DNA of 64,000 nt, taken from contig NC_011726.1 of NCBI RefSeq assembly GCF_000021805.1, forward strand, positions 2,232,001 through 2,296,000, read 5' to 3'. This DNA is from Rippkaea orientalis PCC 8801. Its GTDB lineage: Bacteria > Cyanobacteriota > Cyanobacteriia > Cyanobacteriales > Microcystaceae. A program made the translations under genes and the position numbers. Below the pieces are notes generated by a model. That model was not told where the DNA came from. It made no database searches and saw only the letters and a list, made by a program, of their open reading frames with translations. This document shows positions 1 to 64,000 of this stretch, one piece after another; positions within the stretch are counted from its first letter, which is position 1; each line of letters begins with the position of its first letter.

Positions 1-1695
1 AATACGATCAACCGGATTAATAATCGGTAAATTACAACGGGCACACTCATTAACAGTACAATCTCCTTGCAGAAATTCTCCAAAACTATGACTATCTCCT
101 TGTAAATGCAGTTGTTGATAATCAGAACGGTGTTCAAATTGTTGCCAAAACGTAAGAAACTCCTGATGATAACCGTGGTATTGATAGACTAATCCCTCAA
201 AGGATAATTCGCCAGCAATGGGACTGGCAATTTTAATCCCACGACTAACAAAATAGGCAACATAACTCCGTAATAACTCAAGGTTGCTTATTCTATCGAT
301 GGGACTCTCTAAGTCGAAAGAAGAGGGAATAATTGGGGAAGAAACTGAAGTCTCAGTGCTGTTATCAACAGCCTTAAAACCCACGCGATCGCGTCCTTGT
401 TTTTTAGCTTCATATAAAGCGTGATCCGCCTCGGAAATTAACATCGCTGGTAATAAACTTTCATCAGGAATAAAACTGGCTACCCCTAGGCTTAGGGTAA
501 CAAAAGGACTGACTTCTTGACAAGCTGAAGTCATCCTTAATCCTTTAACCTGAGAACGAATTTGTTCAGCAAGATAAAGAGCCCCTGATGCCTTAGTATT
601 GGGTAAAAGAATTACAAATTCTTCTCCCCCATAACGTGCTACTAAGTCCCCTGGCCGATGAATACTCGTATTAATTGCTTGAGCAATTTTTTGTAAACAA
701 AAATCCCCCTCCAGATGACCATAGGTATCATTGTAGGATTTGAAAAAATCGACATCACAAAGAATTAAAGAAAGAGGCTGTTTTTCCCTAGCCATGCGTC
801 GCCATTCTTGAGTAAAATATTGTTCAAAATAGCAACGATTAGAAATTTGCGTTAAGCGATCAACAAAGGCAATTTGTTCGAGTTTTTGATTAATGGCATT
901 GAGGTGTTGATAAAAGCTATCCTGTTGAATAGCTATGGCAATTTGGGAAGCTAATAAGGATAATAATCCGATTTCTGCGTTAGTCCACTGACGGGTATTT
1001 GAACATTGATGAGCGATAAGTAAGCCCCATAATTGCCCTGGAAGGGGCTGGTTAGAGCGATGTTCGCAATTGCTCCATTGAGGGGTTTCTAGGGTCAAAG
1101 AAGCCTGATTTTGTAGGATAGGAACAACAATTTTGGCTTTGACCTCGAAGAGATTATCCAGGGTCATCATACTTGATTCCCGATACCCTTCTTGATGAAC
1201 ATCGTTAATGGTCTGTATTTTCCCCTGTTGCCATCTTTGAATATCTTGAAAACTGAGAAATTGTCCCAGTCTTAAATGGAGCATGGTTTTCCAAGGCCGT
1301 TTACGACACTCTTCAATGACCGAAATTTCGCCAGAAGGGGTGATTTGAGCGACAATCACGCGATCAGCTTGCAAAAATTGGCTAATTCCTCTGACCGAGG
1401 TATGGAGAACATCGCGCACCGTAAAGGGAGCCGTAAGGGGTGTACTGAGGGGACTGAAGGAGCGATCGCTGGTTACATGAGAGTCTAATTGGCTTTTGTT
1501 AAGAGATTTTAAACAGTTTTGAGCGATACTTGCTACTTGATGTCCGTTATGGCTCGCCGGAGTTTCTGGTTCATTTTCATCCACACTGTAGGGAACTTCT
1601 TGATCACAATGGCGACAAAACCAACCTAATTTGCCCCGGCGAACATGAGATAATAAAGGCGATCCACACAAGGGACAATGATGTTGGTCAGCCAT
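1..1695 (-). CDS. Zinc-ribbon / GAF / GGDEF diguanylate cyclase, 3' end outside window
   Basis: Reading the minus strand from ATG at 1695 gives 565 codons without a stop, running off the window at position 1. The N-terminus has a CxxC...CxxC zinc ribbon (C7, C10, C27, C30). A GAF-like sensory region follows, then a GGDEF domain with an intact GGEEF signature near residues 356-360. An RxxD inhibitory I-site (RPGD) lies five residues before it. GGDEF enzymes of this kind make cyclic di-GMP from two GTP and are feedback-inhibited through the I-site. After the GGDEF domain, about 110 further residues contain several cysteines and match no domain I recognise. The C-terminus is unseen, so an EAL or other partner domain cannot be excluded. 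The protein has no membrane segment and is probably cytosolic. Confidence 0.85.
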   Translation of the reverse strand, partial: MADQHHCPLCGSPLLSHVRRGKLGWFCRHCDQEVPYSVDENEPETPASHNGHQVASIAQNCLKSLNKSQLDSHVTSDRSFSPLSTPLTAPFTVRDVLHTSVRGISQFLQADRVIVAQITPSGEISVIEECRKRPWKTMLHLRLGQFLSFQDIQRWQQGKIQTINDVHQEGYRESSMMTLDNLFEVKAKIVVPILQNQASLTLETPQWSNCEHRSNQPLPGQLWGLLIAHQCSNTRQWTNAEIGLLSLLASQIAIAIQQDSFYQHLNAINQKLEQIAFVDRLTQISNRCYFEQYFTQEWRRMAREKQPLSLILCDVDFFKSYNDTYGHLEGDFCLQKIAQAINTSIHRPGDLVARYGGEEFVILLPNTKASGALYLAEQIRSQVKGLRMTSACQEVSPFVTLSLGVASFIPDESLLPAMLISEADHALYEAKKQGRDRVGFKAVDNSTETSVSSPIIPSSFDLESPIDRISNLELLRSYVAYFVSRGIKIASPIAGELSFEGLVYQYHGYHQEFLTFWQQFEHRSDYQQLHLQGDSHSFGEFLQGDCTVNECARCNLPIINPVDRI

Positions 1696-2050
1696 GCTTT
1701 CTTACCTAAAAAATTGAGTTTTTATTGATTGAATTAAAGTAATAATTTTAAAAAGGTTTTTGTATCTAAGACTATTATGGTTAGTTTTCCCTGTCAATCT
1801 ATGAAATTTTCTAAAACTTAGTAAAATGACATACTTGTTAGCAAATCTTCATGAAAAATGAGAACCTGCGAGAAATTTCTGTTAATAAAAATTAAGCATT
1901 CTATTATGTCAGAAGGCAACAGGCAATAGGCAATAGGCAGAAGTTAATATCACTCCCCACCCTTCCCACACTCCCCCCACTCTCCCTATCCTCAAATGAC
2001 CCAATCAAAGGATAATAGAGGTTAAATCGAGTCATAAAGAGACAGAAAGA
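1696..2050. repeat. Intergenic region with heptad-type dispersed repeat
   Basis: No gene is seen here. The part near 1910-1995 holds short tandem words (ggcaata, ggcagaa) followed by a C-rich, T-interrupted stretch (ctccccac words). The same composite recurs near 8075-8172, 9520-9580, 26608-26712, 46935-46970 and 48218-48305, in both orientations. It resembles the short tandemly repeated repetitive sequences known from cyanobacterial intergenic DNA. The first 200 bases, upstream of the GGDEF gene, are AT-rich and probably contain its promoter, but no clear motif is visible. Confidence 0.55.
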
Positions 2051-3043
2051 ATGAAGAGTAATAGCGCAATCAAAGTAGGGGTGTTAGGATTTGGCGGACT
2101 GGGACAAGCAGCAGCCAGAATACTGACCCCTAAACAGGAGATGATCTGGGTAGGTGCAGCCGATCTCAAGGGGTATGCTTATTGTGAGACAGGGTTAGAT
2201 CCTGATCAGGCGATCGCAACCTATTATCAACAGGGTTCCATTGGCTATCTTGACCCAGAAGGGACGTTGAGCAACTATAGCATCCAAGAATTGATAGAAA
2301 ACTCAGCAATTGATGGTTATTTCTTGGCCTTACCTAACCTTCCTAATACTTTTATGGCTGATGTCGCCAAGCAGTTTATCGCGTCAGGATGGCAAGGGGT
2401 CTTAGTAGACGCGCTAAAGCGTACTAGCGCGGTGGAACAATTACTCACCTTGCAACCCGAACTAGAAGCGGCTGGAATTACCTATCTAACAGGGTGCGGT
2501 GCTACCCCAGGGTTATTAACCGCCGCCGCCGTTGTCGCTGCCCAAAGTTACGCCGAGATTCACCAGGTTAAAATTACCTTCGGGGTGGGTATTGCCAATT
2601 GGGAAGCCTACCGTGCTACGATTCGGGAGGATATCGCCCATTTACCGGGATTTGACGTAGAAAAAGCTAAAGCCATGAGCGATGCCGAGGTAGAAGCCTT
2701 TTTAGACCAAACTAACGGCATTTTGACCCTAGAGAACATGGAACACGCGGACGATATTATGCTGGAATTGGCGGGTATTTGTCCGCGCGATCGCGTTATG
2801 GTTGGGGGTGTCGTAGATACCCGTAACCCGAAAAAACCTTTAAGTACCAATGTCCAAGTTACAGGACGTACCTTTGAAGGAAAAATTTCTACCCATACCT
2901 TTACGTTAGGGGATGAAACCAGTATGGCTGCCAATGTTTGTGGTCCAGCCTTTGGATATCTTAAAGCAGGGATGGCATTACGCGATCGCGGCATTTATGG
3001 GTTATTTACCGCCGCAGAAATCATGCCAAAATTTGTTCACTAA
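2051..3043 (+). CDS. Saccharopine dehydrogenase-like NAD(P)-binding oxidoreductase
   Basis: This is a 330-residue soluble protein. It opens with a Rossmann nucleotide-binding fold carrying GFGGLG at residues 13-18. The remainder resembles proteins annotated in cyanobacteria as saccharopine dehydrogenase-like oxidoreductase. The substrate is unknown; lysine metabolism should not be assumed from the family name. The ATG at 2051 follows a purine-rich stretch (gagacagaaag) that can serve as ribosome binding site. The gene stands alone, and the stretch after it carries a small inverted-repeat element (3059-3124). The fold assignment is reliable; the reaction is not known. Confidence 0.75.
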
Positions 3044-3058
3044 GGAAACATTAAGTAA

Positions 3059-3124
3059 GGTGCGTGAGGCTAATTGTGATTATTGAATCATGATCTAGAA
3101 TTTATTATTATGCCGTAACGCACC
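3059..3124. repeat. Small inverted-repeat element (GGTGCGT...ACGCACC)
   Basis: Seven-base arms GGTGCGT (3059-3065) and ACGCACC (3118-3124) enclose about 52 AT-rich bases. A very similar unit is at 39626-39688, and a shorter relative with arms GATGCGT/ACGCATC is at 37752-37771. All three sit just behind genes. They look like copies of one short dispersed palindromic family, and could also act as transcription terminators. Confidence 0.5.
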
Positions 3125-3225
3125 AAAATTCACAGGAAATAGTTAGAATCCTAGTAATGACAGGGACTTAGTTTTTTTACTCCAGTTCCCTAATTACGTT
3201 AAATTTCCTATGAGAGATCAAAAAA

Positions 3226-3663
3226 ATGCAGCCAATAAACCCAATAGTTACCCAAAACTCTCTCTATGAACAAGACTTTTTTCAATGGTTAGAAAAAACA
3301 GCAACTAACTTGAGAGAAGGCAAACTTAGTGAAATTAATCTTGAAGAATTAGCAGAGGAACTGGAGGCTTTGGGACGGTCAGAAAAGCAAGAATTAGAAA
3401 ATCGTCTAGAAGTTTGATTAGCTCATCTCCTAAAACGAATTTATCTTGATAGTGCCTATGATAATCGAGGTTGGGAATTAACCATTGCTGAACAAAGACG
3501 TAAACTTCGTCGGTTGCTCAAAAAGTCCCCAAGTCTTAAAGTCTACTTTAATGAAGTATTTGAGGAAATTTATCAAGATGCTCTTGCTCAAGTAAAAATG
3601 GAATATAAAAAACCTTTTTTTCCGAATACTTGGCCATTTAATCCAGAAGATGAAGCCATTTAA
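3226..3663 (+). pseudogene. DUF29 family gene interrupted by an in-frame TGA
   Basis: The frame opens at ATG 3226 and reads a typical DUF29 start (SLYEQDFFQWLEKTATNLREG), then meets TGA at 3415-3417, codon 64. After the stop the same frame continues without a shift through LAHLLKRIYLDS and NRGWELTIAEQRRKLRRLLK to TAA at 3661-3663. The total is 145 residues, the normal DUF29 length. In this family the interrupted place usually reads a hydrophobic residue before LAHLLK, so a single TTA-to-TGA change explains the lesion. DUF29 genes are common and multicopy in cyanobacteria, with unknown function. A sequencing error is the alternative explanation. Confidence 0.8.
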
Positions 3664-3716
3664 CTGAAATTTTTTGGTCAATTACCTAGCCTTCTTACAG
3701 AATCTTTTCTCTGATT

Positions 3717-6254
3717 ATGAATCAGCAAAAATGGAAAATTATTCTTAGTCTGAGTTTGGCTATTGGTTATTATATCTTAGCAGAACTCTCCCGTGCTGTG
3801 GCATCTACTCCAACCGATGTTACCCCCGTTTGGCCTCCCGATGGTCTTGGGGTCGCTGCTGTATTTTGTTTGGGTTATGAACTGTTACCAGGGGTATTTT
3901 TAGGGTCATTTCTAGCCAATATTTTTGCCTTTATTCATTGGGGTGATATTCTTCACTTAATTGAATCGATTTTTGCAGTTTTAATCATCGCTTTGGGAAC
4001 TACATTAGGAACGTTTTTGGGAGTTTTTTTAGTAAAGAGAAGTATTAAAAATCGTCGTCCTTTTAATCAAGTTAAAGATGTTGTGTTATTTTTGCTTTAT
4101 GCTGGATTAATTGGACCGGTTTTTAATGCTAGTTTTGGGATTATTGCCTTAGTATTTTGTGGACATATTTATGTTGATAATTCTAGGTTTTTTTGGTTAA
4201 CGTGGTGGATTTCTAATGTCTCAGGAATTTGGGTCGTGGCTCCAGCTTTAATCAGTTGGCACGATGGGATTAAGGGGAGCTTCTCTCATTTGATAAATAG
4301 GATTAATCCTGGTCAATTAATTTGGATTAAAGTTAAAACAATAACCAATAAACAAAAGATTTTTGAGGCAACTATTTTATGGTTTTTAATTTGTCTGATG
4401 GGATACATTGCTTTCACTATTAGTTATCCTGTTGCTTATATGTTTATTCCTTGTTTAGTTTGGTCAAATTTTCGGTTTGGTCAAGTTGGTTCAACGACTT
4501 TTATTTTAATAATATCAGCGATCGCGGTTATTAATACAGTTCATGGTCAAGGGGTTTTTGCTCAAGATAATCTTACTGAATCTTTAATCTTATTACAATG
4601 TTTTATTACCGTTATTGTATTAACTAATTTAGTTATTTTAGCGACAATGAAAGAGAAGCAAGAAGTCATTGCTAGATTACAAAAGCAAGAAGCTAAGTTA
4701 AGGAAAAGTTCCGCCCAATTGGCCGCTAATCAAAAAGCTCTTGCAGAGCAAAATTTAGTATTACAAGAAGCTAAACAAGCAGCAGAAGCTGCCAATCGTG
4801 CAAAAAGTGAATTTTTAGCCAATATGAGCCACGAAATCCGCACACCCCTGAATGCAATTATTGGTTTTAGTGACTTGTTACAGACGTTAGTTAGAGATTA
4901 TAAATCTCGTTCCTATCTTCGGTCAATTGTCTCTAGTGGTCATACTTTATTAGCGTTAATTAATGATATTCTTGATTTATCAAAAATTGAAGCAAATAAG
5001 TTAGAATTGCGCGAAGAACCCGTTAACTTAAAAGGATTAGTTCAAGAAATAAAACAAATTTTTTCAATGCAAGCTAGTCAAAAAAATATTGAATTAATTA
5101 CTGACGTTTCTTCTGACATTCCTTTACTTATTGAATTTGATGAAATTCGGTTACGCCAAATTCTTTTTAATTTAGTCGGAAATGCTTTAAAATTTACTCA
5201 AAAAGGCTATATAAAAATAACCGTAAATTGTGATTATTTAGACTTAAATAAAATAACAATAAGAATCTATGTACAAGATACAGGAATTGGTATTCCATCG
5301 GATCAACATGATAGAATGTTTGAAGCTTTTACCCAAAAAGAAGGACAAATAACTCGCACTTATGGAGGAACAGGATTAGGATTAGCCATTACCAAAAGAC
5401 TCACAGAAATGTTAGGAGGAACTATTAGTTTACACAGTGAATCTGAAAAGGGTAGCACGTTTTTGATGATCTTTCCTGATGTTACTATTCTCGAATTAGA
5501 TACAATAGATAATTATCAATGTGAATTAGACGACAATTTAGATCAATTTCCTCCCTTAACTATTCTAGTTGCTGATGATGTCCTCTCTAATCAAGCTGTG
5601 ATTCAAGGCTATTTTGAACAAACCAAACATAATCTCTATTTTGCGAAGGATGGACAAGAAGCTATTGAACTTATTAATACTATTCATTTTGACCTTATTT
5701 TGTTAGATTTGTTTATGCCAAATCTTGATGGCAAACAAGTTATTAAATATGTACATAATAATAAAAAAAAGAACCATATCCCCATTATTGTTATGACAGC
5801 ATCAACCTTAGAAGAAGATCGAATTAGTTTAGAAAAAATTTGTCAAGGTTTTCTCTATAAACCGATTATTCGCTATCAGCTAACTGCTGCAATAAAAAAA
5901 ATCTTTCCTTCAATCCCTTCTTCAGTATCAGCACTAGAAATCATGCCCCAAAAAACTGTAAAATTACCATTAAATCCAGAAATATTAAACAAACTTTCCG
6001 AATTAAAATTACACTTAGAAGAAGAAGAAAAAAATCAATGGTTTCAAATTAAAAAAACTATGATAAGAGGAGAAATAAGACAGTTTATTCAACGGCTAAA
6101 ACCTTGGGGAGAAGAATATCAATATCCTCCTCTTTTAGATTATATTACTATCCTAGAACAACAATTTCATAGCTTTGATATAGAAAATATTACTCAAACA
6201 ATAGAAGATTTTCCTAAAATTAGAAAAGCCATAGAAGATGATTTACTATGCTAG
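3717..6254 (+). CDS. MASE1 membrane-sensor hybrid histidine kinase
   Basis: This is an 845-residue protein. Residues 1-310 form a multi-spanning MASE1 integral membrane sensor ([12 protein letters not shown] signature near 33-44). A coiled-coil linker follows near residues 320-360. The HisKA domain has the phosphoacceptor His372 in SHEIRTPLN. The HATPase domain carries the N box (NLVGNALKF), DTGIGIP and GTGLGLAI. A receiver domain has Asp664 (LILLDLFMP). About 110 C-terminal residues are helical and unassigned. Such kinases autophosphorylate and pass phosphate within the chain; the MASE1 ligand is unknown. The next gene overlaps its end by 7 bp, which suggests a shared transcript though not a shared role. 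Confidence 0.9.
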
Positions 6255-6871
6255 GAACAAATTGCGATCGCTTAATCATTTTTACCCGTTATCCCGAACC
6301 AGGAAAGACAAAAACTCGTCTTATCTCTAGTCTAGGTGCAAAAGGTGCAGCCAGGTTACAACGCCAATTAACCGAACATACGTTAAAACAAGTCAACCCA
6401 TTAATAAATCAGCTTTCTTTCGCTATTTATTATAATGGAAATACTCAAGAAATGATGAAAAATTGGCTAGGAAATGATCTCAGTTACTACCCCCAACCCG
6501 AAGGAGATTTAGGACAAAAAATGCAATCTGCTTTTGCCGATTCTTTTAACTTAGGATATACTAAAGTAGTCATTATTGGCATTGACTGTCCTGCTCTTAA
6601 TTCAACCATTGTTCAACAAGCGTTTAACTCATTGAATAACCATGATTTAGTTTTAGGAAAAGCAGCCGATGGGGGTTATTATCTAATTGGACTAAAACAG
6701 ATTATCCCTCAATTGTTTAAAAATATTCCCTGGGGAACCAATCAAGTGTTATCAATCACTCAAACCATTGCCGAAAAACTCAATTTAACCTATTCCCTTC
6801 TTCGTACCTTATCTGATATTGATCGTCCTGAAGATTTACCAATTTTAAAAAAATATGGTATTTTAGAATAA
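6248..6871 (+). CDS. DUF2064 / TIGR04282-type nucleotide-sugar transferase-like protein
   Basis: This 207-residue protein starts [17 protein letters not shown], the hallmark of the DUF2064 glycosyltransferase-A-like family. That family is often annotated as arsenosugar-biosynthesis glycosyltransferase (TIGR04282). An acidic pair in GIDCPAL and the motif [13 protein letters not shown] are also typical. It begins inside the last codons of the preceding kinase gene and is followed 33 bp later by nagA, so the three may be one transcript. No arsenic genes are nearby, so the arsenosugar role is family knowledge only and unsupported by context. Confidence 0.75.
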
Positions 6872-6904
6872 TTATAATATCCTTCAAATATTCACTAAAA
6901 AACG

Positions 6905-8065
6905 ATGTTAAAAAATCTTACAATTATTAATGCTAAACTAGCTAACTATCGAGAAAAACAACAAATTGTTATCAATTGTGCGGGTATTATTGAAGCAATT
7001 GAACCAATTAAAATAGAGTTTAATCATCAAAACAATCAGGATATTTTTGATGTCAATGGAGATTATTTATCCCTAGGAGGAATCGATTTACAAATTAATG
7101 GAGGATTAGGCTTAGCTTTTCCTGAAATTCAAGAAAAAGATCTCGATCTTCTCGACAAAATTTGTGATTTTTTATGGCAAGAAGGAATAGATGGTTTTTG
7201 TCCAACAATAGTAACAACATCCGTTAAAAATATTCAGCGATCGCTCTCAACTATTGATCAATTTATGAGCCTTCAAAAACAACAATCACGACAAACCAGT
7301 CAAATCCTAGGGGTTCACCTAGAAGGACCTTTTCTTAACCCCCAAAAAAAGGGAGCTCATCCGGCTGAATATTTATTAACTCCCAGTGTAGAAGCCATTA
7401 AATTCATTTTAGGAGACTATGCTCATCGAGTAAAAATTATGACTTTAGCTCCCGAATTAGACCCCAGTGATGAAGTTATCCCGTACCTAATCTCCCAAGG
7501 AATAGTTGTTAGTTTAGGTCATTCCCAAGCTACCGATCAAGACGCGAAAAAAGCCTTTCAATTAGGCGCGTCAATGGTCACTCATGCCTATAATGCTATG
7601 CCTTCTTTACATCATCGTCAACCTGGACTATTAGGCGAAGCTATACTCAATCCTAAGGTCTATTGTGGCTTAATTGCAGATGGTCAGCACGTCTGTTTAA
7701 CAATGATTCAAATTTTATTGCGATCGAGTTATTATGAACAAGGGGTTTTTCTGGTTAGTGATGCTCTTTCTCCCATTGGTTTAGGAGATGGCATTTATCC
7801 TTGGGATGATCGCCAAATTGAAGTTAAACAAGGCACTGCCAGACTTGCTGATGGCACATTATCCGGAACAACTTGGCCTCTATTAGTCGGCGTAGAAAAC
7901 TTAGTAAAATGGGGAATCTGTACACCAGACGTTGCTATAGCCATGGCCACAGAATCCCCCAGAAAAGCGATTAATTTGTCCGGCATTTCCCCAGGGCAAC
8001 CAGCTAATTTATTACGCTGGAATTGGGATAAAAAGAACCAGAAATTAAGTTGGGAAAGATTATAG
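6905..8065 (+). CDS. nagA: N-acetylglucosamine-6-phosphate deacetylase
   Basis: This is a 386-residue amidohydrolase. It removes the acetyl group of GlcNAc-6-phosphate to give glucosamine-6-phosphate, feeding amino sugars from cell-wall recycling back into metabolism. Visible signatures are HLEGPF (His138, Glu140), the metal-binding His206 in SLGHSQAT, THAYNAMPSLHHR, DGQHV, and the catalytic Asp286 in VSDALSP. The length fits the family. It lies 33 bp behind the DUF2064 gene on the same strand. Annotation is secure from motifs; the actual substrate in this organism is inferred from the family. Confidence 0.92.
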   Translation: MLKNLTIINAKLANYREKQQIVINCAGIIEAIEPIKIEFNHQNNQDIFDVNGDYLSLGGIDLQINGGLGLAFPEIQEKDLDLLDKICDFLWQEGIDGFCPTIVTTSVKNIQRSLSTIDQFMSLQKQQSRQTSQILGVHLEGPFLNPQKKGAHPAEYLLTPSVEAIKFILGDYAHRVKIMTLAPELDPSDEVIPYLISQGIVVSLGHSQATDQDAKKAFQLGASMVTHAYNAMPSLHHRQPGLLGEAILNPKVYCGLIADGQHVCLTMIQILLRSSYYEQGVFLVSDALSPIGLGDGIYPWDDRQIEVKQGTARLADGTLSGTTWPLLVGVENLVKWGICTPDVAIAMATESPRKAINLSGISPGQPANLLRWNWDKKNQKLSWERL

Positions 8066-8183
8066 GAATTAAGGAGTTCGGAGTCAGGAGTCAGGAGTCA
8101 GAAGTCAGAAGTCAGAAGTTAATATCTCTCCCCACCCTCCCCACCCTTCTCCACCCTCCCCCACTTCCCTACCTCTAAACTCT
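8066..8183. repeat. Heptad repeat block between nagA and the TOBE gene
   Basis: Positions 8075-8115 repeat the seven-base word gtcagga/gtcagaa about six times, then a C-rich run with ctccccac words follows to about 8172. It is the clearest member of the dispersed family also seen at 1910-1995, 9520-9580, 26608-26712, 46935-46970 and 48218-48305. It lies between two converging genes. Confidence 0.65.
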
Positions 8184-8612
8184 CTAATCTACCCCAATCA
8201 TCACATCACTGGATTTAATCATAGCGTAGGCTTCCTTGCCTTCTGCTAGTCCCATGTTTTCGGCGGAAGTTTTGGTAATAATCGAAACTACCTCTACACC
8301 AGGGGCAACTTCAATGGTAATTTCTGCATTAACAGCCCCCATCGTAACGGTTTTCACAGTTCCTTTAAGGACATTTCTGGCACTAGATTGCATGATTCGA
8401 TGCTCCAATTGATAAATGGGTAAGTTTTTAACATCCAAGAGAGCAGGATGACCCGTAGTGGGGTCAAACGATAACATTTGTGCTAAATTCCGCAACAATT
8501 CCCTTAGAACGTCAGTTTTAGTCCTTTGAACAACCTCACAGTATTGTTCTAAGATTTGTCGCTCGGTTATTGAAGACTGGAATGTTATCCATCCTTGTTG
8601 TTTCTTCGGCAT
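8184..8612 (-). CDS. RHH-like plus TOBE-domain molybdate-responsive regulator
   Basis: This 142-residue protein has two parts. The N-terminal 70 residues (ITERQILEQYCEVVQRTKTDVLRELLRNL) look like a ribbon-helix-helix DNA-binding segment. Residues 80-142 form a TOBE/Mop domain (SARNVLKGTVKTVTMGAVNAEITIEV...SSDVMIGVD) of the kind that binds molybdate or tungstate. It is divergent from modA and shares a 117-bp spacer containing a perfect palindrome, so a molybdate-sensing repressor of the mod genes and of itself is the natural inference. It is unrelated in layout to the winged-helix ModE of enterobacteria. A simple molybdate storage protein is the alternative. Confidence 0.75.
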   Translation of the reverse strand: MPKKQQGWITFQSSITERQILEQYCEVVQRTKTDVLRELLRNLAQMLSFDPTTGHPALLDVKNLPIYQLEHRIMQSSARNVLKGTVKTVTMGAVNAEITIEVAPGVEVVSIITKTSAENMGLAEGKEAYAMIKSSDVMIGVD

Positions 8613-8618
8613 AATAGT

Positions 8619-8668
8619 ATACCAACTTTATTGGTATTTAATCTATAATATCAGCATCTGTATACCAA
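8619..8668. promoter_or_regulatory. Candidate molybdate operator (ATACCAA / TTGGTAT sites)
   Basis: A perfect inverted repeat ATACCAA-5 nt-TTGGTAT spans 8619-8637, and a third ATACCAA copy is at 8662-8668. All lie between the divergent TOBE regulator and modA. The first palindrome sits 7 bp before the regulator start codon and so would block its own translation start region or promoter. The arrangement is typical of an autoregulated divergent locus. Binding by the neighbouring protein is inference. Confidence 0.65.
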
Positions 8669-8729
8669 TTTATCTGAGTTTAGCCCTAAATAGACTCAGG
8701 TTTAACTGACCCATTGCCAGTGAGGAGCC

Positions 8730-9518
8730 ATGAAGAAACGTCCGTTACTAACTTTTTTAGCAGGATTTCTCCTATCTATCTGTTTAATAGTCTTAGGAGA
8801 AAATTTTTTGACTCAACCCGTTGTTGCTCAATCCAATAATTTAACCATTTCCGCAGCGATTAGTGTTAAAGATGCCCTAGAAGATCTTAAAACTATCTAT
8901 CAAAAAAGTCAGCCCAATGTCAAAATCACCTATAATTTTGGATCTTCAGGGTCATTGCAACAGCAAATTGAACAAGGTGCGCCTGTAGATGTGTTTTTAT
9001 CAGCAGCAGTCAAACAAATGGACGCTTTAGAAAAAAAACAATTAATTGCTCAAGGAACTCGCAAAAATTTACTCACTAATCGAATTGTTTTAGTTACACC
9101 AAAAGGACAGCAAGTTATTAAAAATTTTCAAGATTTAACCAATTCCCAAGTCAAAAAAATTGGTTTGGGAGAACCTAAGAGTGTTCCAGCAGGGCAATAC
9201 GGAGAGGAAGTTTTGAAATATTTTAAACTGTTAGATTCCCTGAAATCAAAAATTGTTTATGCTAAAGATGTTCGCCAAGTCTTAACCTATGTTGAATCCG
9301 GCAATGTCCAAGCAGGATTAGTCTATACAACCGATGCCAAAACTTCTGATAAAATTAGAGTTGCTGCCACTGCTCCAACTAATTCACATCAACCCATTAG
9401 CTATCCCATTGCTGTTATTAAAAATAGTAAAAATCTAGCCGCAGCTAAGGCTTTTGTACAGTTTCTCTCCAGTAGTCAAGCTAAAACCGTCTTTCAAAAA
9501 TATGGTTTTGGAACTTAA
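8730..9518 (+). CDS. modA: Molybdate ABC transporter substrate-binding protein
   Basis: This is a 262-residue periplasmic protein with a signal peptide (hydrophobic core near residues 8-22, likely cleaved at about residue 34 after VVAQ). The mature part begins LTISAAISVKDALEDL and shows the ModA hallmarks FGSSGSLQQQIEQGAPVDVFLSA and AGLVYTTDA. It would bind molybdate or tungstate and deliver it to ModBC. The ATG follows GAGGAGC-type purines. The modBC gene starts 148 bp downstream on the same strand after a short heptad-repeat stretch. Confidence 0.92.
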   Translation: MKKRPLLTFLAGFLLSICLIVLGENFLTQPVVAQSNNLTISAAISVKDALEDLKTIYQKSQPNVKITYNFGSSGSLQQQIEQGAPVDVFLSAAVKQMDALEKKQLIAQGTRKNLLTNRIVLVTPKGQQVIKNFQDLTNSQVKKIGLGEPKSVPAGQYGEEVLKYFKLLDSLKSKIVYAKDVRQVLTYVESGNVQAGLVYTTDAKTSDKIRVAATAPTNSHQPISYPIAVIKNSKNLAAAKAFVQFLSSSQAKTVFQKYGFGT

Positions 9519-9666
9519 CAAAGTCAGAAGTCAGACTGTTGATAATAATCCAACTCCCAACTCCTAACCCCGAACTCAGATCTTGAGAGGTAAAGAAAAA
9601 TTAATTTTAAATTACCTCTCTTTAACTCAAAAAAATCATCAACTTATCTAGCCTGGAATTAAATTA

Positions 9667-11481
9667 ATGGACTTAGATATATCTCCGCTTTTTATATCAC
9701 TTCGTGCCTCTATTATTGCGACAATTATTGTCTTTTTTATTGGCATGGCTGCTGCCCGTTGGATGTTAGATTATAAAGGCAAAGGCAAAGGCATAATTGA
9801 TAGTATTTTTATTGCGCCTTTAGTCTTACCTCCTACAGTAGTAGGGTTTTTACTTTTGCTGTTATTAGGAAATAATAGTCCGATTGGGCAATTACTTTAT
9901 CAGTTTGAGTATACCATTATTTTTACTTGGGAAGCAACGGTTATTACAGCAACTGTTGTCGCTTTTCCCTTAATGTATCGTACAACATTAGGAGCTTTTG
10001 AACAAATTGATCCCAATATTATTTTAGCTGCGCGTACCCTAGGTGCGTCTGAGTGGCGCATTTTTTGGACGGTTATGATTCCCCTATCTTATCGGGGATT
10101 AGTGGCAGCAACTATTCTCTCTTTTGCCCGTGCCCTAGGAGAATTTGGGGCGACTTTAATGTTAGCGGGAAACATTCCCTCCCAAACTCAAACTATGCCA
10201 GTTGCTATCTTCTTTGCCGCAGAATCAGGAGATATGAGAACAGCACTCATTTGGGTGTTAATTTTATTGTTCATTTCCATGTCTGTCATTATTATTGTTA
10301 ATTTTTGGGCAGAAACAACCAAGTTAAAGCGGCAGGGCAAAAAAATCAAGAAACACAAGCTATTTAAACCAGAAAACCTGAGTGATAAAAGTTCTTATCT
10401 TATTGACACATCTGGTCTAATTCTTAATATTGAAAAGCAATTACATGGGTTTTCATTAGAAACCAATTTTCAAGCCAACCAAGAAACCTTAGGACTCCTA
10501 GGGGCTTCGGGGTCTGGAAAAAGTATGACCCTACGGTGTATTGCTGGTTTAGAAACCCCTGATCGGGGCTTTATTAGTTTAAACGGACAGATTTTATTTG
10601 ATTCAGCAAAAAAAATCAATCTTCCCAGTTCTCAGCGCAATGTGGGGTTTGTTTTTCAAAATTATGCTTTATTTTCTCATCTTAATGTTAGTCAAAATAT
10701 CGCTTTTGGTATCCAGCATTTGTCCAAAACTGAGCAAGAACAATCAATCAAAAAATATATTAAATTAATGGAATTACAAGGATTGGAAAAGCGTTATCCT
10801 CATCAATTATCAGGAGGACAACAGCAACGAGTTGCCCTAGCGAGAGCCTTAGCAACTGAACCCCAAGCATTACTCCTCGATGAGCCTTTTTCAGCCCTTG
10901 ATACCTACCTGCGCTATCAGCTACAAGAACAATTAATTAACACACTATCTACCTATAAAGGTGTAACACTTTTTGTTACTCACAATTTAGAAGAAGTCTA
11001 TCAGGTTTGCCCTAACCTATTGATTATTGATCAAGGAAAAACCATTGCTTACGGAGATAAGTATGAGATTTTTGAATATCCTACTACCTATGCAGTGGCT
11101 CAACTCACAGGATGTAAAAACTTTTCTCGCGCCAAAGCCATTTCACCTACGTCTGTTGAAGCGTTAGACTGGGGCTGTTCCTTAACGGTAATTGAACCTA
11201 TTCCAGAGTCTCTAGCCTATATTGGTATACGCGCCCATCATTTGACTTTTGTCGAGACTCCCGATACAGAAAACACTTTTCCTTGTTCCCTTGTCAAAAC
11301 ACGAGAAACTCCCCATCGGATGACGTTATACTTGCAGGTACACTCCATGAAGTCCACTCAAGAGAATTTTTATCTCCTGCAAGCAGAATTGTTTAAAGAA
11401 AAATGGGATACCCTCAAAGATCGTCCTCAACCTTGGTATGTTCGTCTCAACCCCGTTAAACTGTTTCTGATGCAACCCTGA
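9667..11481 (+). CDS. modBC: Fused molybdate permease-ATPase ModBC
   Basis: One 604-residue chain joins two parts of the transporter. Residues 1-225 are a ModB-type permease with about five membrane spans and an EAA loop (LGASEWRIFWTVMIP). From about residue 250 to the end is a ModC ATPase with Walker A GASGSGKS at 279-286, signature LSGGQQQRVALARALA, and Walker B LLLDEPFSALD. The C-terminal 120 residues are TOBE-like. Fusions of this kind are known in cyanobacteria, where the usual two genes are joined. It works with ModA to import molybdate at the cost of ATP. The reading frame crosses the junction cleanly, so this is a true fusion and not a sequencing artefact. Confidence 0.9.
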   Translation: MDLDISPLFISLRASIIATIIVFFIGMAAARWMLDYKGKGKGIIDSIFIAPLVLPPTVVGFLLLLLLGNNSPIGQLLYQFEYTIIFTWEATVITATVVAFPLMYRTTLGAFEQIDPNIILAARTLGASEWRIFWTVMIPLSYRGLVAATILSFARALGEFGATLMLAGNIPSQTQTMPVAIFFAAESGDMRTALIWVLILLFISMSVIIIVNFWAETTKLKRQGKKIKKHKLFKPENLSDKSSYLIDTSGLILNIEKQLHGFSLETNFQANQETLGLLGASGSGKSMTLRCIAGLETPDRGFISLNGQILFDSAKKINLPSSQRNVGFVFQNYALFSHLNVSQNIAFGIQHLSKTEQEQSIKKYIKLMELQGLEKRYPHQLSGGQQQRVALARALATEPQALLLDEPFSALDTYLRYQLQEQLINTLSTYKGVTLFVTHNLEEVYQVCPNLLIIDQGKTIAYGDKYEIFEYPTTYAVAQLTGCKNFSRAKAISPTSVEALDWGCSLTVIEPIPESLAYIGIRAHHLTFVETPDTENTFPCSLVKTRETPHRMTLYLQVHSMKSTQENFYLLQAELFKEKWDTLKDRPQPWYVRLNPVKLFLMQP

Positions 11482-11542
11482 AATTATTTTGAGAAAAAAG
11501 CTTGCCATTATCTGACTCTTGTTGTTATACTTGGAAAGGCGA

Positions 11543-11616
<74 letters not shown>

Positions 11617-11745
11617 TTAAGTTAACTAACCCTAAGGGAAAAGATTTTTGACCCAAACCCCAAGGGCTTCCCACACCCTGCCTTACTCAAACGGTAATGG
11701 GTATGTTGTGAAATGTATTGAGGTTAACTTGTTAATCTTATAAAA

Positions 11746-12234
11746 ATGAGTTATCCTAGAAAGGCTATGGGTAATGAAACTAAACCGATCAAAATTGTCA
11801 GTGATAACCGCCAAGCTCGTTTTCTCTATGAAATTTTAGAGACTTATGAGGCAGGTATTGCTTTAGTGGGAACTGAGGTTAAATCTGTTCGTGCAGGTAA
11901 AGTTAACCTTGGGGATGGCTATGTTTTAATTCGCCATGGGGAAGCCATCCTACTGAATGTTCATATTTCTCCCTATGAGGCGAGTGGAGCCTATTTTAAT
12001 CATGATCCTCGCCGCAGTCGCAAATTGTTGTTACATCGCAAAGAAATTAATAAATTAATTGGACAAATTGAACAAAAAGGATTAACCGTGGTTCCCTTAA
12101 AAATGTATCTTAAAGGAAGTTTAGTAAAGGTGAGTCTGGGACTCGCTAGAGGGAAGAAATTGCATGATAAACGGGAAACCATCAAACGTCGTCAAGATGA
12201 GCGTGAAATGTCCCGCGCGATGAAACAGTATTAA
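11746..12234 (+). CDS. smpB: SsrA-binding protein SmpB
   Basis: This is a 162-residue protein with the full SmpB core: IKIVSDNRQARFLYEILETYEAGIALVGTEVKSVRAGKVNLGDGY, then HDPRRSRKLLLHRKEI and the basic tail RGKKLHDKRETIKRR. SmpB binds the tRNA-like part of tmRNA and brings it to stalled ribosomes. An alternative start is the ATG at 11767, giving a chain closer to the usual 155 residues. The tmRNA gene is not in this window. Confidence 0.95.
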   Translation: MSYPRKAMGNETKPIKIVSDNRQARFLYEILETYEAGIALVGTEVKSVRAGKVNLGDGYVLIRHGEAILLNVHISPYEASGAYFNHDPRRSRKLLLHRKEINKLIGQIEQKGLTVVPLKMYLKGSLVKVSLGLARGKKLHDKRETIKRRQDEREMSRAMKQY

Positions 12235-12240
12235 GATAAC

Positions 12241-12936
12241 CTATTCAAACCGTTTCCATTGACTAGGAGGAGGAGCCAAAAATTCATACAATCCTGGTTC
12301 ACCTTCTTGGGCACAAGTCATGACAATATCAAAAGATAAGGAAATGCGTAATTCTCCTGTTTGATTAGCTCCAACTGCATGGCGATGTTTAGAGGGAAAA
12401 ATAATTAATCTTCCTTCCTTCGGTGCATAAGTAACCTTTTCTGAGTTAAGAGAGTTGCGCTCAGCATAGCCGGAGGTTTGATTGGTTCCTAACCCTGGAG
12501 AAATCTCGTTCATCTTTGCATCATTAAAAAAGATAAGATTGCCAGATTGGCCTGTTTTGGGAACAGAAATATAGTAAACTGCGCTGATATTAGAATTATG
12601 ATGACGATGACCGCCAACATTCTGACTTTTCCGCGAAATAACTGGCCAAGCTCGCTGAATATAGAGATCAATTTTGAGAAAATCAATGCCAAGAGCTTTT
12701 AAATAAGCTAGGGTATTAAATTGTACCTGTTCTACTATCCAAGCAAATCGGGGATCATCATAAATCCGTTCTACCCCATGTACATCCCCTGTCCAAGCGG
12801 CTGTCTCTGAGGAACGTTTTTCTATGGCCGCTTTTTCTAAGGACAAGACGGCTTCTTTAAGGGAGTCTCGATAGGTTGGAGCATCCTCTAGGTCAGTATA
12901 ATAAATCGCCAGGGGAAACCAAGTTTCAATAGGCAT
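12241..12936 (-). CDS. TIGR02466-type putative 2-oxoglutarate/Fe(II) oxygenase
   Basis: This 231-residue protein begins MPIETWFPLAIYYTDLEDA, typical of the TIGR02466 family. The metal site appears as the HRHHNSNISAVYYIS stretch in mid-protein and the distal His in FPSKHRHAVGANQTGELRISLSFD, where the Arg would bind 2-oxoglutarate. The substrate is unknown. It ends 6 bp from the convergent smpB stop, and lies divergently beside another 2-oxoglutarate-type oxygenase at 13054. Confidence 0.8.
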   Translation of the reverse strand: MPIETWFPLAIYYTDLEDAPTYRDSLKEAVLSLEKAAIEKRSSETAAWTGDVHGVERIYDDPRFAWIVEQVQFNTLAYLKALGIDFLKIDLYIQRAWPVISRKSQNVGGHRHHNSNISAVYYISVPKTGQSGNLIFFNDAKMNEISPGLGTNQTSGYAERNSLNSEKVTYAPKEGRLIIFPSKHRHAVGANQTGELRISLSFDIVMTCAQEGEPGLYEFLAPPPSQWKRFE

Positions 12937-13053
12937 TTTGTCTTACCTTTTAACAATTTAACCGTATTTTCTAAAATCTTAGCCGAAAAATGTTTATTGA
13001 TAAAGTTGAAAAACAATCTATTCTAGATCAATGACTAAACTAGAAACATCCGC

Positions 13054-13998
13054 ATGATTACTCAAAATACTTTTGATACAGATGGGTTTTTCGTGATTGA
13101 AAAGGCTTTATCTGAAGCTCATTGTGCCGAATTACTTCAATTTATCATTGCTTCATTCAACACAACTCAACCGGATTTTATTATTCAGCCAGATTTTCGG
13201 ATTCACTGTCCTTTACCTGTTACCCCACTGATTAAAACCACTATCTCCACAATTATTAAACCAGCCTATGGCATTCTTGATGACTTTCTTAGGGGTTCTC
13301 AACGTTTAGTTGAACTCAGTTCTATTACGGTTTTTCCCCATGCCAAAGGTCAACGCATTCATCCTGATGAACGTAATGAGGGTAAATATTTAGTCTCTGT
13401 TTTTGTTAATTTAGCTCCTACGACTGCTGAAGCAGGAGCCTTACGAATTATACCAGGTAGTCATCAAGATCTCAATCGTAATTTTAGTCAAGAAGATCCC
13501 GATATTCTAGAACTTCCCATCGGTTCAGCCGTATTTATGAATAGCAAAACTTGGCATGGAGGCGGTTCTAATACCACTTTAGATCGGGTTCGTCCTGTGT
13601 TTTATTTTTCCTTTGGTGAACCTAAACTTAAAGGACCTACTTACAGTATTTTAAAAGAAGTAGACAAACAAGAATTTGTTTTAGCTGATTTTGGGGATCT
13701 TGACCAACAACATATCATCAACTGGAATTGGCACTCTAAACCCCGTCTCAAACCGAATATTTATGTTTTGACCCCTTTATTGGAAACAGAGTCTACCCTT
13801 GTCCTTTTAGCCGATGATCGAGTCGCAGCTTTAATTATGATTCTACCAGAAACAGCTTGGATCAAAGATGTTATCACTCTATTAGTCAAAGAACCTGGAG
13901 AATATTCATTAGGAGAAATTCAGTCTCGCTTTAATATTGATGCGGAATCTCTCCTTAAATTCTTTACACAATTAGCTGAGTCTAATTGTTGTTTTTGA
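13054..13998 (+). CDS. PhyH-type Fe(II)/2-oxoglutarate oxygenase with C-terminal helical domain
   Basis: This is a 314-residue protein. Residues 1-195 resemble phytanoyl-CoA dioxygenases, with HPDERNEGKYLVSVFVNLAP (the HxD metal motif), GALRIIPGSHQDLN, and the distal histidine in MNSKTWHGGGSN followed by an Arg. Residues 225-314 form a separate region (LVLLADDRVAALIMILPE...GEYSLGEIQSRFNIDAESLLKFFTQL) that looks like a winged-helix-type module. That combination is unusual for simple PhyH enzymes. The substrate is not deducible. Its 3' end overlaps the converging M23 peptidase gene by 17 bp. Confidence 0.8.
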   Translation: MITQNTFDTDGFFVIEKALSEAHCAELLQFIIASFNTTQPDFIIQPDFRIHCPLPVTPLIKTTISTIIKPAYGILDDFLRGSQRLVELSSITVFPHAKGQRIHPDERNEGKYLVSVFVNLAPTTAEAGALRIIPGSHQDLNRNFSQEDPDILELPIGSAVFMNSKTWHGGGSNTTLDRVRPVFYFSFGEPKLKGPTYSILKEVDKQEFVLADFGDLDQQHIINWNWHSKPRLKPNIYVLTPLLETESTLVLLADDRVAALIMILPETAWIKDVITLLVKEPGEYSLGEIQSRFNIDAESLLKFFTQLAESNCCF

Positions 13999-15010
13999 TA
14001 GTTGACATTATTTCGACTTTTTGGTTCACTTCAAAGATAATGTTTGAGTTTCTTTTAAGTTGATATTTACCTTGCCAAATTCCTGACATAATAGGATTAT
14101 CTAGATTATTTTTTTGTCCAACATAAGTTACCCAATTACGATAGGATTTTTTGACAGTTTGTTTTTGTTGAATGACAGCCTTTCCTTTGGGATTAATCAG
14201 TGTAAATGATTCAATATCTCCTTGCAAAATTCCATAGAGATGTACCCAAAAGACTAAGGCCGGTGAATTAGCAGACAGTTGTTTTTCTAAAAATTCTCCT
14301 TGCCATATTTCAATAGGTTTAGGGGGTTTTGGTGCAAATCCAGCATTAATTAATCCTGTGGATTGATAATCAATTTTAGAAGTCCACAGTGCCTTTTTCG
14401 CTACTTTACAGCCAGCATTTGCTTTTTTTCCTGTAAAGGGATCGATAATTTTATTTTGATAAAAAATCGTTAAATGTACATGAGGAAATGAAGCCATTCC
14501 TGATGATCCGACTAATCCTAATGGCGTTCCTTTTTTCACTTTAGTATCAGGGGACACTAAAATACTTCCCTGTTTTAAATGACAGTATTCAGTTTTCCAA
14601 CCTTTTCCATGATCGATCAATATACCGTTACCACAGGCGCGATCGCTAACTTCATCTTTATCGGTTTGATCCACAATTAATTTATCAATTACGCCATCTT
14701 GAATATGCTTAACAGTTCCAGAGGCAACGGCAATAACCTTAACCCCTTTTTCCATTTCTTTAAGGTTAGTAATACCGAAATCAGTGCCCGTATGATCATT
14801 ATAAGTTTGTCGTCCACAATTAAAATCGATTGCTTCAGAACTCGGATTAGTATCTACATAATGAAATATAAAACAATCTTTTCCTAATTGACAGTCAATA
14901 GGTAAGGAAATAGACAAATCAGAGTTAGATCTTAAAAGATTAACACACCCAAAAAAAATTAACATCCCTAATGTTAAGCAAAGCATTAACCAATGTTGAG
15001 GATTTTTCAT
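13982..15010 (-). CDS. M23-family (LytM) metallopeptidase, probable lipoprotein
   Basis: The chosen ATG at 15010 gives a signal segment LMLCLTLGMLIFFGC with a lipobox-like cysteine at residue 22. An upstream TTG at 15058 would add 16 residues but has no ribosome binding site. The peptidase core shows HTGTDFGI (zinc ligands His and Asp), a loop with NGILIDHGKGWKTEYCHLKQGSI, and HVHLTIF. M23 enzymes cut peptidoglycan cross-links. About 140 further residues follow the core and are rich in beta-type sequence. It is convergent with, and overlaps, the PhyH gene. Confidence 0.82.
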   Translation of the reverse strand: MKNPQHWLMLCLTLGMLIFFGCVNLLRSNSDLSISLPIDCQLGKDCFIFHYVDTNPSSEAIDFNCGRQTYNDHTGTDFGITNLKEMEKGVKVIAVASGTVKHIQDGVIDKLIVDQTDKDEVSDRACGNGILIDHGKGWKTEYCHLKQGSILVSPDTKVKKGTPLGLVGSSGMASFPHVHLTIFYQNKIIDPFTGKKANAGCKVAKKALWTSKIDYQSTGLINAGFAPKPPKPIEIWQGEFLEKQLSANSPALVFWVHLYGILQGDIESFTLINPKGKAVIQQKQTVKKSYRNWVTYVGQKNNLDNPIMSGIWQGKYQLKRNSNIIFEVNQKVEIMSTIKNNN

Positions 15011-15168
15011 GGCTTGGCAACAGGGAACGTAGAACTTGCTTAACAATTCTTGATACAAGGTTGTTTATTGATGTACGACTACTAACAATACTATCTTAGT
15101 CAAGTTTGGGCAGAATACCGACTTTAAGCAGCTTCAGAAATTGGTTATGTATAACTTCGTGATTCCTC

Positions 15169-15203
15169 AATCTTATACATAAAAACGAACGAATCTTATA
15201 CAT
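15169..15203. promoter_or_regulatory. Direct repeat AATCTTATACAT upstream of the SKD-repeat gene
   Basis: Two exact copies of AATCTTATACAT begin at 15169 and 15192, 23 bp apart, about two helical turns. Both lie within 110 bp upstream of the repetitive protein gene. A TATGTATA palindrome sits just before them (near 15147). This is a plausible paired binding site for a regulator; no known box is recognised. Confidence 0.4.
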
Positions 15204-15274
15204 GAAAGCTAACATCCGCCTTATAGAATAACGGGAAAGTGTACTTTTACGAAACAATATCTCAGTTTAGAACT

Positions 15275-16174
15275 ATGAAAAACAAAAAAAGACTCAATCC
15301 CCAATTTGCCTTACTAACCTTGTTGACGTTAGTTTTTGGAGTAGCCAATGCTGCTAAAGCTAATATGGTATTTGCCAAAGAGACTGAAATCGTTTCTAGC
15401 ACTCATCTAATCCAAGGTAACTTGGGTGATGATGAACTTGTTGGCAACAGCAAAGACAGCAAAGATAGCAAAGACAGCAAAGACAGCAAAGATAGCAAAG
15501 ATAGCAAAGATAGCAAAGACAGCAAAGACAGCAAAGATAGCAAAGACAGCAAAGATAGCAAAGATAGCAAAGATAGCAAAGATAGCAAAGATGATGGTAA
15601 AGACGGCGGTAAAGACGACGGCAAAGACGGCGGCAAAGACGGCGGCAAAGATGGCGGCAAAGACGGCGGTAAAGACGACGGCAAAGACGGCGGTAAAGAC
15701 GACGGCAAAGATGATGGTAAAGACGGCGGCAAAGACGACGGCAAAGATGATGGTAAAGACGGCGGCAAAGATGATGGTAAAGATGATGGTAAAGACGGCG
15801 GCAAAGATGATGGTAAAGACGGCGGTAAAGACGACGGCAAAGATGATGGCGGTAAAGACGACGGCAAAGACGATGGCGGTAAAGACGACGGCAAAGATGA
15901 TGGCGGTAAAGACGACGGCAAAGACGATGGATTCGATGATGACGGCGGTAAAGACGACGGCAAAGACGATGGATTCGATGATGACGGCGGTAAAGACGAT
16001 GGATTCGATGACGGCGGTAAAGACGATGATGGAGGCAAAGATGATGACGGTGGCAAAGACGACACTGCTGCTGTTCCCGAACCCCTTACCATCTTAGGTG
16101 CTGGTGCTGCTCTCGGATTTGGTAGTGCTTTCAAACGTAAGCTATCGAAATCCAAAACCAAAAAACAACAATAG
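15275..16174 (+). CDS. Exported SKD/GKD-repeat protein with PEP-CTERM anchor
   Basis: From the ATG at 15275 the protein has a signal peptide (LLTLLTLVFGVANAAKA) and a short linker. Sixteen Ser-Lys-Asp tripeptides follow (codons from about 15449 to 15592), then about 150 residues of Gly-Lys-Asp-Asp/Gly-Gly-Lys-Asp units, later with Phe-Asp-Asp inserts. The C-terminus is VPEP, a hydrophobic span and a basic tail (KRKLSKSK), the PEP-CTERM sorting signal recognised by exosortase. The repeat region has almost balanced Lys and Asp and no predicted fold. A cell-surface or matrix polyelectrolyte that binds calcium or polysaccharide is possible, but inferred. A GTG at 15239 is an alternative start that would bury the signal peptide. 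The repeat DNA is prone to slippage, so length may vary. Confidence 0.85.
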   Translation: MKNKKRLNPQFALLTLLTLVFGVANAAKANMVFAKETEIVSSTHLIQGNLGDDELVGNSKDSKDSKDSKDSKDSKDSKDSKDSKDSKDSKDSKDSKDSKDSKDSKDDGKDGGKDDGKDGGKDGGKDGGKDGGKDDGKDGGKDDGKDDGKDGGKDDGKDDGKDGGKDDGKDDGKDGGKDDGKDGGKDDGKDDGGKDDGKDDGGKDDGKDDGGKDDGKDDGFDDDGGKDDGKDDGFDDDGGKDDGFDDGGKDDDGGKDDDGGKDDTAAVPEPLTILGAGAALGFGSAFKRKLSKSKTKKQQ

Positions 16175-16231
16175 GAATTAAGTAGGGTGGGCAATGCCCA
16201 CCTTTTCCCTCCTACTACGATTAGTTAACCT

Positions 16232-17521
16232 GTGAAAAAACCATTTTTCTACAGTCTCATTAGCTTATTATTATTCCCTAAGCTAGTAGCAGCCCAAGAT
16301 AGTCCTCACTTGAATAGAGTCACTAATCAACCTGTTTTATTAGCCCAAAACAACAGTAGCGATAGCCAACCCGTTCACTTTAAAACGAAAAATCAAGCTT
16401 ATTTTGAAATTGATCAAATTGTGCGTCAACTGATGATCAAGCAGCAGATTGTTGGCTTAGCTGTGGGTATTGTTCATAACAAAGAAACGGTTTTTTTAAA
16501 AGGTTATGGTTATGCTGATTTAGAAGCCAAAATTCCTGTCGATGTCAATCAGACATTATTTCGTTGGGCATCCCTTTCAAAACCCGTCACAGCGATTATT
16601 ACAGCACAGTTAGTCAAGGCTGGTATTGTTAATTGGGATTTTCCTATTCAAACCTGGTTTAAAACCTATCAAATGCCTAAGTTTTATCTCCTTGATTGTG
16701 CTACTAATGCTCAAACTTCAACCTTAAATGATTATCGTTTTCCCTGCGATCGCGGTTATACTGAAGTCCCGTTACCTCCGTCTAGTAAGATAACCCTTCG
16801 GACACTTTTGGGTCATACGGCTGGTATCATTGGCTATAATAACCCTAGAGGTAGTGCTGAACCGAATACGTCTTATCTTGATAGTCAAAAAAACCAAAGT
16901 ATCCTCCGTTGGGGATTAGAAAATTTATTAACTAAACCCCTTTTAGCAATTCCTAGCCGTGAATATCATTACACGACTTTTGGCTACAATCTAGCTGGTG
17001 TGGTATTAGAAGAAGCATCAGGACAACCTTATCCCCAATTGCTCCAAACTTATATCAACAATCCTGCTAATTTAAACACATTACAACCCGACTATCAATG
17101 GGAAACGATTCCCAATCGTGTGATAGGATATCGCCGAGAAAAAGGACAAATTATTCAAGATAGATCAACGGATGTCAGTTGGAAAATGGCAGGGGGTGGA
17201 TTAATGTCAACTCCAAAAGATTTAACCACTTTTTGTGGAGCATTAATGGACAATACCTTGTTAGATGAAAGAGCTAAAAGAACCTTGTGGACTGAACAAA
17301 TAACCAGTAAAGGAAAGACTACGGGGTATGGATTAGGATTTGGAATAGGTCGCTGGAAAAACCACGTTTATATTGGTCATAGTGGCTCTCAAGAAAACAC
17401 AAAAACTCGTTTAGAATTTTATCCTAAAGATAATCTATGTATTGTGATCATGTCCAATACTAATACAACAAAAACTAATTCTTTTGTTAAAGCGATCGCT
17501 CAAACTATTTTAGACCCATAA
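16232..17521 (+). CDS. Serine beta-lactamase-like hydrolase (class C / esterase family)
   Basis: This 429-residue protein starts with GTG and an export signal (FFYSLISLLLFPKLVAAQ). The catalytic SxxK tetrad is Ser114-Leu-Ser-Lys117, the YxN motif lies in FGYNLAG, and the KTG-like box is HSG in IGHSGSQ. These features define the Beta-lactamase (PF00144) family, which includes DD-peptidases, esterases and class C beta-lactamases. Chain length and a HSG third box point to a peptidase or esterase rather than an antibiotic-resistance enzyme. The HTTM gene follows 17 bp later on the same strand. Confidence 0.85.
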   Translation: MKKPFFYSLISLLLFPKLVAAQDSPHLNRVTNQPVLLAQNNSSDSQPVHFKTKNQAYFEIDQIVRQLMIKQQIVGLAVGIVHNKETVFLKGYGYADLEAKIPVDVNQTLFRWASLSKPVTAIITAQLVKAGIVNWDFPIQTWFKTYQMPKFYLLDCATNAQTSTLNDYRFPCDRGYTEVPLPPSSKITLRTLLGHTAGIIGYNNPRGSAEPNTSYLDSQKNQSILRWGLENLLTKPLLAIPSREYHYTTFGYNLAGVVLEEASGQPYPQLLQTYINNPANLNTLQPDYQWETIPNRVIGYRREKGQIIQDRSTDVSWKMAGGGLMSTPKDLTTFCGALMDNTLLDERAKRTLWTEQITSKGKTTGYGLGFGIGRWKNHVYIGHSGSQENTKTRLEFYPKDNLCIVIMSNTNTTKTNSFVKAIAQTILDP

Positions 17522-17538
17522 ACTCATATATTTATCCT

Positions 17539-19356
17539 ATGAATAAAAAGTTTAATTTTCACTATTTTTATAAAAACAATCTACGCTTATTCAAGCGGTT
17601 TAATTTTATTAAACCCCAAGAATTACTGGGATTAGATTTACGTTCCCTGGCCTTATTTCGGATTGCTTTAGGATTATTAATTATCTTAGATCTAATTAAT
17701 CGCGCTCAAGATCTCAAAGCCCACTATACAGAATCGGGTGTTTTTCGTTTAGCAGCACTCACTAACGAATTTTCTGATCGCTGGTTTTGGTCTTTGCATT
17801 TTATCAATAGTAGTGTTATTTTTCAAGGTATTCTCTTTTTAATTGCTGGATTATTTGCCTTAGCTTTACTTATTGGTTATCGAACTCGATTAGTGACCAT
17901 TATATCCTGGTTATTTTTGATTTCGCTACAGAACCGCAATTCAATGATCCTCAGTGCAGCAGACGCGGAACTTCTTTTACTATTATTTTGGGGAATATTT
18001 CTCCCTTTAGGAGCTTATTATTCCGTTGATCATGCCCTTAATTCATCCACTAAAATTTTACCTATAAAAATCTTTTCTGGAGCAACAATAGCCTTAATAT
18101 TACAAATTTGTTTTATCTACTGGTTTGCTGCTTTTTTAAAGATGGGATCTGAACCTTGGGAGCAAGGGTTTGCTGTGTATAATTCTTTGAGTGCTGATTA
18201 TATAATCACGCCTTTAGGAGCATTTTTGCGTAACTTTCCCAATCTATTAATGGTTTTTACTTTTGTTACTGTTTGGTTAGAATTATTAGCTCCATTTTTA
18301 TTATTTATTCCTTTGAAAAATAGTTTTTTTCGTTATCTAGCAGCCTTTCTTTTTATTTCATTACACCTCAGTTTTGCCATGGTTTTTAGACTAGGATTAT
18401 TTCCCCTAATTGGGGTAACTGCTTGGTTAGCTTTGTTACCGAGTGAATTATGGGACTATCTTAGTAATAAATTTAAAAATCCTCAATCTCAGCAAGTTAT
18501 AATTTACTACGATCACCAAGATAAAAGCAGTCAAAAATTATTGTGTTTATTGCGTACTTTTTTCGTTTTATCAGAAATTCCCTTAATTCCTATCCCCAAT
18601 AATTCAGCAACTTTACAATTATTACACTCAGACAATTCATGGATGGTTGTTAATCAAGAAAAAAATCAATATTATGGAAGTAAAGCCATTATTTATCTTG
18701 CACGGTTTTCTCCTTTTTCAAAAATTTTAGTCCCTTTATTAAAATGGTATCCTTTACAATGGATCGGTAGAAAATTCTTTAAAGATAACCGTTTTATTCA
18801 CACTTTTGTTACCCCAAAATTAAAGTTTTGTCCTATCAAAGTTGAATCATCTTGGTTGCTCAATTGTATCAGCTTATTTTTAATTTTTGTTGTACTATTA
18901 TGGAATATTAGAAGTCTCAATCCGTCTAAAATAGAACTACCAAAACCGATCAAAGAAATTGTCTATGCGTTGAATTTAACCCAAAAGTGGGATATGTTTT
19001 CTAAACCCACCAATAGCACAGAATGGTATGTTATCCCTGGTCAATTGAAAGATGGTACTAAAATTGATGTTTTTCGAGATGGAAAACCGATCAAATGGCA
19101 AAAACCAGACCTCAAGTCCGCAGCATTTAAGAATATGCGATGGCGTAAATATTTGACCCGTCTTGATGGTGATAAGTATGAAAAACATCGCCTTTATTAT
19201 GGTAAATATCTTTGTCGTCGCTGGAATAGTCAACATCAAGGCAATCAACAACTCGAAACATTCAAAATTTATTATCTTAGCCAAAAAACTAACGCTAACG
19301 GTCAATCTTCTAAAATAAAGCGTAATCTTTTATGGGAACACACTTGTTTTAAATAA
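17539..19356 (+). CDS. HTTM-domain multi-spanning membrane protein
   Basis: This is a 605-residue protein. The N-terminal 290 residues hold several membrane helices beginning LGLDLRSLALFRIALGLLIILDLINRAQDLKAHYTESGVF, the pattern of HTTM (horizontally transferred transmembrane) domains related to vitamin-K gamma-carboxylase. A middle segment (VIIYYDHQDKSSQKLLCLLRTF) resembles a thiol-disulfide-oxidoreductase DCC-type module. Another helix lies near residue 445, and a soluble C-terminus follows. Whether it carboxylates anything is unknown; many HTTM proteins lack that activity. It is likely cotranscribed with the preceding serine hydrolase. Confidence 0.75.
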   Translation: MNKKFNFHYFYKNNLRLFKRFNFIKPQELLGLDLRSLALFRIALGLLIILDLINRAQDLKAHYTESGVFRLAALTNEFSDRWFWSLHFINSSVIFQGILFLIAGLFALALLIGYRTRLVTIISWLFLISLQNRNSMILSAADAELLLLLFWGIFLPLGAYYSVDHALNSSTKILPIKIFSGATIALILQICFIYWFAAFLKMGSEPWEQGFAVYNSLSADYIITPLGAFLRNFPNLLMVFTFVTVWLELLAPFLLFIPLKNSFFRYLAAFLFISLHLSFAMVFRLGLFPLIGVTAWLALLPSELWDYLSNKFKNPQSQQVIIYYDHQDKSSQKLLCLLRTFFVLSEIPLIPIPNNSATLQLLHSDNSWMVVNQEKNQYYGSKAIIYLARFSPFSKILVPLLKWYPLQWIGRKFFKDNRFIHTFVTPKLKFCPIKVESSWLLNCISLFLIFVVLLWNIRSLNPSKIELPKPIKEIVYALNLTQKWDMFSKPTNSTEWYVIPGQLKDGTKIDVFRDGKPIKWQKPDLKSAAFKNMRWRKYLTRLDGDKYEKHRLYYGKYLCRRWNSQHQGNQQLETFKIYYLSQKTNANGQSSKIKRNLLWEHTCFK

Positions 19357-19372
19357 TAATTAATTACAATGT

Positions 19373-19954
19373 TTATCTTAACCAATAACATTTAGAAGGA
19401 GATTCTTTCTTGATTTTAGTAATCAAATTATCTTCAGGTCTATATTGGACATCAACACAAGAAAAAGGTTCAAAAGGTTCATTATAAAAACGAGTTTTTT
19501 TCGTTGTTTTAAATGTTTCTCCATTAATGATCCAAGTTCCGATTAAATCATTAGGCATTTTATCAATTTTAGCATCCCAAAGTGTAAAAGTTTCTTTTGG
19601 ATCTAAACAATTATTCTTAGACACTGCTGTCAATTCTAAAACTTCTTCGGTGTTGTCATGATATTCTAGTTTAACACAAGTTCCTCTTGTAAATTTGGTC
19701 ATTTTAGAGATAAATTGTGTATCCTCAGAAGTTTCATAACTTGTCCCATCAACTGTTAAACTCTTGCTAGATTGACTGAGACTTGTTTGTAAGTTTCCAT
19801 ATATAGTATATCTAGCACCAAAAGGCTTTATTTTGACGGGATTGCTCTTTTTTCTCAAACTTACTGGAATCTCTCCTATTGCTGTTGGTACAGGAATTAG
19901 GGGAGTGATGATACTTGTAGCGCAAATGATAACTATAGCGATAATAGTTTTCAT
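19373..19954 (-). CDS. Exported hypothetical protein
   Basis: From ATG 19954 the chain is 193 residues, with a signal peptide (TIIAIVIICATSIITPLIPVPTAIG). The mature part is beta-rich with two similar halves, each having GTSYETSEDTQF or GETFKTTKKTRF followed by a cysteine-containing strand (CVKLEY / CVDVQY). The internal similarity suggests a duplicated small domain. I do not recognise a family. A TTG start at 19978 is less likely. It converges with the HTTM gene. Confidence 0.6.
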   Translation of the reverse strand: MKTIIAIVIICATSIITPLIPVPTAIGEIPVSLRKKSNPVKIKPFGARYTIYGNLQTSLSQSSKSLTVDGTSYETSEDTQFISKMTKFTRGTCVKLEYHDNTEEVLELTAVSKNNCLDPKETFTLWDAKIDKMPNDLIGTWIINGETFKTTKKTRFYNEPFEPFSCVDVQYRPEDNLITKIKKESPSKCYWLR

Positions 19955-20019
19955 TGATAACAAAATATAATAGCTCAAGGAAAATACTACACAGCTATTA
20001 TAACTAATCTCATTGTAGA

Positions 20020-20499
20020 CTATAACCCTTTAATATAAGCGCGATCGCAACGTTTTGTCTCGACTTCTGTTATTGGTTGATAGCCATAATCTTCATATAA
20101 TTTAACCGCTTCTTTCAGAAGACTGGCTGTTTCGATAAAAATTTCTTGATACCCTCGATCTTTAATGGTTGTTTCTAATGCTTTTAAAAGATATTTTCCT
20201 AACCCTTTTCCCCTGACTTGAGGTAATAAATACATTTTGCGAATTTCGACAGCATTGTTACCTTTTAGGATAGGATAATAAGCAGCCGTTCCCACAATTT
20301 CACTTTGATGTTCAACGACCCAAAATTCTCCTTCCACAGCTAAATAAAACTGTTCTATTGCTAAGACATCTTGATCTGCTTCTTCGGGTTGCCACGGTAA
20401 ACCATACTCCTTTAATACCGTTTCAATAACCTTAGCAGCATCAAGGCGATCGCTTTCTTTCCAGTCTCTAATTAAATAGTCTTTATAGTAACTAAACAT
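20020..20499 (-). CDS. GNAT-family N-acetyltransferase
   Basis: This is a 159-residue single-domain protein. Motif A is visible as VEIRKMYLLPQVRGKGLGKYLLKALE, where QVRGKGLG is the acetyl-CoA pyrophosphate loop. Motif B follows as GYQEIFIETASLLKEAVKLYEDYGY. It would transfer an acetyl group from acetyl-CoA to an unknown amine. The gene stands alone. Confidence 0.85.
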   Translation of the reverse strand: MFSYYKDYLIRDWKESDRLDAAKVIETVLKEYGLPWQPEEADQDVLAIEQFYLAVEGEFWVVEHQSEIVGTAAYYPILKGNNAVEIRKMYLLPQVRGKGLGKYLLKALETTIKDRGYQEIFIETASLLKEAVKLYEDYGYQPITEVETKRCDRAYIKGL

Positions 20500-20600
20500 C
20501 GATGTTAACTAAGCAAGTAAGTGGACACATTGATACCATTAATAACTCAAATGTAGTTATCAAAAAGTTTGCCCACTGTACTACTATAGCATCAAAATGT

Positions 20601-20735
20601 TTAGAGTAACCCAAAATAACTTCCTAAGAATAAACCTATACTCACCCCAACCATTCCTGATAAAAATTGACCAAAAAGAGCCTCGTTGATAACTTTAGAG
20701 AAAGATGAGGTTTTGTGAGATTGTAGATTCATCAT
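20601..20735 (-). CDS. Small single-span membrane protein (44 aa)
   Basis: Minus-strand ATG at 20735, preceded by GAGGG at a usable distance, reads 44 codons to TAA at 20601. The product has a polar N-terminus (NLQSHKTSSFSKVINEALFG) and one membrane span (FLSGMVGVSIGLFLGSYFGLL). No family is recognised. The ribosome binding site and the clean hydrophobic span support a real gene. It fills most of the 349-bp gap between the acetyltransferase and PmbA-like genes, the rest of which shows nothing notable. Confidence 0.45.
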   Translation of the reverse strand: MMNLQSHKTSSFSKVINEALFGQFLSGMVGVSIGLFLGSYFGLL

Positions 20736-20848
20736 TGCGGTTCCCTCGGAATGTCTTTGTTGTTGATAGTATTCCCAAACATCTCGTCTAACATAACATC
20801 CTCTGATAGCAAATTTATCTGTACAATCACCGAATTATCCATCAGTCA

Positions 20849-22132
20849 TTAACCAATTACGGATAATCCTTCTATCACTAAGGATGGAGTATAACACGAG
20901 CCATGCCAGCGACAATCATTGCCTAATGCTATTACTTGCTTTAAGGCAGTATAAACATTTCCTGCTACCATTGTATCTTTAACACGACCGGTAATTTGTC
21001 CGTTTTCAATACGATATCCCAAGTCAATATTAACAGAAAATTCTCCCGAAATATCGGCTCCACCCCCTAACAGTTGATCAACAACTAATGCCTTATCTAA
21101 TTGACTGATTAATGTCTCTAACGATGCGTCTCCGGGTTCAATCATTAAATTAACTAAATTCGGGGTGGGATAGCGTCCTAAGCTCGGTCTAAAGCCATTT
21201 CCCGTACTGTTATTTCCTAATTCTCTTGCTGTGGTGCGATCGCTATAAAACTGGGTTAACTTTCCTTGGGTAATTAACGATAAAAATTGGGTTGTAGTCC
21301 CCTCATCATCAAAGGGACAGCTATAGGGATCTTGTTGGGGATCTTGGAATAAAGTTAAGTGATTGCTAACAATAATTTCTCCTAATTTATCACTCCAAGG
21401 AGAGGAGTTTTCTAACACTCTTTTTCCATTAATCGCATCAGCAACGGTTTCCCAGAACATACTCGCTGCTTCTGGGGTAAACAGGACTGGAATTTTACCC
21501 GTTGGCGGACTAACATTCTGTTGTGCCCATTCTAGACGTTTTAAAATCTGTTTAATTACCTGATCAGGATCGAGTTCATTTCGGGTATGTTCCCCGTCGT
21601 AAATGCCTAAAAAATCCTCTCCTCTGACCCATTCTAATCCTAAATAATAGTTAAGAGACGTTTCTTGATATTGACAATGAAGTCCTTGGGAATTGATTAA
21701 TAAGGTTGTTTCTTCTTCGCAAGCAAACTCACCACTACAAATCGTATCGGGATAGGCATCTCGCAATTTATCGATGGCATTTTTTCCAATTTCAATTAGG
21801 GTTTCAACGGATAGCGATTGACCAATATTCGGATAAATAGCCTTACGAGGTTCACTTAATTCGATGATTTCTGAACAATTTAATTGAGAGAGTGCGATCG
21901 CTTTATTAACCAATTCTTGGGGGTCAATAGCACCATATCCCACTACTAACCCTGGACAGCCTTCTCTCCATAATCTTAGAGCAGTTCCTTGCGATTCTTG
22001 ACTTTCTAATTGTTTTAATCGGTTCGCTTCAAAAAAAACCGGATGGGAGCGAGAACTCGACTGATACACTTCAGCCGTATCGGCCCCGGATTTTAAGGCT
22101 AACTCAATCAGTTGTTGCGGGTCAATCGTCAT
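20849..22132 (-). CDS. TldD/PmbA-family protein (PmbA/TldE-like)
   Basis: This 427-residue protein has the family framework: GADTAEVYQSSSRSHPVFFEANRLKQLESQESQGTALR at the N-terminus, and a C-terminal part with GGGADISGEFSVNIDLGYRIENGQITGRVKDTMVAGNVY. In bacteria TldD and TldE (PmbA) form a protease that processes ribosomally made peptides and degrades CcdA. The HExxxH metal motif of TldD is absent, so this is the TldE/PmbA-like partner. A TldD partner is not in the window. Confidence 0.82.
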   Translation of the reverse strand: MTIDPQQLIELALKSGADTAEVYQSSSRSHPVFFEANRLKQLESQESQGTALRLWREGCPGLVVGYGAIDPQELVNKAIALSQLNCSEIIELSEPRKAIYPNIGQSLSVETLIEIGKNAIDKLRDAYPDTICSGEFACEEETTLLINSQGLHCQYQETSLNYYLGLEWVRGEDFLGIYDGEHTRNELDPDQVIKQILKRLEWAQQNVSPPTGKIPVLFTPEAASMFWETVADAINGKRVLENSSPWSDKLGEIIVSNHLTLFQDPQQDPYSCPFDDEGTTTQFLSLITQGKLTQFYSDRTTARELGNNSTGNGFRPSLGRYPTPNLVNLMIEPGDASLETLISQLDKALVVDQLLGGGADISGEFSVNIDLGYRIENGQITGRVKDTMVAGNVYTALKQVIALGNDCRWHGSCYTPSLVIEGLSVIG

Positions 22133-22219
22133 GCTACCTTATTTTTTCTTTAGATTTTTATTATAGCACGATGTTTTAAGATTAAAAAAAACGCTTTTTA
22201 TTAACCAGCAAGAAAGATC

Positions 22220-23947
22220 ATGGAAACCTCAACTGAGTTGATTGCTTATGACCTGATTATCGTAGGTTCAGGGAATGGAGCTTGTGGTTTTCTTAGCCAT
22301 TATTTACCCCATAAAGCTATCATAGCACCTGATGAAAAAATATTAGTTATTGAAGAAGGAGATGATTTTTTTAGTACCAGTGATATTACCCATCAAAATA
22401 ACTGGACTCAGTCCTATGGGGAAGAAAACGTTTTTAAATTACATAATGCGCTGACTCCTTCTGGTCTTCCGATTATTTCAGGACGTGCTTGTACGATGGG
22501 GGGAGGGGGATCAATTAACTATACCATGATCCATGAATCTTCTGAATGGTTATCCCAACAAATGGGTCATTCTGTTGACTATTGGGATGGACTAAAAACA
22601 GAGTTAAATCAAAAATTTGCTCGTCCTAACCCTGGAGATAAGCTCTCTCCTGTCAGTCAACATATTTTAGAAATAGCTACTAAGTTAGGGTTTAAAATCA
22701 ATACCCATACCACTGAAAACATTCCCAATTATCAGGAGGGAAATAAGCAATTATTGCATCTTTTTCCGACTCAATTTAATTATTTTGGACAACGAACCCA
22801 TAGCGGGGTCTTTTTAGTGCCATGGTCTGATCCGAGACTGACACTTAAAACAAGACATCGAGTCGAGGTTTTGAAATGGGAAAAATCATCGGATGGAATA
22901 GTTCACTGTGTTGGGGTTGAAACAATTAATCTTGATAGCGGAAAAAAGGTCTTTTTTGCTTTAGCACCAACGGGAAAATTACTACTTTGTGCGGGAGGTG
23001 CTACTCCTCGTCTGCTGATATCCCATCAAGCATTATTATCCAATTATGCTATCGGAAAACAGGTGAGCGATCATATTGTTTTACCCCTAGGTATTTATCT
23101 TCTTGATCCGAAAATTTCCATCACGGGTCGAGATGTTTATGTTCCTATTTTTGCGACGACTTTGTGGCAACCTAAAACATCTAAAGCAGGTCATGAAATA
23201 GTTTGTTGTTTTGATTTCTTTTCGGGCAATTTTGAAAGACTTTGGTATCTTTTATCGCATTTATATCTAGCTTTTTTGTTGCCAAATTGGGTTAAAAGAA
23301 TTGTTATTCGAGTGCCTTTGATTTTTTATTTTATCAAAAATAGTATCAGAATTTTAATTGAATTTATTAATTTTCTAATTAATCTATTGTGGGGGATTTC
23401 TCGTGTCTTAGAAGGAAAATCTTGGAGTCATGAAAATTACAATTTAGTAACAGCTATTGTTAGGTTTAATCCCGCCAATGAAGGATACTATGATCCTCAG
23501 AAAAATAAAATATTACTTGACTTTTTTACGGATAATTCATCGAGTAATTTTAATCAAGATCTAACCCTATCTGAACAGGTTATTACTGAACAGATGGAAC
23601 TGTTAAATAATCTGGGAAATCAACCCCATTGGTTAGTTAAAGGAATCATTCGCTGGTTCACTAAAATTCCCTATAATCAGCAACAGGTCAGTAATTATAT
23701 TCAGGTTTATCGGAAAAAGTTTTTGCTTTCTCAACAGCATTTATCGGGAGGATGTTTATTTGGTCAAGTTCTCGATCAAGGATTAAATAATCCTTTAGAA
23801 ACAGGTAAAGTTTTTGGTTCAAATAATGTTTATGTTGCTGATTTATCATCGGTTGCTTTACCAAGAATTAGCCCGCAAATGACCGCTTATCTGATTGGGT
23901 TTCATGTTGCCAAAAACTTATGTAAAGACAATATTAGCGATCATTGA
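22220..23947 (+). CDS. GMC-type FAD-dependent oxidoreductase
   Basis: This 575-residue protein has an N-terminal FAD-binding Rossmann motif (YDLIIVGSGNGACGFL), the motif SGRACTMGGGGSINYT (GMC signature region), LLLCAGGATPRLLISH, and a C-terminal block (HLSGGCLFGQVLDQG, VYVADLSSVALPRISPQMTAYLIGFHVA) with the usual catalytic-His region. A hydrophobic insertion around residues 340-385 (LYLAFLLPNWVKRIVIRVPLIFYFI) suggests membrane association. Possible substrates are fatty alcohols or sterols, but this is undetermined. The stop overlaps the convergent ABC gene by 7 bp. Confidence 0.8.
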   Translation: METSTELIAYDLIIVGSGNGACGFLSHYLPHKAIIAPDEKILVIEEGDDFFSTSDITHQNNWTQSYGEENVFKLHNALTPSGLPIISGRACTMGGGGSINYTMIHESSEWLSQQMGHSVDYWDGLKTELNQKFARPNPGDKLSPVSQHILEIATKLGFKINTHTTENIPNYQEGNKQLLHLFPTQFNYFGQRTHSGVFLVPWSDPRLTLKTRHRVEVLKWEKSSDGIVHCVGVETINLDSGKKVFFALAPTGKLLLCAGGATPRLLISHQALLSNYAIGKQVSDHIVLPLGIYLLDPKISITGRDVYVPIFATTLWQPKTSKAGHEIVCCFDFFSGNFERLWYLLSHLYLAFLLPNWVKRIVIRVPLIFYFIKNSIRILIEFINFLINLLWGISRVLEGKSWSHENYNLVTAIVRFNPANEGYYDPQKNKILLDFFTDNSSSNFNQDLTLSEQVITEQMELLNNLGNQPHWLVKGIIRWFTKIPYNQQQVSNYIQVYRKKFLLSQQHLSGGCLFGQVLDQGLNNPLETGKVFGSNNVYVADLSSVALPRISPQMTAYLIGFHVAKNLCKDNISDH

Positions 23948-24978
23948 CTGGTAGTAATACCCCTTTCTTGTAACTGTTGAATAAAGTATTCTTCTAAGGA
24001 AGCGCGAGCCTTATTAAGACTAAGAAGTTCAGCATTCATTGTCGATAATGTTGCTATAAATTCTTGGGGATCTCCCATTAATTGTCCATGCCAAGTTTGA
24101 TCAACTTCTTTAATGCCTAAAATCCAGGGTTCTAAGGCAGTTTTGCTACCTCCTTTAACAATAACCTGATAGACATCAGAACGGCCAAGAATTTCCTCCA
24201 AAGATCCCACACAGAGGATTTCACCACGGGCTAAAATAGCAATGCGATCGCAAATTTGTTCCACATCTGTTAAAATATGGGAATTGAAAAAAATCGTCTT
24301 TCCTTGCTCCTTCAAAGATAAGATAATTTCTCTGACTTGATAGCGTCCTAGGGGATCAAGTCCCGACATCGGTTCATCCAAAAAGACCACTTCGGGATCA
24401 TTAATTAATGCCTGAGCCATCCCCACCCGTTGTAACATTCCCTTAGAATATTGTCGTAGTTGCTTTTTACGGGCAGTTTTTGGGTCTAATTTGACTAAAT
24501 CTAAAAGCTCTTGAATGCGCTGTTTTTTGCCTTTAGGGGGCATTTGAAAGAGTCCGGCGGTAAAGTCTAAAAATTCCCAAGCCGTCAGATAATCGTAAAA
24601 ATAGGCATTTTCGGGTAAATAGCCCACCCGTTGTTTAATATCTCGTCTGCCAATGGGTTCCCCTAATAGGACAGCGCGACCACTGGTAGGTCGAATTACC
24701 CCTAGTAAAATTTTTAACAGGGTAGTTTTTCCAGCTCCATTGGGACCCAGGAGTCCAAAGGTTTCCCCTGGATAGACCGTCAGGGAACAATGGGTCAGCG
24801 ATCGCACTTTTTGATTCAACCAAAAGCCTGTCCGATAGACCTTGCTTAAATTCCAGATTTGTACCACTGGCATCTCTTGATTGAGCGGGCTGGTTTCTTG
24901 TATCTCTTGAACAGAATCCATGGACTTTAGGGAATAGGAGTTACGCAATAAGCTAATTCTACTGCTATTATTCCCCAT
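23941..24978 (-). CDS. ABC transporter ATP-binding protein
   Basis: This 345-residue protein carries one ABC ATPase domain: Walker A GPNGAGKTT, signature YSKGMLQRVGMAQAL (a weak LSGGQ variant typical of export-type, ABC-2-linked ATPases), Walker B VVFLDEPMSGLD, and the H loop FFNSH. A C-terminal region of about 90 residues follows. It likely powers an ABC-2 permease coded elsewhere, since none is adjacent. An internal ATG at 24924 would shorten the long leader, which has no ABC homology. Confidence 0.85.
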   Translation of the reverse strand: MGNNSSRISLLRNSYSLKSMDSVQEIQETSPLNQEMPVVQIWNLSKVYRTGFWLNQKVRSLTHCSLTVYPGETFGLLGPNGAGKTTLLKILLGVIRPTSGRAVLLGEPIGRRDIKQRVGYLPENAYFYDYLTAWEFLDFTAGLFQMPPKGKKQRIQELLDLVKLDPKTARKKQLRQYSKGMLQRVGMAQALINDPEVVFLDEPMSGLDPLGRYQVREIILSLKEQGKTIFFNSHILTDVEQICDRIAILARGEILCVGSLEEILGRSDVYQVIVKGGSKTALEPWILGIKEVDQTWHGQLMGDPQEFIATLSTMNAELLSLNKARASLEEYFIQQLQERGITTSQ

Positions 24979-25091
24979 TCTTAAGTCAATATAAACATAG
25001 GTATTTTGATCAAAGGTGGAGGAGGTGAGTAGGTAAACTCAGGTTATAGTAGTGGTGAGTAGTTAGCTACACAATTAAGACTCCAAATGTT

Positions 25092-25970
25092 ATGTTTAAA
25101 AATTGTTTAATTTGTACTAACCTGACCGATGGATTAGATCGCCTCGTCAAGTTTGTTCCCTATCTCGCAGGTAGTGGAGTGAAACGGATTGTTTTTTTAC
25201 ACAATATTTCGGTTTGGGAATCAGAAAAAGCGACCAAGGTAGATGAAGATAGAATTAATAGGGCTCAAGAACGTCTTGCTCCGGCTCTTCAGGAAATTCC
25301 TGAAGGAATAGAAGTCAAAGTTGAAGTCCTCTCAGGACAACCCAAAGATACCATCTTACGGTTGATTAATACCTACAACATTAATGTGGTTTTCACGGGA
25401 ATGTCTATTCGGAGTGCGGTAGAAACCAAAATTTTTGGCAGTAATACCCTAGAATTAGCTCCTTTGACTCCTGTTCCCTTAATGGTTTTCCGTCCCCAGT
25501 TGATTTTGACCTATACTCAGGAAGAATTAGCCCTACGCTGTCAACATCTCTGGCGTTCCTTGCTCATTCCCTACAATGGAGAAAAATCCGCTCAATATCT
25601 GATTGAACAGATTAAACACTATGCTCAAAACCGTCCGAAAGACTCTTTTCAACAATGTGTACTCCTCTGGGTGATTGATGACGGAGGACGGACAGAAACC
25701 TTAAAAGAGTATCATCTTCACGAAGCTCAGGAAAAGCTAAATGCTGTCAAAACTGAACTAGAAGCCCTGAATTTAACAGTGGAAACTAAAATCGCTCAAG
25801 GTAATCCCTTACATGAGATCCTAGATACGGCTGTTGCGTTTGATATTAGTGCGATCGCTATTGCCCATGATTACAGTAGTAATATCTTACAGTGGACAAT
25901 CAGCAGTCTAGCGAAAGAAGTGGTGAGTCACAGTTGGTTTCCGGTTCTATTTTTCTCCCTAAAACAGTAA
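25092..25970 (+). CDS. Tandem universal stress protein (UspA x2)
   Basis: This is a 292-residue protein with two Usp folds. The first (residues 1-140) opens MFKNCLICTNLTDGLDRLVKFVPYLAGSGVKRIVFLHNIS and ends NTLELAPLTPVPLMVFRP. The second (about 155-292) ends AIAIAHDYSSNILQWTISSLAKEVVSHSWFPVLFF. The ATP-binding GxxGxxxxS pattern is only partly kept, with SNTLELAP in place of the first repeat. Stress-linked but of unknown molecular role. The DUF3611 gene follows after 30 bp. Confidence 0.8.
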   Translation: MFKNCLICTNLTDGLDRLVKFVPYLAGSGVKRIVFLHNISVWESEKATKVDEDRINRAQERLAPALQEIPEGIEVKVEVLSGQPKDTILRLINTYNINVVFTGMSIRSAVETKIFGSNTLELAPLTPVPLMVFRPQLILTYTQEELALRCQHLWRSLLIPYNGEKSAQYLIEQIKHYAQNRPKDSFQQCVLLWVIDDGGRTETLKEYHLHEAQEKLNAVKTELEALNLTVETKIAQGNPLHEILDTAVAFDISAIAIAHDYSSNILQWTISSLAKEVVSHSWFPVLFFSLKQ

Positions 25971-26000
25971 CTTCGATAATTTCCCAGTCTCTTCAACGCC

Positions 26001-26582
26001 ATGAATGACAACATAGACAAGCCAGAAATTGCCCGTCCCCTTCCTGAAGCAGTGCTTGAAGCATCCTCAACTTTAAAATGGTGGGGATGGCGTAGTTTTT
26101 GGGCACAAATTGTGCTAGGAATTATTTCCCTCCTGGCGTTAGGAACGGGTTCCTTTAGACCCTCGACCCCCGATGAACCGGCCGCCAATCCAGCAACGGG
26201 GTTTGCGATCTTTTTTGCGTTATGTGGATTAGTCGCCCTAGGCATTAGCGTCTATTTTTCGCTGCGTTATACCAAAATTGCTGAATTATTGCGAAGTCCT
26301 GACCCCGCACGTCGTCCTAAACGTAGTGATACCCTGAATGTCATTAGTTGGGGACTAAGGGTCAATTTGATCGGAATGTTACTCTCGCTGGTGGGAACGC
26401 AATCATCCGTCGGGAATGTGTTAATTAAATCCGTCAGCCAAACAGGGGCAGTAAGGGGGGGAGCAGGGTGTTTAGTCGTCGCAGCCGATGTTTTTAGCAT
26501 CCAAGCCAATACAACAGCGGTAACGGCTCATTTCTTGGGCATTGGGATTTCTTTGTGGTTACTCAATCGAATTACTAAATAG
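26001..26582 (+). CDS. DUF3611 membrane protein
   Basis: This 193-residue protein has four likely membrane spans (for example FWAQIVLGIISLLALGTGSF, FAIFFALCGLVALGISVYFSL and NLIGMLLSLVGTQSSVGNVL). It matches the DUF3611 family of cyanobacteria and chloroplasts. The function is unknown. It sits directly behind the Usp gene on the same strand. A CTCCC/GGGAG hairpin just after the stop (near 26583-26597) may be its terminator. Confidence 0.8.
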   Translation: MNDNIDKPEIARPLPEAVLEASSTLKWWGWRSFWAQIVLGIISLLALGTGSFRPSTPDEPAANPATGFAIFFALCGLVALGISVYFSLRYTKIAELLRSPDPARRPKRSDTLNVISWGLRVNLIGMLLSLVGTQSSVGNVLIKSVSQTGAVRGGAGCLVVAADVFSIQANTTAVTAHFLGIGISLWLLNRITK

Positions 26583-26607
26583 CTCCCGTTGGGAGTTATG
26601 ATAATTT

Positions 26608-26712
26608 CGGAGTCAAAAGTCAGAAGGCAATAGGCAATAGGCAATAGGTGGAAGTTCAGATTTTCTCTCACTCCCCCCCACTCCCACTCCCCCCCACTCC
26701 CCCCCTCTCCCC
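26608..26712. repeat. Heptad and C-rich dispersed repeat
   Basis: Words of ggcaata in tandem followed by ctccccc and cactccc runs fill the gap between the DUF3611 and lipoprotein genes. This is another member of the family described at 1910-1995 and 8075-8172. It ends one base before the ATG of the next gene, so it must form the whole leader of that gene. Confidence 0.6.
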
Positions 26713-28152
26713 ATGTTGATTATGCGATCGCTCTCTATCCCCTCTTTTTCTCTAACAGTCCTCCTCCTGCTGATCGGTTGGGGGTTAATTGGTTGTAGCG
26801 ATCGCCTAGAGGCATCCCAACCCTTCAGGGAAACGACCCCTCAACCAGTAGTAACGAGTAAACTAGCAGAAGTTGCTCCCCCGTCGAGTATCCAAGAGTT
26901 ACGCCAAGCTTTAGACCAATATGAACCTCAAGTAAACATTATTAGTCCCCAAAAAGCTCAGGTTTTCTCAGAAACCAGTGTTGCTGTCAAGCTAGAAGTC
27001 AAAGACTATCCTCTCTTCAAAGATCCTGACCTAGCCATGGGTCCCCATCTCCATCTAATTTTGGATAATAATCCCTATCAAGCGGTCTATAGCGTCGATG
27101 AACCGATTATTTTAGAGAATTTAACCCCAGGAACCCATACCTTACGGGTGTTTGCCTCTCGTCCTTGGCATGAAAGCTTTAAAAATGATGGAGCCTATGA
27201 CCAGACAAACTTTCATATTTTGACAAAAACGGAAGATAATGCCCCTGAACCATCCCTTCCTCTATTGACCTACAGTCGTCCCAATGGTCAGTATGGAGCC
27301 GAACCAATCATGTTAGATTTCTATTTAACCAATGCTCCCTTGCACCAGGTAGCCCAAGCAAGTAACGATGATTCGGTGGCTGATTGGCGTATTCGGGCAA
27401 CCATTAACGGGGAAAGCTTTTTACTCGATACTTGGCAACCTATCTATCTGACGGGGTTTCAAGAAGGCAATAATTGGGTTCAGTTGGAATTTATCGATGA
27501 ACAGGGCGATCGCGTCAATAATGCCTTTAATAACACGGTTCGGGTCATTACCTACGAACCCAAGGGTCAAGATACTCTCTCTAAACTCGTTCGGGGAGAA
27601 CTTTCTAGTCAAATGGCTCGCGCGATGGTTGATCCCAACTATACAGCCGAATTAACTCCTACCCCAACGGTAGAAACTGAAGTCACCTCGGAAGAAACCT
27701 CTGATACGGCTGAATCCGAACCTATTATTAATGAAGAAGTGCCAACAACTGAGACTCAATCAGAACTTACCGTTGAAGAAAGTTTGACCCCAGAAGCAGA
27801 AGAAACACAAGAGCTAAACACTGAAATGGTTCCAGAGGAAACCGTTGTTATTCCTGACTCTTTACCCTTACCTGAAGCAGAAACCGTAGAGCCAGAAAGC
27901 TTGTCTGAGAAGGTTGATCAAGGATCAGAAGAGATGGTATCCCAAGAAACAGAACCCTCTGCTGCTCAAGAAATGGTTCCGCCAATTATTGAGGAAAACT
28001 CCGCGATTAGTGAGTCAGAAAGTTTACCAGAAACAACCAGTTCTTCTAATGAAAAACCTGCACAAAATCTCTTTAATTCGTTTAAAAAATTGATTAATTT
28101 TGATCAAATTTTTCAAACCCTTGAAAGCTTGAAAACAACTATAGGTTTTTAA
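26713..28152 (+). CDS. Predicted lipoprotein with Glu/Thr-rich C-terminal region
   Basis: This 479-residue protein starts with a lipoprotein signal (LTVLLLLIGWGLIGC, lipobox cysteine at about residue 28). Residues 60-300 are two beta-rich parts with an Ig-like look (PQVNIISPQKAQVFSETSVAVKLEVKDY; TPGTHTLRVFASRPWHES). Residues 310-450 are a low-complexity stretch of Glu, Thr, Ser and Pro. A short amphipathic helix with LFNSFKKLINFDQIFQTLE closes the chain. No enzyme motif is seen. Possibly an envelope structural protein; no family recognised. An ATG at 26722 is an alternative start. Confidence 0.65.
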   Translation: MLIMRSLSIPSFSLTVLLLLIGWGLIGCSDRLEASQPFRETTPQPVVTSKLAEVAPPSSIQELRQALDQYEPQVNIISPQKAQVFSETSVAVKLEVKDYPLFKDPDLAMGPHLHLILDNNPYQAVYSVDEPIILENLTPGTHTLRVFASRPWHESFKNDGAYDQTNFHILTKTEDNAPEPSLPLLTYSRPNGQYGAEPIMLDFYLTNAPLHQVAQASNDDSVADWRIRATINGESFLLDTWQPIYLTGFQEGNNWVQLEFIDEQGDRVNNAFNNTVRVITYEPKGQDTLSKLVRGELSSQMARAMVDPNYTAELTPTPTVETEVTSEETSDTAESEPIINEEVPTTETQSELTVEESLTPEAEETQELNTEMVPEETVVIPDSLPLPEAETVEPESLSEKVDQGSEEMVSQETEPSAAQEMVPPIIEENSAISESESLPETTSSSNEKPAQNLFNSFKKLINFDQIFQTLESLKTTIGF

Positions 28153-28216
28153 AAACTATTTTCTCCTATCTGGAATCAGAGGCGAAAAATTCAATCAATG
28201 ATTAGTTAAAAGTCCT

Positions 28217-28347
28217 GTAAGTAGGTCGGCATAATTAACGTCAAAATAAAAAAGATTGTAGTAAGGGCCTTAGCCCAGATTTTGCAATACTTTGAAGCTC
28301 TAAAGAGCTTACTACAAACCTTCGTTTATTTATGCCGACCTACTTAC
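28217..28347. mobile_element. 131-bp MITE-like palindromic element
   Basis: Perfect 18-bp inverted terminal repeats (GTAAGTAGGTCGGCATAA at 28217-28234 and its complement at 28330-28347) enclose a second, inner inverted pair GTAGTAAG/CTTACTAC (28258-28265 and 28308-28315). The inner unit with gggccttagccc resembles short palindromes spread widely in cyanobacterial genomes. There is no coding capacity. A direct duplication at the edges is not obvious. It lies immediately next to the tnpB element. Confidence 0.7.
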
Positions 28348-28390
28348 CTCTACATGGCACTCCAGAATATTAATAAGCGTAGGTTGACAC

Positions 28391-28414
28391 TCCCTCGCCG
28401 TAGAACGGCGGGGA
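28391..28414. repeat. Right-end hairpin of the tnpB element
   Basis: TCCC-T-CGCCG, loop TAGAA, CGGCG-GGGA forms a strong hairpin with one bulged T just beyond the 3' end of tnpB. IS200/IS605 elements carry such subterminal hairpins, and the same zone encodes the 3' part of the reRNA/omega RNA that guides TnpB. The boundary itself cannot be fixed from one copy. Confidence 0.55.
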
Positions 28415-28422
28415 TTCTTGGT

Positions 28423-29628
28423 TCACTGACTCAACTTGTCTTGACAGGTATTGCTACCAACCAAGATAGAGGTCGAATCTCCCCAAGCGTTTAGGTCTTC
28501 CGACCAGCTTCCGATATGCCCTATCGTAGCTTTTTTGAGTATATTCAATGCTGCCATTGTATCTCTATCTTCACAGTATCCACAAGAACAAATGTGAGTC
28601 CTAACTGATAAAGATTTCTTGATTAATTGGCCACAATTAAAGCATTCTTGACTGGTGTAGGCAGGATTTACGGCAATAGTTAATCGCCCATATTTAACCC
28701 CAAAATACTCAATCCATTTTCTTAATTTTGACCAACCCGCATCATTAATACTCTTGGCTAGTTTCTTGTTATGCACAAGGTTTTTGACTTTTAAATCTTC
28801 ATAGGCGATCAAGTCGTTTGACTGAATTAAACGGAGTGCTAATCTTTTAGCAAACTCTTCTCGTTGCCTACTTACTTTTAAATGTCCCTTGGCGTATTGT
28901 CTTCTAGCTTTAATGTAGTTGTTAGACTGCTTTTTACCTCTCTTAAACTTCTTAGATTTTCTTCTATTAAGTTTATTAAGGCGTTTTTCTGCTTGGCGAT
29001 AATACCTAGGAGGTTCTACCATATTATTATCACTATCAGCGTAGAGATATTTTAATCCCATATCTAAACCTACACATTTTCTAGTAGGTTCTAAGCTCGG
29101 AGTGATATCTCTTATGTCAAGTTTTAACAATAACTGCACAAAATACCCATCAGCCCGTTTAACAATTCTTACTCGTTGAATCTGCCATTCTTGAAAATAA
29201 AATAGATCTCGACTACCGATTAGCTTTAATTCTCCAATGTTTTTACCATCAGTGAAAGTTATTTTCTTAGCGTCTCGATTCAGTTTCCATCCTGATTTTT
29301 TAAACTCAACAGAATGAGTTCGTTTAGAGTATTTAGGGTATCCTTTTTTACCAGGAATATTAATCTTGCAGTTATTGTAGAACGCCAAAATTGCAGTCCA
29401 GGTTCTTTCGCAAGCCTGTTGACAAGCCGTAGAGTTAAGCTCTTTAACAAAAGAATATTCACTTCTTAATTCAGTGGTATATTTATAGATATCCTTTTGT
29501 CCTACGCCTTTGTTATCTTCCCAATATCTAAGGCATTTGTTTCGCACAAATTGAACTGTATGAATAGCCTCATCAATGGCTTGATACTGGTGTTGCTTAC
29601 CTTTTAACTTGTACTCTAAGATGAACAT
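28423..29628 (-). CDS. tnpB: TnpB RNA-guided nuclease (IS200/IS605 family), solo
   Basis: This 401-residue protein has the RuvC-like catalytic residues in place: Asp189 (VGLDMG), Glu277 (AYEDLKV) and Asp356 (CEDRDTMAALNI). The zinc finger CxxC...CxC near residues 330-350 (CFNCGQ, HICSCGYC) is intact. No tnpA transposase is adjacent, so this is an IS1341-type solo element. TnpB cuts DNA guided by an RNA overlapping its 3' end, favouring retention of the element. All catalytic residues are present, so it may be active. Flanking hairpins at 28391-28414 and about 29698-29724 mark the ends. Compare the much more derived, inactive Cas12k at 52684. Confidence 0.92.
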   Translation of the reverse strand: MFILEYKLKGKQHQYQAIDEAIHTVQFVRNKCLRYWEDNKGVGQKDIYKYTTELRSEYSFVKELNSTACQQACERTWTAILAFYNNCKINIPGKKGYPKYSKRTHSVEFKKSGWKLNRDAKKITFTDGKNIGELKLIGSRDLFYFQEWQIQRVRIVKRADGYFVQLLLKLDIRDITPSLEPTRKCVGLDMGLKYLYADSDNNMVEPPRYYRQAEKRLNKLNRRKSKKFKRGKKQSNNYIKARRQYAKGHLKVSRQREEFAKRLALRLIQSNDLIAYEDLKVKNLVHNKKLAKSINDAGWSKLRKWIEYFGVKYGRLTIAVNPAYTSQECFNCGQLIKKSLSVRTHICSCGYCEDRDTMAALNILKKATIGHIGSWSEDLNAWGDSTSILVGSNTCQDKLSQ

Positions 29629-29697
29629 CTTGCGTTATCGACCCACTACGCAAACTATTCTAATATACCTAAATCAGATTCAGCTACTATCCCACAA

Positions 29698-29724
29698 AAG
29701 CCGTCGGTTAAGGACGGGGCTTTA
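29698..29724. repeat. Left-end hairpin of the tnpB element
   Basis: AAGCCGTC...GACGGGGCTT forms a hairpin upstream of tnpB. The arms read AAGCC and GGCTT with CGTC/GACG inside them. Such palindromes are recognised by the Y1 transposase in trans. The remaining intergenic DNA up to 29850 is AT-rich with nothing recognised. Confidence 0.5.
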
Positions 29725-29851
29725 AACCCAAATTTTCGGTAAAGTTACTTGATTGATTCAAATATTAAAATAGAATTTTAACCTAGTATAAGTTTAAATT
29801 ATATTTTTGAAAGACTTAAAGCAACCCTAGGGTTTTAACTTTTTTTAAAAC

Positions 29852-29884
29852 AGCGATCGCCTGTGTCCAACACAGGCGATCGCT
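29852..29884. terminator. 15-bp stem-loop terminator of lexA, with two HIP1 cores
   Basis: Perfect arms AGCGATCGCCTGTGT (29852-29866) and its complement (29870-29884) with loop CCA. On the minus strand it lies 6 bp after the lexA stop and is followed by GTTTT. Each arm contains GCGATCGC, so a HIP1 pair forms the base of the stem. Confidence 0.65.
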
Positions 29885-29890
29885 ATTAGC

Positions 29891-30493
29891 TTAATAGCCT
29901 CGCCAAACTCCGATTAATATCCCTTGGATAGTCACTTGGTCGGCACTGACTCTAATCGGTTGATATCGAGCGTTAGACGCTTGAAGGATGACCATTTCTC
30001 CTTCTTGATAGAAACGTTTTAGGGTGGTTCCGAGTCCAGCGACAATCGCGGCAACAATGTCTCCCTCTTTGGGGCGTTCATCCCCCGATAGGGTACGCAT
30101 AATCGCCACATCCCCTTCAGCGATGTAATCTTCGATCATGCTATCTCCGGTGACTCGCAGCGCGTAGCAATTTTTCTGTTCAGTGATTTTGGTTAAATCT
30201 AGCTTAGTTTTTTCGTCGGTAAAGGGTTCCACTAAACCCCCCGCCGCGATCGCGCCTAAAACGGGGATTCCTTTGGGTTTAGGTCGTAAAATGCGAATGG
30301 TTCGGGCTTTGCCTTCTATCCAATCGATATACCCTTTATTTCGCAAGCGTTCTAGACGACTTTGCACGGGGGCTGGCGATCGCAGATTCATCGCATACAT
30401 CATCTGGCGGATTGAAGGAGCATGTTGAGTTTGGTCAATATACTCAACTAACCAGTCAAAAAGTTCTTGTTGGGCGGGCGTTAAGGATTCCAT
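29891..30493 (-). CDS. lexA: LexA-type repressor, apparently self-cleavable
   Basis: From the ATG at 30493 the protein has 200 residues, like other LexA proteins. The N-terminal winged helix (PAQQELFDWLVEYIDQTQHAPSIRQMMYAMNL) is normal. The autocleavage pair Ala84-Gly85 (GAIAAGGLVE), Ser118 (GDSMIE) and Lys159 (GTTLKRF) are all present. That differs from cyanobacterial LexA proteins such as that of Synechocystis 6803, reported to lack cleavage residues. It may govern a DNA-damage response or another regulon. An upstream ATG at 30577 would add 28 residues of non-LexA sequence and is disfavoured. Confidence 0.88.
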   Translation of the reverse strand: MESLTPAQQELFDWLVEYIDQTQHAPSIRQMMYAMNLRSPAPVQSRLERLRNKGYIDWIEGKARTIRILRPKPKGIPVLGAIAAGGLVEPFTDEKTKLDLTKITEQKNCYALRVTGDSMIEDYIAEGDVAIMRTLSGDERPKEGDIVAAIVAGLGTTLKRFYQEGEMVILQASNARYQPIRVSADQVTIQGILIGVWRGY

Positions 30494-30562
30494 GATGTTT
30501 GATTTAGAACAAAATAAAGCTATCCTTGGATAAGAGATCCTAGGGATTCTTGATCGAACATA

Positions 30563-30575
30563 AGTACTATGATAC
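30563..30575. promoter_or_regulatory. Possible LexA box upstream of lexA
   Basis: AGTACTATGATAC resembles the cyanobacterial LexA box (RGTAC-4 nt-GTWC type) with one or two mismatches, and lies between lexA and miaE. Its position would allow autoregulation. The match is imperfect and could be chance. Confidence 0.3.
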
Positions 30576-30694
30576 ACCTATTTTATAATGTTACTCAAAA
30601 ATCTAGACTAAAACTCTCCCTCAAAACTTAGATTATTTGTACTATTGTGTTAAGTTCAATCAAAATTACTCTATTCTGACTCAATAATTAACCA

Positions 30695-31291
30695 ATGTCT
30701 CCTAGACCAGCGACCATTAATATTCTAAAAAATTGTACACAAGAAGGTTGGATCGAACAAGCGATCGCCAATTTAGACACGATTTTACTCGATCATTCTC
30801 ACTGTGAAAGAAAAGCAGCCGGAGTTGCTTTGAACTTGATGTTTCGTTATCCTTCGAGTCATGCTTTAGTGCGAAAATTAACGGTGATTGCCCAAGAAGA
30901 ATTAGACCATTTTGAACAAGTTAACCAATGGTTAGACCGACGAAATATTGCTTTAACTGCCCTTACGCCGCCGCCCTATGGAAAGAAATTAAGCCAAGAA
31001 ATTAGACCTAATGAACCCCATCGTTTACTAGATTCTTTATTAGTTTCTGCCTTAATTGAAGCGCGATCCCATGAAAGATTAGGATTATTAGGTGAACATT
31101 GTCCTGATATTGAATTAGCCAAATTTTATCGAGGACTAATGGCATCAGAAGCCCGGCATTATGGAGTATACTGGGTACTAGCGGATACTTATTTTAAGAG
31201 AGATATCGTTGAACAAAGATTAGAGGAATTATCAATGGTTGAAAGTGAGATTTTATCCACTTTACATCCTGAACCTAGAATCCATAGTTAA
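30695..31291 (+). CDS. miaE: MiaE-type tRNA-(ms2io6A)-hydroxylase
   Basis: This 198-residue ferritin-like protein carries paired ExxH di-iron motifs: HSHCERKAAGVAL and EELDHF, later SARSHERLGLLGEHC-like and MASEARHYGVYW. It matches MiaE, which hydroxylates the isopentenyl side chain of ms2i6A at tRNA position 37. The ATG at 30695 lies 200 bp from lexA on the opposite strand. The assignment rests on the four-helix di-iron motif layout and length. Confidence 0.82.
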   Translation: MSPRPATINILKNCTQEGWIEQAIANLDTILLDHSHCERKAAGVALNLMFRYPSSHALVRKLTVIAQEELDHFEQVNQWLDRRNIALTALTPPPYGKKLSQEIRPNEPHRLLDSLLVSALIEARSHERLGLLGEHCPDIELAKFYRGLMASEARHYGVYWVLADTYFKRDIVEQRLEELSMVESEILSTLHPEPRIHS

Positions 31292-31363
31292 GGTGAATTT
31301 CAATAATTGGAAGCGAACCCTTGAAATGATCAAGGGTTCAATGAAGTTGAATAAAATTTTTGT

Positions 31364-31813
31364 CTATTCGTACAGCCAAGGAGTCATCGTTGGTTGCCAA
31401 GAAGCTAATTCTTCACTACTAAACCAAAGATTAATCTCTGTTTGGGCAGTTTCAATGGCATCAGACCCATGAATTAAATTGCGTCCCACACTCACCCCAT
31501 AATCACCGCGAATGGTTCCAGGTTCTGCCGTTAAGGGGTTAGTAGCCCCGATCAATTTTCTGGCAGAGGCTACCACACCGTCTCCTTCCCAAACCATCGC
31601 TACCACAGGGGAAGAAGAGATAAATTCGACTAAACCTTTAAAAAAGGGGCGTTCTTTGTGGACATCATAGTGTTTTTCCGCCAATTCCTTTGAGACTTGC
31701 ATTAGCTTCATGCCCACAAGGGTAAACCCTTTAGCTTCAAAACGACTAATGACTTCGCCGACTAAACCGCGTTGTACTCCGTCTGGTTTGATCATGATAA
31801 ATGTGCGTTCCAA
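31364..31813 (-). CDS. ndk: Nucleoside diphosphate kinase
   Basis: This is a 149-residue enzyme with the full family pattern: [31 protein letters not shown], and the active-site His115 in NLIHGSDA. It transfers the gamma phosphate of ATP to nucleoside diphosphates by a phosphohistidine intermediate. It is an ordinary single gene on the minus strand. Confidence 0.96.
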
Positions 31814-31884
31814 GGGTAACTCCTTTGTTGTTGCTGACCGATTGAGGATATCGATAAAATCCCTTCATTAGTTTACCGAGAAAA

Positions 31885-31953
31885 GGGGTCTAAAGCCTCG
31901 CCCTTTTAGGGCGACTTTGTGCTAAAATTGGTTCGGTTGAAATACCAGACCCC
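31885..31953. repeat. Short inverted-repeat element with internal hairpin
   Basis: GGGGTCT (31885-31891) and AGACCCC (31947-31953) flank a TCGCCC-TTTTA-GGGCGA hairpin (31898-31914). A second small palindrome CTAGGCAATCCTAG lies near 31968. The unit resembles an end fragment of an IS200/IS605 or palindrome-associated element, but no transposase is present. The rest of the 250-bp gap to 32064 shows nothing clear. Confidence 0.4.
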
Positions 31954-32064
31954 CTACTGCGTAGACTAGGCAATCCTAGAGGCAAAGCATTCCGAAAAGG
32001 TCAAAACTAAGACCCTGTGGTAGCGAAAACACAGTAAAAAGAGCTTTAATTAGTAGGTTAAAGA

Positions 32065-32406
32065 ATGATGAAAACAAGTTTCATAATCGCCCTTGGTTTA
32101 GCTACCTTAATCACTAGCTTGCCTAGAATAGCAGAAGCTAGACCTACTCAAATCATCAGAAATTCCAATCCAGGCATTTTTAGAACAATTATTCCTGCTA
32201 ACACAGTTATAGGGGGACGAAGTGATAGAGGATATCACCATTATGAAAGACAATCGAATTATAACTATAGCAGATCTTATAATTACGAAAGGCAAGGAAA
32301 TTATGGTGATCAAGGGTACTATTATCGAGTTAGACAAGGGGGTTACTATTCGAGGGAACACATTATTTTTGATCAAGGCGGTAGAAGAACTTGTGTCAAT
32401 TGTTAA
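32065..32406 (+). CDS. Small exported Tyr/Arg/Gly-rich protein
   Basis: This 113-residue protein has a signal peptide (SFIIALGLATLITSLPRIAEA). The mature chain has many Tyr, Arg, Gly and His residues (RGYHHYERQSNYNYSRSYNYERQGNYGDQGYYY) and two Cys near the end (TCVNC). It may be a surface or matrix protein; no family is recognised. Confidence 0.6.
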   Translation: MMKTSFIIALGLATLITSLPRIAEARPTQIIRNSNPGIFRTIIPANTVIGGRSDRGYHHYERQSNYNYSRSYNYERQGNYGDQGYYYRVRQGGYYSREHIIFDQGGRRTCVNC

Positions 32407-32539
32407 AAGCTTGAACTCTCCTGTTTCTCTCAATCTTACGAAATACAGAAAACTTCATAGAGGTCAGTCCTAATCTGATTGAAGATTTTCTGTATACTAA
32501 AAAGTAACTTACAAAGCACTAACTTTAAAATTTAACCTG

Positions 32540-34282
32540 ATGTTAGGAGTCAAAAGAAAAAAGAAATCCTCTAAAAAAGAAAAAACCGACTTAACCACAG
32601 ATCTTAAAGCAAGATTAGCCAAAAAACGCCAGGCTAAAGAAGCTCGACAAAAGCTAATAGGTTTGATTACTTTGTCACTATTTTTAGCGATTATGGTCAG
32701 TATTCCTGTGGGGTTAACGGCTGGACTGAAACCAGGCATAGCTGTTGCTGGGATAATTCCGACATTTATCCTCAGTTACCATTACCCACGAAAAGCCCTA
32801 TGGCTATTCCTCATTTATATGCCTTTTAGTGGGACAGTAACCTACTGGATTGGGGGAGGAAATGCTTTATTCCAGATTTCCAAAGACGCCTTTTATATTC
32901 CGGCGTTGTTAGGTTTAATACAAGAGTGTCGTCGCAAAAGAAAACCCATTTTTGTGGTTAAGGAATTAAAGTATACTTTAGGCCTAATTTTGTTGTTTTC
33001 ATTAGTGGTTCTTGTCGTCGTTAATGGAATGAATCAGTTTCTTCCTGAGTGTAGTTCTTTGAGTGAATATGACAAATTTTTACGCGATGCCAATGGAGAG
33101 TTAATTTTAAACAACGGAGTTGTAATCACTAGACCCTGTAAAAACGGAATGCCCTTTTTACAAGGGTTAATGGGGTTAAAGGTTTTACTAGGGTATGTTC
33201 CCTTGATGTTTTGTGCTTTTTATTTGATTGACGATAAACAGAAGCTACTGGCTTTAGGGCGACTTCTAGTAGTTATAGCCATTATCTGTTGTGTTCTTGG
33301 ATTAGCGCAATATTGGATGTTAAAAACCGGAAGATGTCAAGGAACCAATCATTTAAGTGGTGAACAATTATTTAAACCTCGTTTAGATGCCAAATGTTTA
33401 GTAGGAGGGTCACTCCTTTATAGTCCCAGTCAAGGACAAATTCGACTGCCTGGAACCTTTGTTTCTCCCTGGCATTGGTCATGGTTTTTAGTAGGAAATG
33501 CGGCTATTTCATTCACAACAGCTTTTAGCGATCCTTCCTTTTTTTGGCGAAACTGTGGATTAGTTAGCATGGGATTAGTATTTATGAATGCCGTTATTTG
33601 TGGTCAACGATTAGCCTTTGGAGCCGTCCCAGGAATTATCTTGATTTTAATGGTTTTAACAGGTCAAATTGCCAACTTAAAACGCTTTATTCCTGTTGCT
33701 GCTGGATTATCTGTTGTTTTATTTGTGGGATTTTCTTTTATTAATCCAGATTTCGTTCAAGAAAGAATTGATAGTTTCGTTGGTCGTTGGAATAATGCTC
33801 CTCCCCAAGCATTTATTCAAGAGCAAATTGCCTTTTCTGCTGAACAACAAAGAGGGTTTTTAGGAAATGGCTTAGGTAAAGCCACTAACTCTGCTCGCAT
33901 TTTCGGAGAAACTTCTTTAGTAGAAACCTATCATCCTAAGCTTTTATTTGAAATCGGTTACGGTGGATTAATCTGTTTTATGATATTTATTACCCATCTA
34001 ACGTTTCTTACCTTTAAAGCTTATCGGTCTTTAAAAGATAAAGTATTAAGTCGATTTGCCTCTGGTTTTTGGGTCTTTATGTTGATTATTGGGTATTTTC
34101 CCTATTGGTATCCCTTAGATACTGATCCAGTTTGTGTTTACTATTGGTTGTTTGCAGGAATTATTTTCAAATCAGTTGAGATCGATAAAACAGAACAGAA
34201 AAAGTTGCAAGAGGAAAAAGCTGCTGAGGCTGCTAATAAAAAACCTCTTAAAACCAGTCGAAGTAGTCCTTCAATAGCCTAA
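32540..34282 (+). CDS. O-antigen-ligase-like polysaccharide protein (HpsL-like)
   Basis: This 580-residue protein starts with a basic cytosolic region (KRKKKSSKKEKTD...) and then about ten membrane spans. The large periplasmic loop near residues 165-190 and the block SPWHWSWFLVGNAAISF fit the Wzy/WaaL superfamily. The basic N-terminus and the glycosyltransferases that follow resemble HpsL of the hormogonium polysaccharide locus in filamentous cyanobacteria. It probably polymerises or ligates an exopolysaccharide. The HpsL name is from recollection of family layout and is not proven. Confidence 0.7.
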   Translation: MLGVKRKKKSSKKEKTDLTTDLKARLAKKRQAKEARQKLIGLITLSLFLAIMVSIPVGLTAGLKPGIAVAGIIPTFILSYHYPRKALWLFLIYMPFSGTVTYWIGGGNALFQISKDAFYIPALLGLIQECRRKRKPIFVVKELKYTLGLILLFSLVVLVVVNGMNQFLPECSSLSEYDKFLRDANGELILNNGVVITRPCKNGMPFLQGLMGLKVLLGYVPLMFCAFYLIDDKQKLLALGRLLVVIAIICCVLGLAQYWMLKTGRCQGTNHLSGEQLFKPRLDAKCLVGGSLLYSPSQGQIRLPGTFVSPWHWSWFLVGNAAISFTTAFSDPSFFWRNCGLVSMGLVFMNAVICGQRLAFGAVPGIILILMVLTGQIANLKRFIPVAAGLSVVLFVGFSFINPDFVQERIDSFVGRWNNAPPQAFIQEQIAFSAEQQRGFLGNGLGKATNSARIFGETSLVETYHPKLLFEIGYGGLICFMIFITHLTFLTFKAYRSLKDKVLSRFASGFWVFMLIIGYFPYWYPLDTDPVCVYYWLFAGIIFKSVEIDKTEQKKLQEEKAAEAANKKPLKTSRSSPSIA

Positions 34283-34294
34283 ATTCAGTTATCT

Positions 34295-35290
34295 ATGAAT
34301 TACCCTTCAATTTCTGTTATTATTCCTACCTATAGACGAGAAGAGCCTCTCAAAGATACCCTTGAGGATCTTCTTAAGCAAGATTATCCTAATTTTGAGA
34401 TCTTGGTTATTGATCAAACCCCAACCCATCAGCCTAATATTCAAACCTATTTAGAAGAACTCACTAAGGCTGAAAAAATTGCTTGGTTTCGGGTTGATTG
34501 GGCGAGTTTACCGGGAGCAAGAAATTACGGCGTTCGACGCGCTAAAGGGGATATTATTCTGTTCATTGACGATGACGTTCAATTACCTCCAGGTTATTTA
34601 TTAGCTCATGGACGAATTTATCAAGAAAAACCCGAAGTAGGAGCCGTTGCTGGACGGGTATTAGATAGGATGAAACTCTCTGATTCTCAAAAAATTAGTC
34701 CTAATAATTCCCCCTACAGTTTAGCGTTTTTGCCACCAGAAGCAATGGACCCCGGAATTGCGTGGTATTATATCGATTTAGTCCACACAACTCAACCCCA
34801 ACAAGTCATTTCAACACGGGGTTGTAATATGTCTTTTCGACGTGAAATCTTTAGTCAACATAATATTTGGTTTGATGAAAGATTTAGAGGTAGTGCTGTT
34901 CGAGAAGAGTCTGATTTTTGCTTGCGACTTCGAGAAACAGGTTATCAAATTTGGTATGATCCAGAAGCTTATTTAGTTCATTTAGGAGAAGAAACAGGAG
35001 GCTGTCATGACATTAGCACCAAATCTTTGAAATACCAAGTTACTTTTTATCATAATCACTTTCTGATGGCTCTCAAAAATTTAACATTAAATGAACAATT
35101 GCGGCTATATGCTAAACTATTTGACTGTCATGTCTTGGGTAATCCTCCTTGTAATAAAAGCGGTTCACCTATCAAAATTCTAGTGCGTGGACTTTTTTAT
35201 AATCTCGGTTTTATTGATGCTTTAAAGACGGTGGTTCAATCCAAGTGGAATCGTGGACAGAAGTATAGCCAACAAGATAATTATAGTTAA
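34295..35290 (+). CDS. GT2 glycosyltransferase (HpsN-like)
   Basis: This 331-residue protein is a GT-A enzyme with ISVIIPTYRREEPLKDTLEDLLKQ at the start, DDD at 92-94 (FIDDDVQLP) as the metal-binding site, and a second acidic patch EESDFCLRLRETGYQIWYDPEAYLVHLG. It starts 12 bp after the HpsL-like gene and is likely cotranscribed. The acceptor is unknown. Cyanobacterial clusters in this order name it HpsN. Confidence 0.82.
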   Translation: MNYPSISVIIPTYRREEPLKDTLEDLLKQDYPNFEILVIDQTPTHQPNIQTYLEELTKAEKIAWFRVDWASLPGARNYGVRRAKGDIILFIDDDVQLPPGYLLAHGRIYQEKPEVGAVAGRVLDRMKLSDSQKISPNNSPYSLAFLPPEAMDPGIAWYYIDLVHTTQPQQVISTRGCNMSFRREIFSQHNIWFDERFRGSAVREESDFCLRLRETGYQIWYDPEAYLVHLGEETGGCHDISTKSLKYQVTFYHNHFLMALKNLTLNEQLRLYAKLFDCHVLGNPPCNKSGSPIKILVRGLFYNLGFIDALKTVVQSKWNRGQKYSQQDNYS

Positions 35291-35364
35291 GGTTCTTCTC
35301 TATAAATTTATCTAGAAATTAGATAATTGTCATTATAGTTTAGTTCATAATTGGTAAAAAATTG

Positions 35365-36537
35365 ATGAAAATCTTAGTTGCTAGTCATACCTATATTGTT
35401 AATCTTAACTGTGAAAAATTCCGAACTTTAGCGAATTTAGAACCTAATGTAGAAGTGACCATTATCGTTCCTCAAAAATGGCGACCAGGAGGAGTACAAA
35501 ATAAAGTCATTGAAACTCAACCTCGAACTGAAGGAAATTTTCGGGTAATTCCTATCTCTAACTTTAGTCAAAACAATCAAGGGTTATTAACCTTTGGGAC
35601 AGATATTGTTAAAGTATTAAAAACGTTTCAACCTGAAATTATTCAAGTTGAACAAGGTGTTAAGTCCTTTGCCTATGCTCAATTAATAACTCTTAATAAA
35701 TTGTTAAGACTAAAAGCTAAAAATCTGTTTTTTACTTGGTGGAATTTACCCTATCAAGCTAAATTTCCGATTTCTTTATTAGAAAATTATAACCTAAAAA
35801 ATACTGATGGTTTAGTTGCTGGTAATCAAGATGCTGCCGATATTCTCAGAGAACACGGTTACAAGAAAGCCGTTCAAGTAATGCCCCAATTAGGAGTCGA
35901 TGAAACTCTATTTTCTCCCTCTCCTCAACCAGAATTAGCTTCTCAACTTAATATCAAATCTGATGAATTTGTTATTGGTTTTGTCGGAAGATTTGTTGCT
36001 GAAAAAGGAATTATTACCCTAATTAAAGCAGTTAGTCATTTAGCCTCAAAATCATGGAAATTATTATTATTAGGACGAGGAGAATTGCAAGAAGAAATTA
36101 TAAAACAAGCTAAAACACAAGGAATTGAAAATAAAATCTTGATCATTGAAAGTGTTGCTCATGATGAAGTTCCCCGCTATATTAATTTAATGGATGTCTT
36201 AGTGCTTCCCTCACAAACTACCTATCAATTTAAAACCCTAACTGCTGTCGGATGGAAAGAACAATTTGGTCATGTATTAATTGAAGCAATGTCATGTAAA
36301 GTACCTGTTATTGGTTCTGACTCTGGAGAGATTCCTAATGTCATTGGTGATGCAGGATTGATTTTTCCTGAAGGAAATTATGAGGGTTTAAAACAAAAAT
36401 TAGAACAAATCATGAATAATCCAAAGTTAAGTAATGAATTGGCTGAAAAAGGATATCACAGAGTCTTAGAAAAATATACAAATAAAGCTTTAGCAAAACA
36501 GTCACTGGATTTTTATAAACAGTTACTTGATCAATAA
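35365..36537 (+). CDS. GT4 glycosyltransferase (HpsO-like)
   Basis: A GT-B enzyme starting at ATG 35365 (a TTG one codon earlier also fits). The C-terminal domain has FVGRFVAEKGIITLIKAVSHL and the nucleotide-sugar site GHVLIEAMSCKVPVIGSDSGEIPNVIGDAGLIFPEG with the E...E pattern of retaining GT4 enzymes. It follows the GT2 gene and precedes a GT8 gene, forming a three-enzyme set with the HpsL-like protein. Confidence 0.85.
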   Translation: MKILVASHTYIVNLNCEKFRTLANLEPNVEVTIIVPQKWRPGGVQNKVIETQPRTEGNFRVIPISNFSQNNQGLLTFGTDIVKVLKTFQPEIIQVEQGVKSFAYAQLITLNKLLRLKAKNLFFTWWNLPYQAKFPISLLENYNLKNTDGLVAGNQDAADILREHGYKKAVQVMPQLGVDETLFSPSPQPELASQLNIKSDEFVIGFVGRFVAEKGIITLIKAVSHLASKSWKLLLLGRGELQEEIIKQAKTQGIENKILIIESVAHDEVPRYINLMDVLVLPSQTTYQFKTLTAVGWKEQFGHVLIEAMSCKVPVIGSDSGEIPNVIGDAGLIFPEGNYEGLKQKLEQIMNNPKLSNELAEKGYHRVLEKYTNKALAKQSLDFYKQLLDQ

Positions 36538-36577
36538 AAGCTTTGTTTTTGAAGATTAAATCAAAAAAATTGAGGAA

Positions 36578-37435
36578 ATGATTATGGATGTTTTGTTTTG
36601 TTTTGATAAAAATTATGAGCAGCATTTTGGAGTTGCGATTACTTCTCTTATTCTGAATAATACTAACAAAATTAAAACAATTCATCTAGTCACTAAAGAT
36701 AACAGTAAAGACTTTTTAAAAAAAATAGATAAATTGAAGTCAAAAACTCAAGCAAAGTTCTTTATTTATTCACCTGACGACAAAGATTTGAGTAATGTAA
36801 AAGTTTCTGCCCATATTTCCACAGCAGCCTATTATAGATTACTTGCCCCTGAACTTCTACCACAAGATCTTAAAAAAATTCTTTATTTAGATAGTGATTT
36901 AGTGGTTAATAGTTCCCTAGAAAACTTATATAATATGGATATTTCTGATGATATTTTAGCAGCATACGCCGGTGGAAAAATGGGACCTGGAACTAAAAAA
37001 AGACTACAATTGACGGGTGATTTTTATTTTAATTCTGGGGTAATGCTCATTAATTTAGAAGCTTGGCGCACTGAAAATATTGGCAATAAATGCTTTAAAT
37101 TTTTACAAGAAAACCCCGATATGATTCGGTTATGGGATCAAGATGCTTTAAACAAAATAGTTGATGGAAAATTTTTAAATATAGATGGTATTTGGAACTC
37201 ATTAGTCGATTTAACAACCGGAGAAACAAGAGTCACTAACCAATCCATTATTATTCATTTTACAGGTACACTTAAACCTTGGCAAAGCTGGTGTATTAGA
37301 CCCGAAAAACGAATCTATTGGTACTATCTTAGACAATCTCCTTGGTCAAATGCTTATCCCCAATTTCCCAAAAATTTCCAAGAGATGTTATTGGCTATCA
37401 AGTCAGTTTATAAACAAATTAAACCGAAAAAATAA
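36578..37435 (+). CDS. GT8 glycosyltransferase
   Basis: This 285-residue protein belongs to glycosyltransferase family 8 (LPS glucosyl/galactosyl-transferase type). It shows Asp105-Ser-Asp107 (LYLDSDLVV) for the metal, FYFNSGVMLINLEAWR, WDQDALN, and a terminal HFTGTLKPW. It retains anomeric configuration in known members. It is 41 bp behind the GT4 gene and is probably the last gene of the polysaccharide operon. Confidence 0.87.
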   Translation: MIMDVLFCFDKNYEQHFGVAITSLILNNTNKIKTIHLVTKDNSKDFLKKIDKLKSKTQAKFFIYSPDDKDLSNVKVSAHISTAAYYRLLAPELLPQDLKKILYLDSDLVVNSSLENLYNMDISDDILAAYAGGKMGPGTKKRLQLTGDFYFNSGVMLINLEAWRTENIGNKCFKFLQENPDMIRLWDQDALNKIVDGKFLNIDGIWNSLVDLTTGETRVTNQSIIIHFTGTLKPWQSWCIRPEKRIYWYYLRQSPWSNAYPQFPKNFQEMLLAIKSVYKQIKPKK

Positions 37436-37525
37436 AGGGCAATCATTTAAGGCTAATTTTGAGATCAACTCGCTATTTAACTGCTAAACTAATAAAAATA
37501 CCCATTATTATAGGTGAGAAAGACC

Positions 37526-37723
37526 ATGATCATTTTACCTGGTACAACCGTAAGAGTCGTTAATCCCGATGATACTTACTACTGCTTTGAAGGATTAGTT
37601 CAACGAGTGAGTGATGGCAAAGCGGCTGTCCTATTTGAAGGAGGAAACTGGGATAAACTCGTCACCTTTAGACTCGCAGAACTAGAAGTATTTGATCCCA
37701 CAGCAGCCAAGAAAAAGAAATAG
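37526..37723 (+). CDS. ndhS: NDH-1 subunit NdhS
   Basis: From the ATG at 37526 (preceded by aggtgag) the protein is 65 residues: [20 protein letters not shown], then [20 protein letters not shown] and [14 protein letters not shown]. It matches NdhS (Ssl0352), the SH3-like subunit that forms the ferredoxin-docking site of photosynthetic NDH-1 and supports cyclic electron flow. A GTG at 37514 would add four residues and is unlikely. It supports the assignment to a cyanobacterium. Confidence 0.9.
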
Positions 37724-37751
37724 CAATTAAGAATAACTCAACAAGAGGTAG

Positions 37752-37771
37752 GATGCGTTCTATCACGCATC
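37752..37771. repeat. Short palindrome GATGCGT...ACGCATC
   Basis: Seven-base arms GATGCGT/ACGCATC with a 6-nt loop lie 29 bp after ndhS. It is a short relative of the palindromes at 3059-3124 and 39626-39688, and may terminate ndhS transcription. Confidence 0.4.
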
Positions 37772-37808
37772 ACTCTACATTAATTTTATAGATCAGAAAA
37801 TTGCTATT

Positions 37809-38477
37809 ATGCGTCTTCCTTTACCCCAATTTCTCTCCGATAACCGTCAACCCAATCATATTGCCGAAGTGATTGAGACATCTACCACGGAATTTTTAGC
37901 CCAATGTCTTGAACCTGAAGAACTGAATTTTCCTGTGATGCCTCCCTTTGGCAGTTGGGTAAAAGCCCGTGATGAAGAATCGGGCAATAAAATCTATGGT
38001 ATTGTTACCTATGCTACTACTTCTCCCATTGATTCAGTACACCGCGCTAGGGCGTTAGGGTTATCTTTAACTGATTTACGCGAACAGCAACCCCAAATTT
38101 TTGCAATGTTAAAAACGGAATTTCGCGCTGCTATTGTGGGGTTTGAAACTCCAGAAAATTCAGTTAATGGAAATGGACAACATCTCGGAAAAATTTATCA
38201 ATATTTACCGCCTCGTCCTCCTCAAATTCATCAAGGGGTTTATCAATGTCAGCCCCAAGAAATCATTCATTTTAGCGACAAAATAGACTTTTTACGGATT
38301 TTGTTACAAGTCAAAAATTCACCCCCTGAAGCTTTAGTTGCCGCCTCAATTCGAGAGATCTATCTATTACGAAAAGCCGATAGAGATTGGTTAGTTAAAG
38401 TCGGGCGCACTTTAAGTATCTTACTCAAAGACGACTACGATCGCCTACAATATATTCTCAGTCAAGTTACCCTATAA
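37809..38477 (+). CDS. HAS-barrel-like protein
   Basis: This 222-residue soluble protein has a beta-rich N-terminus (HIAEVIETSTTEFLAQCLEPEELNFPVMPPFGSWVKARDEESGNKIYGIVTYA) that resembles the HAS-barrel found before HerA-type ATPases. A helical C-terminus follows (ALVAASIREIYLLRKADRDWLVKVGRTLSILLKDDYDRLQYIL). No ATPase is joined to it. Cyanobacterial homologues of this length exist; the function is unknown. Confidence 0.6.
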   Translation: MRLPLPQFLSDNRQPNHIAEVIETSTTEFLAQCLEPEELNFPVMPPFGSWVKARDEESGNKIYGIVTYATTSPIDSVHRARALGLSLTDLREQQPQIFAMLKTEFRAAIVGFETPENSVNGNGQHLGKIYQYLPPRPPQIHQGVYQCQPQEIIHFSDKIDFLRILLQVKNSPPEALVAASIREIYLLRKADRDWLVKVGRTLSILLKDDYDRLQYILSQVTL

Positions 38478-38497
38478 ATTAGTTAGTAGTAAACAAC

Positions 38498-39166
38498 TTA
38501 TTTTCCCCATTTTCGTAATAAATTAGCATAAGTTTTTGATAGAATATCAAACTCCAAACTCTTACCCTCTTTAGTAAAAATCGAACGGCGAACCGTATCT
38601 AAATCAAATAAAAATTCCCGTTCTGAAGGATCTCTGACCAAACTTTCAATCCATCCAACTACCACTAATCTTACCCCATCCGTAACGGTTTCAACACGGT
38701 GTAAAAACGAAGAAGGATAAACAATCATTGACCCTGCTTCTAGTTTATAAATCCTTTCTCCTTCAGTCATTTCAATCACTAATTCTCCCCCTTTATAGCT
38801 ATCAGGAGAAGTCAAAAACAAGGTAAAAGAAACATCAGAACGCCAAAATTCTTGGCCTCCCATAAAGCCATTGTCTACATGACTGCCATAGGACATCCCC
38901 GTTTCATAGCGACTAAATAGTAAAGAGTGAATTCGTTTAGGTAAAACTGCCATTTTTAGCAGCATATTTCTATCTAAAGCCGTTTTTACTATATTTTCTG
39001 CTTTTTTCCACTCTTGACTATTTTTATCTAATTGTACCGTGTTTTTTACTAATTTTGCGTGCCATCCTGCCGTCGTTTTTCCATCCACAAAAGGCGCGCG
39101 GGACAAACCGTCAAGTAACTTGTTCAATTCTGAGGAAGTTAAAACCTCATTAATGGTTAGAATCAT
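38498..39166 (-). CDS. PKHD-type Fe(II) oxygenase (PiuC/YbiX-like)
   Basis: This 222-residue enzyme has the HxD motif (YGSHVDNGFM) and distal His plus Arg (FLHRVETVTDGVRLVVVGWIES) of 2-oxoglutarate-dependent oxygenases. The overall match is to the PKHD-hydroxylase family. Members are often linked to iron-uptake genes, but none is adjacent. It converges with the HAS-barrel gene. Confidence 0.82.
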   Translation of the reverse strand: MILTINEVLTSSELNKLLDGLSRAPFVDGKTTAGWHAKLVKNTVQLDKNSQEWKKAENIVKTALDRNMLLKMAVLPKRIHSLLFSRYETGMSYGSHVDNGFMGGQEFWRSDVSFTLFLTSPDSYKGGELVIEMTEGERIYKLEAGSMIVYPSSFLHRVETVTDGVRLVVVGWIESLVRDPSEREFLFDLDTVRRSIFTKEGKSLEFDILSKTYANLLRKWGK

Positions 39167-39276
39167 CGCAAAAACGGATATTTAAGCTGTACTAGACTAT
39201 TATCTCAATTTCATTGCAAAAAAGAATTATTTATATTTACAATAAAGTCTTTGAATATTCCTTTAGGAGACTAACT

Positions 39277-39528
39277 ATGCCCTCAAAAACCATGCAATTA
39301 TTTCTTGCTCTTAGTTTAGCTGCCACTTTAGGTGCTTGTGGTGGTGGTGGTGATAACGCTACCCCTGAAGGCGGAGATTCTGGAACTACGACTCAACCTG
39401 CTCCAGAAGAAACAACTCCCGCCGCTCCAGAAGGAACAGCTACCCCTGCGGCTCCAGAAGGAACAGCTACTCCTTCTCCTGAAGGGACTGAAGGAGGCGA
39501 AGGAGGCGAAGGAGGCGAAGGCAGCTAG
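39277..39528 (+). CDS. Small Gly/Glu/Pro-rich lipoprotein
   Basis: The ATG at 39277 follows TTAGGAGACTAACT, a good ribosome binding site. It gives 83 residues with a lipobox (LAATLGACGGGG), then repeats of APEGTATP and a GGE tail (TEGGEGGEGGEGS). Probably an anchored low-complexity surface protein. No family function known. A larger frame starting at 39214 has no support. Confidence 0.65.
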   Translation: MPSKTMQLFLALSLAATLGACGGGGDNATPEGGDSGTTTQPAPEETTPAAPEGTATPAAPEGTATPSPEGTEGGEGGEGGEGS

Positions 39529-39625
39529 ATCTGATTGTTACGCATCAGGGTTACAAAAACAACTTCTGTACGGGCTTAATATAAATTATTAAGCTTCTAC
39601 TAACTTGGTGACTTCGTTAAGGTAG

Positions 39626-39688
39626 GGTGCGTTCAGACGGCTATAATCTTGGCTATCGCCATGATTTAACAATCCGTCGTAACGCACC
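39626..39688. repeat. Small inverted-repeat element, second copy
   Basis: GGTGCGT (39626-39632) and AACGCACC (39681-39688) enclose about 48 bases. It matches the design and arms of the element at 3059-3124 and again lies just after a gene. Confidence 0.5.
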
Positions 39689-39763
39689 AAGTTATCCCAC
39701 TAAATTGAATATTAGGGATTATAGTAGTCTTATGTAGCAAAATATTAAGTTAAGTTAACCATC

Positions 39764-40417
39764 ATGGCTTTATTCGGATTTGGCAAAAAGTTAACTCTCC
39801 CCACCCCTGAAACAGCGTTACCTGGACGAAGACAAGCAATGCCTGTTCCAGCATCCCACTATGTCAATGGTCATCCCCTAAAACCTCCGTTCCCTAGTGG
39901 ACTTGAAACCGCTATGTTTGGTCTGGGCTGTTTTTGGGGTGCAGAGCGCAAATTTTGGCAATGCGAAGGCGTTTATACCACTGCCGTAGGGTATGCTGCC
40001 GGGATAACCCCTAACCCAACCTATCAGGAAGTTTGTACCGGACTTACGGGTCATAATGAAGTGGTGTTAGTGGTGTTTGACCCTAAAATCATTAGCTATG
40101 AAGAGCTTTTAAAAGTGTTTTGGGAAAGTCATAACCCCACCCAAGGAATGCGCCAAGGCAATGATGTAGGAACTCAGTACCGTTCGGGGATTTATGTTTA
40201 TTCTCCCCAACATAAAAAAGCAGCAGAAACCTCTAAGGAAGTTTATCAAAAAGCCCTTAATCAAGCTGGCTATGGCGATATTACAACCGAAATTTTAGAC
40301 GCTCCTGAATTTTACTACGCAGAAGACTATCATCAACAATATTTGGCCAAAAATCCTAATGGGTACTGTGGGTTAGGCGGAACGAATGTTAGTTGTCCCA
40401 TTGGATTGAATGTGTAG
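39764..40417 (+). CDS. msrA: Peptide methionine-S-sulfoxide reductase
   Basis: This 217-residue enzyme has the active-site GCFWGAE with Cys56, then [19 protein letters not shown] and [12 protein letters not shown]. It ends [15 protein letters not shown] with the resolving cysteines. MsrA reduces methionine-S-sulfoxide in oxidised proteins using thioredoxin. The first 45 residues are an extension common in cyanobacterial MsrA. Confidence 0.94.
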
Positions 40418-40622
40418 TCAAAGGTAACAAGGAACGCCGCAACAGGGAACAGAGAAAAACTGTTGCCTGTTTCCTCAACCGAAGGTCAACCCACTAAGGA
40501 TTTTAGGCAATTCAACATTTTTGAAGAAGTTCGTTAGCAACTCATGAAAATCAAAACCTGTCAATTTTCTCAGGTTTTACGGGTTAACGAATAGACATTA
40601 GTTGCCTAATTAAAATTAACTG

Positions 40623-41609
40623 TTAGCGGGAATAGACGCTATCAGAACCTGAAATTTGAGGCCGCTGCATTCCATAGTTATTCTGGGGTGCAGTGGGTTG
40701 ATTGTATCCTTGAGGCGTTCCGTAACCATAGGGATTAATCGGTTGTACGGGTTGAACTGGTGTTGTAGGAACCCCATAACCATTAGGATAACCTCCTCCA
40801 ACAGACTGATTGTAAGGTGTGCTGTACCCATTGGGATTGCCTGGGTAAGCTTGATAGGAAGGTACCATTGATTGTCTAGGGACTTGAGAATATTGGGGTT
40901 GAGTTGGTACTTGATTGAATCCAGTTGGTGTCGGTTGATTAATCGATGATGGAGAGGGATTAACAGAAGTATTCCCTAAAGGGTTAGAAGGGGGGGTAAT
41001 TCCAGACGGTAAGGCATTTTGTTGCATCGCGTTATACAAAGGATTCGTTTGAATCGGCGCGATTTCAATGGGTTTGAGATTAGGAATGTTAACAGGTTGA
41101 CTGGTATTCCCTGAACCAGACAAGGACGGGGACAAAGAATTGGGATTTTTAACGTGGGGTAGAAGAGGCTGAAAGATTTGGGGTAATTGCTGCTTATTAG
41201 GAGAACTTGGCGGATTAGCAGCATTAGAAGCAGGGGGAAGTTCTGGCAAATTCTGGGGAGCAACAGGGATTTGAGGATCAGCTAACCCAAGAGGACTCGG
41301 TAAAGGGATGTCAAGATTATTCTCTTGTGGAGGTAAGGAAGACTGTGGGTTAGTAATAGGGGTATTTCCTTCAACGTTTTGGGGATTAATCCCAATATCT
41401 AAATTATTTCCCACTTCTCCCTCAATTGTCCCGACGGGAGAAGTAATATTCCCTAACCATTCTGGATGAAGGCGATATTGCCATAATCCTACGGCAAGCA
41501 GAGCAACAGTGACGACGGGAGCTAAAAAGACTAGACTTCCCAGAGGTTTCAGTCCAGCAAGAAAGTTACGAACACGAAAAGTGGTAGGCGGTAGTTTAGG
41601 AGAACTCAT
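40623..41609 (-). CDS. Single-pass Pro/Asn/Gln-rich protein
   Basis: This 328-residue protein has one membrane span near residues 22-42 (LGSLVFLAPVVTVALLAVGLW). A low-complexity chain follows, rich in Pro, Asn, Gln, Ser and Tyr, with YGTPQGYNQPTAPQNNYG-like repeats at the end. It is predicted to lie outside the cell membrane as an extended chain. Function unknown. Confidence 0.6.
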   Translation of the reverse strand: MSSPKLPPTTFRVRNFLAGLKPLGSLVFLAPVVTVALLAVGLWQYRLHPEWLGNITSPVGTIEGEVGNNLDIGINPQNVEGNTPITNPQSSLPPQENNLDIPLPSPLGLADPQIPVAPQNLPELPPASNAANPPSSPNKQQLPQIFQPLLPHVKNPNSLSPSLSGSGNTSQPVNIPNLKPIEIAPIQTNPLYNAMQQNALPSGITPPSNPLGNTSVNPSPSSINQPTPTGFNQVPTQPQYSQVPRQSMVPSYQAYPGNPNGYSTPYNQSVGGGYPNGYGVPTTPVQPVQPINPYGYGTPQGYNQPTAPQNNYGMQRPQISGSDSVYSR

Positions 41610-41699
41610 AAATGCTCGCTATTAAGTTTTACCCTCTTAAGTCTATCGTAGGATTTTCTCAATTGTTAATTGTTTAGCTTTGACAGTACATCTTGATCT

Positions 41700-42350
41700 C
41701 TAATTAATTTTGTTGAGATACTCTTGTTCAAATTGCCGTAAGGCAACGCTTGATCCTTGATTCCAAGCTAATTCAACATATTTGGGCAAAATTTCTTTGA
41801 CATTAACATTAGCAAAAATTCCACTGGTTGAACTCTCTTGATAGTTTTCTCCCACCAATCGATAAATTTTTAAAATAGATTGACGATAAATCCACAATTC
41901 AGGAATTTTTAACGTTTGATACGCTTCAATATCTGTTAAGGACGTAAAATCAACTTCAATGGCTAAATCTGGTGGAGGATCAACGGATAAATCCAATTTC
42001 TCCTTACCTAAAATAGCATCTCGATGATCAATATAAAAACAGGTATCGGGTTCGACTCCTGCTTGCTTGAAATGTTTTAGGGTAATGGGATCAAAACAGT
42101 GCCAATCTTTCCCTTGTTTGCCGAGTAAACTTTTAACTAAATCTCTGAGGATATCAACACGATTTCCATGACTCGGTAAGGGTGACATAAGACGAATGGT
42201 ATTAGTTTTAGCATGAAAATAAATTTTAGGTAGGGGTTTTTCTTGACGAATTTCTAGCAGGTTTTCGTAATCGTCCCAGGTTTGATATTGCAGAATAATT
42301 TCACTGCCTGGGGTAAGGGTTAAGGTGTTTTGATTAACAGTAATAAACAT
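41700..42350 (-). CDS. Uma2 family (DUF820) putative endonuclease
   Basis: The ATG at 42350 gives 216 residues; six more are possible from 42368. The fold is PD-(D/E)xK-like, with VEPDTCFYI and PDLAIEVDFTS as acidic sites. Uma2 proteins are expanded in cyanobacteria and their physiological role is unknown. No partner gene is visible. Confidence 0.8.
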   Translation of the reverse strand: MFITVNQNTLTLTPGSEIILQYQTWDDYENLLEIRQEKPLPKIYFHAKTNTIRLMSPLPSHGNRVDILRDLVKSLLGKQGKDWHCFDPITLKHFKQAGVEPDTCFYIDHRDAILGKEKLDLSVDPPPDLAIEVDFTSLTDIEAYQTLKIPELWIYRQSILKIYRLVGENYQESSTSGIFANVNVKEILPKYVELAWNQGSSVALRQFEQEYLNKIN

Positions 42351-42475
42351 AATGTTAATGGTGGGCAATTCCCACGCTACTCTTTTTTTTACCTGTACAA
42401 AGAAGATCTTGTAGGGTGGACAAATCGAGATAATTCAGGTTAGAAATACTAACTTATTAAAATTTGCCCACGCGA

Positions 42476-44893
42476 TTAGGGTCGAAAATGGGTTAAAATG
42501 CCATAAATTCCCCAAATAGCCATCGCCCGTAAATAATGACTAGCACGGAAGGTTCCCACAGCCGTTATCGCTTCAGGAGTGCGAAATTGTAAGCCATTTT
42601 CATAGACTTGTTTAACAACAGCTTCGGTTAACTTAAAAGCTGCATCTTTGCGTCCCATTTGTAATAAAAATGCCGCTAAACCAAAGTTAATTCCTGTCCA
42701 AACTTCTTGGGGATGGGTTGAGTTAGGATCTTCGGGAGTTCCATCAGGTTTCATCCCATTAGCTGCACCATATTTTCCATCTTGAAACTTCAAAAAACAC
42801 GCCTCATAAACCTTGTTTAAAGCTGATTCTGTATACTGAGTTTCAACGACATCGGGGAAATTCAATAAACGGGCGTAAAATTGACCGCATAATTGATCCG
42901 CCATCACCACATCAGAACCGCTTTGACTATCGAGTTTGTAGTATTCTCCATTCCATAACGTATCGTGATAAATTGACCGAGATTGTTCTAGCCAATCACG
43001 ATGATTTTTGACATAATGCTTGATGGATTCAGGATTATTTCTCGACTGTAATTCTTCCGTAGTTGGCACATTTTTGAGCAGAATTTCTGCTATTTTAATC
43101 GCCGCCTCTAAGGCAGCTATCCACAACCCACCACAATAGGCACTAATTCCTTGTAATTTCCAATCATCAAAGGTTTGATCCGGGGCTCCTGAATTTTCGG
43201 GAATGCCATCGTTATCTAAATCAAACGTCTTTAAATAGTCTAAGGTTTCAGTAATCGCTGGCCAACATTCCCACAAAAAATCCGTATCATCTGACCCGGT
43301 TAATAAATAATCTCGATACACTTGGAGCACAAAATCACTGCCTAAATCTTTCCACAAATTACAATCTTGATAGCTAGTGTAATTGGTTTTTTGCCAAGGA
43401 TGTTCATTGGGTGCTCCTAAGTCATGGGGAGTTGCCCCTTTCGCTTTTCGGATGGCTTTTGCTTGGTTATATCCAATAATTCTAGGGGTATCATCATGGG
43501 TAGGAATTGCCCTAGCAAATGCTTCTAAAACAGACTTTTCTAAACGAGGCCAAAGCATCATTAACCCAAAGGAACCATACAAGCGAACATCTAAACTTTC
43601 ATACCACCGATAGTCCAAACATTCAAGTACCCCAAATTGTCCTACGGGGTCATTTTCTGAAGCAGCCGTCCACAGGGTTCCCCCATCTGTTAATAGGTAT
43701 AATTCATTGAATAAAGCCATCTTAAACCAGTCAGGTAAGTCCTCCCGTTTCAAAATAGGAGACTGCCATTCTTCGACCCGTTCATACCACACATCAGAAT
43801 GTTTTAAAGCGGTTCTCACCATCGCCCACCCATTCTTACCATTGCGACCATAAAAATCAGTATAGCGGCGATAATATTGCACCCCTGGCGCAAATTCTGT
43901 TACCGGAAAATCCCAGGCTAAAATAAAGGGAATTTTCTTGGTTCTCCCTGGACGAATAGTAAACCGAATGGCCATCGCAACCGCAATTTGTTCACCCGGT
44001 TCTGCCGGGGTTTCATCTTCCGTATCCGGTAAGGAACCATTCATGGCAAAATAGTCCCAAACCTCTGAACCATCGCCTTTAGGATTCCATTTTCCTAAGT
44101 AAAAAACCTCCACACTGGGGTTAGTGACACTAGCGATACAAATCTGTCCTTCTCCTTCTTGAATTTCGTCATGAAGTTGAATACGGTTAAGGATAAAACC
44201 GACCCGAAAATTATCTTGAACCCACTGATTAAAATTGCCGGTACTGTCTCCCCATCGGGGTTGATATTGATATTCAGGACTGCCATCATCCCTAACAGTA
44301 ATTTCAGGGGATTTAATGGCATTCGTAAACCACCCCACAATATTTTGCCACGTCACCATAATACTCAGGGTAATGGGTTTATCCGTGGGGTTATGGGCAG
44401 TCCATTCAAAAATGCCGATAGGATAGCTGGTTTCTTGATAGTTATTGGGGATAATGGGAGAAAATTGTTCACAAATTAATTGACTTTTAAACACCCCTTC
44501 ATACTGATACCAACTGCGGGGATAAAGGGCGTGATAGGTTCCTTTTTCCGGGGGATACCAAGACCAACGGGAGAGGGTTCCCTCTTCAGGAGGTTGGGTA
44601 GATAGGGCATAGACTTGAGCATCTTCGCCTTCTGGCTGTTCAAAGACGCTAAACTGACACGATGGAATGCTGCGAAAAACGTGCTCACCCCCATCCAGAT
44701 GCCACAGGTTAAAGTCACCACTGGGAGAACGTCCAATACAACCAGAACCAAACCCACCAAGGGGCATTCCGTGGTTCGGTCCATCGTCTAAATTACTAGC
44801 ATAACGGACGGTATAGGGCTTATCCCATCCTTGACCGATAGGGCGTTTCCAAGCGCAAGGGGGAATATTGGGGAGAGAGAATAATGTTTTCAT
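42476..44893 (-). CDS. GBA2/DUF608-type beta-glucosidase (GH116)
   Basis: This 805-residue soluble protein matches non-lysosomal glucosylceramidase (GBA2, GH116), with a beta-rich N-terminal half starting GGFGSGCIGRSPSGDFNLWHLD. The C-terminal alpha/alpha barrel carries FNELYLLTDGGTLW, the acid region NSGAPDQTFDDWKLQGISAYCGGLW, and EVWTGINFGLAAFL. Known cyanobacterial members hydrolyse beta-glucosides. Lipid or sugar specificity here is unknown. No signal peptide is seen. Confidence 0.87.
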   Translation of the reverse strand: MKTLFSLPNIPPCAWKRPIGQGWDKPYTVRYASNLDDGPNHGMPLGGFGSGCIGRSPSGDFNLWHLDGGEHVFRSIPSCQFSVFEQPEGEDAQVYALSTQPPEEGTLSRWSWYPPEKGTYHALYPRSWYQYEGVFKSQLICEQFSPIIPNNYQETSYPIGIFEWTAHNPTDKPITLSIMVTWQNIVGWFTNAIKSPEITVRDDGSPEYQYQPRWGDSTGNFNQWVQDNFRVGFILNRIQLHDEIQEGEGQICIASVTNPSVEVFYLGKWNPKGDGSEVWDYFAMNGSLPDTEDETPAEPGEQIAVAMAIRFTIRPGRTKKIPFILAWDFPVTEFAPGVQYYRRYTDFYGRNGKNGWAMVRTALKHSDVWYERVEEWQSPILKREDLPDWFKMALFNELYLLTDGGTLWTAASENDPVGQFGVLECLDYRWYESLDVRLYGSFGLMMLWPRLEKSVLEAFARAIPTHDDTPRIIGYNQAKAIRKAKGATPHDLGAPNEHPWQKTNYTSYQDCNLWKDLGSDFVLQVYRDYLLTGSDDTDFLWECWPAITETLDYLKTFDLDNDGIPENSGAPDQTFDDWKLQGISAYCGGLWIAALEAAIKIAEILLKNVPTTEELQSRNNPESIKHYVKNHRDWLEQSRSIYHDTLWNGEYYKLDSQSGSDVVMADQLCGQFYARLLNFPDVVETQYTESALNKVYEACFLKFQDGKYGAANGMKPDGTPEDPNSTHPQEVWTGINFGLAAFLLQMGRKDAAFKLTEAVVKQVYENGLQFRTPEAITAVGTFRASHYLRAMAIWGIYGILTHFRP

Positions 44894-45056
44894 AGCGTTT
44901 ATTTTAACCTGGAACGTCAGCCATATCGTTAAGTCTAAATCAATTGAACAAAGGTATCATCCTTTTCTAGATTAGGAAGATTAAAAAGTTGGTCGTTAAA
45001 GAAAAGTTGCAATTATTTAAGAGAAGTTAGTTCAGCTTTCTGTTAGTTAGGGTAGT

Positions 45057-46343
45057 TCAGGTCAGGGTATTATTTTCTTTGCCAACGAATGAGGTGATCA
45101 CTCGTCCCTTAATTTCCTGTTGATACCAAGGGGTATTCCTTCCTAAACACTGAAGAGTTGTCCCGTCTACTTGCCAAGTTTTTTGGGGATCAAATAAAAT
45201 TAATTCGGCCGGTTGTCCTACTTGTAAACCCGCGACTTCTAACCCTAAACATTGACAAGGGTAACAACTTAAAGCCTTCCATAATTGTAGGGGCGACCAT
45301 TCCCCCTGAACGACTAATTGATCCCATAATAAGGGTAAGGCTAATTCTAACCCGATCGCCCCCGTTGGAGCTTCAGCAAAAGCGACCGTTTTCTCTTCAT
45401 AGGTCAAGGAACGATGGTTAACGGCGATCGCATCAATAATTCCCTCTCTGACTCCCTCAATTAACGCTTGACGATCTTCGGGGTTGCCTAAAGGCGGTTC
45501 TAAGCGTAAACTAGGGTCATAATTGGAAATATCGTGAGTATCTAGGAGTAAGTGCATCCAAGAGGTACTTGCTGTGATGGGTAGACCTCTCGCTTTTGCT
45601 GAGGCCATTAATTCCACCCCGCGACGGGTAGAAATACCCATGAGATGGACGGGGGTATTAATTTCGGCTACTATCTCTAAAATAGTAGCGATCGCCGAAG
45701 ATTCAGCGATCGCAGGGTTTCCAGGGAGTCCATAGTGAATGGAAAGGAGTCCCTCTCGCATGACTCCATTCCCTTTGAGAGAGGAAGACTCAGGAACTAA
45801 GGCCACGGGTTTTTCTAATGGTTTTAAATATTCTAAAATTCGTCTTAATAAGCCCAAATTCTCGATACTTTGACCGTCCGTAAACCCCACCACGCCAGCC
45901 ATCGCTAATTCGGCTAATTCTGTCATTTGTTTCCCTTGTCCCCCTAGGGTGAGGTTTCCCCAAAAATGAAGATGGGGGGAATTAGGCAAAGTTTGGGCTT
46001 TTTGTTGTAAAAAAGAGAAAGTCGCGGCATTATCAACCCCGGGTTTAGTCTGAGGTAAGATAGCGACACGGGTAAACCCTCCAGCAATAGCCGCAGCAGC
46101 AAGAGAAGTTAAGGTTTCCCTGTCTTCAAACCCCGGTTCTCCACTATAACTGTAGAGGTCAACTAACCCTGTTCCGAGAATTAATCCTTGTGCCTCAATA
46201 ATAGTTGTTTCTGGGGAAATAACGTTAAGATGCGGGTCAATGGCTTGAATTTTACCATCATTGAGCCAAACATCGGCGATCATGTCTGTATTAGCGAAAG
46301 GGTCTAATACGCGGACTTGACGAAATACAGTAGAAGTATTCAA
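45057..46343 (-). CDS. Dihydroorotase-like amidohydrolase lacking metal ligands
   Basis: This 428-residue protein follows the dihydroorotase (PyrC) layout: VRVLDPFANTDMIADVWLNDGKI, GLVDLYSYSGEPGFEDRETL, EAPTGAIGLELALPLLW. The metal HxH is replaced by Tyr-Ser (DLYSYSGEPG against the usual DLHVHLREPG). PHHL has become SWMHL, and the catalytic Asp is Asn in DAIAVNHRS. It is therefore probably a non-catalytic PyrC-prime-like protein that may support aspartate transcarbamoylase, as in other bacteria. A true dihydroorotase would be expected elsewhere in the genome. Confidence 0.85.
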   Translation of the reverse strand: MNTSTVFRQVRVLDPFANTDMIADVWLNDGKIQAIDPHLNVISPETTIIEAQGLILGTGLVDLYSYSGEPGFEDRETLTSLAAAAIAGGFTRVAILPQTKPGVDNAATFSFLQQKAQTLPNSPHLHFWGNLTLGGQGKQMTELAELAMAGVVGFTDGQSIENLGLLRRILEYLKPLEKPVALVPESSSLKGNGVMREGLLSIHYGLPGNPAIAESSAIATILEIVAEINTPVHLMGISTRRGVELMASAKARGLPITASTSWMHLLLDTHDISNYDPSLRLEPPLGNPEDRQALIEGVREGIIDAIAVNHRSLTYEEKTVAFAEAPTGAIGLELALPLLWDQLVVQGEWSPLQLWKALSCYPCQCLGLEVAGLQVGQPAELILFDPQKTWQVDGTTLQCLGRNTPWYQQEIKGRVITSFVGKENNTLT

Positions 46344-46398
46344 ATCAGGAAATCAAAAGAGAGGCCATACTCTATTATGCCTCTAGAGAAGTCCCTCA

Positions 46399-46866
46399 CT
46401 ACTGGACTTTACCCAACCGCATTAAAGAATAAGTATCTGGTAAAGACCCTGTTTGATAATACAAGTGTAAGTCTTCCGATAAACGAAATTGTATTTTCAA
46501 GGATTGCTCAGGATTATTAGAGCTATTTCCTGTAATTTGTACAATTTGACCATCAAATGTCCATTGACCTTGCAACAAGTTATCCTCAAGGGTTTTCTCT
46601 CCTTCATATAGGCGATGTCGTGCCGAAAAAGTCCCATTGGGTCGAAATTGATAGCCATAATAAAGGGTTGTTTCTTCAATTTCATGAAAACCTCGCCACA
46701 TACCCATAATTAAGCTTATATTACTATTTAATGGCGGGTTGGATGCTGGTGATGAAGTTTCTTCTTGATTAATTGTTCCATCTAAAATAGGTTGATTTGA
46801 TTGACTAAAAGCAGGATAAGACAAGCAGAAATAACTTAAATAAATTAATAGTAAGGTTTGACGCAT
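46399..46866 (-). CDS. Exported small beta-rich protein
   Basis: This 155-residue protein has a signal peptide (LLLIYLSYFCLSYPAFSQ). The mature part (IMGMWRGFHEIEETTLYYGYQFRPNGTFSARHRLYEGEKTLEDNLLQGQWTFDGQIVQITGN) looks like a lipocalin-like small beta domain. No gene family is recognised with certainty. It lies 55 bp from the dihydroorotase-like gene in the same direction. Confidence 0.6.
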   Translation of the reverse strand: MRQTLLLIYLSYFCLSYPAFSQSNQPILDGTINQEETSSPASNPPLNSNISLIMGMWRGFHEIEETTLYYGYQFRPNGTFSARHRLYEGEKTLEDNLLQGQWTFDGQIVQITGNSSNNPEQSLKIQFRLSEDLHLYYQTGSLPDTYSLMRLGKVQ

Positions 46867-47069
46867 AATTAATTAAGGTCAGATAAATCCGATTAACTGG
46901 TGTAGAATTTAGTACCTAGCAAGTAACCTCTTTGAACTTCTGACTTCTGACTTCTAACTTCTGACTTCATTCAAAAGCGATCGCCTTCCTATAACCCTTG
47001 TCCTGTGTTCTCTCTCAACCGATAATAGAGATAGACCAAAACTGCCTAGTGATAGAGAGGGAATATAAG

Positions 47070-48212
47070 GTGCGTTTATCCAAAGGACTCGAAATTGAAA
47101 TCTATACAGGGACAGCCGATGGTCAAATCATTGGATTATCCGATCGCATCGTCAAAGACTTAGAGGGATTTGTCAGGGAACCCGATGCTCGTAACGTTGA
47201 ATATACCACAGCCCCTCTGTGTTGTTACGATCGCCTACTCTGTGCCATCCTCAGACCGAGACATGATTTAAGGCAATATCTGACCAATATTGGTAATTAT
47301 ACCCTCATTCCAGGGAGTACCTTGTCTTTAGGAAACAGCGATCGCTTCTACCGTTCCGATCCCCATAACCCTTACCATAGCTACATTGAACAAACCTACG
47401 GAACCAATGTTGTCACTGCCAGTATCCACATTAACATTGGTATTAGTGATCCTGAGATATTAATGCAAGCCTGTCGCTTAGTACGCTTAGAAGCCCCACT
47501 CTATCTAGCGTTAAGTGCCTCCTCACCCTTTTTGGATGGACAAGTAACCGGGTATCATTCCACCCGTTGGCATCTTTTCCCCCAAACTCCCGACCATGTT
47601 CCTTTGTTTACCAGTCATGCTCATTTTATCCAATGGACAGAGGAACAATTAGCCTTGAAAACCATGCAAAATGTTCGCCATCTCTGGACTTCCGTGCGAC
47701 CGAACGGAGATAATCGTCCCTATAACGTTAATCGCTTAGAATTGAGAATTTGTGACCTCGTTGTTGAACCTATTGCTCTATTATCCATTGTCGCTCTATT
47801 AGAAGCCCGTTTAAGCCAATTAATCAACGATTTGAGCCTTGATCCCCTCACCCAAAGTCAGTTATCCCCAGAGGAACTATTAAAGATTACAGCACAAAAT
47901 GAGAGGGCTGTTGCTAAAGATAGTTTGAAAGCTCAACTGAACCATTGGCAAGATGGACGAGAGATTTGGGTACAAGATTGGATTGAAGAACTCTATCAAG
48001 ACGTATGGCTAACGGCTAAGCAGGGAGGTTTCAGTTGTTTTCTGAGCCCCCTCAAAAAGCTTCTCAGAGAGGGTAATTTAGCCCAACAATGGCTAAGAAA
48101 ATATGAGTCTGGTCAGGATATTCCCTCAATTTTGGTCGACGAAATTGAAGCAATGACACAACGAGAGTCCGATTTAGCTGATAAATTGTGCGATGCTCGA
48201 TTAGTCGCGTAA
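47070..48212 (+). CDS. gshA: Cyanobacterial-type glutamate-cysteine ligase
   Basis: GTG at 47070 preceded by GAGAGGGAATATAAG is the best start, because the conserved N-terminus is RLSKGLEIEIYTGTADGQIIGLSD. The 380-residue chain includes FVREPDARNVEYTTAP and ASIHINIGI, matching the cyanobacterial gshA family. It makes gamma-glutamylcysteine, the first step to glutathione. The 24 extra residues from an ATG at 46998 have no family counterpart. Heptad repeats flank it at 46935-46970 and 48218-48305. Confidence 0.88.
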   Translation: MRLSKGLEIEIYTGTADGQIIGLSDRIVKDLEGFVREPDARNVEYTTAPLCCYDRLLCAILRPRHDLRQYLTNIGNYTLIPGSTLSLGNSDRFYRSDPHNPYHSYIEQTYGTNVVTASIHINIGISDPEILMQACRLVRLEAPLYLALSASSPFLDGQVTGYHSTRWHLFPQTPDHVPLFTSHAHFIQWTEEQLALKTMQNVRHLWTSVRPNGDNRPYNVNRLELRICDLVVEPIALLSIVALLEARLSQLINDLSLDPLTQSQLSPEELLKITAQNERAVAKDSLKAQLNHWQDGREIWVQDWIEELYQDVWLTAKQGGFSCFLSPLKKLLREGNLAQQWLRKYESGQDIPSILVDEIEAMTQRESDLADKLCDARLVA

Positions 48213-48406
48213 TCTTGGAGGTGAGGAAGGTGGGGAGTGGGGGAGAGATATTAACTTCTGACTCCCAATTCCGAACTCTGAACTCCGAACTCCTGACTTT
48301 TGATTGATCAAAGATAATAATTTAAAATATATTCAGTTAATTAAGTTTAGAAAATCTAATTAATTAGCGAGTGTTGACTACTGATAAAAAAAAACTATCA
48401 ATTTCT

Positions 48407-48865
48407 ATGCTCAAGATTGTTTTAGTTCATCCACAAATCCCTCCCAATACGGGGAATATTGCGCGGACCTGCGCGGCGACAGAGACGGAATTACATTTAG
48501 TCGGACCGTTGGGGTTTGAATTGAGCGATCGCTACCTAAAACGCGCTGGACTCGATTATTGGCCTTACGTTAATCTGCACTATCACAAGGACTTAGCAGA
48601 ATTTTACAGCGTCTATCAGCAACACACAGGACGCTTAATTGGGTTTAGCGTTCGAGGTCAGTCCCCCTATCATCAATGGACATTTCAAGAAAACGACTGG
48701 TTGTTATTTGGCAGCGAAACCGAAGGCTTACCTAAATCCGTCTTGGAAAATTGTGACGCAACTTTATATATTCCCATGAGTCAATCCAAGGTGCGAAGCC
48801 TGAATCTCTCGGTTAGTGTGACCATTGGACTCTTTGAAGCCCGACGACAATTAAGTATTTTTTAA
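48407..48865 (+). CDS. trmL: tRNA (cytidine/uridine-34-2'-O)-methyltransferase
   Basis: From the ATG at 48407 the protein is 152 residues, normal for TrmL. It has the SPOUT trefoil-knot pattern: IVLVHPQIPPNTGNIARTCAATE, LVGPLGFELSDRYLKRAGLDYW, LLFGSETEGLPKSVL, and YIPMSQSKVRSLNLSVSVTIGLFEA. It methylates the wobble base of certain tRNAs using S-adenosylmethionine. A GTG at 48371 would add 12 weakly supported residues. Confidence 0.92.
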   Translation: MLKIVLVHPQIPPNTGNIARTCAATETELHLVGPLGFELSDRYLKRAGLDYWPYVNLHYHKDLAEFYSVYQQHTGRLIGFSVRGQSPYHQWTFQENDWLLFGSETEGLPKSVLENCDATLYIPMSQSKVRSLNLSVSVTIGLFEARRQLSIF

Positions 48866-48868
48866 TAA

Positions 48869-49081
48869 TTAAACTAATAAGGAATTTCTATCATTGTTGG
48901 GTTCAATCAAGGCAACAAGTATCGTGCATTTTTGAGCAGTGATAAGCCATTTTCGAGGTTCGGTCATATCAATAATCCCCTGGGGAAAAGCCCGATTAAT
49001 CCACAAAGATAGGCGATCGCGGAAACTTTCAGCTACCCCAGATCGTCTACGGACTCGCATCTGAGAAAATAACCTAATCAA
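48869..49081 (-). CDS. Small basic hypothetical protein (70 aa)
   Basis: A 70-residue frame, converging with trmL by 3 bp. The chain starts MIRLFSQMRVRRRSGVAESFRDRLSLWINRAFPQG and ends with a mixed segment. Upstream there is no strong ribosome binding site. A conserved-looking amphipathic start and tight packing favour a gene, but it may be spurious. Confidence 0.35.
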   Translation of the reverse strand: MIRLFSQMRVRRRSGVAESFRDRLSLWINRAFPQGIIDMTEPRKWLITAQKCTILVALIEPNNDRNSLLV

Positions 49082-49292
49082 ACATAGCCGAACTGATTAC
49101 GGACAAACTATACTTGTCAAGAATTAGTAAAACAAGTTACTTTTTTCAGAGATGCTCTAATGAGTATATTGACTTATCGATTTATTTCCATTAACATTTC
49201 CCTGTTGTAAATCAAAAAACTACCACTTAAGACTACTTTATCCAAACTGCTCAACCATTTAGTATCGCTCGTTCACACACTAGGAGGTTTTT

Positions 49293-51509
49293 TTGAAAGA
49301 CACACTTATGCAAAAGGTAACACCGATGTCCTCTTGTCTTGCTGACACTGCTAACGCATCTGTCATCCCCCTGACCGAGGACTCCCCAAGCAATATAGCC
49401 CCCAATGACAGTACCTGCCGAGTTCGTCGCTCTGCGGCAATGATTGGACTAGCGATTTCCATGAGTGCAACGGGATTATTGCTGACCCAGAACAAGGCAG
49501 CAGTAGCGGCTAATTCCTTGGCAGAAAATGTCAATCTTTCTAGTCTTCCGGCTCCATCCTATCCCCAACTAGCCAAAGCGGATACTGTGGAGTCTGAGGA
49601 CGGCAAACTTGCCCCAGTGTCCCTAAAACACAAAGTCAAGGCAGGGGAATCCATAGAAGAACTAGGACGCATCTATCAAGTTGATTCTAAGGCGATCGCG
49701 TCTATCAATAATTTACCCCTTCAAGCCCCTTTAGTCCCTGGTCAAACCCTAAAGATTCCCTCAGTCAGCAAACTAGATTCTGGTAGTCAAGCCCCACAAG
49801 TTAAGATAGAAACTTCTAAATCGCAGGAATTAGCTTCAAAACCCCTGAATACCTCCTTAGATCATCTTAGAGAAACCCGCAAGCGATTACAAGAGAGTTT
49901 GGTAGAACTCAAAACTGAGAAGTCTAAGGCAGAAGTTACTCCTTTAGTGGCTGATGTGTCAGATGTGAGTCAACCCCTCAACGCCCAGGAAACCCCTTCC
50001 TCTGTGAATCAAGAGGGACAAGGAATTTCAATTCCTGTGATTCAACCCGAAAATAACTCGGTTTCCCGTCAGATTTCCCCCTCATCATCAACGTTAACCT
50101 CTACGGAGGGAGAAACCCCAACCATTAAACCAGCTTCAAAGGTACCTTCTTTAGCCAAACTTCCTTCGGTTCCTCAAGCCAAAATCGAAGAATCAGAACT
50201 GCCTCAATTTAATGAACCGATTGCCATTCCGGTTCTTCCAGCAGAAAATAACAGCGAAGTTCCTTCTGTTTCTTCACCCCGTCGTCTGTCAACCCTTCCT
50301 CAACCTAGAGAAGTGGCTCCTCAGACAACCCCCCCAACGCACCAAGCGCGAATCGTTCCCCAACCTAGCTTCAATGAACCTGTCTCTAACCGTTTTTATC
50401 GAGTTAGACCAGGAGATACCCTCAATAGTATTGCCCGTAGTCATGGGTTAACGCTGTCTGAGTTGATTCGCGCCAATGGCATCACCAATCCTAATCTCAT
50501 TAAAGTCCATCAAAACCTGATTATTCCGCAAAAAGGACTGAGTGCTCGCTCACAACTTCAACCGCGTAATTTGGCTAACCTGCCCCAATCAGGCAATTTA
50601 GTGGCTTCCTCTCCCGATGGATTATCTCCTTCTGCTTTGCCTGTTCCCCTAAGTCCTCTCCCCTCGAGAGCCACGACTGAAACTAACGAATTTCAGAAGC
50701 GTTACTCAGGACAAAAGCAAAGCGAACCCATTGAGATTGAAGTCACCTCGGCCTTTGATTCCCATACCGATAAGCTCAAAGCCGATATTGCGAATCTCGA
50801 ACAGGAGTATGCCGATAATTCCGAATCCGATGCGATTGAAATACAAACTGAGCTTGAAAACGAGCGGACTAAGCCTATTGTGGGACAAACTCTCAATAAT
50901 GAGTGGGCACGCGATCGCCAAGGGCGCACTTTCAGCGATCGCCAAAAACAACCAGGAGATAGACGAATTGCCCAAAGGCTTCCCAATTCTCGCTTAGTGG
51001 GAGTTGCCCCCAGTGATACGGAACAATATAACGATGCTTTCCGCATTCCGGTAGGAACCAACGTTGGACCGGAGTTACCACCTTTATCGGGACCTGATAA
51101 TTATCTTCCAGGGGCTCCTACGCAGTTTACGGGCTATATTTGGCCAACTAAAGGGGTACTCACTTCGGGTTATGGACGACGTTGGGGACGGATGCACAAG
51201 GGTATCGATATAGCCGCTCCTATTGGTACTCCCATTATTGCAGCCGCTCCGGGTGAGGTCATCACGTCGGGATGGAACTCTGGAGGGTATGGTAAATTAG
51301 TCAAAGTTCGCCACCCTGACGGTAGCGTCACCCTTTATGCTCACAATAGCCGTTTATTAGTTCGTCGTGGGCAACAGGTGGAGCAAGGACAGCAAATTGC
51401 TGAAATGGGTAGCACAGGATACAGCACCGGACCTCATCTTCATTTTGAAGTACACCCCAATGGTCGGGGAGCCGTTAACCCTATCGCTATGTTACCTCGC
51501 AAAAACTAA
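49293..51509 (+). CDS. LysM / M23 peptidoglycan metallopeptidase, TTG start
   Basis: The start is TTG at 49293, chosen because a perfect AGGAGG lies 5 bp before it (49282-49287); the next ATG (49308) is too far. The 738-residue protein has a membrane or signal span (AAMIGLAISMSATGLLLTQNKAAVAA) near 50-75. Two LysM repeats follow (HKVKAGESIEELGRIYQVD near 113; RVRPGDTLNSIARSHGL near 370), then a long disordered linker. The C-terminal M23 domain has HKGIDIAAP and HLHFEV zinc ligands. It probably cuts or remodels peptidoglycan at division or growth sites. The M23 ligands are intact, so it should be active. Confidence 0.9.
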   Translation: MKDTLMQKVTPMSSCLADTANASVIPLTEDSPSNIAPNDSTCRVRRSAAMIGLAISMSATGLLLTQNKAAVAANSLAENVNLSSLPAPSYPQLAKADTVESEDGKLAPVSLKHKVKAGESIEELGRIYQVDSKAIASINNLPLQAPLVPGQTLKIPSVSKLDSGSQAPQVKIETSKSQELASKPLNTSLDHLRETRKRLQESLVELKTEKSKAEVTPLVADVSDVSQPLNAQETPSSVNQEGQGISIPVIQPENNSVSRQISPSSSTLTSTEGETPTIKPASKVPSLAKLPSVPQAKIEESELPQFNEPIAIPVLPAENNSEVPSVSSPRRLSTLPQPREVAPQTTPPTHQARIVPQPSFNEPVSNRFYRVRPGDTLNSIARSHGLTLSELIRANGITNPNLIKVHQNLIIPQKGLSARSQLQPRNLANLPQSGNLVASSPDGLSPSALPVPLSPLPSRATTETNEFQKRYSGQKQSEPIEIEVTSAFDSHTDKLKADIANLEQEYADNSESDAIEIQTELENERTKPIVGQTLNNEWARDRQGRTFSDRQKQPGDRRIAQRLPNSRLVGVAPSDTEQYNDAFRIPVGTNVGPELPPLSGPDNYLPGAPTQFTGYIWPTKGVLTSGYGRRWGRMHKGIDIAAPIGTPIIAAAPGEVITSGWNSGGYGKLVKVRHPDGSVTLYAHNSRLLVRRGQQVEQGQQIAEMGSTGYSTGPHLHFEVHPNGRGAVNPIAMLPRKN

Positions 51510-51533
51510 TTCTTAACCGCAAGAGGCTATGGT

Positions 51534-51557
51534 AGGGGTCAACAATTGTTGACCCCT
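51534..51557. terminator. Palindromic terminator after the LysM-M23 gene
   Basis: A perfect 24-nt palindrome (AGGGGTCAAC and its complement around AATT) lies 25 bp past the stop. There is no clear T-run behind it, but its position fits a transcription terminator. Confidence 0.55.
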
Positions 51558-51649
51558 CTATCATTTCTAAAGCAAATCCGTTAATTTTTTGGGATCACTG
51601 CTTGCAATTGCTATGATTTTGTGTTAGTATAAAAGATGTGAAAAAATTA

Positions 51650-51723
51650 GGCTCGGTAGCTCAGTTGGTTAGAGCAGGGGACTCATAAGCCCAAGGTCGG
51701 CAGTTCAAATCTGCCCCGAGCCA
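51650..51723 (+). tRNA. tRNA-Met(CAT), elongator type; CAST target
   Basis: A 74-nt cloverleaf with acceptor GGCTCGG/CCGAGCC, anticodon CAT in loop CTCATAA, and T loop TTCAAAT; no CCA is encoded. The 5' half (GGCT...GTAGCTCAGTTGGTTAGAGCA) matches elongator tRNA-Met; tRNA-Ile2 with a lysidine-modified CAT anticodon is the alternative. The anticodon stem has three G-C pairs but A31-G39 and G27-A43 do not pair, which is unusual. The gene is undamaged by the adjacent transposon, whose end lies 9 bp after it. Confidence 0.85.
51667..51684 (+). other. GGTT PAM (51667-51670) and protospacer in the tRNA
   Basis: GGTT in the D loop is the preferred Cas12k PAM type (GTN/GGTT). The bases after it, AGAGCAGGGGACTC (51671-51684), are identical to the homing spacer at 51851-51864; of the first 18 spacer bases 17 match the tRNA. 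The transposon end begins 62 bp after the PAM, within the 60-66 bp known for type V-K insertion. Confidence 0.85.
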
Positions 51724-51732
51724 TACAAAAAT

Positions 51733-51800
51733 TGTACAATCACTAATTATTTGTCATCGGTAACAGATTGTTGTCGTCTTAACAAATTATTTGTCGTTTA
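51733..51800. mobile_element. CAST transposon end, array-proximal, with TnsB-type sites
   Basis: The terminus is TGTACA at 51733-51738, as in known type V-K CASTs. It is followed by repeated AATTATTTGTC words (51745-51755 and 51785-51795, 40 bp apart) with a GTTGTCGTC motif between them, which resemble TnsB-binding sites. The naming left or right differs between papers; this is the end next to the CRISPR array. The five bases before the end (AAAAT, 51728-51732) would be the target duplication, to be found again at the far end. Confidence 0.85.
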
Positions 51801-51840
51801 TGAAAAAAAACAAAACCAAAAAATCTAAAATTGTATATAG

Positions 51841-51864
51841 ACTTGATTAAGAGTCCCCTGCTCT
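51841..51864 (-). CRISPR. Homing spacer targeting the adjacent tRNA-Met gene
   Basis: Read on the minus strand after the divergent repeat, the sequence starts AGAGCAGGGGACTC (51864 to 51851), identical to bases of the tRNA gene at 51671-51684. Three of the next four bases also match, giving 17 of 18. Homing spacers of type V-K CASTs are short and tRNA-directed in this way. The tail beyond the 18th base does not match and may be unprocessed. Confidence 0.85.
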
Positions 51865-51923
51865 CTTTCAATCCACCTAAAATTTATAACTGTAGTTTAT
51901 TTATTTGGGATGATTGTTAAAAC
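51865..51923 (-). CRISPR. Divergent, split terminal repeat of the homing crRNA
   Basis: On the minus strand the first 17 nt (GTTTTAACAATCATCCC) match 13 of 17 bases of the array repeat, and the last 13 (GGTGGATTGAAAG) match 11 of 13. Together they span 59 nt instead of 37, so the middle is replaced by 22 extra AT-rich bases. It starts exactly one spacer length (36 nt) after the third regular repeat. Its AGGTGGATT pairs perfectly with AATCCACCT in the tracrRNA (52360-52352). Confidence 0.75.
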
Positions 51924-52145
51924 TAAGCACTAACAAAGTGCGTTCGTGAGTTTTTGCCCCTTTCAACCTACCCCTTATCGGGATGGCGGTTGAAACAGTC
52001 ATTTTCATTGAGTCACGCAATTACGCCCGCCAAACTTTCAACCTACCCCTTATCGGGATGGCGGTTGAAACCCATCCCAGTTAATAGAGTTGGGTGCACA
52101 GCGTAAAACTTTCAACCTACCCCTTATCGGGATGGCGGTTGAAAC
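51924..52145 (-). CRISPR. CRISPR array of three 37-nt repeats, type V-K
   Basis: Three identical 37-nt repeats lie at 51960-51996, 52035-52071 and 52109-52145; read on the minus strand they start GTTTCAACCGCC and end GGGGTAGGTTGAAAG. That resembles the repeat of the Scytonema hofmannii CAST. Spacers are 37, 38 and 36 nt (52072-52108, 51997-52034, 51924-51959). The order is cas12k, tracrRNA, array, homing unit on the same strand. No source of the three spacers is seen in the window. Confidence 0.95.
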
Positions 52146-52309
52146 CCCTAACAGCTTAATCTCTGATAGGAACTGGGTTCTAAGAACAAATCTGATCGCT
52201 CTCGTCAAAGTTGCCTTATTTCCCATAGAAATTTCAAGAATTAGTCCATCCCTAAATGACTGTAGACCAGTCAATATCTGATTTTCAGAGATCTGATGGC
52301 ACTCTCTGA

Positions 52310-52622
52310 GGTTTTGACCCCGCTTTGTCCCGTCAGAAATACAAAATAAAGAGGTGGATTCCCCCTAGGTCGGGGGTGATTCAGTAGCCATCGCTGTAGT
52401 AAACCCACACCACTTATTGCTGGGAGCGCACCTACCCTATAAAATAAAATTATCAGCTAATTTCAATTTACAGGTTAATCATCCCTAAAAATTAGTATTT
52501 AGGAATCAGCATCAGGGTGGACAGCTACTAGGGTCAGAAAGCACAACTATCTGCCGATAGTCAAACTAACACCTTATTTTTCGCAAATCAGAGGTTCAAG
52601 AATGAACTTAATCTACGGCGCG
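52310..52622 (-). ncRNA. tracrRNA of the Cas12k system
   Basis: The minus strand reads GCGCCG near 52622, then TTAGTTTGACTATC, CTTTCTGACCCTAGTAGCTG, CACCCTGATGCTG, AGGTGCGCTCCCAGCAATAA and GGCTACTGAATCACCCCCGA. All of these blocks occur in the same order in the published ShCAST tracrRNA. A CCCCC...GGGGG hairpin at 52376-52361 is followed by the anti-repeat AATCCACCTC (52360-52351). A possible second anti-repeat (CGGGA near 52330) could pair with ATCCCG of the repeats. The exact ends need RNA data. Confidence 0.88.
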
Positions 52623-52683
52623 ATTACTTAAATCTAAGTATATAAATACTATCTGAAATTGTCAAGGTACGGGAAAAACTTTG

Positions 52684-54522
52684 TTAAGCTGAAAGACGCG
52701 ATTGATAAGCATTTAAAGCCAAAGCGATCGCTTTATCATGGGGTGTTCCCTTGTAGGGTTGTTGGCTAATTTCAAGAACAATCCCTAATTTTGAGGCTTG
52801 TGCTTCAATATTGTCGATAAGTCTGCTGTAACTCCACTGATGCACTTGAACACGGTAGCATTTAGCATAGTTTTTTTGTGCTTCAATGCAGTTAGGGATT
52901 CTTTCCTCAGCTTTGGTTTGAATCTCAGTTTGCACAATTTCTCGCATATCCTCTAATTTGGGAACAACGATGCTTCCTGCTTTGTATTTCTTGGCAAGAG
53001 TAACGATGGCTTTGGTCAGTAGGCGATCGATGTATTCCCCTAATTCTGAGTCTCCGAATTGATTAAAAGCCTCTTTTCGTTGCGCGACGTTACGCTGATG
53101 GGACTGATGCTGTTTTTGTTGGCGTTGACGCTGAATTAAAGGGTAATTATTGCCTAAAAGTTGTTTAATATACTCGATAGTAAGGGTTTTTTGGGTAATT
53201 CCATCCACAACGGCGACAGTTGCAGGTTTATCTACCCCCATTGATACCCCAACGAGAATATTTGATTGACCCCGATAAAGGGGTTGACTGGGACGAGGAA
53301 AGGGATTTTCTAGCTTATCAAGAGTTGATTGTTTCCGTTTAATGAAGGCTTGTTGATTTTTGGTTAAATCACCCTTTTCATTCATAGAAGTGAGAACTTT
53401 AGCGATTTCCTCGGCTTTTTCCTGTTTGACTTCTTCTGTCCCTTCTTGTGTCCATAAACGAGTGTCTAGGGTACATTGCAGGATTAAGCGATGAATGTTC
53501 CAAGGTTGACCTTTTTCATTCCCTTCTTGCCAGAGAATACGCCCAGAACGTAAGGTAAATAAGGCACTAGAATGTTGATTTTTACTGCCTTTCTTTGCTT
53601 GCTGGTCTTCATAAAAGCGTTGAAACCACTTTAATTGTCGTTGATCACAGTAAATTTCAAAGCTTAGGTCACTAATGCCGTTAAATTTAACGCATAATCG
53701 TCCTTTCTCGTTTTTATGCCATGTTAAGTCTTCATTGGTTTCGTAGTTGATAGGAAATGGGATAGACTGGGATTGGATTAATAGTTTATCTTGCCATGAA
53801 CGGGCTTGTGCGGTGTCTTCTGGGTCAGTCTGACAGGCAATAGACAGGGTTTCTAGCCAATTATGATTGGTTAAGTCTCTCCCTTGGGGAAGACGACCTT
53901 CTAATTGTTCTTGTAGTCTATCAATGGCAATTTCGACTTTACGGCGACGTTTTGTAAATTTTTCGGGATCTTCTGGTTTCTGAGGAAGTTTACAGCGATT
54001 TTTGAGCAGATAACATAAGGCTATGTGGGTGAAAGGGTTTTTTTCTTCTTGATAAAGTTGAAAGAGATGATTAAAGAGTTTTTCTGTCTTTTGATGGGTT
54101 TGGAGAATTTCAGAGGCTTTATGGCGAATAGCTTCTAAATTTTGCTGACTTTGCTGAATTAATTCTTCATCACTTTTTAAGACGGTTAACCATCGTCTTT
54201 TACCGTCGAGTTTACGCTGTAATCGTTGTTGGAGTTTTAGCCAAGATTTGAAAATATATTCTACTAAGCTTATTCCAGAGGTATAAAATCGGGCTGGTTG
54301 TCCCAAATAACGGGGATCTTTTTTTAATTTGTCTCCTAATTGCTTAATAACACTTTTTTGAAGCTTTCCTTTTTGTTTCCATTGTTCAAAGTCAGGATTT
54401 TGTGCCACTTTTTGCAGTAATTCGTTGATAAATGGCGTGTTTAAGTCTGCCATCAGTTGCCAGAGGGTGTGACGGATGGGTTCTTTAGCAACGAGACGAC
54501 ATTGAATGGTGATTTGACTCAT
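52684..54522 (-). CDS. cas12k: Cas12k, RNA-guided targeting subunit with inactive RuvC
   Basis: This 612-residue protein starts SQITIQCRLVAKEPIRHTLW and continues as Cas12k proteins do; known ones are about 635-640 residues. In the RuvC I region the catalytic aspartate is replaced (VGVSMGVD; Ser427 at the usual Asp place). An acidic residue remains in VVPKLEDM and Asp596 in PHDKAIALALNAY. Cas12k binds crRNA-tracrRNA and marks insertion sites for TnsB/TnsC/TniQ without cutting. It faces a CvkR-type regulator over a 68-bp spacer. No transposition genes are adjacent. Confidence 0.95.
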   Translation of the reverse strand: MSQITIQCRLVAKEPIRHTLWQLMADLNTPFINELLQKVAQNPDFEQWKQKGKLQKSVIKQLGDKLKKDPRYLGQPARFYTSGISLVEYIFKSWLKLQQRLQRKLDGKRRWLTVLKSDEELIQQSQQNLEAIRHKASEILQTHQKTEKLFNHLFQLYQEEKNPFTHIALCYLLKNRCKLPQKPEDPEKFTKRRRKVEIAIDRLQEQLEGRLPQGRDLTNHNWLETLSIACQTDPEDTAQARSWQDKLLIQSQSIPFPINYETNEDLTWHKNEKGRLCVKFNGISDLSFEIYCDQRQLKWFQRFYEDQQAKKGSKNQHSSALFTLRSGRILWQEGNEKGQPWNIHRLILQCTLDTRLWTQEGTEEVKQEKAEEIAKVLTSMNEKGDLTKNQQAFIKRKQSTLDKLENPFPRPSQPLYRGQSNILVGVSMGVDKPATVAVVDGITQKTLTIEYIKQLLGNNYPLIQRQRQQKQHQSHQRNVAQRKEAFNQFGDSELGEYIDRLLTKAIVTLAKKYKAGSIVVPKLEDMREIVQTEIQTKAEERIPNCIEAQKNYAKCYRVQVHQWSYSRLIDNIEAQASKLGIVLEISQQPYKGTPHDKAIALALNAYQSRLSA

Positions 54523-54542
54523 CTCTTTTAAACAAAAGCGTT

Positions 54543-54564
54543 TAATACAAACATTATTGTATTA
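54543..54564. promoter_or_regulatory. 8-6-8 palindrome between cas12k and the MerR-type gene
   Basis: TAATACAA (54543-54550), six bases, TTGTATTA (54557-54564): a perfect inverted repeat in the 68-bp divergent spacer. MerR-type proteins bind spaced palindromes at promoters. It probably is the operator of the CvkR-like regulator and would control both directions. Binding is inferred. Confidence 0.65.
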
Positions 54565-54590
54565 TAGCAAGTCTTTGTAAAATAGAGGTC

Positions 54591-55022
54591 ATGGGAGAAA
54601 CTTTTTTTACCTCTAAGGATGCTGCTAAAATTACGGGGTGTACCCTGCGCCAGTTACAGTATTGGCGAGAAAAAGGGGTTATTGTACCGATGGTGAGTGC
54701 AACGGGGACGGGGAGAAGTGTTTATTATTCTCGTTCTGAGTTGGTGGAGTTGGCAGTTATGGTATATTTGCTGTCGGTGGGATTAACCTTTGAGTCTGCT
54801 TCTGGGGTGTTACAACAGTTAAGGGAACTTGAACCGAATTTTGCTAAAGAGAACAGTCAACGGCGTTTGATGCTGGTTTTTGATACTTCTGAGGGAATAC
54901 TGAAGTTAAAGGATTTTGAACGAGAGAGTGCGATCGCTTTTCTTGATCGAGGTGAAGCAATTATTCCCCTTTGGCTAGAACAAATTCATCAACAGCTTAA
55001 TCAGACGTTACCAATCAATTAA
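54591..55022 (+). CDS. cvkR: CvkR-like MerR-family regulator of the CAST
   Basis: This 143-residue protein has a MerR-type winged helix: FFTSKDAAKITGCTLRQLQYWREKGVIVP, SRSELVELAVMVYLLSVGLTFESASGVLQQL. It lacks the metal-binding cysteines of metal-sensing MerR proteins. Regulators of this type (CvkR) sit divergent from cas12k in many type V-K elements and repress cas12k and the tracrRNA in the studied case. GAGG precedes the ATG. hsdM starts only 14 bp later, so the regulator may be cotranscribed with the restriction genes. Confidence 0.85.
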   Translation: MGETFFTSKDAAKITGCTLRQLQYWREKGVIVPMVSATGTGRSVYYSRSELVELAVMVYLLSVGLTFESASGVLQQLRELEPNFAKENSQRRLMLVFDTSEGILKLKDFERESAIAFLDRGEAIIPLWLEQIHQQLNQTLPIN

Positions 55023-55036
55023 TCATAAAAACATTC

Positions 55037-56605
55037 ATGGCAAAACAGAACGGTAAAACAGTACAAAATAACAGTAATAGCGATAAGTCCTTAGAAAGTT
55101 GGATCTGGGATGCAGCTTGTAGTATTCGAGGGGCGCAAGAAGCGGCCAAGTACAAGGATTTTATTTTACCGTTGATTTTTACTAAGCGTCTTTGTGATGT
55201 ATTTGATGATGAGTTAAATCGCATCGCTGTTAAGGTTAAAACCCGTGAAAAGGCGTTTAAATTGGTGGAAATGGATCAGAATTTGGTGCGGTTTTATTTG
55301 CCTTTAAAACCTGATAATCCAGATGATGCAGTGTGGTCTGTCATTCGTCAGTTATCGGATAAAATTGGGGAGACATTAACGGGATATTTACGAGATATTG
55401 CGAAGGCGAATCCGTTATTAAAGGGAATTATTGATCGGGTGGATTTTAATGCTACGATACACGGCGAAAGGGAATTAGATGATGATCGTTTGTCGAATTT
55501 GATTGAGAAAATATCAGAGAAACGGTTAGGGTTAAAGGATGTTGAACCTGATATTATTGGGCGCAGTTATGAGTATTTAATTCGTAAGTTTGCGGAGTCG
55601 GGAAAGTCAGCAGGGGAATTTTACACGCCGAAGGAAGTGGGCATCATTATGGCGAAAATTATGCAACCACAGCCTGGAATGGCGATTTATGACCCTTGTT
55701 GTGGTTCAGCAGGGTTATTGATTAAATGTCAGTTAGTTTTAGCAGAATCGCAGGAAAAGGGCGAAAAATATGCCCCTTTGCAGTTATATGGGCAGGAATA
55801 CACGGGGGATACTTGGGCGATGGCGAATATGAATATGATTATTCATGATATGGAGGGAAAAATAGAGATTGGGGATTCTTTTCGTTTTCCTAAGTTTAAG
55901 CAAGGGGGAAATTTAGCTCAATTTGACCGAGTAGTGGCTAATCCGATGTGGAATCAAAACTGGTTCACGGAACAGGATTATGATGGGGATGAGTGGGGAC
56001 GGTTTCCCCAAGGGGCAGGTTTTCCGGGTTCTAAGGCGGATTGGGGTTGGGTTCAGCATATTTGGGCTTCTTTACAGCTTCATGGTCAGTCTGCCATTGT
56101 TTTAGACACGGGGGCGGCTTCTAGGGGTTCAGGTAATGCGAATAAGGACAAGGAGAAGGAGGTAAGAAAGTGGTTTGTGGAGAAGGATATCATTGAAGGG
56201 GTGATTTATTTACCTGAGAATCTCTTTTATAATACCTCTGCGCCGGGGATTATTTTGATTTTAAATAAGGCGAAATCAGAAGCAAGAAAGCATCAATTAT
56301 TGTTGATTAATGCAAGTTTAGAGTTTGCGAAAGGTGATCCGAAAAATTATATTTCTGATCAGGGAATTAATCGCATTGTAACGGCGTTTTTGAATTGGGA
56401 GGAACAAGACAAGTTTAGTCGTATTGTTTCTCTGGAGGAAATTGCGAAAAATGATTATAATATTTCTCCTTCTCGTTATATTCATGTGACGGAAGCGGAG
56501 GAGTTTCGCCCTATTGGTGAGATTTTGCAAGAGTTAGAAGAATTGGAATCTCAAGCGGAGGAAACGAATCGAGTTTTAATGCAGGTTTTAAGTAAGTTTA
56601 GGTAG
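55037..56605 (+). CDS. hsdM: Type I restriction-modification methyltransferase subunit HsdM
   Basis: This 522-residue protein has an N-terminal HsdM domain (SLESWIWDAACSIRGAQEAAKYKDFILPLIFTKRLCDVF). The SAM-binding motif I is D219-P-C-C-G-S-A-G and the catalytic motif IV is N302-P-M-W (VVANPMWNQNW) in place of the usual NPPF, a tolerated variant. It adds methyl groups to adenine in the recognition site. HsdS follows after a 1-kb inserted cassette; the last 47 bases of hsdM (56558-56604) recur at 57606-57652. Confidence 0.93.
   Translation: MAKQNGKTVQNNSNSDKSLESWIWDAACSIRGAQEAAKYKDFILPLIFTKRLCDVFDDELNRIAVKVKTREKAFKLVEMDQNLVRFYLPLKPDNPDDAVWSVIRQLSDKIGETLTGYLRDIAKANPLLKGIIDRVDFNATIHGERELDDDRLSNLIEKISEKRLGLKDVEPDIIGRSYEYLIRKFAESGKSAGEFYTPKEVGIIMAKIMQPQPGMAIYDPCCGSAGLLIKCQLVLAESQEKGEKYAPLQLYGQEYTGDTWAMANMNMIIHDMEGKIEIGDSFRFPKFKQGGNLAQFDRVVANPMWNQNWFTEQDYDGDEWGRFPQGAGFPGSKADWGWVQHIWASLQLHGQSAIVLDTGAASRGSGNANKDKEKEVRKWFVEKDIIEGVIYLPENLFYNTSAPGIILILNKAKSEARKHQLLLINASLEFAKGDPKNYISDQGINRIVTAFLNWEEQDKFSRIVSLEEIAKNDYNISPSRYIHVTEAEEFRPIGEILQELEELESQAEETNRVLMQVLSKFR
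56558..56604 (+). repeat. hsdM 3' end, left copy of a 47-nt direct repeat
   Basis: Bases 56558-56604 match 57606-57652 at 42 of 47 positions; the last 28 are identical. The two copies border the DUF559-hicBA cassette. The simplest reading is that hsdM once ran directly into hsdS and the 3' end was duplicated when the cassette came in. Confidence 0.8.
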
Positions 56606-56620
56606 CTGCCCCCTAATTTT

Positions 56621-56685
56621 GCCCCCTAGCCCCCAAACGGGGGAACAAAGAACTCCCCAATATTGGGGCAGGGGGTTGATAAAAT
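56621..56685 (+). repeat. Left 65-nt direct repeat around the DUF559 gene
   Basis: A 65-nt, C/G-patterned unit (cccccta, cccccaaacggggg, ccccaatattgggg, agggggttgataaaat) at 56621-56685 is repeated at 57068-57132 with about five differences. It can fold through CCCCC/GGGGG and CCCCAA/TTGGGG pairs. The two copies enclose the DUF559 gene exactly. Confidence 0.85.
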
Positions 56686-56707
56686 TAATCATTAACAGAA
56701 AATCATT

Positions 56708-57076
56708 ATGAAAGATACCCCTAGAATCAGAGGAACAACCCCAGAAATTGAAGCAGCAGCGAGACGTTTACGGTGTAATCTTACTCCCGCAGAAGCTTAT
56801 TTATGGGAAGCATTACGAGGTAAAAAATTAAAGGGTTTAAAGTTTCGTTGTCAGCATCCTGTTGGGCGTTTTATTCTTGATTTTTATTGTCCTTCTTGTA
56901 AGTTAGCGATTGAGATTGATGGCAGTTCTCATGATACGAAACAAGAGTATGATCAAGTAAGAACGGAAAAACTCGCTCAGTATGGTTATAGGGTTCTAAG
57001 ATTTACTAATGAGGAGGTTATGACTGATTTATCAAGAGTTTTAGCGGAAATTGAAAAGGTTGCTTTTACCCCCTAA
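56708..57076 (+). CDS. DUF559 Vsr-like putative endonuclease
   Basis: This 122-residue protein reads TPAEAYLWEALRGKKLKGLKFRCQHPVGRFILDFYCPSCKLAIEIDGSSHDTKQEYDQVRTEKLAQYGYRVLRFTNEEV, the DUF559 fold related to very-short-patch repair and other PD-(D/E)xK nucleases. The DFYCPSCKLAIEIDG acidic pattern is the likely active site. It sits between two 65-nt direct repeats and ends 9 bp into the second. Such genes are frequent in cyanobacteria and often travel with CCCCCTA-type repeats. Role unproven. Confidence 0.85.
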   Translation: MKDTPRIRGTTPEIEAAARRLRCNLTPAEAYLWEALRGKKLKGLKFRCQHPVGRFILDFYCPSCKLAIEIDGSSHDTKQEYDQVRTEKLAQYGYRVLRFTNEEVMTDLSRVLAEIEKVAFTP

Positions 57077-57132
57077 CCCCCAAACGGGGGAACAAAGAAC
57101 ACCCCAAGATTGGGGCAGGGGGTTGATAAAAT
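57068..57132 (+). repeat. Right 65-nt direct repeat around the DUF559 gene
   Basis: Partner of 56621-56685. It overlaps the last codons of the DUF559 gene and precedes the hicB-like start by about 20 bp, so it also forms the leader of the toxin-antitoxin genes. Confidence 0.85.
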
Positions 57133-57151
57133 GATCAAGGAGAATTAACTG

Positions 57152-57370
57152 ATGAGTCAATCAACAGAAATTGTTTTTTTAGTGGAAGATGCTCCCGAAG
57201 GCGGTTATACTGCTAGGGCATTGAGTGAGTCTATTTTTACGGAAGCTGATGATCTCGAATCTTTAAGGGAAATGGTTAAGGATGCGGTTCATTGTCATTA
57301 TGATAATGTGGAAAGTCGCCCTAAAATTATTCGTTTACATATCGTCAGAGATGAGGTGTTTGCTTCATGA
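57152..57370 (+). CDS. HicB-like antitoxin
   Basis: This 72-residue protein has the degenerate RNase-H-like HicB start (EIVFLVEDAPEGGYTARALSESIFTEADDLESLREMVKDAVHCHY). No separate DNA-binding tail is seen, so autoregulation would need another contact. Its last 4 bases overlap the hicA start, the usual coupled layout. AAGGAG lies before the ATG. Confidence 0.85.
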   Translation: MSQSTEIVFLVEDAPEGGYTARALSESIFTEADDLESLREMVKDAVHCHYDNVESRPKIIRLHIVRDEVFAS

Positions 57371-57606
57371 AACTTCCGAGAGATTTGTCTAGTGATGATT
57401 TCATTAAAAAGCTATCTCGTTTAGGTTATGAAGTCACTCGTCAAACAGGTAGCCATATTAGGCTAACGACTCAGGAAAATGGGGAGCATAATATTACAAT
57501 TCCTGCTCATAATCCTGTTAAAATTGGAACTTTAAACGCAATTTTAAGAGATATTGCTCAACATTTTAGCTTAAGTCGTGATGAGTTATTAAAACGTTTA
57601 TTTTAG
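57367..57606 (+). CDS. HicA-type mRNA-interferase toxin
   Basis: This 79-residue protein has the HicA fold with LSSDDFIKKLSRLGYEVTRQTGSHIRLTT; the catalytic His30 in GSH is intact. The family cuts translated mRNAs until bound by HicB. Order antitoxin-toxin is the reverse of many hicAB pairs. It ends exactly where the right copy of the 47-nt hsdM repeat starts. Confidence 0.88.
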   Translation: MKLPRDLSSDDFIKKLSRLGYEVTRQTGSHIRLTTQENGEHNITIPAHNPVKIGTLNAILRDIAQHFSLSRDELLKRLF

Positions 57607-57652
57607 AGGAAACTAATCACATTGTAATGCAGGTTTTAAGTAAGTTTAGGTA
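57606..57652 (+). repeat. Right copy of the hsdM 3'-end repeat
   Basis: A second copy of the hsdM terminal 47 nt, including bases that would encode its final QVLSKFR and stop. It has no open frame of its own here. hsdS starts 14 bp later, as expected for an original hsdM-hsdS junction. Confidence 0.8.
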
Positions 57653-57666
57653 AATTCTAGTATATT

Positions 57667-59040
57667 ATGAACAAATCAAAAAATACTCAATTAGAACTTA
57701 ATTTGTGTTTAGAGGATGAAAACTCTGGACATGAAAATAAAATTTTAGCTCGTGATTTTCCTCCTGAATGGCAATTAATACCACTTAAAAATGCTGTAAC
57801 TTATATTGATTATGGTTATTCTCACTCAATTCCTAAAATACCTCCTGAAAATGGAATAAAAATTGTTAGTACAGCAGATATTAGTAAAACAGGAGAGTTG
57901 TTATATTCACAAATTAGAAAAGTTGAAGCCCCTTTAAAAACTATACAACGATTAACTTTACATGATGGAGATGTTTTATTTAATTGGCGCAATAGTTCTT
58001 ATTTAATTGGCAAAACAACTATTTTTGAAGAACAATCAGAACCTCATATATTTGCTTCTTTTGTTCTTAGACTGAAATGTGATGAAATAAAATCACATAA
58101 CTATTTTTTCAAATACTTATTAAATTACTATCGCTATTCTGGAATTTTTGAAAGTCTTGCTAGAAGGGCAGTTAATCAAGCTAATTTTAATAAAAATGAA
58201 GTATCAGATTTAATTATTCCCCTTCCCCCAATAGAAGAACAGCGAAAAATCGCCAGTGTATTAACATTAATACAAGAAGCCATCCAAGAACAAGAAAATG
58301 CGATCGCTTTAACAACGGAACTCAAAAAAGCCCTTATGCAAAAGCTATTCACCGAAGGAATTAATAATGAACCGCAGAAAATGACGGAAATTGGTCTTAT
58401 TCCTGAGAGTTGGGAGGTTGTGAATTTAGGTAACCTGGCAAAATTAAAATCGGGTGGTACTCCAAGCAGAAAAAAAATAGAATATTGGGAAAATGGTTCT
58501 ATTCCTTGGGTAAAAACAACTGAAATTAATTATGATTTAATAACCACAACGGAAGAATATATAACGAAAGAAGGACTGGTAAATTCTTCAGCAAAAATGT
58601 TTTCTAAAGGTACTTTGTTAATGGCAATGTATGGACAAGGTGTAACAAGAGGACGAGTAGGAATTCTTGATATTGATGCTACTACTAATCAAGCTTGTGT
58701 TGCTATTATGCCTAATTCAGAGGATAAATTATCAACTAAATTTCTGTATCATTATTTTTCCTATCACTATGAAAAATTAAGAAATCAAGGACATGGTGCA
58801 AATCAAAGTAACTTAAGTTCTACTATTCTAAAAATGTTTCCTATTACATTCCCTAAAATACAAGAACAATTAATAATTATTAATCATTTTGATACATTAA
58901 ATTTAAAACTAGAGCAATCTCATAAAAGAATAACTATTTTACAAGACTTATTTAGTACCCTATTACATCAATTAATGACCGCACAAATACGGGTAGATGA
59001 ACTAGAGTTATCAGTCTTAGAAAAGCAAATTAAGGAGTAA
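57667..59040 (+). CDS. hsdS: Type I restriction specificity subunit HsdS
   Basis: This 457-residue protein has two target recognition domains. The first spans roughly 30-190, and the second starts near 250 with GNLAKLKSGGTPSRKKIEYWENGSIPWVKTTEI. They are joined by the conserved central helix IEEQRKIASVLTLIQEAIQEQENAIALTTELKKALMQKLF. A similar helix closes the chain. It sets the DNA sequence read by HsdM and HsdR. The two recognition domains vary freely between strains, so specificity cannot be read from sequence. Confidence 0.92.
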   Translation: MNKSKNTQLELNLCLEDENSGHENKILARDFPPEWQLIPLKNAVTYIDYGYSHSIPKIPPENGIKIVSTADISKTGELLYSQIRKVEAPLKTIQRLTLHDGDVLFNWRNSSYLIGKTTIFEEQSEPHIFASFVLRLKCDEIKSHNYFFKYLLNYYRYSGIFESLARRAVNQANFNKNEVSDLIIPLPPIEEQRKIASVLTLIQEAIQEQENAIALTTELKKALMQKLFTEGINNEPQKMTEIGLIPESWEVVNLGNLAKLKSGGTPSRKKIEYWENGSIPWVKTTEINYDLITTTEEYITKEGLVNSSAKMFSKGTLLMAMYGQGVTRGRVGILDIDATTNQACVAIMPNSEDKLSTKFLYHYFSYHYEKLRNQGHGANQSNLSSTILKMFPITFPKIQEQLIIINHFDTLNLKLEQSHKRITILQDLFSTLLHQLMTAQIRVDELELSVLEKQIKE

Positions 59041-59046
59041 ACACTC

Positions 59047-59307
59047 ATGAATCCATCAACATACACCCCTGAAACCCTGATCGAATCCATTAAACAACTA
59101 CCGCAAGAATCCTTACCAGAACTGGCTCAATTTGTCGAATACTTACACTATAAAAATCAACAACAAAACCTAACCCATGAATCATCAATAACCTTAGAAC
59201 AAACTGAACAACTCACAGAAGAATTATTAACCGAAATGGGGGATAACTTACCGAGTTTATCAGATTATGCCATCAGTCGTACAGGAATTTATGAGGAGCA
59301 TCCTTAA
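59047..59307 (+). CDS. DUF2281-like small protein
   Basis: This 86-residue protein starts TYTPETLIESIKQLPQESLPELAQFVEYLHYKN, typical of small DUF2281/antitoxin-like proteins in cyanobacteria. An acidic helical tail follows. It lies 6 bp after hsdS. It may be a solitary antitoxin; no toxin partner is adjacent. Confidence 0.6.
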   Translation: MNPSTYTPETLIESIKQLPQESLPELAQFVEYLHYKNQQQNLTHESSITLEQTEQLTEELLTEMGDNLPSLSDYAISRTGIYEEHP

Positions 59308-59343
59308 GCTATAAATAAAACACAACTATTTGGAGAAAAAACC

Positions 59344-59595
59344 ATGATTAATCAAGAAGAAATTACCATTAAAGTGTCGCCAGAACTTGCCCAAGCTTAT
59401 CGCCAAGCGAGTCAAGAAACTCAAGAACAAATAGGACTAAAAGTTAATGCCGTATTAAGCTTAGAACTAGAAAATAGAAGAAAAGAAGCAGTAAAAAAAC
59501 TCTCAATACTGATGGATAAAGCCAGCGAAGAAGCACAAGCCAATGGCTTAACCCCTGAAATTTTAGAGGAAATCTTAGCTAATGAAGAAACTTAA
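59344..59595 (+). CDS. Putative antitoxin of the PIN-domain toxin
   Basis: This 83-residue helical protein (EITIKVSPELAQAYRQASQETQEQIGLKVNAVLSLEL) has an RHH-like beginning. Its last 14 bp overlap the toxin gene, the mark of a coupled antitoxin-toxin pair. Family not otherwise named. Confidence 0.65.
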   Translation: MINQEEITIKVSPELAQAYRQASQETQEQIGLKVNAVLSLELENRRKEAVKKLSILMDKASEEAQANGLTPEILEEILANEET

Positions 59596-60007
59596 ATTTG
59601 TTCTGGATACTAACATTATTATCAGTGCTTTTTTGTTTCAGAATAGCAAGCCTCGTCAAGCTTTAGAATTGGCTAAAAATCATCATCTTATTTTACTATC
59701 AACCAACATCATTCAAGAAATGAGAACCGTTATTCAAAGACCTAAGTTTGACCGCTATATTTCTTTATCTCTTAGGGAGGAATTGTTAGATACTCTCATA
59801 GAATCATCCTTAATGATTGATCCTGATGAAATCGTTACCGAATGTCGAGATCCTAAAGATAATAAATACTTAGAACTAGCAATTACAGGTCAAGCAAAAT
59901 GTATTATTACAGGAGATGAAGACCTATTAATTTTAAATCCCTTTCGAGAAATTCCTATCATGACAGTTCAAGAATTTTTAACAACTTATGAGGAAGTCAC
60001 GGAATAG
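59582..60007 (+). CDS. PIN-domain toxin
   Basis: This 141-residue PIN protein of the TIGR00305 type has the acidic residues Asp9 (VLDTNI), Glu46, Asp93 and Asp112 (TGDEDLL). Such proteins cut RNA, often tRNA or mRNA. It overlaps the preceding antitoxin-like gene by 14 bp and ends one base before a small repeat-peptide frame. Confidence 0.87.
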   Translation: MKKLKFVLDTNIIISAFLFQNSKPRQALELAKNHHLILLSTNIIQEMRTVIQRPKFDRYISLSLREELLDTLIESSLMIDPDEIVTECRDPKDNKYLELAITGQAKCIITGDEDLLILNPFREIPIMTVQEFLTTYEEVTE

Positions 60008-60130
60008 ATGCTAACCTCAACACCGAATCTGGACAGTAGTACAAAAGCTCAAGACAGCTTATCTGGACAGTCAAAAATACCTAATCTGGACAGTAGTACA
60101 CAAAATCAGGACAGCTTATCTGGAAAGTAA
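60008..60130 (+). CDS. 40-aa peptide made of two 19-residue repeats
   Basis: ATG at 60008 directly follows the PIN toxin stop and reads 40 residues: MLTSTP, then NLDSSTKAQDSLSGQSKIP and NLDSSTQNQDSLSGK. The DNA repeat period is 57 bp, a multiple of three. The words TCTGGACAGT or TCTGGAAAGT recur up to 60180, beyond the stop. It may be a real small gene or a non-coding tandem repeat. No homologue is known to me. Confidence 0.3.
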   Translation: MLTSTPNLDSSTKAQDSLSGQSKIPNLDSSTQNQDSLSGK

Positions 60131-60183
60131 TTATACTGATTCCAGACTATCTGGAAAGAAAGATCAGTCTAATCTGGAAAGTA
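60026..60183. repeat. TCTGGACAG-type tandem repeat before hsdR
   Basis: Two near-perfect 57-bp units start at 60026 and 60083, with further TCTGGAAAG words near 60119, 60150 and 60173. They fill most of the 274-bp gap between the PIN toxin and hsdR. They could bind a regulator of hsdR; no known site is matched. Confidence 0.65.
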
Positions 60184-60281
60184 ACCAAAACTCAATACAC
60201 TAACCCTGATAATCCCTTAGATCGTAATCAATCTTATACAGCCCGCTAACTACTTTATTGTATAACTTTACTCAAAAAATT

Positions 60282-63209
60282 ATGCCTAAACCAACAGAAT
60301 CAAAAACCGTCCAAGATCGCATTTTAACCTATGCCCAAGAAATGACCCCACAATGGCGTTATGTATCCCGTAGCGAAGCAGAAACCAGAAGGGGATTTAA
60401 TAACATTGACAATAATGATATTCAAGTTCAAGCCCAACAAGCCTCTTTATATTTCGATGATCTACTTTATCAAAAAATTCAACAATTTAATCCTACCTAC
60501 AACGAAACTCAACAAGAACTAATCACAAAATTAAATAGCCTTCCTACAGATATTTATGGAAATCGTGACTTTCTTAACTATCTTCGCAATCAAGTTAAAT
60601 ATTTTTGTCCTGTTGAAAAGCGAGAACTTGACTTAACCCTAATAAACTACGAAGATCCCACTCAAAATGAATACGAAGTTACCGAAGAATATTATACCCA
60701 TAATAGAAAAGATGGCATCAGAGAAGATATTGTCTTTTTAATTAATGGGATTCCCATCCTTGTCATTGAATGTAAAAATGCTGATAAAATTGAAGGGATT
60801 GCATTAGGAATAGACCAAATAAGACGCTATCACCGAGAAGCCCCTGAGTTATTTGTCCCTCAAATGTTATTTACAGCTACCGAAGCTATTGGCTTTTCTT
60901 ATGGGGTAACATGGAATTTAGTCAGGAGAAATATTTTTAACTGGAAAGATGAACAAATTGGACAACTCGAAAACAAAATCAAAACCTTTTGCCATCCCTA
61001 TATTCTCCTAAAATTCTTACTAAATTATATTATCTTTGCTGAAAAAGACGAAACTCTCCAAAAATTTATCCTCAAACAACATCAAACTATTGCCATTGAA
61101 AAAGTTATCCAAAGATGTCATGATACTGAAAAATCACGGGGATTAGTTTGGCATACACAGGGAAGCGGTAAAACCTTCACCATGATTAAAATTGCCGAGA
61201 TGCTATTTAAAGCCCCAGATAGTGAAAAACCCACCATTATTTTAATAATAGATCGCAATGAACTCCAAGATCAACTATTGCGAAATCTCAATAACTTAGG
61301 GGTTAATAATATTCGTCATGCTAACCGTATTAAAACCTTAATTGAACTGCTAGAAAATGACTATCGGGGCATCATTATCACCATGATTCATAAATTCCGA
61401 GAAATGCCCACTGATGTTAATCTTAGAAATAATATTTATGTCCTAATTGATGAGGCACACCGCACCACAGGAGGAGACTTAGGAACATATTTAATGGCAG
61501 GTTTACCCCATGCAACTATTATCGGCTTTACAGGCACACCTATAGACAAAACCAATCAAGGAAAAGGAACATTTAAAACCTTTGGCACAGATGACGAAAA
61601 AGGCTATTTACATAAATATTCTATCGCTGAAAGTATCGAAGACGGCACAACTTTACCCCTTTATTATAATCTTGCTCCCAATGAAATGTTAGTTCCTGCT
61701 GAGATTATGGATCAAGAATTTCTTGACTTAGTAGAAACAGAAGGCATTAATGATATTGCAGAATTAAATAAAATTTTAGATCGCGCTGTCAACTTAAAAA
61801 ACTTCCTGAAAGGCGATCAAAGAGTCGATCAAGTTGCCAAATATGTCGCCCAACATTACACCAAAAATGTTGAACCATTAGGATATAAAGCCTTTTTAGT
61901 CGCCGTAGATCGTCCTGCCTGTGCTAAATATAAGCAAGCATTAGATCGTTATCTACCCCTGGAATATTCTGCCGTTGTTTATACAGGGAATAATAACGAT
62001 ACAGAAGACCTTAAAACCCATCATATTGATGATAAAACCGAAAAACAAATCAGAAAAAACTTTGCTAAATTTGGAGAATATCCTAAAATCTTAATTGTTA
62101 CCGAAAAACTCTTAACAGGATACGATGCACCGATTTTATATGCCATGTATCTTGATAAACCCATGCGAGATCATACTTTATTACAAGCGATCGCTAGAGT
62201 CAATCGTCCCTATGAAAACGAAACAGAAGAAATGGTTAAACCCCATGGTTTTGTCTTAGATTTTGTCGGCATTTTTGATAAATTAGAAAAAGCTTTATCC
62301 TTTGACAGTCAAGAAGTCAATGCTATTGTTAAAGATTTAAGTTTACTGAAAAACTTATTTAAAATTAAAATAGAGCAGTTAATCAAAAATTATTTAACAC
62401 TGATTCAACATAATTTTAATGATCAAGATGTCGATCATTTACTCGAATATTTTCGAGATAAGGAACGACGAAAAGCCTTTACAAAAGATTATAAATCCTT
62501 AGAAATGCTCTATGAAGTCATTTCCCCCGATGCCTTTTTACGCCCCTATCTCAATGAGTACGGAACACTCTCTGGTATTTATCAAGTGATTCGTAATGCT
62601 TACAGTAAAAGAGTTTATGTAGATCGAGAAGTCAAGCGAAAAACCGACCAAATTGTTCAAAATAATATTGCAACAACAGCAATTCCGACTGTAACCGATT
62701 TTATTGAAATTAATGCTCAAACCATTGAAACTATTCAAAATAAAGGAGGTGGTAAAACAACTAAAGTTATTAACTTAATCAAAAGTATTGAAAAAACAGC
62801 AGAGGAAAATAATGATGATCCTTTCTTAATTGCAATGGTACAGAGAGCTAAAGCGATTCAAGAACAATTTGAAAATCGCCAAACAGATACCCAAGAAACC
62901 CTTGATTTACTGCTTCAAGCCGTTAGAGAAAACGAACAACGTAAGCAAGAACAATCTGCCAAAGGATTTGATAGTTTAAGTTTTTTTGTTTATCAAGCTC
63001 TAGAAAATGCAGGAATTGATAACCCTGAAGATATGGCTCAAGAAATTAGACAACACTTTATTGAAAATCCGAACTGGAAAACCAGTGAAGGCGAATTAAG
63101 AGAATTAAGAAAAAATGTAACTTTCTCCATCTATACAGAAATAGATGAATTAGAAAAAGTCACAGCCCTTGTTGAGCAACTATTTACCCTATTACAACAA
63201 AATCACTAA
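60282..63209 (+). CDS. hsdR: Type I restriction endonuclease subunit HsdR
   Basis: The ATG at 60282 gives 975 residues (a TTG at 60258 is less likely). The N-terminal nuclease domain has GIREDIVFLINGIPILVIECKN (PD-ExK). The helicase core has Walker A QGSGKT near residue 293 and DEAH at 390-393 (LIDEAHRTTGG), with GFTGTPI and IARVNRPYE as later motifs. It pumps DNA and cuts unmethylated DNA far from the recognition site. All key motifs are present. With hsdM and hsdS it makes a complete system. Confidence 0.94.
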   Translation: MPKPTESKTVQDRILTYAQEMTPQWRYVSRSEAETRRGFNNIDNNDIQVQAQQASLYFDDLLYQKIQQFNPTYNETQQELITKLNSLPTDIYGNRDFLNYLRNQVKYFCPVEKRELDLTLINYEDPTQNEYEVTEEYYTHNRKDGIREDIVFLINGIPILVIECKNADKIEGIALGIDQIRRYHREAPELFVPQMLFTATEAIGFSYGVTWNLVRRNIFNWKDEQIGQLENKIKTFCHPYILLKFLLNYIIFAEKDETLQKFILKQHQTIAIEKVIQRCHDTEKSRGLVWHTQGSGKTFTMIKIAEMLFKAPDSEKPTIILIIDRNELQDQLLRNLNNLGVNNIRHANRIKTLIELLENDYRGIIITMIHKFREMPTDVNLRNNIYVLIDEAHRTTGGDLGTYLMAGLPHATIIGFTGTPIDKTNQGKGTFKTFGTDDEKGYLHKYSIAESIEDGTTLPLYYNLAPNEMLVPAEIMDQEFLDLVETEGINDIAELNKILDRAVNLKNFLKGDQRVDQVAKYVAQHYTKNVEPLGYKAFLVAVDRPACAKYKQALDRYLPLEYSAVVYTGNNNDTEDLKTHHIDDKTEKQIRKNFAKFGEYPKILIVTEKLLTGYDAPILYAMYLDKPMRDHTLLQAIARVNRPYENETEEMVKPHGFVLDFVGIFDKLEKALSFDSQEVNAIVKDLSLLKNLFKIKIEQLIKNYLTLIQHNFNDQDVDHLLEYFRDKERRKAFTKDYKSLEMLYEVISPDAFLRPYLNEYGTLSGIYQVIRNAYSKRVYVDREVKRKTDQIVQNNIATTAIPTVTDFIEINAQTIETIQNKGGGKTTKVINLIKSIEKTAEENNDDPFLIAMVQRAKAIQEQFENRQTDTQETLDLLLQAVRENEQRKQEQSAKGFDSLSFFVYQALENAGIDNPEDMAQEIRQHFIENPNWKTSEGELRELRKNVTFSIYTEIDELEKVTALVEQLFTLLQQNH

Positions 63210-63585
63210 AGACTAATATCCATCTCTGATAAAAATTTTAGGTTATAATGTTCTGAGTAATAAGTGGGGATCGGTATAACGCATTTGATTCCAACAATCT
63301 TGGGCGTTAGTATCTTCCAGTTTTTCTTGAATACTCCTGTAGGTGCTGGAAGATGGTTTGACACTATTAGTCAATTTCTATCAGAAACGCTTATGAAACA
63401 TACTCCTATAGTATCATTCATTGGTTCAGCTTGTGCGGTGGCACTTCTGCGGGGGGTCGGGTAATACGCCCACTGCCTTACTGTCTAGTTGTACAGCAGA
63501 AGATTTAAGAAGGAAAGGAAGATATCCAAGAGAAGTGTAAATGTGTAGGGGTTCAACTCCCCTACCCCGCATTAAATAAAAAGCC
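63210..63585. other. 376-bp gap with an RNA-like segment and no clear gene
   Basis: No convincing reading frame: a GTG-started 66-codon frame at 63264-63464 has no ribosome binding site and no family. The second half (63449-63571) carries a tRNA-like 3' terminus, described separately. The remainder is AT-rich. Confidence 0.4.
63449..63571 (+). ncRNA. tRNA-like 3' terminus (T arm and acceptor)
   Basis: AGGGG-TTCAACT-CCCCT (63547-63563) forms a perfect T arm with the consensus loop, followed by ACCCCGCA. GCGGGG at 63449-63454 could pair with CCCCGC to close an acceptor stem, giving a 123-nt unit. The inner part has a short CTGT/ACAG hairpin but no normal anticodon arm, so it is not a standard tRNA. 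It may be a degenerate tRNA, an attachment-site fragment of a tRNA gene, or a structured RNA of the cargo. Confidence 0.4.
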
Positions 63586-63912
63586 ATGATAACTTTGACT
63601 GACAAAGAAGAACGATGGAAAAATAATGAGGACTTGAAAAATGCGGTAACACAATGGTGCGATCGCATTCAGGTTGACGTTAAGGAAATACAGATTCGCC
63701 AGATGAAACGGAAATGGGCTTCTATCTCAACTAATGGACGATTAACCCTAAATAGCGAACTATTAGACATCCCTAGAGAATTAGGTGAATTTGTCATTGT
63801 TCATGAATTAGTACATCTCATTGTTCCCAACCATAGTAAGCTGTTTAAATGTTTCATGATGGCTCATCTTCCTGATTGGGAGGAAAGAGAAAAAAGACTC
63901 AAATTACAGTGA
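63586..63912 (+). CDS. M48/DUF45 (YgjP-like) short metallopeptidase
   Basis: This 108-residue protein has HELVH at 73-77 and the third ligand region NHSKLF (His83), the pattern of YgjP/DUF45 zinc proteins. Full-length members have about 230 residues, so this is a short form. Such genes commonly stand next to hsdR in type I restriction loci. Role in that context is unknown. Confidence 0.8.
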   Translation: MITLTDKEERWKNNEDLKNAVTQWCDRIQVDVKEIQIRQMKRKWASISTNGRLTLNSELLDIPRELGEFVIVHELVHLIVPNHSKLFKCFMMAHLPDWEEREKRLKLQ

Positions 63913-63926
63913 TTTTTGCTTCTCCA

Positions 63927-64000
63927 TCATTTCCCGAAACGAGACAAAACACCTCTGACACCACCCATTAACCCAAAGCGCAGGAAACTGAAACCTTGCG
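63927..64000 (-). CDS. Possible C-terminus of a minus-strand gene
   Basis: The minus strand from the window edge reads QGFSFLRFGLMGGVRGVLSRFGK and a TGA at 63927-63929. Only about 24 codons are visible, so identity is open and the frame may be accidental. Confidence 0.25.
   Translation of the reverse strand, partial: QGFSFLRFGLMGGVRGVLSRFGK

What the first reader, a model, noticed from the sequence alone, without database searches (positions are those of the whole stretch)
51650..51864. Homing crRNA of a type V-K transposon aimed at the neighbouring tRNA-Met gene
The minus-strand spacer starting at 51864 reads AGAGCAGGGGACTC, identical to 51671-51684 in the tRNA gene; 17 of the first 18 bases match. 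The four bases before that site are GGTT, a preferred Cas12k PAM, and the transposon terminus TGTACA begins 62 bp after the PAM, within the 60-66 bp reported for type V-K insertion. Spacer, PAM, spacing and end all agree, so this insertion appears to be explained by its own guide. tRNA homing is established for the type; this tRNA-Met case and its sequence are read here.
Basis: partly seen in the sequence, partly recalled or inferred. Interest (0 to 1): 0.92.

Follow-up and report, generated by a model that had tools for sequence, protein, structure and literature searches.

The report
Transposon guide aimed at tRNA-Met gene
A cyanobacterial jumping element carries a 17-letter RNA guide that matches the tRNA gene beside it and explains why it sits there; this is a known type of system at a rarely seen target, although this copy has lost most of its transposase genes.

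Summary
The minus-strand guide from 51864 matches 51671-51688 in a tRNA(CAT) gene at 17 of 18 positions, the PAM is GGTT, and TGTACA begins 62 nt after it. The best other match in the window is 13/18; 0 of 500 shuffled guides reach 17/18. The element is a type V-K CRISPR-associated transposon: Cas12k (924 bits), CvkR, array, truncated repeat, anchor guide, end. Homing to tRNA genes by 17-nt anchor guides is published (PMC9938897, PMC11406308), so the kind is known. Added here: (1) tRNA-Met is a rare target: 1 of 103 surveyed guides, plus cassettes in two other families; 12 of 388 genomes of the order have TGTACA 55-69 nt after this protospacer's start, control 0. (2) The expected far end does not hold: beyond the window tnsB and tnsC are broken and an apparently older element is fused on, so this copy looks unable to move by itself. 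(3) The mismatch, guide position 15, is the weakest position of anchor guides in general (86 of 103 match; neighbours 97 and 101), a testable hint about how Cas12k reads its target.

The parts
51650..51723 (+). tRNA(CAT) gene, the attachment site
   Evidence: ARAGORN; Rfam
51667..51670 (+). PAM GGTT
51671..51687 (+). anchor protospacer (17 nt)
51728..51732 (+). AAAAT, candidate target-site duplication on the tRNA side
   Evidence: partner at the far end stands 3 nt off
51733..51800 (+). tRNA-proximal transposon end (TGTACA...) with TAATTATTTGTC-type repeats at 51744 and 51784 (second with one difference); called left end in PMC9938897
51848..51864 (-). 17-nt anchor (homing) guide AGAGCAGGGGACTCTTA
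51865..51879 (-). truncated repeat R* TAGGTGGATTGAAAG (11 of 15 identical to the 3' end of the array repeat)
51960..52145 (-). CRISPR array: three identical 37-nt repeats, two spacers of 37 and 38 nt
   Evidence: Rfam CRISPR-DR15
52150..52680 (-). tracrRNA region (stretch between array and cas12k that resembles L009/L010; exact ends not fixed)
   Evidence: by eye; fold z -3.74
52684..54522 (-). cas12k, 612 aa, open over its whole length
   Evidence: NCBIfam V_Cas12k 924 bits; PDB Cas12k E 2.4e-240
54591..55022 (+). cvkR-type MerR regulator, 143 aa
   Evidence: Pfam MerR_1
55037..63209 (+). cargo: type I restriction-modification genes (hsdM-, hsdS-, hsdR-like) and small ORFs
63913..64000 (-). 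3' part of tniQ (continues to window-scale 64407, L006)
   Evidence: Pfam TniQ; tblastn

Best explanation
This is the tRNA-side end of a type V-K CRISPR-associated transposon that homed to a tRNA(CAT) gene with its own anchor guide. Mechanism: the truncated repeat R* and the 17-nt guide form a crRNA with tracrRNA and Cas12k; the complex pairs with the tRNA protospacer behind a GGTT PAM (positions 1-14 and 16-17 pair; 15 does not) and, through TniQ, TnsC and TnsB, placed the array-side end 62 nt away, outside the tRNA gene, which stays intact. Shown by sequence: guide, PAM, spacing, end, genes, and recurrent ends at the same distance in other genomes. Inferred: expression, crRNA processing, and that this very guide directed this insertion. 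The present copy is probably immobile by itself: of tnsB only an N-terminal part is left, tnsC is present only as two fragments on either side of a fusion, and the far side is joined to the remains of an apparently older element of the same family.
For: Match, PAM and spacing. Cas12k, CvkR and TniQ. Same rule on 123 Cas12k-linked regions: 103 have a guide after GAAA[G/C] with a GTN PAM at its target, 90 of 103 in tRNA genes, 64 of 103 exact over 17 nt; matches fall to chance level at position 18 (24 of 103). 12 of 388 genomes of the order (own one included) have TGTACA 55-69 nt after the start of this tRNA(CAT) protospacer, 9 of them at 60-63; reversed-pattern control 0. Cassettes aimed at the same tRNA in two other families: G546 (mismatch at 15, TGTACA at 62) and G479 (mismatch at 10, terminus decayed). 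In the same genus four of six genomes have no TGTACA in the range searched (G001, G003, G004, G006) and two have one (G002 at 62, G005 at 67). Transposase damage and fusion.
Against: One mismatch inside the guide, not a wobble pair. Far terminus degenerate (TGTATA), no adjacent duplication. No empty site with both own flanks was found: the gene right of the far end did not turn up in the relatives' stretches held. R* resembles the repeat only 11 of 15. Of the 12 genomes with an end at this tRNA only two (own, G546) show a guide to it in the flank held, at most about 1.6 kb; a search of 11 genomes, among them G002, G005 and G008 which have such an end, found beside the tRNA genes only places that by eye do not follow a truncated repeat, so those ends are remnants without a guide. 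No RNA data.
Confidence: 0.93

Rival explanations
1. The tRNA likeness is an ordinary integrase-type attachment remnant (a copied piece of the tRNA gene), not a guide.
For: tRNA genes are common integration sites of many elements (PMC11406308, passage).
Against: The copy is inverted, follows a truncated CRISPR repeat, ends after 17-18 nt, has a PAM at its target, and the neighbour genes are Cas12k, CvkR and TniQ; 102 other rows of the survey show the same layout.
Confidence: 0.02
2. The guide is a tRNA-Lys(CTT) guide, or derives from one, and the present insertion at tRNA-Met was off-target or followed a switch of target.
For: Position 15 T gives CTCTTAA, as in tRNA-Lys(CTT); the Lys guides of L088 and L145 share a GACTCTTAA tail; own tRNA-Lys(CTT) matches 16 of 18.
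Against: Positions 7 and 8 fit Met only; the own tRNA-Lys site has no GTN PAM (CGGT); G546 has G at position 15, which fits neither tRNA.
Confidence: 0.06
3. The insertion was directed by another element's guide in trans (the genome holds two further cas12k genes and two other tnsB-tnsC-tniQ sets), and this guide came later by recombination.
For: Extra cas12k at G000:C3:3090392 and 3101442; open tnsB-tnsC-tniQ frames at 3075387-3078468 and 3093652-3097095. Anchor guides are scattered over the Cas12k tree, so cassettes may be exchanged (many forks unresolved).
Against: The one guide to this tRNA found in the genome (up to 3 mismatches over 18 nt) lies in this element.
Confidence: 0.05

Closest known systems
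Type V-K CAST with anchor spacer at a tRNA gene (the 118 systems of PMC9938897, among them AnCAST; ShCAST)
   Same: Cas12k, CvkR, array, R*, 17-nt anchor guide, GTN PAM, distance within 46-82 nt, tRNA gene pointing at the element (section 6 of PMC9938897 read)
   Different: Target is tRNA(CAT); one mismatch at guide position 15; tnsB and tnsC broken; fused to a second degenerate element
Nearest relatives found: CASTs of Crocosphaera MAGs MO_202.B2 and MO_133.B10 (L009, L010)
   Same: Cas12k 74 and 78% identical; tracrRNA region and array-side end alike by eye
   Different: Their guide CGAGTCCAGTTACGTCC is that of tRNA-Val(GAC) (16 of 17 in L009); their repeat differs by eye
tRNA(CAT) cassette of G546 (L216/L262), another family
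   Same: Guide AGAGCAGGGGACTCGTA, same PAM, TGTACA at 62, mismatch at position 15 too
   Different: Another base at position 15; terminal repeat differs in several letters; no cas12k on the 1.8-kb stretch held

Membership tests
Type V-K CAST | Cas12k effector | tested here: met
   NCBIfam V_Cas12k 924 bits, Cas12k structures
Type V-K CAST | tnsB, tnsC, tniQ present and intact | tested here: not met
   tniQ matches residues 6-165 of 167; tnsB only residues 17-227 of 567; tnsC as two fragments, residues 209-276 and 100-221 of 290. Presence in part is met, intactness is not: a degenerate copy
Type V-K CAST | array plus truncated repeat and ~17-nt anchor guide matching just outside the end | tested here: met
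   one mismatch of 17
Type V-K CAST | GTN PAM, end 46-82 nt away | tested here: met
   GGTT, 62 nt
Type V-K CAST | TGTACA-type inverted ends on both sides | tested here: inconclusive
   exact on the tRNA side, TGTATA on the far side, which probably belongs to another element
Type V-K CAST | 5-bp target duplication | tested here: inconclusive
   AAAAT stands 3 nt outside the far terminus. Of 20 other elements tried, tnsB was located in 15; 5 of these 15 have the repeat exactly at both termini
Type V-K CAST | CvkR-type or Arc regulator divergent from cas12k | tested here: met
   MerR_1 at 54591-55022
Type V-K CAST | tracrRNA | tested here: inconclusive
   stretch resembling relatives (by eye), fold z -3.74; no Rfam match for it up to E 1
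Type V-K CAST | guided transposition activity | not testable with these tools
   needs experiment

The most novel reading that the evidence does not exclude
Position 15 of the 17-nt anchor guide is a relaxed, perhaps unread, position of the Cas12k guide-target duplex: natural homing guides drift there while 16 and 17 stay paired. In 64 distinct guide/target pairs 15 of 45 mismatches fall on 15, against 6 on 14, 2 on 16 and 3 on 17; collapsed to 31 target families it is 9 families, and 14 of 10000 shuffles reach that maximum over positions 1-17 (112 of 10000 over 7-17). All eight tRNA-Ala(CGC) guides found mismatch there, with three different bases. The window's guide is one instance.
Probability: 0.5. 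Interest if true: 0.55.

Novelty: new member of a known kind. Interest (0 to 1): 0.42.

Why it matters
The case explains a transposon's place by its own RNA, at a target that I did not find named for this type: no paper of the library holds both 'cas12k' and 'tRNA-Met' (other spellings not searched, supplements of PMC9938897 not readable here). The survey behind it turns natural homing guides into a mutational scan of Cas12k pairing: a sharp 17-nt limit that equals the 17-bp heteroduplex of the ShCAST structure (PMC9876797, legend passage seen), an excess of wobble-compatible differences (23 of 30 transition-type ones), and a soft spot at position 15. Anchor guides are scattered over the Cas12k tree, which fits exchange of homing cassettes and the published remark that even close relatives use different sites (PMC11406308, passage).

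Tried and rejected
Empty site with both own flanks: not found; the gene right of the far end did not turn up in the relatives' stretches held. A 3-nt offset of the target duplication at the far end, seen in two own elements (main: TGTATA GGT AAAAT; tRNA-Gly mini element: TGTAAA ATG GTTTC): I thought of donor bases carried along, but of 15 other elements with a located tnsB 5 have the repeat at offset 0, one at 3 (AAAAA), one at 5 and 8 none, so no rule; left unexplained. Idea that tRNA-Met guides always mismatch at 15: rejected, G479 matches there and mismatches at 10. Idea that position 15 matters because it falls in the anticodon: rejected, Pro(CGG), Thr(TGT), Lys(CTT) and Phe guides match at 15, while Leu(GAG) and some non-tRNA targets mismatch (place of the anticodon judged by eye). 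Array spacers: no match in the plasmid collection; phages were not searched. Guide with R* in 386 genomes of the phylum: only the own genome.

Limits of the survey: 120 regions were fetched of the Cas12k places listed, chosen by me for a matched C-terminus and contig length; with OWN, L009 and L010 this makes 123. L087 and L009 have identical guide and target and look like the same locus. 20 of 123 gave no guide, among them short contig ends and some with a tRNA beside them. Acceptance was up to 4 mismatches in a tRNA gene, up to 2 elsewhere. The 64-pair set is the 63 plus L216; L258 was found afterwards and is not in it. The Cas12k tree rests on 102 columns of the C-terminus with 52 of 99 inner forks open; its 17 changes for 17 position-15 loci is rough, and other positions also show nearly one change per locus. 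Of 103 rows, 67 have a TGTACA 40-70 nt away; the rest have none there. In the strict set (tRNA target, TGTACA at 40-70) position 15 matches in 50 of 61, 14 in 58, 16 and 17 in 59.

Full report
What is there. The tRNA gene is at 51650-51723. On the minus strand a guide starts at 51864, AGAGCAGGGGACTCTTAATC, against 51671 on, AGAGCAGGGGACTCATAAGC. The PAM is GGTT and the terminus TGTACA starts at 51733, 62 nt from the first protospacer base. The guide follows TAGGTGGATTGAAAG, a truncated repeat that shares 11 of 15 letters with the 3' end of the 37-nt array repeat. The repeat scores as Rfam CRISPR-DR15. Behind the array come a tracrRNA-like stretch, cas12k and a MerR/CvkR gene, then type I restriction-modification cargo. 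I call the tRNA-side end array-side; PMC9938897 calls it the left end.

More than chance. The next best match of the 18-nt guide in the window is 13 of 18, and 0 of 500 shuffled guides reach 17. In the whole genome the tRNA site is the only other place within one mismatch. A tRNA-Lys(CTT) gene has two mismatches, but the letters before it are CGGT, not a GTN PAM.

Beyond the window. The window is G000:C3:2232001-2296000. On the window scale, tniQ runs over about 63913-64407, a tnsC C-terminal piece lies at 64425-64628, an N-terminal tnsB piece at 66350-67183, and then the far-end region. That region breaks off at ATTTTGTTAAGATGACAAAT and is joined, with ACAAAT shared, to a tracrRNA-like piece (90% over 42 nt) and a cvkR fragment (84% over 75 residues). 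After further cargo come a tnsC middle piece at 72902-73261 and, after a second copy of the same far-end letters, the terminus TGTATA at 73325. I read this as two elements of one family in tandem at one site, the distal one older, both damaged. The far terminus then belongs to the older insertion, which would explain why no AAAAT stands directly beside it. That history is inferred.

The same site elsewhere. In five of six congeners the peptidase gene and the tRNA keep their order (in G005 the match is split over contigs); four of six have no TGTACA in the range searched, G002 has one at 62 and G005 one at 67. Over 388 genomes of the order, 12, the own one included, have TGTACA 55-69 nt after the start of this protospacer, 9 of them at 60-63, and the reversed control pattern finds none. 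By eye most of the twelve go on with letters like a V-K terminal repeat, several strongly decayed. Three genomes in three families carry a homing guide to this tRNA: the own one, G546 (f20) and G479 (f13). Two other hits of the guide pattern (G151, G660) have no tRNA in the stretch held and no proper truncated repeat by eye. In 11 relatives searched for the 14-nt core, three of which have an end at this tRNA, the places outside the tRNA genes do not follow a truncated repeat by eye.

Survey of anchor guides. From Cas12k searches of 388 and 217 genomes I fetched 120 regions downstream of cas12k and added the own one and two relatives (123). 103 have a guide after GAAA[G/C] whose first 17 letters match a site downstream on the other strand with a GTN PAM; 90 of these sites lie in predicted tRNA genes. 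64 are exact, 29 have one mismatch, 10 have two. Match counts at positions 1-17 are 86-103 of 103; at 18-24 they are 24-37. The limit of 17 equals the 17-bp heteroduplex of the ShCAST structure (PMC9876797, legend passage seen) and the 17-nt anchor spacer of PMC9938897 (section 6 read). Only the own element of the 103 uses a CAT tRNA.

Position 15. The own mismatch falls on the weakest position of all guides: 86 of 103 match at 15, against 97 at 14, 101 at 16 and 100 at 17. With G546 added there are 64 distinct pairs with 45 mismatches, 15 of them at 15. Shuffling mismatch places within pairs never reached 15 in 10000 draws; after collapsing to 31 target families, 14 of 10000 reached the observed maximum of 9, or 112 of 10000 if only positions 7-17 are allowed. 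All eight tRNA-Ala(CGC) guides found differ at 15, with A, T or G; they stand in more than one part of the tree. Of 30 transition-type differences 23 are of the kind that leaves a wobble pair (binomial p 0.009; pairs are not fully independent); the own one is not of that kind. I take this as relaxed reading at 15, not as selection for a mismatch.

Switching of targets. The own Cas12k groups with the Crocosphaera CASTs (SH-aLRT 93), whose guide CGAGTCCAGTTACGTCC is that of tRNA-Val. In the own genome an element end of the same kind stands 61 nt after that very sequence in tRNA-Val (L007), with a cvkR-like gene 88% identical to the own one over 117 residues, and a pair of ends lies beside tRNA-Gly (L008). 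So elements of this kind have used at least three tRNA genes in this genome.

Verdict. It is a new, partly decayed member of a known kind at a rare target. No paper of the library holds both cas12k and tRNA-Met; this library lacks most subscription papers, the 2021 paper on V-K homing that I tried was not held, the related preprint is known to me only from the reference list of PMC11406308, and supplements were not available. The part a specialist may not know is the position-15 pattern; some searches listed 25, 9 and 9 papers, and no title or abstract start shown names it. Of those I read only passages of PMC9938897 (one section whole), PMC11406308 and PMC9876797.

Noticed in passing
L008 (G000:C3:816950-817047): Two facing V-K-type ends only 98 bp apart beside tRNA-Gly(TCC): a miniature remnant, with GTTTC before one terminus and 3 nt outside the other.
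   Followed up: partly
L007 (G000:C3:4157228 on): V-K-type end 61 nt after the tRNA-Val(GAC) protospacer start, followed by a Piwi-domain (Argonaute-like) gene, a further ORF and a cvkR-like gene with an altered C-terminus; the own-genome Cas12k search has no hit there.
   Followed up: partly
G000:C3:3048500-3104700 (L055, L056, L048, L049): Apparent tandem cluster of CASTs before tRNA-Pro(CGG): two divergent cas12k genes, two open tnsB-tnsC-tniQ sets and at least one broken copy of them.
   Followed up: partly
L006:9319-9333 (window-scale about 73318-73332): Far terminus TGTATA followed by GGT and then AAAAT: the expected duplication stands 3 nt off.
   Followed up: yes
window 57152-57606 and 59047-60007: Small paired ORFs inside the restriction-modification cargo that look like toxin-antitoxin pairs (HicB/HicA-like and PIN-like; recalled, not searched).
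   Followed up: no
L010:12950-13900: In a Crocosphaera MAG the CAST end runs straight into other TGTACA-bearing DNA with an open frame that looks like a tnsB (by eye), and no tRNA gene was found in the stretch held.
   Followed up: no
window 51650-51724, minus strand: Weak Rfam match, below its gathering score, of the antisense of the tRNA to Plastid-ycf2 5'UTR RNA (25.9 bits, gathering 65.7).
   Followed up: no
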